Positions 1 through 52,147 of a DNA stretch of 52,147 nt are shown here, piece after piece. How positions within the stretch are numbered: the stretch's first letter is position 1; every line of letters starts with the position of its first letter. This stretch comes from Kofleriaceae bacterium (GTDB lineage: Bacteria > Myxococcota_A > Polyangia > Haliangiales > Haliangiaceae). The DNA lies in assembly GCA_018058095.1 (NCBI GenBank), contig JAGPCO010000047.1:1-52147 (forward strand), in the 5' to 3' direction. Under the pieces are notes generated by a model. The model saw nothing but the letters and a program-made list of their open reading frames with translations. It searched no databases and was not told the origin of the DNA. The position numbers and the translations under genes are program-made.

Positions 1-86
1 TACCTACACCACCCCACCGGAGCGCCCACCGTCGCCGTCCTCGTCGGGCTCGTCGCCATTGACGATTCCCGGCGAGGGCGGCCTAC

Positions 87-1514
<1,428 letters not shown>

Positions 1515-1575
1515 GCCCGCCAGTCTACACGTGTCGTAGTCGTGAAGACCTGATCAGGGGGCGCGACTGCCCGAC

Positions 1576-1953
1576 GTGCGCAACGTGGCCCACCTCAAGC
1601 GGACCAACTACAACACCCTGGCGGGGGGCGATCAGTCCAGCTACGCTTCAGGCTCGGGCCGGGTGGTCACGTTCACCCGTGGCGCCGGCAACACCATGAC
1701 GCTGGGCTACGACAGCATCGGACGCCGGACGTTCGAGTACGACTCGTTCGACGCCGTGCGCAGCCGGCGCGACTACACGTACCTCCCCAACGGGCAGCTC
1801 GGGACCGTCTGTTTGCCGACTTACACTCTAGAGAACGACCCTGTGTGTCGGGCGAAGACAATCGCTCACGAGGCGCTCCACGCACTAATAGTCGAGGAAG
1901 ATCCAGTTCGGAGAATTGTCCAGCCCTGCTTTTCAGAATGCCGGGTGGACTAG
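1576..1953 (+). CDS. 5'-truncated RHS/YD-repeat protein with zincin-like toxin tip
   Basis: The reading frame is open from 1546. The first usable start is GTG 1576, but the fragment is probably the orphaned 3' end of a much longer gene. Residues about 35-80 match RHS/YD repeats (GYDSIGRRTFEYDS, then DYTYLPNGQLG). The last about 45 residues switch to an unrelated sequence carrying AKTIAHEALHAL, a HEXXH zinc-metalloprotease motif, followed by a short Cys-containing end. RHS proteins are large toxin-delivery shells whose variable C-terminal tip is the toxin. A HEXXH tip would be a peptidase. The signal peptide, shell and plug are absent here, so this copy is unlikely to be secreted by itself. 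It may be a silent cassette or a remnant. Confidence 0.6.
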   Translation: MRNVAHLKRTNYNTLAGGDQSSYASGSGRVVTFTRGAGNTMTLGYDSIGRRTFEYDSFDAVRSRRDYTYLPNGQLGTVCLPTYTLENDPVCRAKTIAHEALHALIVEEDPVRRIVQPCFSECRVD

Positions 1954-1958
1954 TGACG

Positions 1959-2267
1959 ATGCGCACCTTCGTGGTGATCTGTGGGCTTGCGGTGGCTGTT
2001 ATGATAGTTGTTAGTCGGAATTGGCCACAGCGCGAGTTGAGTTGGCCTCCAGAGCAGACGAATAGCCATCGTTCGACAGTTATTGGAATGCGAAGAGAGG
2101 AGTGCCGCCGCGGGATAGAACTCGAGCCTGGTCGTATGGAGTTTGCGTTCTTTCGAATGTGCGATATGCCACTCCCCGCAGCCAAGATCCGCAAACGAAT
2201 TCCCTGCGGCAGGTGGGTCATCCACACAGCACCAGGTCCAAGTTGTGGATTCCCGGCGAATGAGTGA
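1959..2267 (+). CDS. Small hypothetical protein with N-terminal membrane segment; candidate immunity protein
   Basis: This is a 102-aa frame starting at ATG 1959, five bases after the RHS fragment stop. Residues 2-18 (RTFVVICGLAVAVMIVV) form a single hydrophobic helix that could be a signal anchor. The remainder is polar, with five cysteines including one in the helix. No family is recognised. Base composition is lower in G+C than almost every other gene in the window. Genes lying directly behind RHS toxin tips usually encode the cognate immunity protein, which is the main reason to take this ORF seriously. No convincing ribosome binding site is present, so it could also be a chance frame. 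Confidence 0.4.
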   Translation: MRTFVVICGLAVAVMIVVSRNWPQRELSWPPEQTNSHRSTVIGMRREECRRGIELEPGRMEFAFFRMCDMPLPAAKIRKRIPCGRWVIHTAPGPSCGFPANE

Positions 2268-2674
2268 GCCCCTGAGGGAGCCCCTCGCCCAGAGAGACTC
2301 TCATAGTCAAGGTCGTGAAGACCGTCCCGTGAGATCGAGCCGTGAAGAGCTGATCAGCGACCGCGTCGCGGAGTGGGGCGTTATGCAAAACCGGAGGGAT
2401 GGCTCGGGCCGGGTGTCCGGTGAGGGCGGGGGGCGGACGGTTTCGGACGGGGGTGTCCGGTGGGCCGGACACCCGCGATGGCAAGTGGCGGGAATGAGGC
2501 GAAAGGTTGGCTGGCGCGGGATGTGCTGCACCTGGGCGCATGGTGACGGAGTTGCAGAAGGAGACGGGCAAGGGTGGGGTGGTGCGGCGGATCCGGTATC
2601 TGCCGCTGGAGACGACGATGCCGGAGGGTGGGCCCGCGCTCGGCCTGTCGATCCAGTCGACAGTCCGCCCGAAG
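2268..2674. other. Unassigned 407-bp stretch with a perfect hairpin
   Basis: Several frames are open on both strands, but none shows a recognisable domain. The frame around 2540-2640 (VTELQKETGKGGVVRRIRY...) has non-random looking sequence but no family could be named. A perfect 10-bp palindrome GGGTGTCCGG-TGGG-CCGGACACCC occupies 2451-2474, and its left arm is also present at 2411-2420. No T-tract follows, so it is not an obvious terminator. It could be a protein-binding or recombination site. Confidence 0.4.
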
Positions 2675-3277
2675 TCACCGGCGCCGACCCGAGCGCGAAC
2701 GGCGTGTCCGCGGCGGCGGCCCTGCAGCGGCGGCGGAGCGTCCCAAACGCCGCGACTTTGTGGACGGGCCTTTCGCCCCCGGCGCCCGTGGCGCCACTGT
2801 TGACGCTGCGCCGTCACTGCCATCGGTGAGCGATTCCAGCATGGCGACGTCGACGAGGTCCTTGGGCCGGCCGGCAGCTCGCTTGTTCTTGATCAGCGCG
2901 TCCCGCCCGATCACGAACAATGGCCGCTTGAGGAAGCCGGCCTCGACCCGCGACGCCCAGGCCTGCGCGAAGGTGACCCCATCGATCCCGGTGAGGATGT
3001 CGATGCGCCAGGGCTTGTGACCGAGCATGAACACCTTGTCGGGCTCGGCGAGGATCGCCGCCGAAGGTGCCACCGCGGCGAACCCGAAGTCAGCCAGCGC
3101 GGCGTGCAGGCGCTTGCCGTTGGCAAGGGAGGCCTCGACGAACACGTCGAGGTCCTCGGTGAGCCGGGCCTCACCGTGGCCGGAGACGGCGTGGCCGCCG
3201 ACCAGGACGAACCGCACTCGTCGGTCGATCAGCGCACACAAGAACTCGCTCCAATCTTGATTCACCTCGATCTTCAC
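2675..3277 (-). CDS. Nucleotidyltransferase, MenT/AbiEii-like (putative toxin)
   Basis: GTG 3277 is chosen because KIEVNQDWSEFL is the usual family start. Residues about 20-45 hold the fold signature FVLVGGHAVSGHG followed by LTEDLDVFVE, where the GG turn and the paired acidic residues bind metal and nucleotide. The core continues to GRPKDLVDVAMLESL (about residue 150). Proteins of this kind are found as the nucleotidyltransferase half of two-gene toxin-antitoxin-like modules. The last about 45 residues are Arg/Pro/Ser-rich, look like read-through into unrelated DNA and are not expected in the family, so the 3' end may have been damaged by the rearrangement at 2268-2674. The small upstream ORF overlaps its 5' end and is the probable partner. 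Confidence 0.7.
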   Translation of the reverse strand: MKIEVNQDWSEFLCALIDRRVRFVLVGGHAVSGHGEARLTEDLDVFVEASLANGKRLHAALADFGFAAVAPSAAILAEPDKVFMLGHKPWRIDILTGIDGVTFAQAWASRVEAGFLKRPLFVIGRDALIKNKRAAGRPKDLVDVAMLESLTDGSDGAASTVAPRAPGAKGPSTKSRRLGRSAAAAGPPPRTRRSRSGRRR

Positions 3278-3416
3278 CGAACCAGACCCTTCGTAGGCGC
3301 TCGACTCCCGAGATGCGCTCTTCGAGGGACATCCTCCGGAGGTCATCGCGGTCGAGGCGCGCGGCCTCCTGGAACGTGCTCGCGACCCGGACCACGCGCT
3401 GCATCAGGCGGATCAT
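3171..3416 (-). CDS. Small partner of the nucleotidyltransferase (putative antitoxin)
   Basis: The protein is 81 aa from ATG 3416; an alternative start is ATG 3404. Residues 5-42 (QRVVRVASTFQEAARLDRDD, then MSLEERISGVERLRR) match the pattern of short proteins that precede this nucleotidyltransferase type, in which a VxxxxxFEEA strand is followed by a 'YYRSLSPEERLEIL'-like helix. The frame overlaps the nucleotidyltransferase by 107 bp. The segment SRLERVL still resembles the family end, while the Arg/Pro-rich last 20 residues do not. The true protein may therefore be shorter, or the module may carry a frameshift. Neutralisation of the neighbouring enzyme is inferred from gene order only. Confidence 0.55.
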   Translation of the reverse strand: MIRLMQRVVRVASTFQEAARLDRDDLRRMSLEERISGVERLRRVWFGEDRGESRLERVLVCADRPTSAVRPGRRPRRLRPR

Positions 3417-3590
3417 GGCTCAGGGGGCGACGGCGGCCAAGTGGTCATGCACCCATCGTTCCGCCGCCCGGGGCTGGCCGTCGCGCTGGGCGTGGAGGGT
3501 ACCCACCGCCAGGAACGAGTGCCGGCTCGCCCGGCTCGTCTACTCGTTTGCCGCCGCCTACCCCCTTTCGAGAGGGTGGGTGCCGCCAAC

Positions 3591-3713
3591 TAGCAGGCTC
3601 CTGAAGACCCGTGCCGGCGGCTCCTGCCGACGGGACGGCTCCGTGTTTTCAGCAGGCTGAGAGACCGAAAATGACTAGCAGGCTGCTTCTTCAGCAGGCT
3701 GCTAGGGCTACCG
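3591..3713. repeat. REP-like intergenic element, copy A (TAGCAGGCT family)
   Basis: The element starts TAGCAGGCTCCTGAAGACCC and ends with TAGCAGGCTGCT-TCTTC-AGCAGGCTGCTA (3675-3703), a near-palindrome with one mismatch in a 12-bp stem. Between them is GGGACGGCTCCGTGTTTTC followed by AGCAGGCTG. The same layout recurs at 44565-44670: a 5' TAGCAGGC box, GACGGGCTCCGTGGTTTCAGCAGGCTG, then a hairpin with the same TCTTC loop. It lies downstream of the methyltransferase and of the toxin-antitoxin pair. Copy number in the genome cannot be seen from here. Confidence 0.7.
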
Positions 3714-3762
3714 AATGACGGAGGGCGCTGGCCCTCACCTGAGAGGCACTCTCCCTGCGGCG

Positions 3763-4470
3763 CTACATGCGCTGGGCGATCACCACGAGGAAGCCGCCGA
3801 GGCGACGGGCGCCGGGCAGGTCGGCCAGCACGCGCTCGCCAGCGCGCAGGGCGCGGCCGAGGCCAGGCACTTCGTGCAGCCAGGCGGCCGGGGTGACGAC
3901 GCGGATGCCGCGCAGGCCGTGGTAGCGCAGCGTCGGCGGCAGGAGCACGCGCGCCTGCCGGGCGCTGTGGTAGGCGGTGAAGACGGCGTCGTCGGTGGTG
4001 GTCGGCGACACCGGGTGCGGCCGCTTGGCCAGCTTGATGAGGCGGCGCAGCGAGTGGGCGCCGTACAGCTCGGCCAGGACCCAGCCGCCGGGCCGGGTCA
4101 CGCGCGCCAGCTCGGCCAGCGCGACGTCGAGTTCCGGCACGTGCGCCAGCACCTTGAACGCACACGCCAGGTCGAACGCGCCGTCGGCGAAGGGCAGGGC
4201 GGTGGCGCTGCCCTGCACCACGTCGAGCCCGCGTGCGCGGGCCCGCGCCAGCATGCCGGCCGACAGGTCGACGCCGACGGCGCGCCGGGCGAAACCGGCG
4301 ATGCGCCCGAGCAGGAGCCCGGTGCCGCACCCGACCTCGAGCACGGCGCGGCCCTCGCCGTGGCGCCGCACCAGCTCGATCTCGAGGTCGTCGAGCAGGC
4401 GGTGGTACGGGCGCTGGCGTTCGCGCTCGTACCAGCCGGCGAAGTCGTCGTAGTACGCGCGTGGGTCCAC
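3763..4470 (-). CDS. Class I SAM-dependent methyltransferase
   Basis: This cytoplasmic enzyme (235 aa) is expected to transfer a methyl group from S-adenosylmethionine. Motif I is VLEVGCGTG (residues 43-51), motif II acidic residue is in AVGVDLS, and the post-II region reads GSATALPFADGAFDLACAFKVLAHVPE, followed by PGGWVLAEL. This is the Methyltransf_11/UbiE-like arrangement. The substrate cannot be told from sequence. It lies 24 bp downstream of the SPFH/SHOCT gene on the same strand, so the two may be co-transcribed. Small hairpins at 3721-3736 and 3741-3753 follow the stop but lack a T-tract. Confidence 0.9.
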   Translation of the reverse strand: MDPRAYYDDFAGWYERERQRPYHRLLDDLEIELVRRHGEGRAVLEVGCGTGLLLGRIAGFARRAVGVDLSAGMLARARARGLDVVQGSATALPFADGAFDLACAFKVLAHVPELDVALAELARVTRPGGWVLAELYGAHSLRRLIKLAKRPHPVSPTTTDDAVFTAYHSARQARVLLPPTLRYHGLRGIRVVTPAAWLHEVPGLGRALRAGERVLADLPGARRLGGFLVVIAQRM

Positions 4471-4494
4471 GACGCGGCCTGACGCGCCGCCAGC

Positions 4495-5547
4495 CTACAG
4501 CTTGGCGAGCAGTTCCTTCTTCTTCGTGTCGAACTCGGCCTCGGTCAGGATGCCGGCCGTCTTGAGCTCGCCGAGCTGCTTGAGCATGGCCATGATCTGG
4601 TCCTTGCTCTCGGGCGCGGCCGGCGCCGCCGGTCCGGCCGGGCGCGGGGCCTGGGCCTGGCCCATCATGTTGCCCATCTGCCCGGCCATGGCGAAGCCCA
4701 GGCCGATGCCAGCGCCCTGCATCGCGCCGCCGGCGTCGCCGCCCTTCTTCATGCCTTCGGCCGCGCCCATCATCATCTCGGCCTGGGCCAGCTGCTGGTA
4801 GCCGGCCATGCCGCCCGAGGCGTTGACGTAGGCGAAGCGCTCGACCAGCTTGTCGAGACGGTCCTTGTCGGCCTGGTCCATCGAGATCGTGAAGTCGCCA
4901 AAGCGCATGATCTCGACGCCGTACGGCTCGATGTGCTTGCGCACCGCGCCCAGGGTGAAGGTCTCGATCTCGTCGGTGTAGGCCCCCGACGTGACCTTCA
5001 TCATCGGCCAGTTCTCCTTCACGATCAGCTCGGCGATGTGGTCCTTGATGACCTTCTGGATCTGGCTCTTGAACCAGCCCAGGAACGCCTCGTTGTCGGT
5101 CGCGCGCTGGCCGACCAGCCCGACCACCAGCTTGGTCGGGTCCATGGCCTTGGCCGAGAACTCGCCGTGCACCATCAGGCGCACGCGCAGCTGGGTCTGC
5201 GGGTCCATCACGTCACCGACGGAGGTGCCGAACTTGATCGACGGCATCTCGCGGGTGGTGACGAAGAACACCTCGCAGATGAAGACGTTGCCGCCGGTGA
5301 ACTTGTCGACCAGCTGGCCCAGGAACGGGATGTTCGAGGCGTCGAGCGTGTGCCGCCCGGCCGAGAAGGTGCCGACGTACTGGCCGTTCTTGAAGAACAG
5401 CGCGACCTCGTCCTGATCGACCGTGAGCTGGGCCTTCATCGGGATGGTCTGGTCGGGGTGCTTGTAGACCCACAGGCCCTTGGCCGAGTCCGGCCGCGCG
5501 ATGGCGAGCTCTTTGACGCCGCCCTTGATGAAATCCATGATGCCCAT
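4495..5547 (-). CDS. SPFH-domain (YdjI-like) protein with C-terminal SHOCT motif
   Basis: ATG 5547 is chosen because GGAGG lies about 10 nt upstream. The open frame runs further back into the 19-bp repeat array only by chance. Residues 1-290 resemble the YdjI/'virion core protein' branch of the SPFH (stomatin/prohibitin/flotillin) superfamily, with a beta-rich N-terminus (GLWVYKHPDQTIPMKAQLTV...) and a long helical part ending near QQLAQAEMMMGAAEGM. A Gly/Ala/Met/Pro-rich linker follows, and residues about 315-350 are a SHOCT-type helical pair (ELKTAGILTEAEFDTKKKEL). Family members form membrane-associated oligomeric platforms and often accompany phage-shock-like proteins. No transmembrane helix is evident. 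The promoter must lie in or next to the minisatellite upstream. Confidence 0.88.
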   Translation of the reverse strand: MGIMDFIKGGVKELAIARPDSAKGLWVYKHPDQTIPMKAQLTVDQDEVALFFKNGQYVGTFSAGRHTLDASNIPFLGQLVDKFTGGNVFICEVFFVTTREMPSIKFGTSVGDVMDPQTQLRVRLMVHGEFSAKAMDPTKLVVGLVGQRATDNEAFLGWFKSQIQKVIKDHIAELIVKENWPMMKVTSGAYTDEIETFTLGAVRKHIEPYGVEIMRFGDFTISMDQADKDRLDKLVERFAYVNASGGMAGYQQLAQAEMMMGAAEGMKKGGDAGGAMQGAGIGLGFAMAGQMGNMMGQAQAPRPAGPAAPAAPESKDQIMAMLKQLGELKTAGILTEAEFDTKKKELLAKL

Positions 5548-5740
5548 TGCTGTCTTGCCTCCGTCGGTCCCGCCGAGAACTTGGCGAACGGCCCCAAACC
5601 TAGCACACCGCTGGCGACGTGCTGGCCTACCGCGATGCCCGGCGCTGGCCAGGGCGGGTTTCCGGTTCCGGTGTGCGGCTGGGGTCGGCGGTGGCGGCAC
5701 TCGTCCGTCCGGGCGCCCAGCGTGCCGGAGCGGAACGGCC

Positions 5741-6420
5741 CGTCCGTCCGTCCGGTGGGAGGCCGTCCGTCCGCCCTCCGTCCGGCCGTCATCCAGTTTG
5801 AGGCCGTTGTCCGGTTGGAGGCCGTCGTCCGGCTGGAGGCCGTCCGTCCGGTCCGTCCGGCCTGAGGCCGTGGAGGCCGTCTGTCCGGTGTGCGGCCGTC
5901 CATCCGGTGCGCGGCCGTCCGTCCGGCGTGAGGCCATGGAGGCCGTCGGTCCGGCGTGAGGCCATGGAGGCTGTCCGTCCGGTGGGAGGCCGTCCATCCG
6001 ATGTGAGGCCGTCCGTCCGGTGTGAGGCCGTCCGTCCGGTGGGAGGCCGTCGTCCGGCTGGAGGCCGTCCGTCCGGTGGGAGGCCGTCCGTCCGGTGGGA
6101 GGCCGTCCGTCCGGTGGGAGGCCATGGAGGCCGTCTGTCCGGTGGGAGGCCGTCCGTTCGGTGGGGGGCCGTCCGTCCGGTGGGAGGCCGTCCGTCCGGT
6201 GGGAGGCCGTCGCCGTCCGTCCGGTGTGAGGCCGTCCGTCCGGTGGGAGGCCGTCCGTCCGGTGGGAGGCCGTCCGTCCGGTGGGAGGCCGTCCGTCCGG
6301 TGGGGTGCCGTCCGTCCGGTGGGAGGCCGTCCGTCCGGTGGGGTGCCGTCCGTCCGGTGGGAGGCCATGGAGGTCGTCCGTCCGGTGGGAGGCCGTCCGT
6401 CCCGGGTGAGGCCGTCCCTC
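5741..6420. repeat. Minisatellite: about 30 or more copies of a 19-bp unit
   Basis: The consensus unit is GTCCGTCCGGTGGGAGGCC. It is repeated head to tail, most regularly from 6001 to 6400, with diverged copies (GGTGTGAGGCC, GGCTGGAGGCC, GGTGGGGTGCC) and occasional insertions of GGCCATGGA towards the left. Because 19 is not a multiple of 3 and the unit has no stop in most registers, long open frames appear on both strands, encoding 19-residue repeats such as PSVRWEAVRPVGGRPSGGR. These are a consequence of the unit and are not evidence of genes. The array fills the space between the divergently transcribed SPFH gene and the lipoprotein genes. Units are contiguous without spacers, so it is not a CRISPR. 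Confidence 0.95.
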
Positions 6421-6682
6421 GTGCGGCCCGTATGGCCATGCGCGGCCTCAGGTGCCAGCCAATGTCTGCCAAGTTACGATTTCTACAAGGCAAGAGGTGG
6501 CTTTCGAGGCGGCTCCACCTCACCCGCACGAGATCCGCTCGGTTACCGGACAGTGGAGGTCACGAAACGTCTTGCTGGCAGGGGGGGGCTGTTGTGTAAC
6601 GTGCCCCCACTTCCTGACACCGACGACCGGTGACGGGAAGGCCTCACCTAAGCTTGCAGACTCGCCCGGAGGTCCTTCGCCC
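6421..6682. other. Region upstream of the lipoprotein genes
   Basis: The 262 bp between the minisatellite and the first lipoprotein start contain no gene I can support, although one frame is open through it. The stretch 6460-6510 is locally richer in A+T and, with 6590-6610 (TGTTGTGTAACGTGCC), is the likely promoter area. No consensus -35/-10 pair stands out. Confidence 0.3.
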
Positions 6683-7528
6683 ATGGCTCGCACCGCCTCG
6701 CTCGCCTCGCTCGGCTCCCTCGCGTTGATCCTCCTGGCCGCGTGTGGCCCCGCGCCGCGCGATGGCGGCGGTGACGATGGCGGCGGCGGTGGTGGCGATG
6801 TCGACGCGCCTGTTGGCCCGACCTGCACCCCGACCGGAACCACCGAGACCGCCTGCGGCGACGGCGTCGATGAGGACTGCGACTTCTCGACCGACTGCGG
6901 TGACCCCGACTGCTTCGGCATCGCCGGCTGCCCCGACGGCGGCGGCACCGACTGCGAGGTCGAGACGCCGAGCATCTCGTTCCCGCTTCCGGACGGTGTG
7001 TGCACCAACGCCAACGACGTCAACACCTGCTCGGCCTACGAGGGCATCATGAACTTGTCGGGGTTCGCGGCCGGCGCGACCCTGGACGACCCCAGCAAGC
7101 TCCTGGCCATCTGCGTCAACATGGAGCACTCGTGGCTGCGCGACCTCGAGATCGAGGCGTACTGCCCCGACGGCAACAAGGTCGTGCTGAGCGACTTCGC
7201 CGGCCGCGTCGGAGGCGAGGTCTACCTCGGCCAGGCCAACGACGGCGACAGCTCGCAGACCCCGGTCCCCGGCGTCGGCTTCGACTACTGCTGGAAGCCG
7301 GCCGCCGGCAACCCGGCGATGATCGTGTACGCCAACGCCACCGGCGTCGACGTGCTGCCGGCCGGCGACTACCAGCCGTCGGAGCCGTTCACCGGCTTCG
7401 CCGGCTGCTCGCTCAACGGCGCCTGGAAGCTGCGCGTGGTCGACGCCTGGGGCGCCGACAACGGCTTCATCTTCGGCACCTCGATGATCTTCGACAGCAG
7501 CCTCGGCGACTGCCCGATCATCGAGTAG
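6683..7528 (+). CDS. Lipoprotein with Cys-rich DGxDEDCD motif and P-domain-like C-terminus (paralogue 1)
   Basis: ATG 6683 is chosen because GGAGG lies about 11 nt upstream and a signal peptide follows directly. The protein is 281 aa. Residues 1-21 end in LILLAAC, a lipobox, so the mature protein is lipid-anchored. A Gly/Asp linker leads to ETACGDGVDEDCDFSTDCGDPDC, cut here to its core: CGDGVDEDCD then DCGDPDC, the putative metal-binding motif common in myxobacterial surface proteins. The C-terminal half carries HSWLRDLEIEAYCPDG and NGAWKLRVVDAWG, typical of the proprotein-convertase P-domain jelly roll. No protease domain is present, so a binding or structural surface role is likely. The next gene is a close paralogue. 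Confidence 0.85.
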   Translation: MARTASLASLGSLALILLAACGPAPRDGGGDDGGGGGGDVDAPVGPTCTPTGTTETACGDGVDEDCDFSTDCGDPDCFGIAGCPDGGGTDCEVETPSISFPLPDGVCTNANDVNTCSAYEGIMNLSGFAAGATLDDPSKLLAICVNMEHSWLRDLEIEAYCPDGNKVVLSDFAGRVGGEVYLGQANDGDSSQTPVPGVGFDYCWKPAAGNPAMIVYANATGVDVLPAGDYQPSEPFTGFAGCSLNGAWKLRVVDAWGADNGFIFGTSMIFDSSLGDCPIIE

Positions 7529-7586
7529 CTCGCGTTCCCCCGTCCCGTTCCGCTCCCATCCGCACGTGCACCTCCGGAGGCCCCCC

Positions 7587-8447
7587 ATGCGTCGCATCAG
7601 CCTGCTCGCCGCGATCCTGACCCCGATGACCCTGGCCGCGTGTGGCCCCGACGTGCGTGACAACGGCAACGGCAACGGCACCGGGGTCGACGCCCGCGGC
7701 GGCGGCGGCAACTGCACGCCGACCGCGACCCAGGAGACCGCGTGTGGCGACGGCTTCGACGAGGACTGTGACAACGCGACCGACTGCGGCGACCCCGACT
7801 GCTACGGCGTCGGCTCGTGCCCGGCCAACCCAGGCGGCAACTGCGAGGTGCAGACCCCGAGCGTGTCGTTCGCGCTGCCCGACGGCGTGTGCACCCAGGC
7901 CGAGATCATGGGTATCCCGGACAGCGACCCGACGTACCCGAACTACTGCTCGGCCTACGAGGGCGTGATGAACCTGTCCGGCTTCGCCGCCGGGGCGACC
8001 CTGGCCGATCCGAGCAAGCTGCTCGCCATCTGCGTGAACATGGAGCACTCGTGGCTGCGCGACCTCGAGATCGAGGCGTACTGCCCCGACGGCAACAAGG
8101 TCGTCCTGAGCAACTTCGAGGGGCAGCAGGGCGGCGAGGTCTACCTCGGCCAGGCCAACGACGACGACGAGTTTGGCGCGCCGATCCCCGGCGTGGGCTT
8201 CGACTACTGCTGGCGCCCGACCGCGACCAACCCGGCGATGATCCCGTACGCCAACCAGGCCGGCGTCGCCGTGTTGCCGGCCGGTGACTACCAGCCGTCG
8301 GAGCCGTTCACCGGCTTCGCGGGCTGCTCGCTCAACGGCGCCTGGAAGCTGCGCGTGGTCGACGCCTGGGGCATCGACAACGGCTACATCTTCTCGACCT
8401 CGATGGAGTTCGACGGCAGCCTCGGCGACTGCCCCATCATCGAGTAG
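7587..8447 (+). CDS. Lipoprotein with Cys-rich DGxDEDCD motif and P-domain-like C-terminus (paralogue 2)
   Basis: ATG 7587 follows CCGGAGG at a normal distance. The protein is 286 aa. The lipobox is MTLAAC (Cys about 19), followed by an Asn/Gly-rich linker and CGDGFDEDCD...DCGDPDC. Long blocks are identical to paralogue 1, for example LLAICVNMEHSWLRDLEIEA and VLPAGDYQPSEPFTGFAGCS. The main differences are an inserted QAEIMGIPDSDPTYPNY segment and the linker. The 58-bp spacing and shared orientation suggest a recent tandem duplication and joint transcription with paralogue 1. The same exported, lipid-anchored role is expected. Confidence 0.85.
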   Translation: MRRISLLAAILTPMTLAACGPDVRDNGNGNGTGVDARGGGGNCTPTATQETACGDGFDEDCDNATDCGDPDCYGVGSCPANPGGNCEVQTPSVSFALPDGVCTQAEIMGIPDSDPTYPNYCSAYEGVMNLSGFAAGATLADPSKLLAICVNMEHSWLRDLEIEAYCPDGNKVVLSNFEGQQGGEVYLGQANDDDEFGAPIPGVGFDYCWRPTATNPAMIPYANQAGVAVLPAGDYQPSEPFTGFAGCSLNGAWKLRVVDAWGIDNGYIFSTSMEFDGSLGDCPIIE

Positions 8448-8595
8448 GCAACGCCGTACGCAGCGCGTCGCCATCGCGTCGCGCGATATGCGCCGGCCGC
8501 CACGTGGTGGCGGCTCGGACCAAGGTCTGCTGTCGCCAGCGACGTGGCCATGTGCTGTCACTTGCGTCGCGCGCCGCGTCGTCGCAGCGTGGGTC

Positions 8596-10026
8596 ATGGC
8601 CCGCACCTTCGCCGCGACTTCGCTCCGCCGCCGCTCACCGCGAGCGGTCCCCCTCGGCGCGATCGCGCTGGTCGCGCTGGCCAGCGCGTGTGGGCCGAGC
8701 ACCCGCGGCGGCGATGACGAAGGCGGCGGCGACGTCGACGCGTCGACCACCATCGTCGGCGAGCCGGCGACGCTGACCGGGCGGGTGTGGGCGCCCGGCC
8801 AGGCGCCCGGGCAGGTGCCACCTGGGCACGAGATCCCAGTGTTCGACGCGGTCGTGTACCTGACCCAGGTGCCGCCGCCGGAGATCCCGCAGCGGGTCCA
8901 CTGCGAGCCGTGTATCGAGGTCCCGGCCAGCGCGCAGCGCACCAGCCACGACGGCTCGTTCACCCTCGACGTCAGCTCGGGCGACTACTGGCTGGTGATC
9001 CAGAAGGCGCAGTTCCGCCTGGTCCAGCGCCTGGCCGTGGCGCCCGGGGCGACCGCGCTCGGCGACGCCGCCACCACGCTGCCGTCGCGGCACGACCCGC
9101 TGGCCGGCGCGTGGATCCCGCGGATCGCCGTCGCCGCCGGCGGCTACGACCCGCTCGAGACCATCCTCGGCAAGATGGGGCTGGGCCAGGTCGACGCCAG
9201 CGGGGTGTACAGCGCGCACGACGGCGAGGTCGCGCTGTGGGCCAACGGTGGCAACGACCTCGGCATGGCGGTCGGCTCGCTGACCGACCTGGCGCGCGAC
9301 CTCGACAGCCTGCGCCAGTACCACGTGGTGTTCATCCCGTGCGCCAGCGACGACAACACCGCGGCGCTGCGCGACCCCCAGGTGCTGCGCAACCTGCGCG
9401 ACTACGTCAAGGAGGGCGGCAAGCTGTACGTCACCGACTGGTCGGGCGAGTGGATGGACAACGTCTTCCCGGCCCAGGTCCAGCTCGGCAGCGGCGCCTT
9501 CGGCGGCTTCGGGGCCATCGACACGCCGGCCTCGGCCTACGACCGCGCCAGCGACAGCTGGAGCACCGGCCAGTTCGGCAACGCCGACGGCGACGCGTAC
9601 GATTCGCCCGATGGCCAGGTCGTCGACGGCAACCTGCGGGCCTGGCTGCATGGCCAGCTGGCGCCGCAGCCGCACGACGGCACCCCGGCCATGGTCAACG
9701 CCGACGACTTCGACGTGGTCGACAACTGGAACTGGATCCAGAGCCTCACCACCGTCGACATCGGCCTCGACGATCAGGGCCAGCCGGTATCCGACGTGCC
9801 GCGCTCCTGGGTCATCGGCTCGCGCGAGGGGCCGTTCGGCGGCACCACCGGTGACAAGAACCCGCTGACCGTGACGTTCGAGCCGGCCGGGTGTGGCCGC
9901 GTCCTGTACTCGACCTACCACACGACCCCCGGCGCCCACCTCGGCCTGATCCCGCAGGAGCGCATCCTGCTGTACCTGATCATGGAGATCGGGGTGTGCA
10001 AGGCCGGCCCGATCGTCGTCGAGTAG
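8596..10026 (+). CDS. Large secreted lipoprotein with carboxypeptidase-regulatory-like domain
   Basis: ATG 8596 gives a 476-aa protein with signal peptide ending ALASACGP (lipobox). After a Gly/Asp linker, residues about 50-160 (TLTGRVWAPGQ ... SHDGSFTLDVSSGDYWLVIQKAQF) look like a beta-sandwich carboxypeptidase-regulatory-like domain with a CEPC pair. The middle (YHVVFIPCASDDNTAALRDP, then LRDYVKEGGKLYVTDWSGEW) has the pattern of a GATase/ThuA-like Rossmann domain without an evident catalytic triad. The C-terminus reads RVLYSTYHTTPGAHLG. Enzymatic activity is not assured. It follows the paralogous lipoproteins by 148 bp on the same strand and may belong to the same surface-protein locus. Confidence 0.75.
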   Translation: MARTFAATSLRRRSPRAVPLGAIALVALASACGPSTRGGDDEGGGDVDASTTIVGEPATLTGRVWAPGQAPGQVPPGHEIPVFDAVVYLTQVPPPEIPQRVHCEPCIEVPASAQRTSHDGSFTLDVSSGDYWLVIQKAQFRLVQRLAVAPGATALGDAATTLPSRHDPLAGAWIPRIAVAAGGYDPLETILGKMGLGQVDASGVYSAHDGEVALWANGGNDLGMAVGSLTDLARDLDSLRQYHVVFIPCASDDNTAALRDPQVLRNLRDYVKEGGKLYVTDWSGEWMDNVFPAQVQLGSGAFGGFGAIDTPASAYDRASDSWSTGQFGNADGDAYDSPDGQVVDGNLRAWLHGQLAPQPHDGTPAMVNADDFDVVDNWNWIQSLTTVDIGLDDQGQPVSDVPRSWVIGSREGPFGGTTGDKNPLTVTFEPAGCGRVLYSTYHTTPGAHLGLIPQERILLYLIMEIGVCKAGPIVVE

Positions 10027-10033
10027 GCGGCGG

Positions 10034-11074
10034 GTGCGGTACGGTCGGCCGGTGACGGTCGGCCGCCTGCTCGCGCTCCTGGTCGCGCTCAACGCGGCGG
10101 CGCTGGTCGCCGGCCACGTCCTCACGCCGACCCCGGCTGCCCCGCCCGGGCGCGGCCTGCGCGTCGGCCTGGTCTTCGACGTCGGCGGCAAGAACGACAA
10201 GTCGTTCAACGAGTCGGCCTGGCGCGGCGTGGTGCGGGCCCAGGCCGAGCTCGGCGTGAGCGTGCGTACGATCGAGCCGTCCGACGGCGCTGACCGCGAG
10301 AGCGCGCTGCGTCAGCTCGCCGCCGACGGGGTCGACCTGGTGATCGGCGTCGGCTTCATCTTCGGGCCCGACCTCGAGCGCCTGGCCGGGCAGTTCCCGG
10401 GGGTGCGGTTCGCCGGGGTCGACTACTCGCCCAGCGACGGCTTCGTCATCCCGCCCAACCTGGTCGGCCTGCGCTTCCGCGAGCACGAGGGCAGCTTCGT
10501 CGTCGGCGCCATCGCCGGGATGCTGAGCGAGCGGCGGGTGGTCGGCTTCGTCGGCGGCATGCAGATCCCGCTCATTCGCAAGTTCGAGGCCGGGTACATC
10601 GCCGGCGTCCACCACGTGTGCCCGTCGTGCCGCGTGGTGTCGGCCTACGCCGGCACCGAGCCCAAGGCCTTCGCCGACCCGACGCTGGGTCAGGAGCTGG
10701 CGGCGGCGCAGTTCGGGCAAGGCGCCGACATCATCTTCCACGCCGCCGGCAAGACCGGCGACGGCGTGTTCGCGGCGGCGCGCGCCCGCCGGGCCCGGGC
10801 CATCGGCGTCGACTCCGACCAGTACGAGGTGGCGCCGTGCTGCGTGGTGACGTCGATGCTCAAGCGCGTCGACGTCGCGGTGGTCGACGTCATCCGCCAG
10901 GTCATCGCCGGAGGCTTTCGCGGCGGGCTGGTCGAGCTCGGTCTGGCCGAGGGCGGGGTCGACTTCGTCGCCGACGAGCGCAACCGGGCGCTGCTGCCGG
11001 TCGCGGTGGTCGCGCGCGCGCGTGGCCTGGCCGACGACATCATCGCCGGCCGCATCGTGGTGCCCGACCGATGA
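10034..11074 (+). CDS. BMP-family ABC transporter substrate-binding protein
   Basis: This is the extracytoplasmic binding protein (346 aa) of an uptake system of the basic-membrane-protein/PnrA class, which binds nucleosides and, in some members, riboflavin. The start is GTG 10034 or GTG 10052, and the hydrophobic segment VGRLLALLVALNAAALVAG favours either. Mature sequence opens with GLVFDVGGKNDKSFNESAWRG, shortened here to its signature DVGGKNDKSFNE. Later motifs are VDLVIGVGF, VVGFVGGMQIPLIRKFEAGY and AIGVDSDQYEVAP. Unusually for the family there is no lipobox Cys, so it is either soluble in the periplasm or anchored by the signal helix. Its stop overlaps the ATPase start (ATGA), marking an operon of four genes. 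Confidence 0.88.
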   Translation: MRYGRPVTVGRLLALLVALNAAALVAGHVLTPTPAAPPGRGLRVGLVFDVGGKNDKSFNESAWRGVVRAQAELGVSVRTIEPSDGADRESALRQLAADGVDLVIGVGFIFGPDLERLAGQFPGVRFAGVDYSPSDGFVIPPNLVGLRFREHEGSFVVGAIAGMLSERRVVGFVGGMQIPLIRKFEAGYIAGVHHVCPSCRVVSAYAGTEPKAFADPTLGQELAAAQFGQGADIIFHAAGKTGDGVFAAARARRARAIGVDSDQYEVAPCCVVTSMLKRVDVAVVDVIRQVIAGGFRGGLVELGLAEGGVDFVADERNRALLPVAVVARARGLADDIIAGRIVVPDR

Positions 11075-12705
11075 GCGGGCCGGCCAGGTCCACCACGTCC
11101 ACCGCGTCCGCGCCGGCGGCGAGCGCGGTCGCGGCGCTGGCCATCGACGCCCGCGTCGACAAGCGCTTCGGGGCTCACGTCGCCCTGCGCGCGGCCACGC
11201 TGCAGGTCCGGCCCGGCACCATCCACGCCGTGGTCGGCGAGAACGGCGCCGGCAAGTCGACCCTGCTCAAGATCGTGTTCGGCCTGGTCCGCGCCGACGG
11301 TGGCCGGCTGGCGCTGGCGGGCGCCGAGATCGGCCTCGGCGCGCACCGGCCCGACCGCGCCCGCGCCCGCGGCCTCGGCATGGTCCAGCAGCACGGCGTG
11401 CTGGTGCCCGGACTCAGCGTGGTCGAGAACGCGGTGCTCGGGCGCGAGCCGACGCGCGGCGGTGGCTGGCGCTGGCTCGGGCGCACGCTGGGGCTGCTCC
11501 AGCTCGCGCCGGAGGCGGCCCGGCTGCGCCAGGCCGGCGACGAGATCGGCCTGCCGGTCGATCCGCTGGCGTCGACCGAGGTGCTCGGCCTGGCCCAGCG
11601 TCAGCGCGCCGAGCTGGTCGCGACGGTGGCCAGCGGCGCCTCGGTGGTGATCCTCGACGAGCCCACCGCGGTGCTGGCCCCGAGCGAGGTCGACGGCCTG
11701 CTGGCCGCCCTGCGCCGCCTGCGCGCGCGCGGCCACACCGTGGTGCTGGTGACCCACAAGCTCGACGAGGTGGTCGCCGTCGCCGACGACGTGACCGTGC
11801 TGCGCGCCGGGGCCACGGTGGCCACGTTCGCCGCCGCCGACGGCCCGCTCGAGGCCGGGCCGATCGCCCGCGCCATGGTCGGCGGCGTGGCCGCGGCGCC
11901 CGCGGACGGCGAGCCGCCGGCGGCGGCGCCGGCGCGCGCGGCCCGTCCGGCCCTGGTGCTGCGCGGGCTGTCGGTCGGGTCCGCCCTGCACCCGCTCGAC
12001 CTCGCGGTCGGCGCCGGTGAGATCGTCGGCGTCGCCGGCGTCGACGGCAACGGCCAGGAGGAGCTGGTGGCGGCGCTGGCCGGCCTGGTCCGCGCCGCCG
12101 GGCGGGTCGAGCTTGGTGGGCAGGTGATGAGCGCCGCCTCGCCGGGGGCCCGCCTGCGCGCCGGCCTGGGTCACATCCCGGCCGATCGCCACGCCAGCGG
12201 CCTGGTGCTGACCGCGTCCCTGCTCGACAACGTGGTGCTGGCGCGGCCCGAGCTGCGCCGGCGCTGGCGCGATCGCGCGACCGAGCGCGCGCAGGTGACG
12301 GCGCTGCTGGTCGAAGCCGACGTACGCCCGGCCGACCCCGACGCGCTGGCCGGCGCGCTGTCGGGCGGCAACCAGCAGAAGCTGGTGGTGGCGCGCGAGC
12401 TGGGGCGGCCCGGCCTGCGCCTGGTCCTGGCCGCGCACCCGACCCGCGGCGTCGACCTGGTGGCGGTCGCCGCCATCCACCAGCGCCTGCGCCGGGCCGC
12501 CGCCGCCGGGGCCGGGGTGCTGCTGGTGTCGGCCGACCTCGACGAGGTGGTGGCGCTGGCCGATCGGGTGGTGGTCATGCTGCGAGGGCGCCTGGTCGGC
12601 CACCTGCCGGGTGCCGAGGCGCGCACCGCCGCCGGCCGGGCCCGGATCGGCGCGTGGATGACCGGCGCCGACGCCGCCGCCGCGAGCGCCGGAGGCGCGG
12701 CATGA
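11071..12705 (+). CDS. ABC transporter ATP-binding protein, two nucleotide-binding domains
   Basis: The protein (544 aa) powers the uptake system and contains two fused ATPase domains. Domain 1 has Walker A GENGAGKST (about residue 55), a non-canonical signature (LGLAQRQRAE) and Walker B VVILDEPTA. Domain 2 has a degenerate Walker A (GVDGNGQEE), a good signature LSGGNQQK and a degenerate Walker B (LRLVLAAHPTRGVD). This complementary degeneracy is the normal state of the sugar/nucleoside ATPases of the RbsA/NupO/YufO kind. The ATG lies inside the stop of the binding-protein gene, and its own TGA overlaps the next ATG. Confidence 0.92.
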   Translation: MSGPARSTTSTASAPAASAVAALAIDARVDKRFGAHVALRAATLQVRPGTIHAVVGENGAGKSTLLKIVFGLVRADGGRLALAGAEIGLGAHRPDRARARGLGMVQQHGVLVPGLSVVENAVLGREPTRGGGWRWLGRTLGLLQLAPEAARLRQAGDEIGLPVDPLASTEVLGLAQRQRAELVATVASGASVVILDEPTAVLAPSEVDGLLAALRRLRARGHTVVLVTHKLDEVVAVADDVTVLRAGATVATFAAADGPLEAGPIARAMVGGVAAAPADGEPPAAAPARAARPALVLRGLSVGSALHPLDLAVGAGEIVGVAGVDGNGQEELVAALAGLVRAAGRVELGGQVMSAASPGARLRAGLGHIPADRHASGLVLTASLLDNVVLARPELRRRWRDRATERAQVTALLVEADVRPADPDALAGALSGGNQQKLVVARELGRPGLRLVLAAHPTRGVDLVAVAAIHQRLRRAAAAGAGVLLVSADLDEVVALADRVVVMLRGRLVGHLPGAEARTAAGRARIGAWMTGADAAAASAGGAA

Positions 12706-13796
12706 GCGCGGCCCGGACCTGGGCCGGCCCGAGCTGGCGGCGCGAGCTGGCCATCGCCGGCGTCGCCCTGGCGCTGGTCGTCCTGCTCGGCAGCGTGCTC
12801 GTCACCGCGTTCGGGCGCAGCCCGATCACCGTGTGGGCCACGATGGTCGGCGACACCCTCGGCGATCGCTACGCCGTCGGCCAGGTCCTGTACCGCGCCA
12901 CCGGCCTGGCCCTGACCGGCCTGGCGGTGGCGCTCGCGCTCGACGTCGGCCTGTTCAACATCGGCGTCGAGGGGCAGATGACCGCCGGCGTGGTGGCCGC
13001 GGCCGCGACCGGCGCCGCGCTGCCGGCCGCGACCCCGGCGCCGGTGGCGGTGCTGCTGTGTACGCTGGCCGCGGCCAGCGCCGGCGGCGCCATCGCCGCG
13101 GTGACCGGCGCGCTCCGGGTCTGGCGCGGCGCGCACGAGGTCATCACCGGCATCATGCTCAACGCCGTCGTCGCTGGCGGCGCGTTGTGGCTGGGTAACG
13201 AGGTGCTGTTCGCGCCGGGCGGGACCCGCAGCCGGCCCATCGTCGCCGCCGCCGAGCTGCCCGGCCTCGGCCTGGCGGGCTCGGCCGCCTCGGCCGCGGT
13301 GCTGATCGCCGTCGCCAGCGCCATCACCCTCCACGTCGTGCGCACCCGCACCAGCGCCGGCCTCATCTGGCGCGCGGTCGGGGCCAGCCCGGGCGCGGCC
13401 GCGGCGATGGGGCACGCGGTCGGGCGCTGGCGCCTGGGCGTGATGATCGCGTCGGGCGCGCTGGCCGGCCTGGTCGCGACCAGCGTGGTGCTCGGCCACA
13501 AGCACGCGTTCGAGGAGGGCCTCGGCCGCGGCACCGGCTACCTCGGCGTCGCGGTCGCGTTGCTCGGGCGCCGCCACCCGCTCGGGGTGCTGGCGGCGGC
13601 GCTGGCGGTCGCCTTCTTCTCGCACGGCGGCCTGGTCGTCGGCGAGCTGGTGCCCAAGGAGCTGACCGAGCTGCTGCTTGGCGCCCTGGTGCTGGCCATC
13701 GCGGTGGCGCCGACGCTGGTCGGCTGGGCCGCGGAGGCGGCGCGGGCGCCGGGGTCGACGCCGCCGGCGGCATCGGCGGAAGGACCGTCGGCGTGA
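12702..13796 (+). CDS. ABC transporter permease, BMP-type uptake system (subunit 1)
   Basis: This inner-membrane protein (364 aa) has about nine or ten hydrophobic segments. Diagnostic stretches are LDVGLFNIGVEGQMTAG and GAHEVITGIMLNAVVAGGAL, the conserved core of branched-chain/nucleoside-type permeases (YufP/NupP class). The cytoplasmic loop that contacts the ATPase probably includes GLIWRAVGASPGAAAAMG. A short Ala/Pro-rich tail follows the last helix. The start overlaps the ATPase stop (ATGA) and its own stop overlaps the start of the second permease (GTGA), so translation is probably coupled. Confidence 0.9.
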   Translation: MSAARTWAGPSWRRELAIAGVALALVVLLGSVLVTAFGRSPITVWATMVGDTLGDRYAVGQVLYRATGLALTGLAVALALDVGLFNIGVEGQMTAGVVAAAATGAALPAATPAPVAVLLCTLAAASAGGAIAAVTGALRVWRGAHEVITGIMLNAVVAGGALWLGNEVLFAPGGTRSRPIVAAAELPGLGLAGSAASAAVLIAVASAITLHVVRTRTSAGLIWRAVGASPGAAAAMGHAVGRWRLGVMIASGALAGLVATSVVLGHKHAFEEGLGRGTGYLGVAVALLGRRHPLGVLAAALAVAFFSHGGLVVGELVPKELTELLLGALVLAIAVAPTLVGWAAEAARAPGSTPPAASAEGPSA

Positions 13797-14659
13797 TCGG
13801 CGCGCTGGTCCACGCCATGCTCGCGGTCAGCCTGGCCGCGGTCGTGCGCATCGCCGTGCCGTACGTGCTGGGCGCGCTCGGCGCCGCCTTGACCGAGCGC
13901 GCCGGCGTGATCGACCTGGCGGTCGAGGCCAAGCTGCTGGTCGGCGCCCTGGCGGCGGCGGCGGTCGCCCACGGCACCGGGTCGACGTGGCTCGGCGCGC
14001 TCGGCGGCGCGGCCGGGGGCGCCGCCGTCGGTGCGGTCCAGGCCGCGTGTGTGCTGGCGCTGCGCGCCGACCAGGTGGTGGTCGGCATCGCCCTCAACCT
14101 GGCGGCCTTCGGTGGCACCCGCACCGTGCTGCAGGCGCTGTACGGCGAGGGCGCCAACTCGCCGCGGGTGGCGACGGTGGCCGGCTGGAGCAACCCGATC
14201 CTGTGGGCTGGCGTGGTGCTGGCCGCGCTGGTGCCGCTGGCGCTGCACCACACCCGGCTCGGCCTGCGCCTGCGCGCCGTCGGCGATCGCCCGGCCGCCG
14301 CCGACGCCGCCGGGGTGTCGGTCGCGCGCACCCGCGCCGTCGCGGTCATCGCCGGTGGCGCGCTGGCCGGCCTGGGCGGGGCCCAGCTGGCGCTGTCGGT
14401 CGGCGTCTTCTCGGCCGACATGTCCGGCGGCCGCGGCTACATGGCGCTGGCCGCCGTCATCCTCGCCAGCTGGCGCCCAGGCCGCGCCGCCCTCATCTGC
14501 CTGGCCTTCGCCTTCGCCGACGCCACCACCTACCAGCTCCAGGTCGGCGGCGGGCAGGTGCCGCGCGAGCTGGCCCAGCTGCTGCCGTACCTGTGGACCC
14601 TGGTGGTCATCGGCGTCGTCGGCGCCGGTCGCCGCCCCCCGGGCGGGCTGGGTCGGTAG
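13793..14659 (+). CDS. ABC transporter permease, BMP-type uptake system (subunit 2)
   Basis: This second permease (288 aa, GTG start) pairs with the preceding subunit. Conserved blocks are LTERAGVIDLAVEAKLLVGAL, given here by its core ERAGVIDLAVEA, followed by RADQVVVGIALNLAAFGGT, GLRLRAVGDRPAAADAAGVS and the end segment LPYLWTLVVIGVVG. These match the YufQ/NupQ class, in which two different permeases form the channel. It closes the operon of binding protein, ATPase and two permeases. Substrate choice between nucleosides and vitamins cannot be made from the sequence, and no regulatory RNA is evident upstream of the operon. Confidence 0.9.
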   Translation: MIGALVHAMLAVSLAAVVRIAVPYVLGALGAALTERAGVIDLAVEAKLLVGALAAAAVAHGTGSTWLGALGGAAGGAAVGAVQAACVLALRADQVVVGIALNLAAFGGTRTVLQALYGEGANSPRVATVAGWSNPILWAGVVLAALVPLALHHTRLGLRLRAVGDRPAAADAAGVSVARTRAVAVIAGGALAGLGGAQLALSVGVFSADMSGGRGYMALAAVILASWRPGRAALICLAFAFADATTYQLQVGGGQVPRELAQLLPYLWTLVVIGVVGAGRRPPGGLGR

Positions 14660-14679
14660 CGCCGCCCTACCGCCTCAGC

Positions 14680-14855
14680 GCGCGTCGCGAGCCGTGGCGC
14701 GAGGTCGAGGTGCTCGCCGGTCGAGCAGGCCGAGCGGATCGATAGGGCCTCCCGCGCGTGGCCAGCCCTCACGTGCGAGCCGGTTCGAGCCACCGTCCCG
14801 ACGACCACCGGTCGGGCTCGAAGAAGCGCAGGCGCTCGCGCAGCTGGCCGGGATC
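14680..14855 (-). pseudogene. 3' relic of a REP-associated (Y1) transposase
   Basis: The minus strand encodes, in broken frames, pieces matching the C-terminus of the intact transposase at 30247-31065. LAREGWPRAGGPIDP corresponds to LAREGWLRAGGPIDP, LLDRRAPRPRA to LLDRRPPRPPRA, and PGQL-RLRFFEPDRW is recovered from 14800-14850. At DNA level GACGACCACCGGTCGGGCTC and the following AAGAAGCGCAGGCGCT are identical in both. About 90 bp present in the intact gene are missing, and everything 5' of the end segment is absent. The relic lies between two convergent genes. Confidence 0.85.
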
Positions 14856-14873
14856 ACCCGGCAAAGCCGGGTG
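14855..14873. repeat. REP-like hairpin next to the transposase relic
   Basis: CACCCGGC-AAA-GCCGGGTG forms a perfect 8-bp stem. It differs only in the loop from CACCCGGC-TTC-GCCGGGTG at 31311-31329 in the REP array of the intact transposase. It ends one base before the stop codon of the ABC exporter gene, so it could also act on that transcript, but no T-tract follows. Confidence 0.7.
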
Positions 14874-14874
14874 G

Positions 14875-16733
<1,859 letters not shown>

Positions 16734-16737
<4 letters not shown>

Positions 16738-18632
16738 GCCAGGTCTCCGTCGGCGCTGGCGCTGGCGCTGGCCGCGCCGCGCGCCCGCACCGCGTCGGGG
16801 TCGAGCTGCGAGTGGTACAGCTCGGCGTACAGCCCGCCGCTGGCCAGCAGCTCGGCGTGGCTGCCGCGCTCGACGATGTGGCCCTGGTCGAGCACCAGGA
16901 TCTGGTCGGCCGTCTTCACCGCCGCCACCCGGTGCGAGATCAGGATCGAGGTGCGGCCGCGCATCACCTCGGTCAGGTGGCCGAGGATCACCTTCTCGGT
17001 CTCGGCGTCGACCGACGACAGCGAGTCGTCGAGGATGAGGACCCGGCGCTCGGCGGCGATGGCCCTGGCCAGCGCCACCCGCTGCCGCTGCCCGCCCGAC
17101 AGCGTGATGCCGCGCTCGCCGACGATGGTGCCCAGGCCCTCGGGCATGGCCGCCAGGTCGCGCTCGAGCCCGGCCGCGCGCGCCGCCCGGGTCACCCGCG
17201 CGTCGGCCAGCGGGTCGCCGTCGGGGCCGTCGTCGAGCCGGGCCCCGACCTGCTCGAGCTCGTCGGCCCGGGCCCGGGGCAGGGAGCGGCCGCCGCCATA
17301 ACCCATGGCGATGTTGTCGGCGATGGTGGTCGAGAACAGGAAGGCCTCCTGCGGGGCGTACCCCACCGCCGCCCGCAGCGACGCCAGCGGCAGCGTGGTG
17401 AGGTCGCGGCCGTCGAGGAAGATCATCCCGGCCGGGACCTCACACAGCCGGCACAACGCGTCGGTCAGGGTGCTCTTGCCGGCCCCGGTGCGGCCGACGA
17501 TCGCGGTCACCGTGCCGGCCGCCATCGTCGCCGTGACCCCGTCGAGCAGCAGCCGCTCACCGGCGCGGATGGTCAGGCCGCGCAGCTCGAGCGTGCCCGG
17601 GCCGCCCTCGGTCAGCGGCGGGCCATCGCCGTCACGCAGCTGCGACGGCCGCTCGAGCAGGCTGACCAGGCGCGACCACGAGGCGCGGCCGCGCTGCACC
17701 AGCGACAGCATCCAGCCCAGCGCCAGGGTCGGCCACACCAGCCGGCCGACGTACAGGGAGAAGGCGATGAGCGACTCGACCGGCAGCTGGCCGGCGATGA
17801 CCCGGTTGCCGCCGACCCACAGCACGATGAGGGTGCCGATGGCGACGATGCCGGCCAGCAGCGGCAGGGCCAGCCGGGTCCGGGCCAGCGCCATGTTGCG
17901 GTCGAGCAGGCGCAGCGAGGCGGTGCGGAACTTGGCCCGGCGCACGTCCTCGAGGCCGTAGTTCTTGATGAGCTGGACCCCGCCCAGGTCCTCCTGCAGC
18001 GCGCTCGACAGCGCGCCGAGCTCGGCCTGCACCGCCTGGCTGCGCTTGTAGATGCGCTTGCCCATCATCTGCCCGACCACGTAGATGACGGGGTAGGGCA
18101 GCAGGGCCCACAGGGTCAGGACCCAGTCGACCCGGAACATCATGATCAGCACCGACGCGAACGCGAACGCGGTGTTGACCAGGTTGAGCAGCCCGGCGCC
18201 CCACATCGCGCGCACGGTCTGCACGTCGTTGGTCAGGCGCGACATGACGTCGCCGGTCGGGTTGGCCCGGAAGTAGGCCGGCTCCATCGCCAAGAGGTGG
18301 CCGAACAGGTCCGAGCGCAGGTCGTACTCGGCGGCGCGGCCGGCGTTGAAGATCCACACCCGCGAGTAGATGCGGGTGACGGCGGTGGCCAGCGCGAACC
18401 CCATCATGGCCAGGGCCAGCACCGGGACGTCGGCCAGGTCGCCGTGGCCGCGCAGCGCCGCCACCGCCCGCTCGATGGTGATCGGGATGCCGAGGAACAG
18501 CACGTTGGTGGCCAGCAGCATCACCACGCCGCCCCAGATCGGGCGCTGGTAGCGGCCGAGGTAGGTCCACGCGGTCGGGCTGCCCGCACCGGCGCGGGTG
18601 GGCGCCGATGGTTGCGACGGGGCAGGGGCCAC
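16734..18632 (-). CDS. ABC exporter half-transporter, BmrC/YheI-like, with degenerate catalytic site
   Basis: GTG 18632 is the best start because the membrane domain begins about 20 residues later (YLGRYQRPIWGGVVMLL). The frame upstream is Arg/Pro-rich and unlikely to be coding. The protein is 632 aa. Six helices are followed by a nucleotide-binding domain with Walker A GRTGAGKST, Q-loop APQEAFLFS, an inserted Asp/Arg-rich loop (about 35 residues, near PRARADELEQVG), signature LSGGQRQRVALARA and Walker B RRVLILDDSLSSVD. Asp replaces the catalytic Glu, as in the BmrC/TM287 half of heterodimeric exporters. The gene pair overlaps by four bases, which supports assembly of one heterodimer. Confidence 0.9.
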
Positions 18633-18781
18633 GGCGTTCTGTACTCGCTCGCCGCCGCGCTGGCAAGGACCGGGCCGCCCGCTGGCGACGGCGCGGTCAC
18701 GCCGCCGCGCGGCTTTACCTGGTCGCTCGCGTTGCCTGGGCGAGACCCGGCAAGTAGATTCGTCGGGCCGTGGTGCAAGCG

Positions 18782-21700
18782 ATGGCCGACGTCTCTCACT
18801 ACCTCGCGATCCTCGACGGAGATCCCGACGATGCGGCGGTCGTGCGTGGGCTGGCGACGGCGCTGGCCGGCGTCCCGTCCGATCGGGTCGCCGAGACCGC
18901 GGCCGCGCTCGCGCGCAGCCGCAAGACCCTGCGCGAGCGCGGCCGGTTCGACGCCGTCGTCCACCTGCTCGAGCTCGAGCTGGCGGCGCCGGCGCTGGTG
19001 GCGAGCGCTGACCGCCGGGCCGATCTCCTGCTCGAGAAGGCCGCGGTGTACTTCGACGACCTCCTCGACGAGGCGCAGGCGGCTGCCGCGTTCCGGCAGG
19101 TCCTGGAGGCGCGGCCGGGCGACGAGGCGGCGACCGATGGCCTGCAGGAGATCGAGGAGGCGCAGGCCAACTGGGGCAAGTTCGCCGACAAGTACGTCGG
19201 GGAGGCCCGGGCCTCGACCGATCGCCAGCTGGCGACCCAGCTGTACCTGGCCGCGGCCGAGACCGTCGGCCGGCACGCACCCGGGCACCCCGACGTCGAG
19301 CAGCACCTGCGCGCCGCGCTCGAGGTCGAGCCGCGCAACCGTCGGGCCGCCGTCCACCTCGAGCGTGTGCTCGGGCGGGGCCAGCGCTGGGCCGCGCTGG
19401 TCGAGCTGCTCGGGCAACGAGCCGACCTGGCCGGCGCCAGCCGCGACGAGCGGGTCGCGGCCCTGGTCAGCTTGTCCGAGGTCGCGCGCGCGCAGCTGGC
19501 CGACGCCGACGTCGCCACCAGCGCGCTGGCGCGCGCCATCGCCATCGACCCCGGCCACCCGGCGGCGGTACGCCAGCTGGCCGACCTGTACGCGGCCGGC
19601 GAGAAGTGGCGGGAGCTGGCCGCGCTGTACCAGGGCGCGATGAAGGCCCGCCCGGGCGGCGCGGAGGACGTCGGCCTGGGCCTGCAGGTCGGCATGATCC
19701 TGTGGAAGCACCTGGGTGAGCTCGACGCCGCCGAGGAGTTCCTGCGCCGGGTCCGCAAGGGCGACCCGACCCACCCGGCCGTGCTCGACTTCTACCGGGC
19801 CTACTACCCGGCGCGCGGCGAGGGCGCCAAGCTGGTCGCGCTGCTGCGTCAGGCCGAGGCCGCGGTGCCGGCCGGCGACAGCCGGCAGCGGGCGTTCGCG
19901 CTCGAGATCGCCGAGCTGGCCGAGGCCCAGCTCGGCAACCCGGAGAAGGCGATCGAGGCGTGGAAGCAGCTGCTGCGGGCCGAGCCGACCTCGGTCGAGG
20001 CCCGGGCCGCGCTGGCCCGCCTGTACCGCAAGAGCGAGAAGTGGAACGCGCTGCTCGACCTGCGCAAGGAGGACGAGGCCCGCCTGGCCGAGACCGACGT
20101 CGCCGGCCGCGTCGCCATCCTGTTCGACATCCTCGAGATCTACCGCGACCGCCTCAAGCTCGACGGCATGGTGCTGAGCACCTACAACACCCTCCTCAAG
20201 CTCGAGCCGGACAACCGGCGTGCGCTCGACGAGCTGGCCGAGAAGTTCCGGCAGATGTCGCGCTGGAACGACCTCATCGCCCTGCTGACCCGCAAGGCCG
20301 AGGTCGGCACGCTGGGCGGGGCCGAGCGGATCGGCCTCCTGCGCGAGGTCGCCTCGTTGTGGATCGATCGCTTCGGCAACTTCGCGCAGGCGGTGCGGCC
20401 GCTCGAGCAGATCCTCGAGCTGGCGCCCGGCGACGTCGACGCGGTGACCCGGCTCAAGGACATCTACACCCGGCGCCGGCAGTGGCGCGCGCTCATCGCC
20501 CTCCTCGGCAAGGAGGCCGAGCAGCTGGGTCCGGACGAGCGTCGGGTCAAGCAGGCCGAGATGGCCCGCCTGGCCATGGAGCGGGTCGGTGACCAGCGCT
20601 ACGCCATCGAGATCTGGAACCAGGTTCTGGCCGACGCCGCCCGCCGCGGCGGCGACGACCCCGGCCTGGGCGACACCCTGGCGGCGCTGGCCGGGCTGTA
20701 CGAGCGCGAGAAGCGCCACCTCGCCCACGTCGAGATCCTGCGGCGGCAGCGGCGGCGCGCGGCCACCCCGACCGAGGCCATCGCCCTGCTCGAGAAGATC
20801 GGCGCGATCCTGGCCGATCGGGTCGGCGCGCCGGCGCAGGCGGCCTCGGTCTGGCAGGAGATCCTCGGGCTCGACCCCAACCACGGCAAGGCCCTGCGCA
20901 CCCTGCGCGAGCTGCTGGCGGCGGCGCGCGACTGGGACGGGCTCGAGGCGCTGTACGCCCGGCTCGGCCACGAGGACGAGCTGGTCGAGGCCCTGATGGC
21001 CATCGCCGACCGCACCGACGATCGCGCCGCGCGGGCCGCGCTGTACGAGCGGGCGGCGACGGCGGCGCAGCGGCGCGGCGGCGACGGCGGCGGGTCCGAG
21101 CGCTCCACCCGGGTGTGGGAGCGCCTGATCGCCGTCGAGCCCACTCACCTGCGGGCGGCGCGCGAGCTCATCCCGCACTACCTCGGGCACGACAAGTTCG
21201 CCAAGGTCCTGCCGCTGTACGAGGTGGTGCTGGGCCACGCCAGCACCGACCCCGAGCGCCTCGCCGTGATGGCCGACATCCGCGCCCTGTGCGAGCACAA
21301 GCTGGGCTCCAAGGGCCTGGCCCACGCGTGGACCGGTCGCGCCATCGCCCTGGCCCCGACCGATCCGGCCCTGCGCCGGGACCTGCTGCGCCTGGGGCGC
21401 GACCCCGAGCACGTCGGCACGACGGTGACGGTGCTCGAGCAGCTGACCGAGCACCCGGACATGATCGCCGCCGCGCCGGCCGCGCAGATCGAGCTGCTGC
21501 GTGACCTCGCCAGCCTGTACGAGCGCGACCGCAAGGACCCCGAGCGGGCCCGGGCCGCGTGGCGGCGGGTGCTGGTCCTGGCGCCGGGGGATGCCGACGC
21601 GGTGCGCCGGATCGAGGCGCTGTCGACCGAGCTGGCCGACTGGCCGGCGCTGATCGCGTCGATGCGGCAGCGCGCGCAGGTCGCGCCCGACGACCACACC

Positions 21701-24700
21701 CGGGTCGCGCTGCTGGTCGAGATCGCCACCGCCGAGGAGCAGCGCCTGGCCGACCTCGACGCCGCGGCGGCGACCTACCAGGACGTGCTGGCGCGCGACC
21801 CCGGTCACCGCGCTGCCGCCCGCTCGCTGGCCCGGCTGGCCGAGGCCCGGGGCGACTGGGACGGCGTGGTCAGCGCGCTGGATCTCGAGCTCGCCAGCGC
21901 CAGCACCGACGCCGAGCGGGCCCGGTTGCACCTGCGCATCGCCCAGGTCCAGGCCACGGCCGGTCCCGACAGCGACGCGGCGCTCGGCCGCCTGCTGGCC
22001 GCGTTCGCGCTCACCACCACGGCCGACGCCGGCGCCGGCGGCAGCCGGGACCAGGCCTACGCCGGCCTGCGCCGCGCGCTCGAGCCGGGTGCCGCGGTGA
22101 CGCCGGCCCGGGTCCTGGAGATCGCCGACGCGGTGGCCGGGCCGGCCGCCGCCCGTGGTGACTTCTGGGCCGAGGCGCGCGCGCTCGAGCTGCGCCGACC
22201 GACGCTGCCGGCCGGCGCCGCCGCGCTGGGGTGTGACCGCCGGCTGCTCGAGCTGTACCAGGGCGAGCTGTTCGACGACGCCCAGGCCCACGCGGCCGGG
22301 CTGCGGGTGCTGGCGGCCGCGCCCGCTGACGGCGCCGTGCGCTCGTCGCTGTTCGGGCTGGCCGAGCGGCTCGGCCGCGACGGCGAGCTGGCCGGCGCCC
22401 TCGGCGCGGCCCTGGCGGCGCTGCGGGCCGACCCCGCCGCGGCCGCGTCGGACCGCCGCGCCGTCGCCACCGAGCTGGCCATGCTGGCGGGCGAGCGCCT
22501 GCGCGACGCCGCCCTGGCCGAGCGGGCCTGGCTGGCCGTGCTCGAGGTCGAGCCGGCCGCACCCGACGCGCTGGCCGCGCTGGCCGCGCTGTACCGCGCC
22601 GGCGCGCGCACCGGCGATCTGCGCGCGTTGCTCGAGCGCTGGTCCCAGGTCGCCGTCGACGATCCGGTCCGCATCCGGGTCCTGACCGAGGCGGCCGCGC
22701 TCGACGAGGAGCTCGGCGACCCGGCCCGCGCCGCCGGGGTCCATCGCCAGCTCCTCACCCTCGATCCGACCGCGCTGGCCAGCTACCAGGCGCTCGACGC
22801 CTACCTGACGGCACGCGCCGACTGGGCCGGCCTCGACGACCTGCTCGCCAGCCAGCTCGGCCACCAGGTCGGCGACGTCGACGCCCTGACGGTGCGGCGG
22901 GCCGAGCTGGCCGCGCACCACCTGCAGGCGCCCGATCGCGCGGTCGACCTGCTGGAGGAGGCGGTGGCGCGCCGGCCCGGCAACGCCGACGCCCGCGAGC
23001 TGCTCGAGGAGCTGCTGGCCGATCCGACCCACGGCCTGCGCGTGGCCAACCTGCTCGAGCCGCTGTACCAGCGCGACGGCCTGTGGAAGGACCTGGCCGG
23101 CGTGCTGCGCCGGCAGGCCGCGTCGGCCGGCGGCCCGGCCGAGGCGTTCGAGCTGGCGGTGCGGATCGCCGGCCTCGAGGAGGCGCGCCTCGAGCAGCCG
23201 CGCGCCGCCTTCGACAGCTGGCTCGGCGCGTTCGGGCTCGACCCGACCGACGGTCGCCCGCGCGCGGCGCTGGCCGGGCTGGCGGCCACGCAGGCGCGCT
23301 GGCCCGAGGTGGCCCGCGCCTACGAGGCGGCGCTCGGCGGTGACCTCGGCAGCGGCGATCGCGCCGCCTTGCTGGCCGAGCTGGCCGAGCTGTACGACAC
23401 CCAGCTCGACGACGCCGACGGCGCGATCCGGACGTATCGCCGCCTGGTCGACGCCGACCCGACCAGCCCCGACACCGTGCGGCGGGCCGGCGCGGCGCTG
23501 GCCCGGCTGTTCGAGGAGGAGGAGTCGTGGCCCGAGCTGCGCGACGTGGTCCGGCGCCAGGCCGAGTGGGCCGACGACGCGACGGCCCGGCGCCAGGCCC
23601 TGTGCCGGGTCGCCCTGCTCGAGGAAGAACGGCTGGGTGATCCCGACGCCGCCATCGCCGCCTGGCGCCAGGTCCTGGCCGACGACCCCGATCACGCCGA
23701 GGCACACGCGGCGCTCGACCGCCTGCTGACCACGCGCGGGCGCTGGCCCGAGCTGATCGACCTCATCCGCCAGGGCCTCGACCGCGCCGAGCCGGCGGCG
23801 GCGAAGGCCAGCCTGCTGCGCATCGCCCAGCTGCAGGAGCAGCGCCTGGCGGCGCCGGGCGAGGCGGTGGCCGCCCTGCGCGAGGTGCTCGACCGCGACG
23901 GCGACGACGATCACGCCTTGGCCGAGCTGGCCCGCCTGGTCCGGGCCGCGGATCGCCCGTCCGAGCTGCTCGAGGTGCTCGAGCGCCGCCTCTCCCTCGG
24001 CCAGGTCGACGCGATCGCGACCGAGGTCGAGATCGCCACCTTGCTCGAGGGCCCGCTCGGACGGCCGAGCGAGGCGCTCGACCGCTGGGCCAGCGTGCTG
24101 CGGCGCAGCCCCGACCGCGCCGACGCCCGCGCCGCCATCGAGCGCGCGGTGGCCGATCCCGGGCTGCGGCCGCGCGCGGCCGAGCTGCTGCACGAGCTGT
24201 TCGCCGCCACCGGCGACGACCTGGCCGCGACCACGCTGCACCTGCAGCTGGCCGACCTGGCCGGCGATCCGGCCGAGGCCGCGCCGCACCTGCGCGCGGT
24301 GATGCGCCTGCGCGAGCAGCGCCTCGGTGACAAGGCCGGGGCGCTGGCGGTCGGCCTGCGCGCCGTCGCCGGCTCGGCCACCGATCCGGAGCTGCCGGCC
24401 CTGCTGGCGGCGACCGACCGGCTGGCGGCCGAGCTGGGGCGTGAGGGCGACCTGATCGACGTCTACCGCCAGGTCGCGCCCGAGGTGCTCGATGCCGACT
24501 TGCAGCGCCGCATGTACCTCGACGTGGCCGACCTGGCGCGCGGGGTGCGCGGGGACAACGCGCTGGCGCGCGAGCACTACCAGCGGGTGCTCGACGCCTC
24601 GCCCGACGATCCGCGCGCGCTGGCCGCGCTCGAGAGCCTGGCCCGCGTCGACGGCGACCCGCGCGCGCTGTGGGAGCTGCTGCAGCGCAAGGCCGAGCTG

Positions 24701-27700
24701 AGCGGCGACGTCGACGAGCAGGTCGAGGCGCTGGCCGAGGCCGCGGCGCTGGCGGCCGGGCCGCTCGGCCGCAGCGACGACGCCATCACCGGATGGGAGC
24801 GGGTGCTCGACCTGGCGCCGGAGCGGCCCGACGCGGTCGCCGCCCTCGACACGCTGTACCGCGGCGCCGCGCGCTGGCACGAGCTGCGCGAGCTGTACGA
24901 GCGCCGCCTCGGCTTCGTGGTGTCGATCGACGAGGCGGTGGCCCTGCGCCTGGCCCTGGCCGAGCTGCACCGCGAGCGCCTGCTCGACACCGAGGGCGCG
25001 ATCGAGCACTACGCCGCCGCCCTCGGCGGCGACGCCGATCAGCCGAGGGCGCTGGCCGCGCTCGAGGAGCTCCTGCTCGATCCGCAGGCCCAGGCCAGCG
25101 CGGCCGAGGTCCTCGAGCCGATGTTCATCGCCGCGCAGGACTGGCGCAAGCTGGTCCACGTCTACCAGGTCAAGCTCGACAGCGCGGCCGAGCCGGCCGA
25201 GCGGGTGCGCCTGACCCGGTTCGTGGCCCGCCTGTACGAGGAGCAGCTCGAGGACTTCGAGCAGGCCAGCGCCTGGTACGCCCGCCTGTTCCGCGAGGAC
25301 CCGGCCGACGCCAGCGTGCGCGACCAGCTGCAGCGCCTGGCCGGCGTGGTCGACAACTGGGGCTTCGTCGCCGACACCTACCAGCGCTTCGTCGACGCCG
25401 GCGAGGGCGACGCCGACGACCTGCGCGCGGTCGCGCTGGCGCTGGCCGGGGTGAGCGAGCGCCGGCTGGCCGACCTGCCGCGCGCCGCGGCGGCGCTGCG
25501 GCGGGCCCTGGCCGCGCGCAGCGACGACACCCGCGCCGAGGATCGGGAGATCCTGCGCCAGCTCGAGAGCGTGCTCATCCGCGCCGGCGACTACCGCGCC
25601 CTGGTCGACGTCTACGACGACGCGATCCTGGCCAGCGACGACGACGCGACCCGACGCGACCTGGTCATCAAGCGGGCCCGCGTCCTCGAGCGCGAGCTGG
25701 CCGAGCCCGACCGCGCCCTGGCCGGCTGGCGCGACGCGCTCGATCTGGCTGGCGGCGACGACGTGCGCGCGCGCGAGGCCTACGGCCTGGCCGCCGACGA
25801 GATCGAGCGCCTGCTCGGGGCCCGAGAGGCCTGGCGTGACGTGGTCGAGCTGCTGCGGGCGCGCATCGAGCGCACCACCGACGAGAGCGAGGTCGTGACG
25901 CTGCGCCTGCGCATGGCCGGCCTGCTCGAGCAGGTCGGCGACGTCCAGGCCGCGGTCGACGAGTACGAGGAGGTGCTGGCGGCGCCGCGCGGCGGCGATC
26001 GCGGCCTGCCCGCGCTCGAGCGGCTGGTGGTGCGCGACGACCTGCGCGAGCGGGTCAGCGGCCTGCTCGAGCCGCTGTACCGGCAGCGCGACTGGTGGCA
26101 GAAGCTGGTGGTCATCCTCGACGCCAAGCTGGCCTTCGTCAGCGACGTCGACGGGCGCGTCGCCACCCTGCGCGAGATCGCGCGCCTGCACGACCAGCGC
26201 GGCGGCGACCCGGACCTGGCGCTGTCGGCGCTGGCGCGGGCCTGGCGCGAGGACGTGGCCGACCCCGAGGTCCGGGCCGAGCTGGTCCAGCTGGCGACCC
26301 GGCTGGCGGCGTGGAACGACCTGGTCGACGTGCTGGCCGAGGGGGTCGGGCTGGCGGGCGCCGGCGCGGCCGGTGGCGCCGGCGCGGCCGCCGATCCAGA
26401 CCTGGTCGCCGAGGTCGGCACCCAGGTCGCCGAGCTGCACGAGCACCGCCGCGGCGACGTCGGCGCGGCCATCACCGCGTGGCGCCAGGTCCTGGTGGCG
26501 CGCCCCGACGATGTCGCCGCCCTGGCCGCGCTCGATCGCCTGCTGGCGGTGGCCGGCCGGCCGGCCGAGCTGGTCGCGGTCATCGAGCGCCGGGCCGAGC
26601 TGGTCGAGGACGCGGGCGTGCGCCTGGTCCTGCTGCACCGCGCCGCCGCGATGTACGAGGAGGTGCTGGCGGATCCGACGCGGGCCGTGGCCGCCTACCG
26701 CAGCGTGCTCGCCGTCGACGACTCCGACGTGCTCGCGCTCGACGGCCTGGTTCGACTGCACCACCAGCAGCGGCAGCCCCGCGATCTGGCCGACGTCGTG
26801 CGCCGGAAGATCGAGCTGGCCTCGGCCGGCGCGGAGCGCCGTGGCCTGCGCCTGGCCCTGGCCGAGGTGCACGAGCGCGAGCTGGCCGACCCGTACGAGG
26901 CCATCACCCAGCTGCAGGCCGTGCTGGAGGAGGGCGACGGTCGTGACGACGAGGCCCTGGCCGGGCTCGAGCGAATCCACCAGGCCACCCGCATGTGGCC
27001 CGAGCTGCTCGAGGTGCTCGACCGCCGCGCCGCGCTGGCGGCGGCGCCCTCGGCCCGGATCGGCTTCCTGCTGCGCGCCGCCGACCTGGCCGACCGCGAG
27101 CTGGCCGACGGCGAGCAGGCGATCGATCGCCTCGGCCAGGCGCTGGCGCTGGCCCCGGCCGATCCGGGCGCCCACGCCGCGGTGCGGCTGCTGGCCGAGC
27201 GCGACGACCTGGCGGTGAGCGCGACCGCGCTGCTCGAGCAGGCCGCCCGGAGCCAGCGCGACAGCGCGACGCTGATCTGGGTGTTCGAGCGGCGCCTGCG
27301 CCTGTCCACGCTGGTGGGGGACGAGCGGCGCGAGGCCTGGGCCGAGCTGGCCGAGGTGCACGAGACCCTGGCCGGCGACGCCCGCGCTGCCTGGTCCACC
27401 TGGGTCCGGGCCTTCGGCGACCTGACGCCGGTCGAACTCGAGCTGCTGACCCCGCTGACCCGGCTGGCGGGTGCGCTCGGGACCTGGTCGGAGCTGGCGA
27501 CGATCCTCGATCAGCGCCTGGCCGATTGCCGCGACCCCGACGTCGAGTTCGCGCTGGCCATGGCCCTGGGTGGGCTGCGCGAGGATCGCCTGGGTGACCT
27601 GCCCGGCGCCGCCACCGCGTTCGCGCGGGCCGAGGCCAGCCACGTCGACGACCCAGCGGCGCTGGCGGCGCAGGCCCGGGTGCTGGCGCGGGCCGGCAGC

Positions 27701-30121
27701 TGGGCCAGCCTGGTCGAGGTGCTCGGGCGCCAGGCCGAGGCGGCCGCCGACGACGCCGGCGCGGCCGAGTTCCTGTACCGGGCCGGCGATCTGCGCGAGA
27801 GCACGCTGCGCGACGTCCCCGGCGCGGTCGCCGCGTACCGCGACACCCTCAGCCGGGCCCCGCGCCACGCCGGCGCGCGCGCCGCCCTGGCGCGCCAGCT
27901 CGCCGGCGGCGAGGAGGTGGCGGCGGTGGCCGACGTGCTCGAGCCGCTGTACGAGGACGAGCAGGACTGGGTCCGGCTGTACGACGTGGTCGCGGCCCGC
28001 CTGGCCATCACGCCCGATCGCCTCGATCGCGCGGCCCTGTGCCAGCGCCTGGTCGAGATCGCCGACCGCCGCATCGCCGACCGGGCCCGCGCGTTGAGCG
28101 CGGCGCTGGCCTGGCTCGCGGCCGATCCGGCCTCGCGTGACGCCTTCGCCGAGGCCGAGCGCCTGGCGGCGGCGCGCGGGGCATGGGCCGACCTGGTCAC
28201 CCAGGCCGAGCCCCTGGTCGACCAGCTCGGCGACGCCCTGACCCAGGTCGGGCTGCTGCTCGACCTCGGCCGGGTCCAGCTCGAGCACCTGCGGGCGCCG
28301 TCGGCGGCGGCCAGCCTGTTCACCCGGGCGCTCGCCCTCGACCCCGACTGCATGCCGGCCATCGAGGGCGCCGCCAGCGCCTACCGCGCCCTGGGTGACC
28401 ACGCGCGCCTGGCCGACCTCGAGTGGCGGCGCGGCCAGCTCGCCAGCGACCCGGCGCTGCGCCGCGTCGCCTTCACCGAGGTCGGCGAGCTGCGCGAGCA
28501 GGTCGGCGACGATGTCGGCGCGGCGCAGGCGTGGGAGGCCGTGCTCGAGGTCGACGACGCCGATCGGTTCGCGCTCGATCGGCTGGCGCGGGTGTACGAG
28601 CGGCGCGGCGACCGGGCCGCGCTGGTCGACGTCCTCGCCCGCACCGCGGCGGTGAGCCGTGATCCCGGCGAGGAGCGCGCGCTGCGCGTTCGCCTGGCCA
28701 CCCTCGAAGACAGCGGCGCCGACCCGGCGGCGGCGGTGCGGGCCTGGCAGGCCGTGGTCGACGTGGCCCCCGACGACGATCAGGCGCTGACCGCGCTCGA
28801 GGCGGCGCACCAGCGCGTCGGTGACCTGCGCGCGGTGGCCGACGTGATCGGGCGCCGGCTCGACCTCGCCAGTGGCACCGCCGCCCGCATCGCCCTGATG
28901 GCGCGGCTGGCGCGCCTGGCCGAGCAGCAGGGCCAGCCCGACGAGGCGGTCGCGCAGTGGTTCGCGGTGATCGACGCCGACGGGCGCGAGCTGACCGCCT
29001 TCGCCGAGCTCGAGCGCCTGCTCGGCGAGCAGAAGCGCTGGCACGACCTGGTCGAGGTGCTGGCACGCCGCGCCGAGTCCGAGGCCCTGGTCGGCAACGC
29101 GGCCGACGAGCTGCGCGCGCTGGCCCGAGCCGCCGACGTGTGGGAGGGGCCGCTCGACGACGCCGACGCCGCGCGTGAGCTGCTCGAGAAGATCCTCGCG
29201 CGCGACCCGGCCTCGGTGGTGGCGCTGACCCGGCTGTCTCGCATCTACGAGCGTGGCTCCGACTGGGAGCGCTGCAGCCAGGTGCTGCAGCGGGCCCTGG
29301 CCATGGGCCCGACCGGGCGCGACGCCGCCGATCTGTTCTTCCGCCTGGCCCAGGTCGCGCAACGCGGCGACGGCGACGCCGCCACCGCCCAGGCCCACCT
29401 CCGGCAGGCCCTGGTCCACGACCGGACCCACGCCGAGGCGCTGGCCGCGCTCGAGGCGCTGGCGCGCGAGCGTGGCGATGGCGCCCTGCTGGTCGACGCC
29501 CTGCGCCGCCGCCTCGACATCGTCGCCGGCGCCGATCGTCGGCCGGTCCTGCTCGAGCTGGCCGAGCTCGAGCGCAAGGCCGGCCAGCCGGCCAGCGCGC
29601 TGCCGCTGCTCGAGGAGGCCGATCGCGGCAGCCCGGGTGACCCGACCGTGCTGGCGCCGCTGGCCGACGCCTACGTCGCGGCCGGGCAGCTCGACCGGGC
29701 CGCACCCATCCTCGAGAAGCTGGCCGACGAGGCCCGCGCCGCCCGGCGCATGAAGGACGTGGCCAGGTACCGCCAGCGGCAGGGCGCCATCCTCGAGGCG
29801 CGTGGCGACGGCCCGGGCGCGCTGGTGGCCTACGAGGAGGCGTTCCGGGTCAACCCGACCGACGTCGCGACCATGGCCGGGCTCGGGCGCCTGTACATGC
29901 ACGCGCGCGACTGGGACAAGGCGCGCCGGGTCTACCGGTCGCTGGTGCTGCAGACCATCGACGCCGACGCCGGCGTCAGCAAGGGCGACGTCTACCTCGC
30001 GCTCGGCGTCATCCACGTCGAGCTGGGCGAGGCGCCCAAGGCCCGCGGCATGTACCAGCGCGGGCTCGAGCTCGAGCCGGGCCATGACGGCCTGCGCCAG
30101 GCGCTGGCCGCGCTCGGGTGA
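18782..30121 (+). CDS. Giant TPR/HAT-like repeat protein, about 3,780 residues
   Basis: A single open frame of 11.3 kb encodes one protein. ATG 18782 is preferred and GTG 18770 is in frame just upstream. There is no signal peptide or membrane helix, so a cytoplasmic location is likely. Nearly the whole length is built from paired helices of TPR type: the recurring pattern is A(A)xxxxxxLxxxPxxxxALxxLxxLYxxxxxWxxLxxLLxRxAE, with the elements 'W..L', 'R..LL..iA.L.E..LgD...A...W..vL' repeated many dozens of times. The last 100 residues are a classical TPR pair (VYLALGVIHVELGEAPKARG). Such solenoids are scaffolds for protein assembly. The 150 bp upstream separate it from the divergent exporter genes. 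A comparably long open frame on the opposite strand reflects codon bias. Confidence 0.93.
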   Translation: MADVSHYLAILDGDPDDAAVVRGLATALAGVPSDRVAETAAALARSRKTLRERGRFDAVVHLLELELAAPALVASADRRADLLLEKAAVYFDDLLDEAQAAAAFRQVLEARPGDEAATDGLQEIEEAQANWGKFADKYVGEARASTDRQLATQLYLAAAETVGRHAPGHPDVEQHLRAALEVEPRNRRAAVHLERVLGRGQRWAALVELLGQRADLAGASRDERVAALVSLSEVARAQLADADVATSALARAIAIDPGHPAAVRQLADLYAAGEKWRELAALYQGAMKARPGGAEDVGLGLQVGMILWKHLGELDAAEEFLRRVRKGDPTHPAVLDFYRAYYPARGEGAKLVALLRQAEAAVPAGDSRQRAFALEIAELAEAQLGNPEKAIEAWKQLLRAEPTSVEARAALARLYRKSEKWNALLDLRKEDEARLAETDVAGRVAILFDILEIYRDRLKLDGMVLSTYNTLLKLEPDNRRALDELAEKFRQMSRWNDLIALLTRKAEVGTLGGAERIGLLREVASLWIDRFGNFAQAVRPLEQILELAPGDVDAVTRLKDIYTRRRQWRALIALLGKEAEQLGPDERRVKQAEMARLAMERVGDQRYAIEIWNQVLADAARRGGDDPGLGDTLAALAGLYEREKRHLAHVEILRRQRRRAATPTEAIALLEKIGAILADRVGAPAQAASVWQEILGLDPNHGKALRTLRELLAAARDWDGLEALYARLGHEDELVEALMAIADRTDDRAARAALYERAATAAQRRGGDGGGSERSTRVWERLIAVEPTHLRAARELIPHYLGHDKFAKVLPLYEVVLGHASTDPERLAVMADIRALCEHKLGSKGLAHAWTGRAIALAPTDPALRRDLLRLGRDPEHVGTTVTVLEQLTEHPDMIAAAPAAQIELLRDLASLYERDRKDPERARAAWRRVLVLAPGDADAVRRIEALSTELADWPALIASMRQRAQVAPDDHTRVALLVEIATAEEQRLADLDAAAATYQDVLARDPGHRAAARSLARLAEARGDWDGVVSALDLELASASTDAERARLHLRIAQVQATAGPDSDAALGRLLAAFALTTTADAGAGGSRDQAYAGLRRALEPGAAVTPARVLEIADAVAGPAAARGDFWAEARALELRRPTLPAGAAALGCDRRLLELYQGELFDDAQAHAAGLRVLAAAPADGAVRSSLFGLAERLGRDGELAGALGAALAALRADPAAAASDRRAVATELAMLAGERLRDAALAERAWLAVLEVEPAAPDALAALAALYRAGARTGDLRALLERWSQVAVDDPVRIRVLTEAAALDEELGDPARAAGVHRQLLTLDPTALASYQALDAYLTARADWAGLDDLLASQLGHQVGDVDALTVRRAELAAHHLQAPDRAVDLLEEAVARRPGNADARELLEELLADPTHGLRVANLLEPLYQRDGLWKDLAGVLRRQAASAGGPAEAFELAVRIAGLEEARLEQPRAAFDSWLGAFGLDPTDGRPRAALAGLAATQARWPEVARAYEAALGGDLGSGDRAALLAELAELYDTQLDDADGAIRTYRRLVDADPTSPDTVRRAGAALARLFEEEESWPELRDVVRRQAEWADDATARRQALCRVALLEEERLGDPDAAIAAWRQVLADDPDHAEAHAALDRLLTTRGRWPELIDLIRQGLDRAEPAAAKASLLRIAQLQEQRLAAPGEAVAALREVLDRDGDDDHALAELARLVRAADRPSELLEVLERRLSLGQVDAIATEVEIATLLEGPLGRPSEALDRWASVLRRSPDRADARAAIERAVADPGLRPRAAELLHELFAATGDDLAATTLHLQLADLAGDPAEAAPHLRAVMRLREQRLGDKAGALAVGLRAVAGSATDPELPALLAATDRLAAELGREGDLIDVYRQVAPEVLDADLQRRMYLDVADLARGVRGDNALAREHYQRVLDASPDDPRALAALESLARVDGDPRALWELLQRKAELSGDVDEQVEALAEAAALAAGPLGRSDDAITGWERVLDLAPERPDAVAALDTLYRGAARWHELRELYERRLGFVVSIDEAVALRLALAELHRERLLDTEGAIEHYAAALGGDADQPRALAALEELLLDPQAQASAAEVLEPMFIAAQDWRKLVHVYQVKLDSAAEPAERVRLTRFVARLYEEQLEDFEQASAWYARLFREDPADASVRDQLQRLAGVVDNWGFVADTYQRFVDAGEGDADDLRAVALALAGVSERRLADLPRAAAALRRALAARSDDTRAEDREILRQLESVLIRAGDYRALVDVYDDAILASDDDATRRDLVIKRARVLERELAEPDRALAGWRDALDLAGGDDVRAREAYGLAADEIERLLGAREAWRDVVELLRARIERTTDESEVVTLRLRMAGLLEQVGDVQAAVDEYEEVLAAPRGGDRGLPALERLVVRDDLRERVSGLLEPLYRQRDWWQKLVVILDAKLAFVSDVDGRVATLREIARLHDQRGGDPDLALSALARAWREDVADPEVRAELVQLATRLAAWNDLVDVLAEGVGLAGAGAAGGAGAAADPDLVAEVGTQVAELHEHRRGDVGAAITAWRQVLVARPDDVAALAALDRLLAVAGRPAELVAVIERRAELVEDAGVRLVLLHRAAAMYEEVLADPTRAVAAYRSVLAVDDSDVLALDGLVRLHHQQRQPRDLADVVRRKIELASAGAERRGLRLALAEVHERELADPYEAITQLQAVLEEGDGRDDEALAGLERIHQATRMWPELLEVLDRRAALAAAPSARIGFLLRAADLADRELADGEQAIDRLGQALALAPADPGAHAAVRLLAERDDLAVSATALLEQAARSQRDSATLIWVFERRLRLSTLVGDERREAWAELAEVHETLAGDARAAWSTWVRAFGDLTPVELELLTPLTRLAGALGTWSELATILDQRLADCRDPDVEFALAMALGGLREDRLGDLPGAATAFARAEASHVDDPAALAAQARVLARAGSWASLVEVLGRQAEAAADDAGAAEFLYRAGDLRESTLRDVPGAVAAYRDTLSRAPRHAGARAALARQLAGGEEVAAVADVLEPLYEDEQDWVRLYDVVAARLAITPDRLDRAALCQRLVEIADRRIADRARALSAALAWLAADPASRDAFAEAERLAAARGAWADLVTQAEPLVDQLGDALTQVGLLLDLGRVQLEHLRAPSAAASLFTRALALDPDCMPAIEGAASAYRALGDHARLADLEWRRGQLASDPALRRVAFTEVGELREQVGDDVGAAQAWEAVLEVDDADRFALDRLARVYERRGDRAALVDVLARTAAVSRDPGEERALRVRLATLEDSGADPAAAVRAWQAVVDVAPDDDQALTALEAAHQRVGDLRAVADVIGRRLDLASGTAARIALMARLARLAEQQGQPDEAVAQWFAVIDADGRELTAFAELERLLGEQKRWHDLVEVLARRAESEALVGNAADELRALARAADVWEGPLDDADAARELLEKILARDPASVVALTRLSRIYERGSDWERCSQVLQRALAMGPTGRDAADLFFRLAQVAQRGDGDAATAQAHLRQALVHDRTHAEALAALEALARERGDGALLVDALRRRLDIVAGADRRPVLLELAELERKAGQPASALPLLEEADRGSPGDPTVLAPLADAYVAAGQLDRAAPILEKLADEARAARRMKDVARYRQRQGAILEARGDGPGALVAYEEAFRVNPTDVATMAGLGRLYMHARDWDKARRVYRSLVLQTIDADAGVSKGDVYLALGVIHVELGEAPKARGMYQRGLELEPGHDGLRQALAALG

Positions 30122-30246
30122 GGCGGGGTCTGGGCGCGAGAACCGCCGCCGCGCGGCGCCTCTGCGCGCCCTGCTTGGAGTCCGACCCCGTATTCTGGGC
30201 GCCGCGACGGCCGGACTCGCTCAGGCCTCGTCGAGGCGGGGCACCG

Positions 30247-31065
30247 TCATCGCGCGCGTGGAGGCCGTGGAGGCCGTCGGTCCAGCAGCTCGGCCGGGTC
30301 GATCGGCCCGCCAGCGCGGAGCCAGCCCTCGCGCGCGAGCCAGGTCTTTGCAGCGCTCAACGGGGCGCCCGCGGGAGGCGGCGACCCGTCGATGACCCAG
30401 ACACCCGACTTCGTCGGGTGCCATCGTCCCGACGACCACCGGTCGGGCTCGAAGAAGCGCAGGCGCTGACGGAGCTGGCCGGGATTGGCTCGCCAATCCC
30501 GGATCGAATGACTCACGTGGTTGAACAGGACGTAGCGCAGGGTGTTGCGCATCTGCGTCGGTGAGGTGACCGGGCGGGCGTGGTAGCGGTCGGCGAAGAC
30601 CCGGCCACGCCGGGCGAAGGCCTTGTTCCAGCCGCGGGCCAGGCGGATCGCCAGCCCCTTCATGCCGCGCGACAGCGCGGTGTCATCGTCGGCCTCGACG
30701 ATGAGGTGGAGGTGGTTGCCCTCGAGGGCGTAGTGCAAGACGCGAAAGCCGCTGACGCGCGTGTGGTCACGCGCGCCGGTCAGGGCGCGCTCGAGCACCT
30801 CGCGGCCGGCGTGGGTGCGCAGCCTGGGCAGGGTGTCGACGGTGCGCAGGCTGACGTGGTGGACGGCGGTCCTCGCGAAGCGAGGTCTCCGGCAGCGCTT
30901 GACCGAGTTGCGGTGCTGCAGGGGCGGGCGTCCGCGCCGGCGCCGCCGCGGCCGTCGCGGTGGCGTGGTGATGCCGCGCACCAGGTCGTCGAAGCTGACC
31001 TGGGCCCCGGCCGGCACGGCGCGGCGACGTCGGTCGCTGCGGGGGCGAGCGGCGGACGAAGACAT
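30247..31065 (-). CDS. REP-associated tyrosine transposase (RAYT, Y1_Tnp family)
   Basis: The protein is 272 aa, close to the usual RAYT size, and starts at ATG 31065. The HuH metal-binding motif is H118-L-H120 in LEGNHLHLIVE. The conserved downstream sequence is GRVFADRYHARPVTSP, and the candidate nucleophile is Y178 in RNTLRYVLFNHV. The N-terminus is a basic Arg-rich tail (residues 1-65). RAYTs are single-stranded-DNA transposases that recognise and mobilise REP hairpins. Here, palindromes of two related kinds lie directly upstream, and several hairpins lie inside the gene itself (30402-30420, 30481-30500, 30871-30885). No frameshift is seen, so the gene appears intact. An A+T-rich TATATA segment just upstream is the probable promoter. 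Confidence 0.93.
   Translation of the reverse strand: MSSSAARPRSDRRRRAVPAGAQVSFDDLVRGITTPPRRPRRRRRGRPPLQHRNSVKRCRRPRFARTAVHHVSLRTVDTLPRLRTHAGREVLERALTGARDHTRVSGFRVLHYALEGNHLHLIVEADDDTALSRGMKGLAIRLARGWNKAFARRGRVFADRYHARPVTSPTQMRNTLRYVLFNHVSHSIRDWRANPGQLRQRLRFFEPDRWSSGRWHPTKSGVWVIDGSPPPAGAPLSAAKTWLAREGWLRAGGPIDPAELLDRRPPRPPRAR
30402..30500. repeat. REP-like hairpins inside the RAYT coding region
   Basis: CACCCGAC-TTC-GTCGGGTG (30402-30420) is a perfect 8-bp stem with the same CACCCG...TTC...CGGGTG form as the upstream REP hairpins. GGGATTGG-CTCG-CCAATCCC (30481-30500) is a second perfect 8-bp stem. Both lie in codons for the C-terminal part of the transposase. The relic at 14680 lacks the first and has a different hairpin (14855-14873) at the place of the second. 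Confidence 0.75.
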
Positions 31066-31068
31066 TTA

Positions 31069-31085
31069 GAGCGTATATATTTTCG
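31069..31085 (-). promoter_or_regulatory. Probable RAYT promoter, A+T-rich -10 region
   Basis: The run TATATATTTT at 31074-31083 (read on the minus strand as AAAATATATA) is by far the most A+T-rich spot in this part of the window. It lies about 10 bp upstream of the transposase ATG at 31065. This spacing implies a very short leader. No clear -35 box was found. Confidence 0.4.
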
Positions 31086-31158
31086 CGACGATGATGACGA
31101 GGGGTTTCGGCGGAGTGGCGACGATTTCCGGGACGGCGGGGACGCCGGCAGTGGACCG

Positions 31159-31266
31159 GCCCGGGCGTCGGCTGAAGCCTCCTGCTGTGGACAGGCGCAT
31201 GGCGTGGCGCGGGTGGAGACGGGCGTGGAGAGGGGCAGCGCCTGCCCACAGCAGTCCGCCCGGGCC
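31159..31266. repeat. REP-like composite palindrome 1
   Basis: The outer arms GGCCCGGGCG (31159-31168) and CGCCCGGGCC (31257-31266) are perfect complements. Inside them, CTGCTGTGGACAGGCGC (31182-31198) and GCGCCTGCCCACAGCAG (31238-31254) pair with one mismatch. The element can fold into one long cruciform upstream of the RAYT gene. Its inner arm sequence (GCTGTGGRCAGGCGC) recurs in palindrome 3. Confidence 0.8.
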
Positions 31267-31304
31267 TGGACATGCGGATCCTGAGGGGTGTTTCCACCCA
31301 AGAC

Positions 31305-31338
31305 CCCTGACACCCGGCTTCGCCGGGTGGGGTCAGGG
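31305..31338. repeat. REP-like hairpin 2
   Basis: CACCCGGC-TTC-GCCGGGTG (31311-31329) is a perfect 8-bp stem with a 3-nt loop. It is extended by CCCTGA (31305-31310) pairing with TCAGGG (31333-31338) across a 3-nt bulge. This is the classical REP form of a GC-rich stem with a small loop. Confidence 0.8.
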
Positions 31339-31394
31339 TCAGGGACGGATTCGAAAGAATCCCGTTGGGGGAGCCACGACAGTCCCGGGGGGGC

Positions 31395-31467
31395 CGCTGT
31401 GGGCAGGCGCCGTCGCCGTGGCTCGAGTGCCCTCACGCCCGGCTTCGCCGGGCGCCTGTCCACAGCG
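31395..31467. repeat. REP-like composite palindrome 3
   Basis: CGCTGTGGGCAGGCGCC (31395-31411) pairs with GGCGCCTGTCCACAGCG (31451-31467) with one mismatch. Nested at its right end is CGCCCGGC-TTC-GCCGGGCG (31436-31454). Arms are of the same family as palindrome 1, so 31159-31467 holds alternating inverted copies, as in BIME arrays of REP elements. Confidence 0.8.
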
Positions 31468-31521
31468 CGAGGCCGAAGGCCGACCCCGGGGCGATCCGAA
31501 GTCGTTACGGGGTCGGACCTG

Positions 31522-32088
31522 CTAGCGATCGTTGCGGATCCGCACGCGCCGGATCAGCTCGCGCAGCTCGTCGTCGGCGACGGCGTCGGTCTCGGCCTCG
31601 ATCGCGGCCCGGTGCGGCCCGGTCGCCGGCGTCGGCGCCGGCCGGGTCACCCGCGGTGGCGCCGGCCGGGCCCGCACGCCGGCCAGCGCGTCGTCGGATT
31701 CGGGTCGGCGCGAGCCCAGGTGCAGGCGCAGGTCGTCGAACAGGGGCGGCTCGCCCAGCGCGGCCCGCAGCGTGGCCAGCAGCTGCGCCTTGAGCAGGGT
31801 CAGCTCGTGCAGCCAGGCCGAGCTCGACACCTGGATCCAGAGCACGCGCTTGCTCAGCCCATCGGGCCAGGCCCGGGCGCCGATGCGTGGGCCGACCAGC
31901 TCGCGCCACTCGGTGACCACCCGCTGGGCCCGGATCTCCTCGGTCAGGCCGCGCTGGGCCAGCACGTCGGCCACCGCCGCCGCCGCCGGCCGGGTCGCGC
32001 GCACCCGTCGCGCCGCCTGCTGCGCGGCCCGGCCGCCCGGCCCGGACAGGAACGCCGGCCGCGATCGCCGCCCGGGCTGCCCGGTCAC
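31522..32088 (-). CDS. DciA-like protein (DUF721)
   Basis: GTG 32088 is preferred, since the frame upstream belongs to the overlapping neighbour. The protein is 188 aa. Residues about 20-125 (VADVLAQRGLTEEIRAQRVV, then TEWRELVGPRIGARAWPDGL and VSSSAWLHELTLLKAQLL) match the DUF721/DciA N-terminal fold, a KH-like domain. DciA loads the replicative helicase DnaB in bacteria that lack DnaC. The C-terminal third is Pro/Arg-rich and ends in a short helix (DDELRELIRRVRIR), the kind of flexible tail seen in DciA. It lies 22 bp downstream of the PilZ gene on the same strand and probably shares its transcript. Confidence 0.75.
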   Translation of the reverse strand: MTGQPGRRSRPAFLSGPGGRAAQQAARRVRATRPAAAAVADVLAQRGLTEEIRAQRVVTEWRELVGPRIGARAWPDGLSKRVLWIQVSSSAWLHELTLLKAQLLATLRAALGEPPLFDDLRLHLGSRRPESDDALAGVRARPAPPRVTRPAPTPATGPHRAAIEAETDAVADDELRELIRRVRIRNDR

Positions 32089-32110
32089 GACACCTCGGCC
32101 ACGCCGGCGG

Positions 32111-32734
32111 TCACGACACCTTGAGGCGCCGCACCAGCTCGCGCAGGCGGCGCGAGCCGTCGCTGTCGCGGACGAGAAAGCGCACGCCGGTGCTGCCAGC
32201 CGACGGGACGTGATAGGCGACCCGGCCGCCGATGGCCAGCGCCGCGGCTGCGCCCGGGGGCACCACCTCGATGACCAGCTCGCCACCGATCGGCAGCGGC
32301 GTCTCCGTCGCCAGCAGCGCGCCGCCGATGCTGATCTCGGTCATCTGCACCTCGGTGAACTGCCCCGACGACGACAGCCGGTACTTGACCGGGATGGCCA
32401 CCGGCAGGCGGCTCTGGCGCCGGCGCGGCATGCCCGAGCGTTTGCCCGCCAGCACCTCGCTGACGAAGTCGCGCTTGCCGACCTCCTCGGCGTCGAACTC
32501 GACGATGGCCCCGGCCCGCACGCGCAGCCGGGGCAGGGCAGGGCGCCACGACCGGACCCGGGTCCGGATCATCACCTTGTTGGGGAGCTGTGGCGCCGCC
32601 ACCTCGATCACCGCGGTGTCGCCCGCCTCGAGCGCGACGGTGGTCGGCACGAACAAACCACCGTTGGGCAGGTCGGTCTGGAACAGACCGGCCCACTCGT
32701 CGGCGGTGCGGATGCGGAGCTTGAGGATGTTCAT
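32111..32734 (-). CDS. PilZ-domain protein with two PilZ-like modules
   Basis: The protein is 207 aa. Residues 1-95 resemble the myxobacterial PilZ-like N-terminal module (PNGGLFVPTTVALEAGDTAVIE, core GGLFVPTTVALEAGD). Residues about 100-200 are a PilZ domain with an Arg-rich entry RRRQSRLPVAIPVKYR and a second motif EISIGGALL. Canonical c-di-GMP binding uses RxxxR and [D/N]xSxxG. The Arg motif is present but the second reads ExSxxG, so nucleotide binding may be weakened or altered. Such proteins link c-di-GMP to motility, polysaccharide or development. Upstream on the same strand is the mannosyltransferase-like gene (174 bp away), and downstream is the DciA-like gene. Confidence 0.85.
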   Translation of the reverse strand: MNILKLRIRTADEWAGLFQTDLPNGGLFVPTTVALEAGDTAVIEVAAPQLPNKVMIRTRVRSWRPALPRLRVRAGAIVEFDAEEVGKRDFVSEVLAGKRSGMPRRRQSRLPVAIPVKYRLSSSGQFTEVQMTEISIGGALLATETPLPIGGELVIEVVPPGAAAALAIGGRVAYHVPSAGSTGVRFLVRDSDGSRRLRELVRRLKVS

Positions 32735-32908
32735 CGGCGCGGCAGGGTTGAACCAACCGTAGCACGTGGGCTGGGGCCGCGGCGTCTCCGTCGGTGGGGC
32801 CGGTGTGGGCAGATCAGCCCCGAGGTGCCGCGGTGGGTGCTTCGCGCGCCGACGTAGGCGTCGTGGCGCAAGCGATGCGGCCTCGACACCACGGGCTCGG
32901 CGCTCGGC

Positions 32909-33628
32909 TCAGGCGCGCAGGCGCAGCTTCCACACCATGAGCAAGGCCTCGGCGAAGATGGCGCGCGACATCTTCGACTGCCCGACCCTTCGATCGACGA
33001 ACGTGATCGGGGTCTCGACCAGGCGCAGGCCGCGCCGCAGCGCGCGGTACTTCATCTCGATCTGGAAGCTGTAGCCGTTGGAGCGGACGGTCGACAGGTC
33101 GATCGCCTCCAGCGTGGCGCGGCGCCAGCAGATGAAGCCGCTGGTGAGGTCGCGCACGCGGACGCCGAGGATGGTGCGGGCATACAGGCTGCCGCCGCGG
33201 CTGATCAGCTTGCGGCCGACGCCCCAGTTGACCGTGCCGCCGCCGGCGACGTAGCGCGAGCCGACGACGACGTCGGCGCCCTCGCTGGCCAGGCGGAACA
33301 TCTCGGGCAGGTGGCGCGGATCGTGGCTGCCGTCAGCGTCCATCTCGAACAGGAAGTCGTAGCCGCGCGTGATGCCCCAGGCGAAGCCGTCGAGGTAGGC
33401 GGTGCCCAGCCCGAGCTTGCCGGGGCGGTGCAGCACCGAGATGCGCGGCTCCACGCCGGCCAGACGATCGAGCACCTCGCCGGTCCCATCGGGCGAGTTG
33501 TCGTCGACGAACAGCAGGTCGGCGACCGGCAACGCAGCCAGGAAGGCGGCGGCCACCCCCTCGACGTTGTCACGCTCGTTGTAGGTCGGGACGACGATCA
33601 ACGCGCGGCCGCTGCCAGAACGCTCCAT
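32909..33628 (-). CDS. Polyprenol monophosphomannose synthase-like glycosyltransferase, family 2
   Basis: ATG 33628 is preferred over GTG 33649 because the family begins close to ALIVVPTYNERDNV. The protein is 239 aa. It should transfer a sugar, probably mannose, from GDP-sugar to polyprenyl phosphate at the membrane. Recognisable parts are VVPTYNERDNVE, DLLFVDDNSPDGTGEVLD, the metal site FEMDADGSHDP, and RVRDLTSGFICWRR. There is no C-terminal membrane anchor, so it belongs to the single-domain, DPM1-like type. It is divergent from the histidine kinase gene and on the same strand as the PilZ gene. Confidence 0.9.
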   Translation of the reverse strand: MERSGSGRALIVVPTYNERDNVEGVAAAFLAALPVADLLFVDDNSPDGTGEVLDRLAGVEPRISVLHRPGKLGLGTAYLDGFAWGITRGYDFLFEMDADGSHDPRHLPEMFRLASEGADVVVGSRYVAGGGTVNWGVGRKLISRGGSLYARTILGVRVRDLTSGFICWRRATLEAIDLSTVRSNGYSFQIEMKYRALRRGLRLVETPITFVDRRVGQSKMSRAIFAEALLMVWKLRLRA

Positions 33629-33764
33629 GGCGGCGGAACCATAGACCACGGGATGGGCTGACGCAACGCGTTAGCTGGCGACCATGCTGGCCGCGCCCCC
33701 GGTACACCGCGCCGCCGCAATCCCCGGCACGCCGACGTGTCGACGTTATGCTGAGGCGATGGTG

Positions 33765-35876
33765 ATGGCCGCTGCGTTGAACCTGCGCCGGCACCTGTGG
33801 CCGCTGCTGGTGGCGGCGGTGCTGCTGCCGGCCGTCGGCATCGCCTACCTCGGCGCCGCCGCCTATGGCGACGAGCGCGGCGCGGTGGCCGCGCGGCTGC
33901 GGACCCAGGCCCGGGTCGCGGCGCAGCTGGCCGAGGCGGTGCGCCAGGCCCTGACCGAGGCCCTGCGGCGGGTCGAGGCCGGCGCCGACGGGGACGGGCT
34001 GGCGCGCCACGGCTTCGTCATCGGCGCCGACGGCGCCTTGCGCCGCCCCGATCCGGCCGCGCTGGGCCCGCGCCAGGTGTGGCCGGCGGCGGGCCCGGCC
34101 CGGCCGAGCGCGGCCTGCACCGACCGCGACCTCGAGGCGTGTATCCGCGAGGTGCGCAGCCAGGAGCAGCGGGCGCGCGCGCTGCTCCGGGCCCGCCACG
34201 CCGAGCTGGCGTGTGTGGCCGGGCGCGGCGGCGAGCGTGCGCTCGACGCCGTCGCCTGCGCTCGCGCGCTGGCCGCGGCCAGGGCCGACTACGAGCGCCT
34301 GGCCGCGCACCGCGACACCGGGGCCGAGGCGCTGCTCGGGCTGGCCCGGATGGCGCGCGGCGCGGGTGACCTGGTCGGCGCGGGTGGGCACCTCGATCGC
34401 CTGCTGTCCGAGCACCCCAGCGCGCGGGTCGACGGCGAGCCCGTCGCCCTGTGGGTGGCGCTGGCCCGGGCCGAGCTCGACGACGGCGCCGGGGCCAGCC
34501 TGACCACGCTGGCCGCCCTGCTGGATGGTTCGCTCGGCGCCTCGGCGGCGGCGACCTCGGCCGGCATCACCCGGGTCCGGGCCGGGCTGGCCCGGCGCAC
34601 GCTGGGGCCGGCGGCGGCCGAGCGCGTGCGAACGCTCGACGGGGTGGAGGCCGCGGCCGAGCGGGCCGCCCGCGTCGCCGCCGGCCTGGCCGGTGAGGTC
34701 GACGAGCTGGTGCGTACCGCCGGCGCCGACGTCACCGCTCGGGTCGCCCGGGCCCACCCCGGCCGGATCCTGGTGTACCGGCGCAGCGCCGACGGCGGCG
34801 TGGTCGGCGTCGCGGTCGATGCCAGCATGCTCGAGGCCGCGCTGCCCCGGTCCGGGCTGGTCGAGGTCGCGCCGACCGCCAGCGCGCGGGTGTGGCCGGT
34901 CGGGCAGGCCGCGCCGCCGGCGCTGCGCCTGCTGGCCCAGGTCGGCCTCGGCCCGACCGTGCCGATGCTCACGGTGTCGGTCCTCAACCCGATGACCGAG
35001 CCCGATCCCCTCGACGACGTCATCCGCGGGCGGGCCCGCCGCCACGTCGTCCTGACCTCGGCGCTGGCGGTGGTCCTGCTGGCCGGGCTGGTCGCCACCG
35101 TGCGTGGCGCCACCCGCGAGCGCGAGCTGGCCCGGCTCAAGAGCGACTTCGTGTCGACGGTGTCGCACGAGCTCAAGACCCCGCTCACCTCCATCCGCAT
35201 GTTCGCCGAGATGCTCGAGCAGGGCCTGGCCGACGGCGACCCCGGCCGGGCCGGGCGGTACCACAACGTCATCGTGCGCGAGAGCCAGCGCCTGGGCCTG
35301 CTCATCGGCAACCTGCTCGACTACGCGCAGGTCGAGCGCGGCACCCGGCGCTACCAGCCCGAACGCGCCGCGCTGGGCGAGCTGGTCAACGCCGCGGTCG
35401 AGACCTTCCGCAGCCTCGACGCCGAGGGCGGCGGCGCGGCGGTCACCGTCGAGTTCGACGCCGGCGCGGCCGAGGCCGAGATCGAGGTCGATCGCGACGT
35501 GCTGGTGTCGGCCCTGCTCAACCTGCTCGGCAACGCTGGCAAGTACGGTGGCGGCCAGCCCATCGTCGTCCGCGCCGGGGCCGGCGCCGACCAGGTCGCG
35601 CTCGCGGTCATCGACCGCGGGCCGGGCATCGCCCCGAGCGAGCACGTCCGCATCTTCCGCGAGTTCTACCGCTCGCCCGCCGCGTACCGGTCGGGGGCGC
35701 CCGGCACCGGCCTCGGCCTGGCGCTGGTCAAGCGCCACGTCGAGGCGCTCGGCGGCGCCATCGCCGTCAGCTCGCAGGTCGGCGCCGGCGCGACGTTCAC
35801 CATCACCCTGCCGCGGGCCCGGCCGCGCGGCCCGACCGCGCCGGTCGACCCGGCGCCGGCGTCGGAGGCGGCATGA
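33765..35876 (+). CDS. Sensor histidine kinase with large extracytoplasmic domain
   Basis: ATG 33765 is preferred because GAGG lies 8 nt upstream; ATG 33759 is possible. The protein is 703 aa. One membrane helix at residues about 8-30 and another at about 425-448 (HVVLTSALAVVLLAGLVATV) bracket some 390 residues of helical, Ala-rich sensor sequence with three or four Cys and TPR-like stretches (EALLGLARMARGAGDLVGAG). The cytoplasmic part has the phospho-acceptor H468 in VSTVSHELKTPLTSIRM, N-box LLNLLGNAGKYG, G1 DRGPGIAP and G2 GTGLGLALVKRHVE. The family is HisKA/HATPase_c. Its stop overlaps the regulator start (ATGA), so kinase and regulator are a translationally coupled pair. Confidence 0.93.
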   Translation: MAAALNLRRHLWPLLVAAVLLPAVGIAYLGAAAYGDERGAVAARLRTQARVAAQLAEAVRQALTEALRRVEAGADGDGLARHGFVIGADGALRRPDPAALGPRQVWPAAGPARPSAACTDRDLEACIREVRSQEQRARALLRARHAELACVAGRGGERALDAVACARALAAARADYERLAAHRDTGAEALLGLARMARGAGDLVGAGGHLDRLLSEHPSARVDGEPVALWVALARAELDDGAGASLTTLAALLDGSLGASAAATSAGITRVRAGLARRTLGPAAAERVRTLDGVEAAAERAARVAAGLAGEVDELVRTAGADVTARVARAHPGRILVYRRSADGGVVGVAVDASMLEAALPRSGLVEVAPTASARVWPVGQAAPPALRLLAQVGLGPTVPMLTVSVLNPMTEPDPLDDVIRGRARRHVVLTSALAVVLLAGLVATVRGATRERELARLKSDFVSTVSHELKTPLTSIRMFAEMLEQGLADGDPGRAGRYHNVIVRESQRLGLLIGNLLDYAQVERGTRRYQPERAALGELVNAAVETFRSLDAEGGGAAVTVEFDAGAAEAEIEVDRDVLVSALLNLLGNAGKYGGGQPIVVRAGAGADQVALAVIDRGPGIAPSEHVRIFREFYRSPAAYRSGAPGTGLGLALVKRHVEALGGAIAVSSQVGAGATFTITLPRARPRGPTAPVDPAPASEAA

Positions 35877-36619
35877 CCCGGATCCTGGTGGTCGAGGACG
35901 ATCCGTCGATCCGCCTCGGCCTCGAGGACACCCTGGCCGCCAAGGGCTACCAGGTCGACGTGGCCAGCCGCGGCGTCGACGGCGTCGAGCGCGCCGCCTC
36001 GGGGCGGTACGACCTGGTCATCCTCGACGTGATGCTGCCCGACCTCGACGGCTTCGAGGTGTGCCGGCGCCTGCGCGCCGAGGCCCGGCCTGGCGCTCGG
36101 GTCCCCATCATCTTCCTGTCGGCCCGAGGCGCCGAGCTCGATCGGGTGCGCGGCCTCGAACTCGGCGCCGACGACTACGTGACCAAGCCGTTCTCGCTGA
36201 TGGAGCTGCTGGCGCGGGTGGCGTCGGTGCTGCGCCGGGCCCACGGCGGCGGGGCGCCCGAGCCGGTCCGGGTCGTCGTCGGCGATCTCGTCCTCGACCT
36301 GGTCGGCCAGACCGCGACCCGGGCCGGGCAGCGGATCGAGCTGCCGGCCCGCGCCTTCGCCATCCTCAAGGTGTTCGCGCGCCGGCCGCAGCAGGTGGTC
36401 AGCCGCGACGTGCTGCTGGAGGAGGCCTGGGGCTACGACGCCTACCCCAACACGCGCACCGTCGACAACCACATCGTCAAGCTGCGCCGGGTGCTCGAGG
36501 TCAGCCCCGACCAGCCGCGCTACCTCCTGACCGTCCACGGCGCCGGCTACAAGCTCGACGTGGCGGCCGAGGCCATCACCCTGGCCGGGCAGCCGGGTGC
36601 GCCCGGGCGCGACGTATGA
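35873..36619 (+). CDS. OmpR/PhoB-family response regulator
   Basis: The protein (248 aa) is a DNA-binding regulator controlled by the preceding kinase. The receiver domain has E8/D9/D10, phospho-acceptor D52 (ILDVMLPDLDGFEV), a Thr/Ser switch in FLSARGAE and the Lys of DDYVTKPFS. Residues about 130-230 are a winged helix-turn-helix of OmpR type: ELPARAFAILKVFARRPQQV, SRDVLLEEAWGYDAYPNTRT and the recognition helix VDNHIVKLRRVLE, then YLLTVHGAGYKL. The gene overlaps the kinase by four bases. A structured region and a terminator follow 160 bp downstream. Confidence 0.95.
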   Translation: MTRILVVEDDPSIRLGLEDTLAAKGYQVDVASRGVDGVERAASGRYDLVILDVMLPDLDGFEVCRRLRAEARPGARVPIIFLSARGAELDRVRGLELGADDYVTKPFSLMELLARVASVLRRAHGGGAPEPVRVVVGDLVLDLVGQTATRAGQRIELPARAFAILKVFARRPQQVVSRDVLLEEAWGYDAYPNTRTVDNHIVKLRRVLEVSPDQPRYLLTVHGAGYKLDVAAEAITLAGQPGAPGRDV

Positions 36620-36779
36620 CCGGGTGGTGGGGCGGCCCGGCGGCGAGATCAAGCCCGGCCCGCGGTCCGGATGACGGGAACGTGACAACGTTTTACCGGG
36701 TGGTGACCACCCTGCGCCGGGTCCTGACGCCTGGCCGCTCCGACCTTGCTATCAAGGGGATGGGCGAGGCGATGGCGTC

Positions 36780-36842
36780 GGCACCAGGGCTCGAAGCTTC
36801 CGGCGGAACAGCCCCTGGTGCCGGCGCCACGCCGGTTTTTTT
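36780..36842 (+). terminator. Structured leader with intrinsic terminator, candidate attenuator
   Basis: A first stem pairs GGCACCAGGGCT (36780-36791) with AGCCCCTGGTGCC (36810-36822, one bulged C). Its 18-nt loop holds a small TTCC/GGAA hairpin. Directly after it CCGGCG-CCA-CGCCGG (36821-36835) is followed by seven T (36836-36842), a good rho-independent terminator. The two stems share two bases. The lipoprotein GTG lies only 20 nt beyond the T-run, which leaves no room for a promoter in between. It therefore ends transcription from the regulator operon, or controls read-through into the lipoprotein gene, or both. Confidence 0.75.
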
Positions 36843-36861
36843 CACGGCCTGGCCGGCGCGC

Positions 36862-37773
36862 GTGTGCCCCCGCCTGGTCGCGCTCGGCGCGCTCGCGCTC
36901 GGCTGTGGCCAGGCGCCGCCGCCGGTGGAGGCCGCCCCGCCGCCGGCGGCGACCGACGCGACCACCGCCGCCGATCCGGCGACGTCGGCGCCACCCGAGG
37001 GCGCCCAGGCGCGCTACTTCTCGGCCGTGCTCGACGATCTCCTCGGCGCCGACCCGGCCGCGGTGCGGGCCGCCTACGCCGGCCTGGTCGACGATCCGGC
37101 GGCGCCGGCGGCCCTGGCGGCCCGGGCCGCCCTGCGCGCCGCCAGCTTCGAGGCCGCCAGCGGCCGACCGCGTCGCGCCCTCGAGCTCATCGCCCACGCC
37201 GGCGCGGTGGGTGGCGCCGACCCGCTCATCGTCGAGGCGGCCGACCGGATCCGCGGCACGCTGGCGGCGATCTCCACCCAGGACGCCGAGGTGCGCGGCC
37301 CGCCGGTCGGCACCGCCCCCGCCGCCGTGGTGTCGCCGGCGGCGGCCGCCGCCTTCGCCGCGGCCGAGGACCAGCTACGGCGAGCGCTGCGGGTCCGGCT
37401 GCGCCCGCAGCTGGAGTCGCTGTCGTCCTCGTTGCGCGCCAAGGAGCGCGCGGTCGAGGCGGCGGCGCGTGGGTACCGGATGGCGGCCGCGGCCAGCGCC
37501 GCGGTCACCAGCGCCGCCGAGTACCGGACCGGCACCCTGTACCACGACCTCGGGCTGGCGCTGGTGTTCGAGCTCCCGCCCGAGCTCGACCCGGGCGAGG
37601 CGGCCCGCCTGCGCCGGCAGCTGCGCGAGCGCGCCGCCAGCGCGCTCCGTCAGGCCATCGCCGCGTACCGGCGCGCGCTCGCGCCGACCGACGGATCCAG
37701 CGTGGCCGAGGTGTGGCGCGCCGCGGCCCAGGCCGAGCTGCGCGCGGCCGAGATCCTGGTCGGGGCCCGATGA
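36862..37773 (+). CDS. Putative lipoprotein, helical, unknown function
   Basis: GTG 36862 is chosen because it gives a short signal peptide with lipobox ALGCGQ. An ATG at 36760 is in frame but would translate the terminator. The protein is 303 aa. After an Ala/Pro/Thr-rich linker the rest is Ala-rich and helical, with stretches like EDQLRRALRVRLRPQLESLS and LRQAIAAYRRALAPTDGSSV that suggest a coiled or TPR-like fold. No known domain is recognised. Its stop overlaps the start of the aminotransferase gene (ATGA). No ribosome binding site is apparent ahead of GTG 36862, so the start is uncertain. Confidence 0.65.
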   Translation: MCPRLVALGALALGCGQAPPPVEAAPPPAATDATTAADPATSAPPEGAQARYFSAVLDDLLGADPAAVRAAYAGLVDDPAAPAALAARAALRAASFEAASGRPRRALELIAHAGAVGGADPLIVEAADRIRGTLAAISTQDAEVRGPPVGTAPAAVVSPAAAAAFAAAEDQLRRALRVRLRPQLESLSSSLRAKERAVEAAARGYRMAAAASAAVTSAAEYRTGTLYHDLGLALVFELPPELDPGEAARLRRQLRERAASALRQAIAAYRRALAPTDGSSVAEVWRAAAQAELRAAEILVGAR

Positions 37774-38645
37774 GCACCCAGGCCAGCGCACCGACCGGGC
37801 GGGCGTACGTCGACGGCGTCGTGACGGATCTCGATCAGGCGCGGATCCCGGTCACCGATCGAGGGCTGCGGTACGGCGAGGGCGTGTTCGAGGTCCTGCG
37901 CACGGTGGCCGGGCGGCCGCTCCTGCTCGAGCGCCACCTGGCGCGTCTCGGCCACGGATGCCTCGCGATCGGGTTGCCCGCGCCCGACCTGGCCCGGCTG
38001 CGCGCCGCGGTCGACGCGACCCTGGACGGGTTCGTCGGCGAGGCCCGGCTGCGCGTCACCATCACCGGCGGCGATGGCGCGGCGCTGGCGGCGCCGGCGC
38101 GAGCCCGCCTCCTGGTGGTGGCCGAGCCGCTGCGTCCCGCCGTCGATCCCGACGCGGGGGTGGTGCTGGTCAGCAGCGATCGGCCGACGCTGGCGCCGGC
38201 CTCGCTCGATCCGCAGCTCAAGGCGCTGGCCTACCTCGATCGCCTGCTGGCCCACCGCGGCGCGCGCGCCGTCGGCGCCGACGACGCGATCCGGTGCGAT
38301 GTCGACGGGCTGGTCGCCGAGTGCGCGACCGCCAGCCTGCTGCTGGTGGACGGCGCACGGCTGCTCATCCCGGCCAGCCGCGGCGCCCTGCCAGGGGTCA
38401 CCGCTGGCCTGCTCGCCGAGTTGCTGCAGGCCGCTGGCGTCGTGGTGGTGCGCCGTCCGGTTCGGCCCGACGAGTTGACCCGCATCGACGGCGCGCTGAT
38501 CACCAGCGCCGTGCGCGGCGTGGTGGCCGTCGACATGATCGACGGCCGTCGCCTGACCCGGCCGCCGCTGGTGGCCGAGGCGATCCGCGCCCACGGCGCG
38601 TACCTCGCCGCGGCCGCCGCCGCGGCCGGGGCAACGTCTGGGTAG
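37770..38645 (+). CDS. Class IV PLP-dependent aminotransferase/lyase
   Basis: The protein (291 aa) is a fold-type IV pyridoxal-phosphate enzyme, the group containing branched-chain aminotransferase, D-amino-acid aminotransferase and aminodeoxychorismate lyase (PabC). Features seen are VTDRGLRYGEGVFEVLRTV near the N-terminus, RHLARLGHGCLAIGL, the segment LDPQLKALAYLDRLLA that carries the PLP-binding Lys, DGLVAECATASLLLVDG and the phosphate-binding LPGVTAGLL. The size and LKALAYLDRL spacing fit PabC or D-amino-acid aminotransferase about equally. It overlaps the lipoprotein gene by four bases, a linkage whose meaning is unclear. Confidence 0.85.
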   Translation: MSTQASAPTGRAYVDGVVTDLDQARIPVTDRGLRYGEGVFEVLRTVAGRPLLLERHLARLGHGCLAIGLPAPDLARLRAAVDATLDGFVGEARLRVTITGGDGAALAAPARARLLVVAEPLRPAVDPDAGVVLVSSDRPTLAPASLDPQLKALAYLDRLLAHRGARAVGADDAIRCDVDGLVAECATASLLLVDGARLLIPASRGALPGVTAGLLAELLQAAGVVVVRRPVRPDELTRIDGALITSAVRGVVAVDMIDGRRLTRPPLVAEAIRAHGAYLAAAAAAAGATSG

Positions 38646-38673
38646 CGAGCGCGTCGACGCCGCCGGATTCCGC

Positions 38674-38679
38674 TATAGT
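38674..38679 (+). promoter_or_regulatory. Possible -10 box TATAGT
   Basis: TATAGT lies 9 bp before the ATG at 38689 and stands out in a very G+C-rich intergenic stretch of 43 bp. If used, the transcript would be nearly leaderless. No convincing -35 box is seen. Confidence 0.35.
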
Positions 38680-38688
38680 CACTCGCCG

Positions 38689-40755
38689 ATGGCCAAGGAC
38701 ACCCGCCAGCTCCGCGAGGAGGCCGCCGCCGCGGCCGCCGCCGGCAAGTACAAGCGGGCGCTCGAGCACTACCTGGAGATCGAGCGGACCGAGCCGGCCG
38801 ACGCGCAGTGGCCCAAGCGCGCGGCCGAGATGCTGCGTCGCCTCGGCAAGACCCACGAGGCCATCGCCGCCTACGAGCGCGCGGTCGACCGCTACGCCGC
38901 CGGCGGGTTCCTGGTCCAGGCCATCGCCGTGTGCAAGCTGATCCTGCAGATCGATCCGAACCACTCCGCCGCCATCGCCAAGCTGGCGGCCATCAGCGGC
39001 CAGCAGGACGCCGGCCCGAGCCGGCTCGGCACCCTGGCCGAGAGCCACCGCTCGCTGCACGGCGATCCCATGGTCGACGCCATCCGGCGGGCCCGCACCA
39101 CCGGGCAGGAGCCGGCCCTTCCGGATCCCGGCGCGGTCGCCGCGCCAGGCGACACCGGCGCCGGCGCGCGTCCCGCGACCCGCCCGCCGCCGGTGGCCAC
39201 CCTGCGCCCCCCGACCAGCCCGCCGGCCAGCGCGACCCGGCCGGTCACCACGCCGCCGCCCGTCGCCGCGGAGCCGGCGCCCGCGCCCCGGCGCGTGCTC
39301 CGCCCGACCGCGCGGCCGGTCACCGCGCCGCCTGCGCGCTCGCCCGACGAGCCCCGGTCGTCGACCCTGCCGATGCCGCCCATCACCGTCGGTCCGTCGG
39401 CGCCGCCGGGGCCGGTGGCCGGTCGCGTGCCGCCGCCGGCGCCACCGGGGCCAGGTCGCGTGCCGCCGCCGGCGCCACCGGGGCCAGGTCGCGTGCCGCC
39501 GCCGGTGCCGCCGCGTCCGCCGCCGGTGCCACCGCGGCCGGTCGGGTCCGCCACCGGTCCGGCCAAGGTCCTGCCGCCGCCCACCGCCGCCGCCGCGCCA
39601 CCGGCCCTGGAGCCGTCGGCCGCGCCGACCCGGGCCAAGCCGGTCACCCCGGTCAAGCTGCGCCCGGGCGCGCCGCTGGCGGAGGCCGCGCTGGCCGACG
39701 CCATCGCCGGCTCGCACCAGTTCGACGAGACCAGCGCCGGCGCCATGCCCGGCGTCGTCGTGATCCCACTCGACGACGCCCTGGCCTCGCTGGCCGACGA
39801 CGACGCCACGCCGGCGCCGACCGCCGACTTCGACTCGATCCCGATCGAGATCACCCACGGCACCGCGCCGGCGCTGACCCTGCCGGTCGACGACGTCGAC
39901 GAGCGGTCCGACGTCGCGGTCGACGACCTCGACGACGTGCCGCTGGCCGAGCTGCGGGTGGTGTCGGCCAAGGCCCGGCGCGCCCTGGCCGGCACGCCGC
40001 TGTTCGCCGGCCTCGAGCCCGACGCGCTCGAGTCGCTGGTGCAGCAGCTCGAGCTGGTCCACGTCGGCGCCGGCGAGGTCCTGTTCCGCGAGGGCGACGC
40101 CGGCGACGCCCTGTACGTGATCAGCGAGGGCGAGGTGATCGTGCAGTCGGAGGGGCCACCCCGGGTCGAGATGTCGCGCCTGGGCACGGGCGCGTTCTTC
40201 GGCGAGGTGTCGCTCGTGACCGACCAGCCGCGCTCGGCCACCGTGGTCACCGCGACCGCGTCCGAGCTGCTCCGCATCAGCCGCGCGGTGCTGGCCCGCA
40301 TCCTCGACACCCACCCCGAGGTGCTGCGCGTGGTGCTGCGCTTCGTGCGCGACCGCCTGGTCGATCGCCTGGTCCGCACCAGCCCGCTGTTTCGCCCGTT
40401 CGCCGCCGGCGAGGCGGTCGAGCTGGCCAGCCGGTTCCGCTTCCTCGAGATCGAGCCGGGCGCGGTCATCCTCCGCCCCGGGGCGCGGGCCGACGGCCTG
40501 TACATCGTGCTGGCCGGACGGGCCGAGGTCCAGCGCGACGGTGGCAGCGTGTTCCCGCTCGGACCGGGCGACCTGATCGGCGAGACCTCGCTGCTCGGCG
40601 GCGAGAAGGTGTCGAGCCCGGTGGTCGCGGTCAGCAAGTGCCTGGCGCTGTGCCTGCCGTCAGGCCAGTTCCACGAGCTCATCATGACCTACCCGCACGT
40701 CCTCGAGTACGTCGGCGAGCAGGCCGAGAGCCGTCGCAAGGTGCAGATGATGTAG
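38689..40755 (+). CDS. TPR protein with two cyclic-nucleotide-binding domains
   Basis: The protein (688 aa) has three parts. Residues 1-105 are TPR-like helices (ALEHYLEIERTEPADAQWPK, then KTHEAIAAYERAVDRYAAGG). Residues about 110-340 are a Pro-rich disordered region with a repeated PPPAPPGPGRV motif. Residues about 435-555 and 564-685 are two cNMP-binding (CAP-ED) domains: domain 1 has LFREGDAGDALYVISEGEV and FFGEVSLVTDQPRSATV, retaining the Gly-Glu-x-Ser/Ala-Leu...PRSA phosphate cassette. Domain 2 has IGETSLLGGEKVSSPV and lacks the Arg, so only the first is likely to bind nucleotide. No DNA-binding or catalytic domain is present, so it may be a signalling adaptor. The C-terminus is basic (ESRRKVQMM). 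Confidence 0.85.
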   Translation: MAKDTRQLREEAAAAAAAGKYKRALEHYLEIERTEPADAQWPKRAAEMLRRLGKTHEAIAAYERAVDRYAAGGFLVQAIAVCKLILQIDPNHSAAIAKLAAISGQQDAGPSRLGTLAESHRSLHGDPMVDAIRRARTTGQEPALPDPGAVAAPGDTGAGARPATRPPPVATLRPPTSPPASATRPVTTPPPVAAEPAPAPRRVLRPTARPVTAPPARSPDEPRSSTLPMPPITVGPSAPPGPVAGRVPPPAPPGPGRVPPPAPPGPGRVPPPVPPRPPPVPPRPVGSATGPAKVLPPPTAAAAPPALEPSAAPTRAKPVTPVKLRPGAPLAEAALADAIAGSHQFDETSAGAMPGVVVIPLDDALASLADDDATPAPTADFDSIPIEITHGTAPALTLPVDDVDERSDVAVDDLDDVPLAELRVVSAKARRALAGTPLFAGLEPDALESLVQQLELVHVGAGEVLFREGDAGDALYVISEGEVIVQSEGPPRVEMSRLGTGAFFGEVSLVTDQPRSATVVTATASELLRISRAVLARILDTHPEVLRVVLRFVRDRLVDRLVRTSPLFRPFAAGEAVELASRFRFLEIEPGAVILRPGARADGLYIVLAGRAEVQRDGGSVFPLGPGDLIGETSLLGGEKVSSPVVAVSKCLALCLPSGQFHELIMTYPHVLEYVGEQAESRRKVQMM

Positions 40756-40763
40756 GGACGCGG

Positions 40764-41057
40764 CTACGGCGTGCCGCTGCCGCTGCCGCTGCCACTGGCC
40801 GCCGGGGCAGGCGTGCGGCTGGCGAACAGGCCGCGCAGCGGGTTCCAGCCGAAGCTGGTCGCGATCAGCATGCCGCCCATGATCATGTAGACCACCCCGA
40901 GCAGGAGGTGGGTCCGCCGCGGCAGTGCGTACAGGCCGCGGCGTTGCTCGGCCTTCTCCTGCTCGACGTCGTTGCGCAGGCCGATGCGGACCCGGAAGGC
41001 CCCCCACACCAGGACGAGGAGGCCCACCGACAGCGTCAGCCACATCGGAACCCGCAT
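40764..41057 (-). CDS. Small membrane protein, two transmembrane helices
   Basis: The protein (97 aa) starts at ATG 41057. Helix 1 is residues about 5-22 (MWLTLSVGLLVLVWGAF), helix 2 about 50-68 (HLLLGVVYMIMGGMLIATSF), and a charged loop (RNDVEQEKAEQRR) lies between them. The tail GSGSGSGTP is encoded by a short CCGCTG repeat. No family is recognised. It sits alone between the cNMP gene, which is convergent with it, and the kinase gene on the same strand. Confidence 0.65.
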   Translation of the reverse strand: MRVPMWLTLSVGLLVLVWGAFRVRIGLRNDVEQEKAEQRRGLYALPRRTHLLLGVVYMIMGGMLIATSFGWNPLRGLFASRTPAPAASGSGSGSGTP

Positions 41058-41103
41058 GGCGGTTTCCTACCACGACGAGCCGGCGTCGCCGCGCCGGCGC
41101 CGA

Positions 41104-42740
<1,637 letters not shown>

Positions 42741-42741
<1 letters not shown>

Positions 42742-42770
42742 TGACCGGGGAGGGAAGGGGCGACTATCCT
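42741..42770 (+). promoter_or_regulatory. Possible sigma70-type promoter in a 39-bp divergent gap
   Basis: TTGACC (42741-42746), an 18-bp spacer and TATCCT (42765-42770) lie between the divergent kinase and TPR-protein starts. The -35 box begins at the base that is the first base of the kinase ATG. A start near 42777 would give a 4-nt leader for ATG 42781 or about 22 nt for ATG 42799. Support is by consensus only. Confidence 0.35.
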
Positions 42771-42780
42771 GGGAGGGCGT

Positions 42781-43584
42781 ATGGGGGCACGACGCAGCAT
42801 GGTGGGCGTTGCGCTGGTGGGCGTGCTGGTCACGGCCGCCGGCCCAGCACGCGCGGACCGGGCGTCCAAGGCCCGGGCCAAGGCCCACCTCGAGGCCGGG
42901 CTGCGCCTGTACAACACCCAGGACTTCGCCGGCGCGATCGCGGCCTGGCGTCAGGCCTACGTGATCGATGGCAACCCGCAGACCTTGTTCGCGATCGGCC
43001 AGGCCCAGCGCCTGTCGGGCGACTGCCCGTCGGCGCTCGGCACCTACGCCGCCGTGCTGCGCGAGAAGGTCTCCGCCACCCAGGCCGAGGAGGTGCGCAA
43101 GGTGGTGCAGGTGTGCGAGGAGGCACTCGCGGCCAGGCCGGCGGTGGTCGATCCGGTGGTCGATCCGGCGGTCCAGCCCACGCCAGCCCCTGGGCCCAGG
43201 CCCGCCCCGGTCACGGCGCCGCCGGTCGCGGACCACGGCAGCGGGCCAGCGCCCTGGTACAAGGACGGCATCACCCTGGGCCTGCTCGGGGGCGGGGCGG
43301 CCGGCCTGGCCGTCGGCGCCACCTTCTTCGTGCTGGCCGGCAGCAGCGAGGACGCGGCGCGAGCGGCGACCGGTTACGAGGCGTTCGCGGCCGCGGCCGA
43401 CCAGGCCGGGCAACGCCGCACCATGTCCGGCATTGGCTTCGTCGGCGGCGGCGCGCTGGTCGTGGCCGGGCTCCTGTACACGTTGACCCGGGACGGCGCG
43501 GAGCCCACGCCGACCGGGCTCGGGGCCATCACGCCCGCGCTCGGACCGACCGAGGCGGCGTTCACCTGGACCGGGAGGTTCTGA
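42781..43584 (+). CDS. Exported TPR-like protein with C-terminal membrane segments
   Basis: The protein (267 aa) starts at ATG 42781, with GGGAGG just upstream. ATG 42799 is an alternative. A signal peptide (MVGVALVGVLVTAAGPARA) is followed by helices AKAHLEAGLRLYNTQDFAGA and AIAAWRQAYVIDGNPQTLFA, which are TPR-like, then a Pro-rich linker. Two hydrophobic helices follow (GLLGGGAAGLAVGATFFVLA and GIGFVGGGALVVAGLLYTL). This architecture is common in myxobacterial proteins of unknown function next to Ser/Thr kinases. It is divergent from the kinase gene and 1 bp-coupled to the following lipoprotein gene (TGATG). Confidence 0.75.
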   Translation: MGARRSMVGVALVGVLVTAAGPARADRASKARAKAHLEAGLRLYNTQDFAGAIAAWRQAYVIDGNPQTLFAIGQAQRLSGDCPSALGTYAAVLREKVSATQAEEVRKVVQVCEEALAARPAVVDPVVDPAVQPTPAPGPRPAPVTAPPVADHGSGPAPWYKDGITLGLLGGGAAGLAVGATFFVLAGSSEDAARAATGYEAFAAAADQAGQRRTMSGIGFVGGGALVVAGLLYTLTRDGAEPTPTGLGAITPALGPTEAAFTWTGRF

Positions 43585-44513
43585 TGCCGGGTCCTGCAGC
43601 TCGTCGCCGCGTGCTCGTCGGCCTCCTGCTCGCGCTGGTGGGCGCCCCGGCCGCCGTCGGTTGCCGGCCCAACCTGGCCTACCAGTGCGGCTCCGACCCG
43701 GAGTGCGCCTCGGCCGGGGCCGAGGGCGTGTGTGAGCCGAACGGGTTCTGCAGCTTCCCCGATCCGGTGTGCCCGAGCGGCCGCCGCTTCGGCGAGTGGG
43801 CCGGCAACTCGCTCGGCGACACCTGCGTCGGCGCCGGCGCCGACGTCGACGCCGACCCGGCCGCCCCCGACGCCCGCCCCAGCCCCGACGCGCGCGTCGA
43901 CGCCGACCCGGCGTTGCCCGACGCCGGCCCGGGCGCGATCGTCGAGGTGTGGATCACCGACCGGCCGGGCGGCGACGTGGCCGGCGCGACGTTCGACAAC
44001 GAGATCGTGTTCCAGAGCATGAGCCCGGCCGGTCCGGACGTGGATCACACGTCGATCGACGCCATCCCGACCACCGCGGTGCTGCGGTTCAGCATGCAGA
44101 GCGTGCCCGCCGGGGCCACCATCCTCGAGGCCCGGGTCGAGTTCGCCAGCAACGATCCCGTCAACCTGCTCAGCACCGGAGAGGTCGGCGCCTTCCCGGT
44201 GATCGAGCGGTGGAGCGAGAACCAGGTCACGTTCTTCGAGCGCCAGACCGGGGTCACGTGGGCCACCGCCGGGCCGGGCGAGCCGGGGTCCCGGACGACC
44301 GATCCGCTGTTCACCTTCACCGCCGCCGCGGTCGAGTCGTATTCGTTCCCGCTGCCGGCCGCCCTGGTCCAGGCCTGGGTCGGCGACTTCAACCTCAACG
44401 GCGGGCTGGCGTTCATGGCGTCGGAAGGGGCCGAAGGGCACCTGCACATCGTGTCCGCCGAGGGCGAGGACGCGCTGCGCCCGGCGCTCTACCTCAAGTA
44501 CCAGCTGCCGTGA
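43584..44513 (+). CDS. Exported DNRLRE-domain protein (putative lipoprotein)
   Basis: ATG 43584 shares a base with the preceding stop, and GGGAGG lies 8 nt upstream. The protein is 309 aa. A signal peptide ends near PAAVGCRPN, a plausible lipobox Cys. The next 50 residues are Cys-rich (CGSDPECASAG, CEPNGFCSFPDPVCP), then a repetitive Asp/Pro/Ala linker. Residues about 115-309 match the DNRLRE beta-sandwich pattern: VLRFSMQSVPAGATILEARV, ERWSENQVTFFERQTG, ALVQAWVGDFNLNGGLAF and ending ALYLKYQL. Such domains occur on bacterial surface proteins and bind or decorate. A surface role is inferred. Confidence 0.75.
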   Translation: MPGPAARRRVLVGLLLALVGAPAAVGCRPNLAYQCGSDPECASAGAEGVCEPNGFCSFPDPVCPSGRRFGEWAGNSLGDTCVGAGADVDADPAAPDARPSPDARVDADPALPDAGPGAIVEVWITDRPGGDVAGATFDNEIVFQSMSPAGPDVDHTSIDAIPTTAVLRFSMQSVPAGATILEARVEFASNDPVNLLSTGEVGAFPVIERWSENQVTFFERQTGVTWATAGPGEPGSRTTDPLFTFTAAAVESYSFPLPAALVQAWVGDFNLNGGLAFMASEGAEGHLHIVSAEGEDALRPALYLKYQLP

Positions 44514-44564
44514 CCCGCGGGCCCGAGCGGGCCCCGCCACCAGGCCCGGATCGCCGGCTGACCG

Positions 44565-44670
44565 CTAGCAGGCGGAAGAACCCGTGCCTGCTGCTGGGAC
44601 GGGCTCCGTGGTTTCAGCAGGCTGCGAGATCAAGACCGCCCGGCAGGATGCTTCTTCAGCATCCTGCGAG
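44565..44670. repeat. REP-like intergenic element, copy B (TAGCAGGCT family)
   Basis: This is the same design as copy A at 3591-3713, about 41 kb away. It begins TAGCAGGCGGAAGAACCCGT, has GACGGGCTCCGTGGTTTCAG and CAGGCTG in the middle, and ends in the perfect hairpin GCAGGATGCT-TCTTC-AGCATCCTGC (44643-44667). The terminal hairpin stem differs in sequence from copy A while pairing is kept, so the structure appears conserved through compensating changes. Confidence 0.75.
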
Positions 44671-44721
44671 GGCCCGATCCGCCGGGTCCTGATCCGCCAG
44701 GCCCTTGCATTCGCGTGACCC

Positions 44722-44739
44722 CTGGGGCAAAAGTGGCCG
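44722..44739 (+). promoter_or_regulatory. 18-bp shared upstream sequence, copy 1
   Basis: CTGGGGCAAAAGTGGCCG occurs 33 bp before the HAD gene ATG at 44772 and again at 47888-47905, 74 bp before the ElbD-like gene. Both copies are on the plus strand and both have TGACCCC nearby upstream. It is a candidate operator or promoter element shared by the two transcription units. Confidence 0.5.
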
Positions 44740-44771
44740 CCCGTTTCGAGCCTCCCCAGGCGGCCCAGCCC

Positions 44772-45518
<747 letters not shown>

Positions 45519-45550
45519 CCGCCTCCCCGCTTACCTGACCCGGAGCTGCC

Positions 45551-47161
<1,611 letters not shown>

Positions 47162-47180
47162 CGCGCGGCGCCCGGCGCCG

Positions 47181-47801
47181 TCAGCGCGCGCACTCGCACA
47201 GGTACGGCTTGGGCACGTCGCAGTAGTAGTCGCCCCAGTTGCCGTAGCCCACGACCTGGCTCACCGCGAACAGGTTGACGCAGTCGGCGTCGTCGCCGAT
47301 GCGCGGGTTCCACTGCTGGAAGTCGGCCGCCCCCAGCGCGCTGCCGTCGGCCCAGTAGTAGCTGCCCTCGGTCAGGTCGTCGCGCAGGCCGATCCAGGCC
47401 CAGTCGCCGGCGCCGCCCGCAAGCAGCTGGTCGGCCACGAACAGGTTCTGCGCCGCGCTGCGGATGATCGCCAGGCGACCGCCGTCGCTGCCGCAGGCCG
47501 CGGCCGCGGCGGCCCAGGTCCGCCGATCGCTGTCGGGCGGCTGATGGTAGCTGCTGGCCCCGAAGGCACGGTCGTAGCGGGCCGGGCAGGGCGGCTGGGC
47601 GTCGACGCCGGCATCGGCCGGGCTCGGCCCGTCGGGGCTCGCGCTGCCGTCGGTGGGAGTACCGCCGTCGATCGCGCCGTCACCGCCGTCGGCGCCGCTA
47701 CCGGCACCAGGGGCCGGACTGAACGCGCAGGCCAGCGGGCCGAGCAGGAGGAGCGCCGGCCATCGCCGACCCCACCCACCTCCGTTGTGGTCTGGACGCA
47801 C
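47181..47801 (-). CDS. C-type-lectin-domain lipoprotein
   Basis: GTG 47801 starts a 206-aa protein. ATG codons near it are in other frames, and the long upstream open frame is a codon-bias artefact. Residues 14-25 are hydrophobic and end in GPLAC, a relaxed lipobox. An Asp/Gly/Ser/Pro linker follows to residue 70. The remaining part is a C-type lectin fold: [20 protein letters not shown], then [40 protein letters not shown], and [19 protein letters not shown] with the conserved terminal cysteines. A carbohydrate- or surface-binding role is inferred. It sits between the LarA-like and ElbD-like genes on the opposite strand. Confidence 0.85.
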
Positions 47802-47887
47802 GCCCCATGATAACGCGGCCGGCTCGGCGTCGTGCGGCCGCGGCGGCGTCGCGCCGGCCGGGTTGACCCCTTGCAAAACCGCGGAGG

Positions 47888-47905
47888 CTGGGGCAAAAGT
47901 GGCCG
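47888..47905 (+). promoter_or_regulatory. 18-bp shared upstream sequence, copy 2
   Basis: CTGGGGCAAAAGTGGCCG is identical to 44722-44739. It lies in the 177-bp divergent gap between the lectin and ElbD-like genes, 74 bp before the ElbD-like ATG. Confidence 0.5.
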
Positions 47906-47946
47906 GCCAGCCACCCCCCTGGCTGCTGGCAGAAGCAGAACGATCT

Positions 47947-47966
47947 CGCGAGGTTCGTCCCTCGCG
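47947..47966 (+). promoter_or_regulatory. Hairpin directly before the ElbD-like ribosome binding site
   Basis: CGCGAGG-TTCGTC-CCTCGCG forms a 7-bp stem with a 6-nt loop. Its right end abuts the Shine-Dalgarno-like GGTGAGG (47966-47972), which is 6-7 nt before ATG 47979. Such a hairpin could modulate translation. There is no direct evidence. Confidence 0.4.
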
Positions 47967-47978
47967 GTGAGGCCTGAC

Positions 47979-52147
<4,169 letters not shown>

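Follow-up and report, generated by a model that had tools for sequence, protein, structure and literature searches.

A 19-bp Minisatellite between Divergent SPFH and Lipoprotein-like Genes in a Kofleriaceae Genome

Results

The locus and its counterparts in related genomes

The window, i.e. the whole stretch of 52,147 nucleotides analysed here, contains a tandem array in the region between a gene for an SPFH protein and two paralogous lipoprotein-like genes on the opposite strand (Table 1). The family keeps this gene order: a methyltransferase gene and the SPFH-SHOCT gene are followed by divergent genes for lipoproteins or a Bmp-type protein. Of 56 genomes searched, 46 (the source genome included) have a homologous SPFH gene, and the named relatives are Kofleriaceae and other Myxococcales MAGs. 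In many cases, the homologues adjoin a methyltransferase gene and lie opposite lipoprotein or Bmp genes. Elsewhere in the window, the protein of positions 2675-3346 (- strand) weakly matches PF08843 (E 4.6e-6), a family of AbiEii nucleotidyltransferase toxins, and positions 18770-30121 (+ strand) form a single open frame of 3783 codons that, judged by eye, would encode a very long TPR-like repeat protein.

Table 1. Features of the window and the evidence for each.
Feature	Position	Strand	Evidence
SPFH (Band_7_1) protein with C-terminal SHOCT domain	4495..5547	-	Pfam PF13421 E 6.7e-23, PF09851 E 1.2e-6
Conserved -10-like motif TGTGCTAGGTT, putative SPFH gene promoter	5597..5609	-	Motif common to relatives
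19-bp minisatellite, + strand unit GTCCGTCCGGTGGGAGGCC	5741..6417		TRF, unit parsing, sole such array in genome
Diverged left part of the array, presumably older	5741..5969		Mean 2.75 mismatches per 19-mer versus 0.7 rightward
Promoter-like site TTGCTG-17 bp-TGTAACGT, putative lipoprotein gene promoter	6572..6602	+	
Lipoprotein-like protein, partial P-domain match	6683..7528	+	Pfam PF01483 E 5.3e-6; lipoprotein signal LLAAC by sequence
P-domain lipoprotein-like protein, paralogous to 6683..7528	7590..8447	+	Pfam PF01483 E 1.7e-6
Y1 (IS200-like, RAYT-like) transposase, possible seed	30247..31065	-	Pfam PF01797 E 5.1e-6

The gap between the SPFH gene and the divergent gene is 1135 bp in the window versus mostly ~60-233 bp in the relatives, as estimated from tblastn over those loci with a recognised divergent gene beside SPFH; some relatives have a different gene in that place, and to these the comparison does not apply. 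No array of comparable length was found upstream of SPFH in the relatives examined. Apart from the short motifs, neither array flank (193 and 262 bp) aligns significantly to the relatives' intergenic DNA, and hence the array alone does not explain the enlarged gap.

Structure of the array

TRF reports a repeat at 5744-6366 with a period of 19, 33.1 copies, a score of 604, 76% matches and 9% indels, the consensus unit being CCGTCCGTCCGGTGGGAGG. A second stretch, at 6369-6417, likewise has a period of 19, and the array as a whole comprises ~35 head-to-tail copies. When cut at unit ends, it falls into 39 pieces. Of these, 24 are exactly 19 bp long, while the remainder are shorter or longer (7, 9, 15, 18, 21, 23, 24 and 25 bp); 13 pieces are identical to the consensus. 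A pattern search of the genome finds 14 exact units, every one within the array, including one contained in a 24-bp piece. At a lag of 19, the self-identity of the array is 0.68, versus at most 0.48 at the best lag for ~500 other 680-bp pieces of the window, lags of up to 199 having been compared. The tandem repetition is thus above chance, with a unit inside the range of ~10-100 bp that is usual for a minisatellite. TRF, self-identity and unit parsing all bear out the original prediction of a 680-bp minisatellite with a 19-bp unit between divergent genes.

The copies are unevenly diverged. Full-length units to the left of position 5970 carry on average 2.75 mismatches to the consensus, whereas those to the right carry 0.7, in agreement with an earlier description of a diverged left end and a nearly uniform centre. 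The variant units include one of 9 bp (RTGGAGGCC) and one of 18 bp. The 9-bp unit followed by GTCTGTCC occurs at 5870 and again at 6124, the 18-bp unit GTCGTCCGGCTGGAGGCC is present at both 5824 and 6049, and TRF detects additional periods of 66 and 94; such recurring blocks and longer periods are expected from the duplication of multi-unit blocks. The proposal that the array expanded recently fits its uneven divergence, and its absence from the relatives agrees with this.

Distribution of the array and of other tandem repeats

In a pattern search of the 7.57-Mb, 227-contig genome, all units with at most one mismatch map to the array locus. Matches to the 16-bp core elsewhere in the genome are at chance level, apart from those in a Y1 transposase family considered below. 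This is therefore the only such array in its genome. When a 29-bp stretch of the array was searched, with up to 3 mismatches allowed, in its own genome and 316 others of the class, none of those 316 had a match, and a search of 30 genomes of the family gives just isolated single matches at 2 mismatches elsewhere. No match to the array was found among plasmids and viral contigs, and a plasmid or viral origin was ruled out on this basis.

TRF applied to 1.1 Mb of this genome brought up no more than one or two further arrays with scores this high; long arrays are uncommon here, though not absent. The genome also contains an array of an 89-bp unit with 4.8 copies (L116 2694-3212, on contig C37) and one of a 95-bp unit with 4.1 copies (L084 16695-17075, on contig C4). 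Furthermore, long (CTGTTG)n hexanucleotide arrays occur across the genome, many of them at contig ends, with 287 exact overlapping 36-bp matches versus 0 in the reversed control (contigs C4, C7, C11, C16, C17, C24, C36, C40, C41, C47, C55 and others). Several lie within long open frames, where they read as Leu, Val-Ala, Cys or Gln repeats. Their abundance is in line with a general tendency of this genome to accumulate tandem repeats.

Promoter-like motifs on either side of the array

The only hit of a sigma-70 consensus scan, at 5513-5541, falls within the SPFH coding region, and no useful intergenic promoter was obtained. The relatives' gaps, on the other hand, commonly contain TGTGCTA(C/G)GTT ahead of SPFH. 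Of 22 related SPFH loci, some of which may be close relatives of each other, 11 contain the more general form TGYGNTASGTT at 34-71 bp from the start codon, with none expected in shuffled sequences; the motif was first noticed in these same gaps and then counted, so the count is post hoc, although the shuffle control is clean. In the window, the corresponding motif is 60 bp away from the SPFH start codon, and 131 bp separate it from the array. On the other side, the putative lipoprotein promoter is 154 bp from the array end, and its arrangement has 0 occurrences in 2000 shuffles of the right flank. A similar arrangement (TTGNNN, 17 bp, TGTA) precedes the divergent gene in four related loci (L016, L021, L028 and L031).

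We infer that the two motifs are the working promoters of the SPFH and lipoprotein genes. If they are taken as such, the array separates both and touches neither core. Judged by these motifs, it neither overlaps nor abuts a predicted core promoter, which sets it apart from promoter tandem repeats, and it would amount to no more than 0.7 kb of spacer DNA between divergent promoters. An influence of the array on the expression of its neighbours, as had been suggested for changes in copy number, is possible; with the promoter-like motifs lying outside the array at the distances given above, such control appears somewhat less likely than the original prediction supposed.

A transposase tail as a possible seed

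Members of the Y1 transposase family are present in ~40 copies in the source genome, and the older part of the array is similar to the 3′ tail (30256-30286) of the copy in the window. This tail, GCGTGGAGGCCGTGGAGGCCGTCGGTCCAGC, aligns to the array at ~5926-5955. The array may thus have been seeded by a 3′ tail fragment of a RAYT-like transposase, a tentative suggestion that concerns its origin only and is compatible with the explanation we prefer below. The likeness was probed four ways. In the whole genome, the array 25-mer GAGGCCGTGGAGGCCGTCTGTCCGG (5864-5888), with at most 3 mismatches allowed, is found at 5 places in the array, in 18 transposase tails and nowhere else; its reversed control has 0 matches. 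Within the window, the tail is the best 27-mer match outside the array (24/27), and in local alignment it takes joint first place against 7411 genome segments. The location of the likeness in the array's older part also counts in favour of this origin. However, the common stretch is just ~30 bp and was chosen post hoc, one unrelated segment scores equally in the local alignment, and reversed-array controls yield similar BLAST scores. Moreover, none of the other transposase copies inspected has an expanded tail, and the array flanks contain no transposase remnant. The transposase tail is a possible lead at this stage, unproven as the seed.

In the Y1 family (window 30173-31500 and ~40 places in the genome), many copies begin with CTAGGAGTCCGACCCCGTATTCTGGGCGCC, located at or just after apparent TAG stop codons. 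Many contigs end within copies of this transposase.

Discussion

We consider the array to be a young, lineage-specific, GC-rich intergenic minisatellite of a known kind, produced by slippage or unequal recombination and probably near-neutral, with a probability of about three in four for this reading. The starting point would have been a short seed, made up of nested GTCC repeats and GGAGGCC and situated between the divergent promoters of the SPFH and lipoprotein genes; replication slippage together with unequal recombination would have amplified it, a mechanism proposed here from one genome. Each unit has a C-rich first half and a G-rich second half, and pairing between the two halves would favour slipped hairpins. 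Compared with dinucleotide shuffles, the single strands of the array show better folding, with z -4.4 (+ strand) and -7.6 (- strand); given that a repeated, partly self-complementary unit folds well by construction, these scores lend weak support. The array would now separate two apparently intact core promoters, its main effect being that of a spacer.

The same position invites a regulatory interpretation, in which frequent changes in copy number tune expression of SPFH, of the lipoprotein genes or of both. This could operate through an altered distance or altered supercoiling between the divergent promoters, or through the multiplication of a protein-binding site. The predicted placement of the array between two promoters and the near-identity of many copies, which fits ongoing turnover, speak for this. 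There is also a precedent in the tandem repeats of M. tuberculosis promoters, promoter elements reported to vary in copy number (PMC12817950). Nevertheless, both promoter-like motifs are well clear of the array edges, so that core spacing would be unaltered, and the array is conserved in no relative examined. We therefore regard contingency regulation as unlikely. Less probable again is the more elaborate proposal of a contingency locus in a myxobacterial lineage, seeded by a Y1 transposase tail and acting as a fast-changing spacer that couples the divergent SPFH and lipoprotein promoters.

An error of assembly, either a wrong copy number or a mis-joined array, deserves mention since the genome is a draft in 227 contigs and repeats form the ends of many of them. 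However, the longest exact repeat within the array is only 63 bp, which makes a collapsed or invented array unlikely. In addition, the units carry many private variants, and the neighbours on both sides match the family gene order; an artefact is accordingly very improbable.

Translation of the array, as an N-terminal extension of SPFH or as a separate Pro/Gly/Arg-rich protein, can be practically dismissed despite long open frames such as 4495-5997 and 5789-6529 (both - strand), because the stops are at the level expected from composition, units of 9, 18, 19 and 25 bp shift the frame and the SPFH proteins of the relatives begin at the same residue. It is true, as was pointed out earlier, that frames are open in most registers, but this is uninformative: the six frames contain 9 stops versus 7.5 in first-order Markov sequences, and are thus no more open than composition predicts. 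The further remark that the array would tolerate translation reflects only this effect of composition; the relatives, with mostly only 60-230 bp between SPFH and the divergent gene, show no room for a coding extension there. With these short gaps and the composition-level stop count, an SPFH coding extension was ruled out.

The preferred reading, a near-neutral intergenic minisatellite, can be set beside several known systems. Like intergenic minisatellites and VNTR loci, including the M. tuberculosis promoter repeats (PMC12817950), the array consists of imperfect head-to-tail repeats of tens of bases that are extragenic and close to promoters. In contrast to those promoter repeats, it lies outside the predicted core promoters and has many more copies than are described in the available passages on them. 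VNTR loci are defined by polymorphism between strains, whereas this array is known from one genome.

BrickBuilt of Porphyromonas gingivalis is a 23-bp minisatellite inside a MITE, with 19 occurrences, a leader, a tail and inverted-repeat ends (PMC4596501). The two share an intergenic, spacer-less array with a unit of ~20 bp (23 bp in BrickBuilt, 19 bp here). Unlike the 19 copies of BrickBuilt with their inverted-repeat ends, the present array occupies one locus, and both it and its flanks are single-copy in the genome. No terminal inverted repeats were found around it within 5548-6682; the only inverted pair there (6405-6418 with 6635-6648) lies entirely at the right side. A minisatellite-containing MITE was ruled out on account of the single-copy flanks and the lack of flanking inverted repeats.

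REPs, in turn, are dispersed 20-40-bp palindromes of REP/RAYT systems (PMC3733652, PMC2817692). The source genome resembles such systems in having a multi-copy Y1 transposase family with a tail similar to part of the array. It differs in that the window has direct repeats gathered in one tandem array; short dispersed palindromes, as in REPs or REPINs, are not what is found here.

Other candidates were set aside. A G-quadruplex array was ruled out, as only two-G motifs are present and none with runs of three G. A known RNA family was dropped after a search of the window with Rfam gave nothing at gathering thresholds. As for an array of iterons or partition sites, no gene for replication or partition came to notice beside it, an incidental observation.

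Taken together, the locus provides a clear example of a long minisatellite arising in one lineage, in a gap that is short among related species, with promoter-like motifs still recognisable on either side. Beyond its interest as a marker and a spacer, the array is ordinary. Strains of the group could be typed with it, and it offers a clean site at which to ask whether the placing of ~0.7 kb between divergent promoters changes expression.
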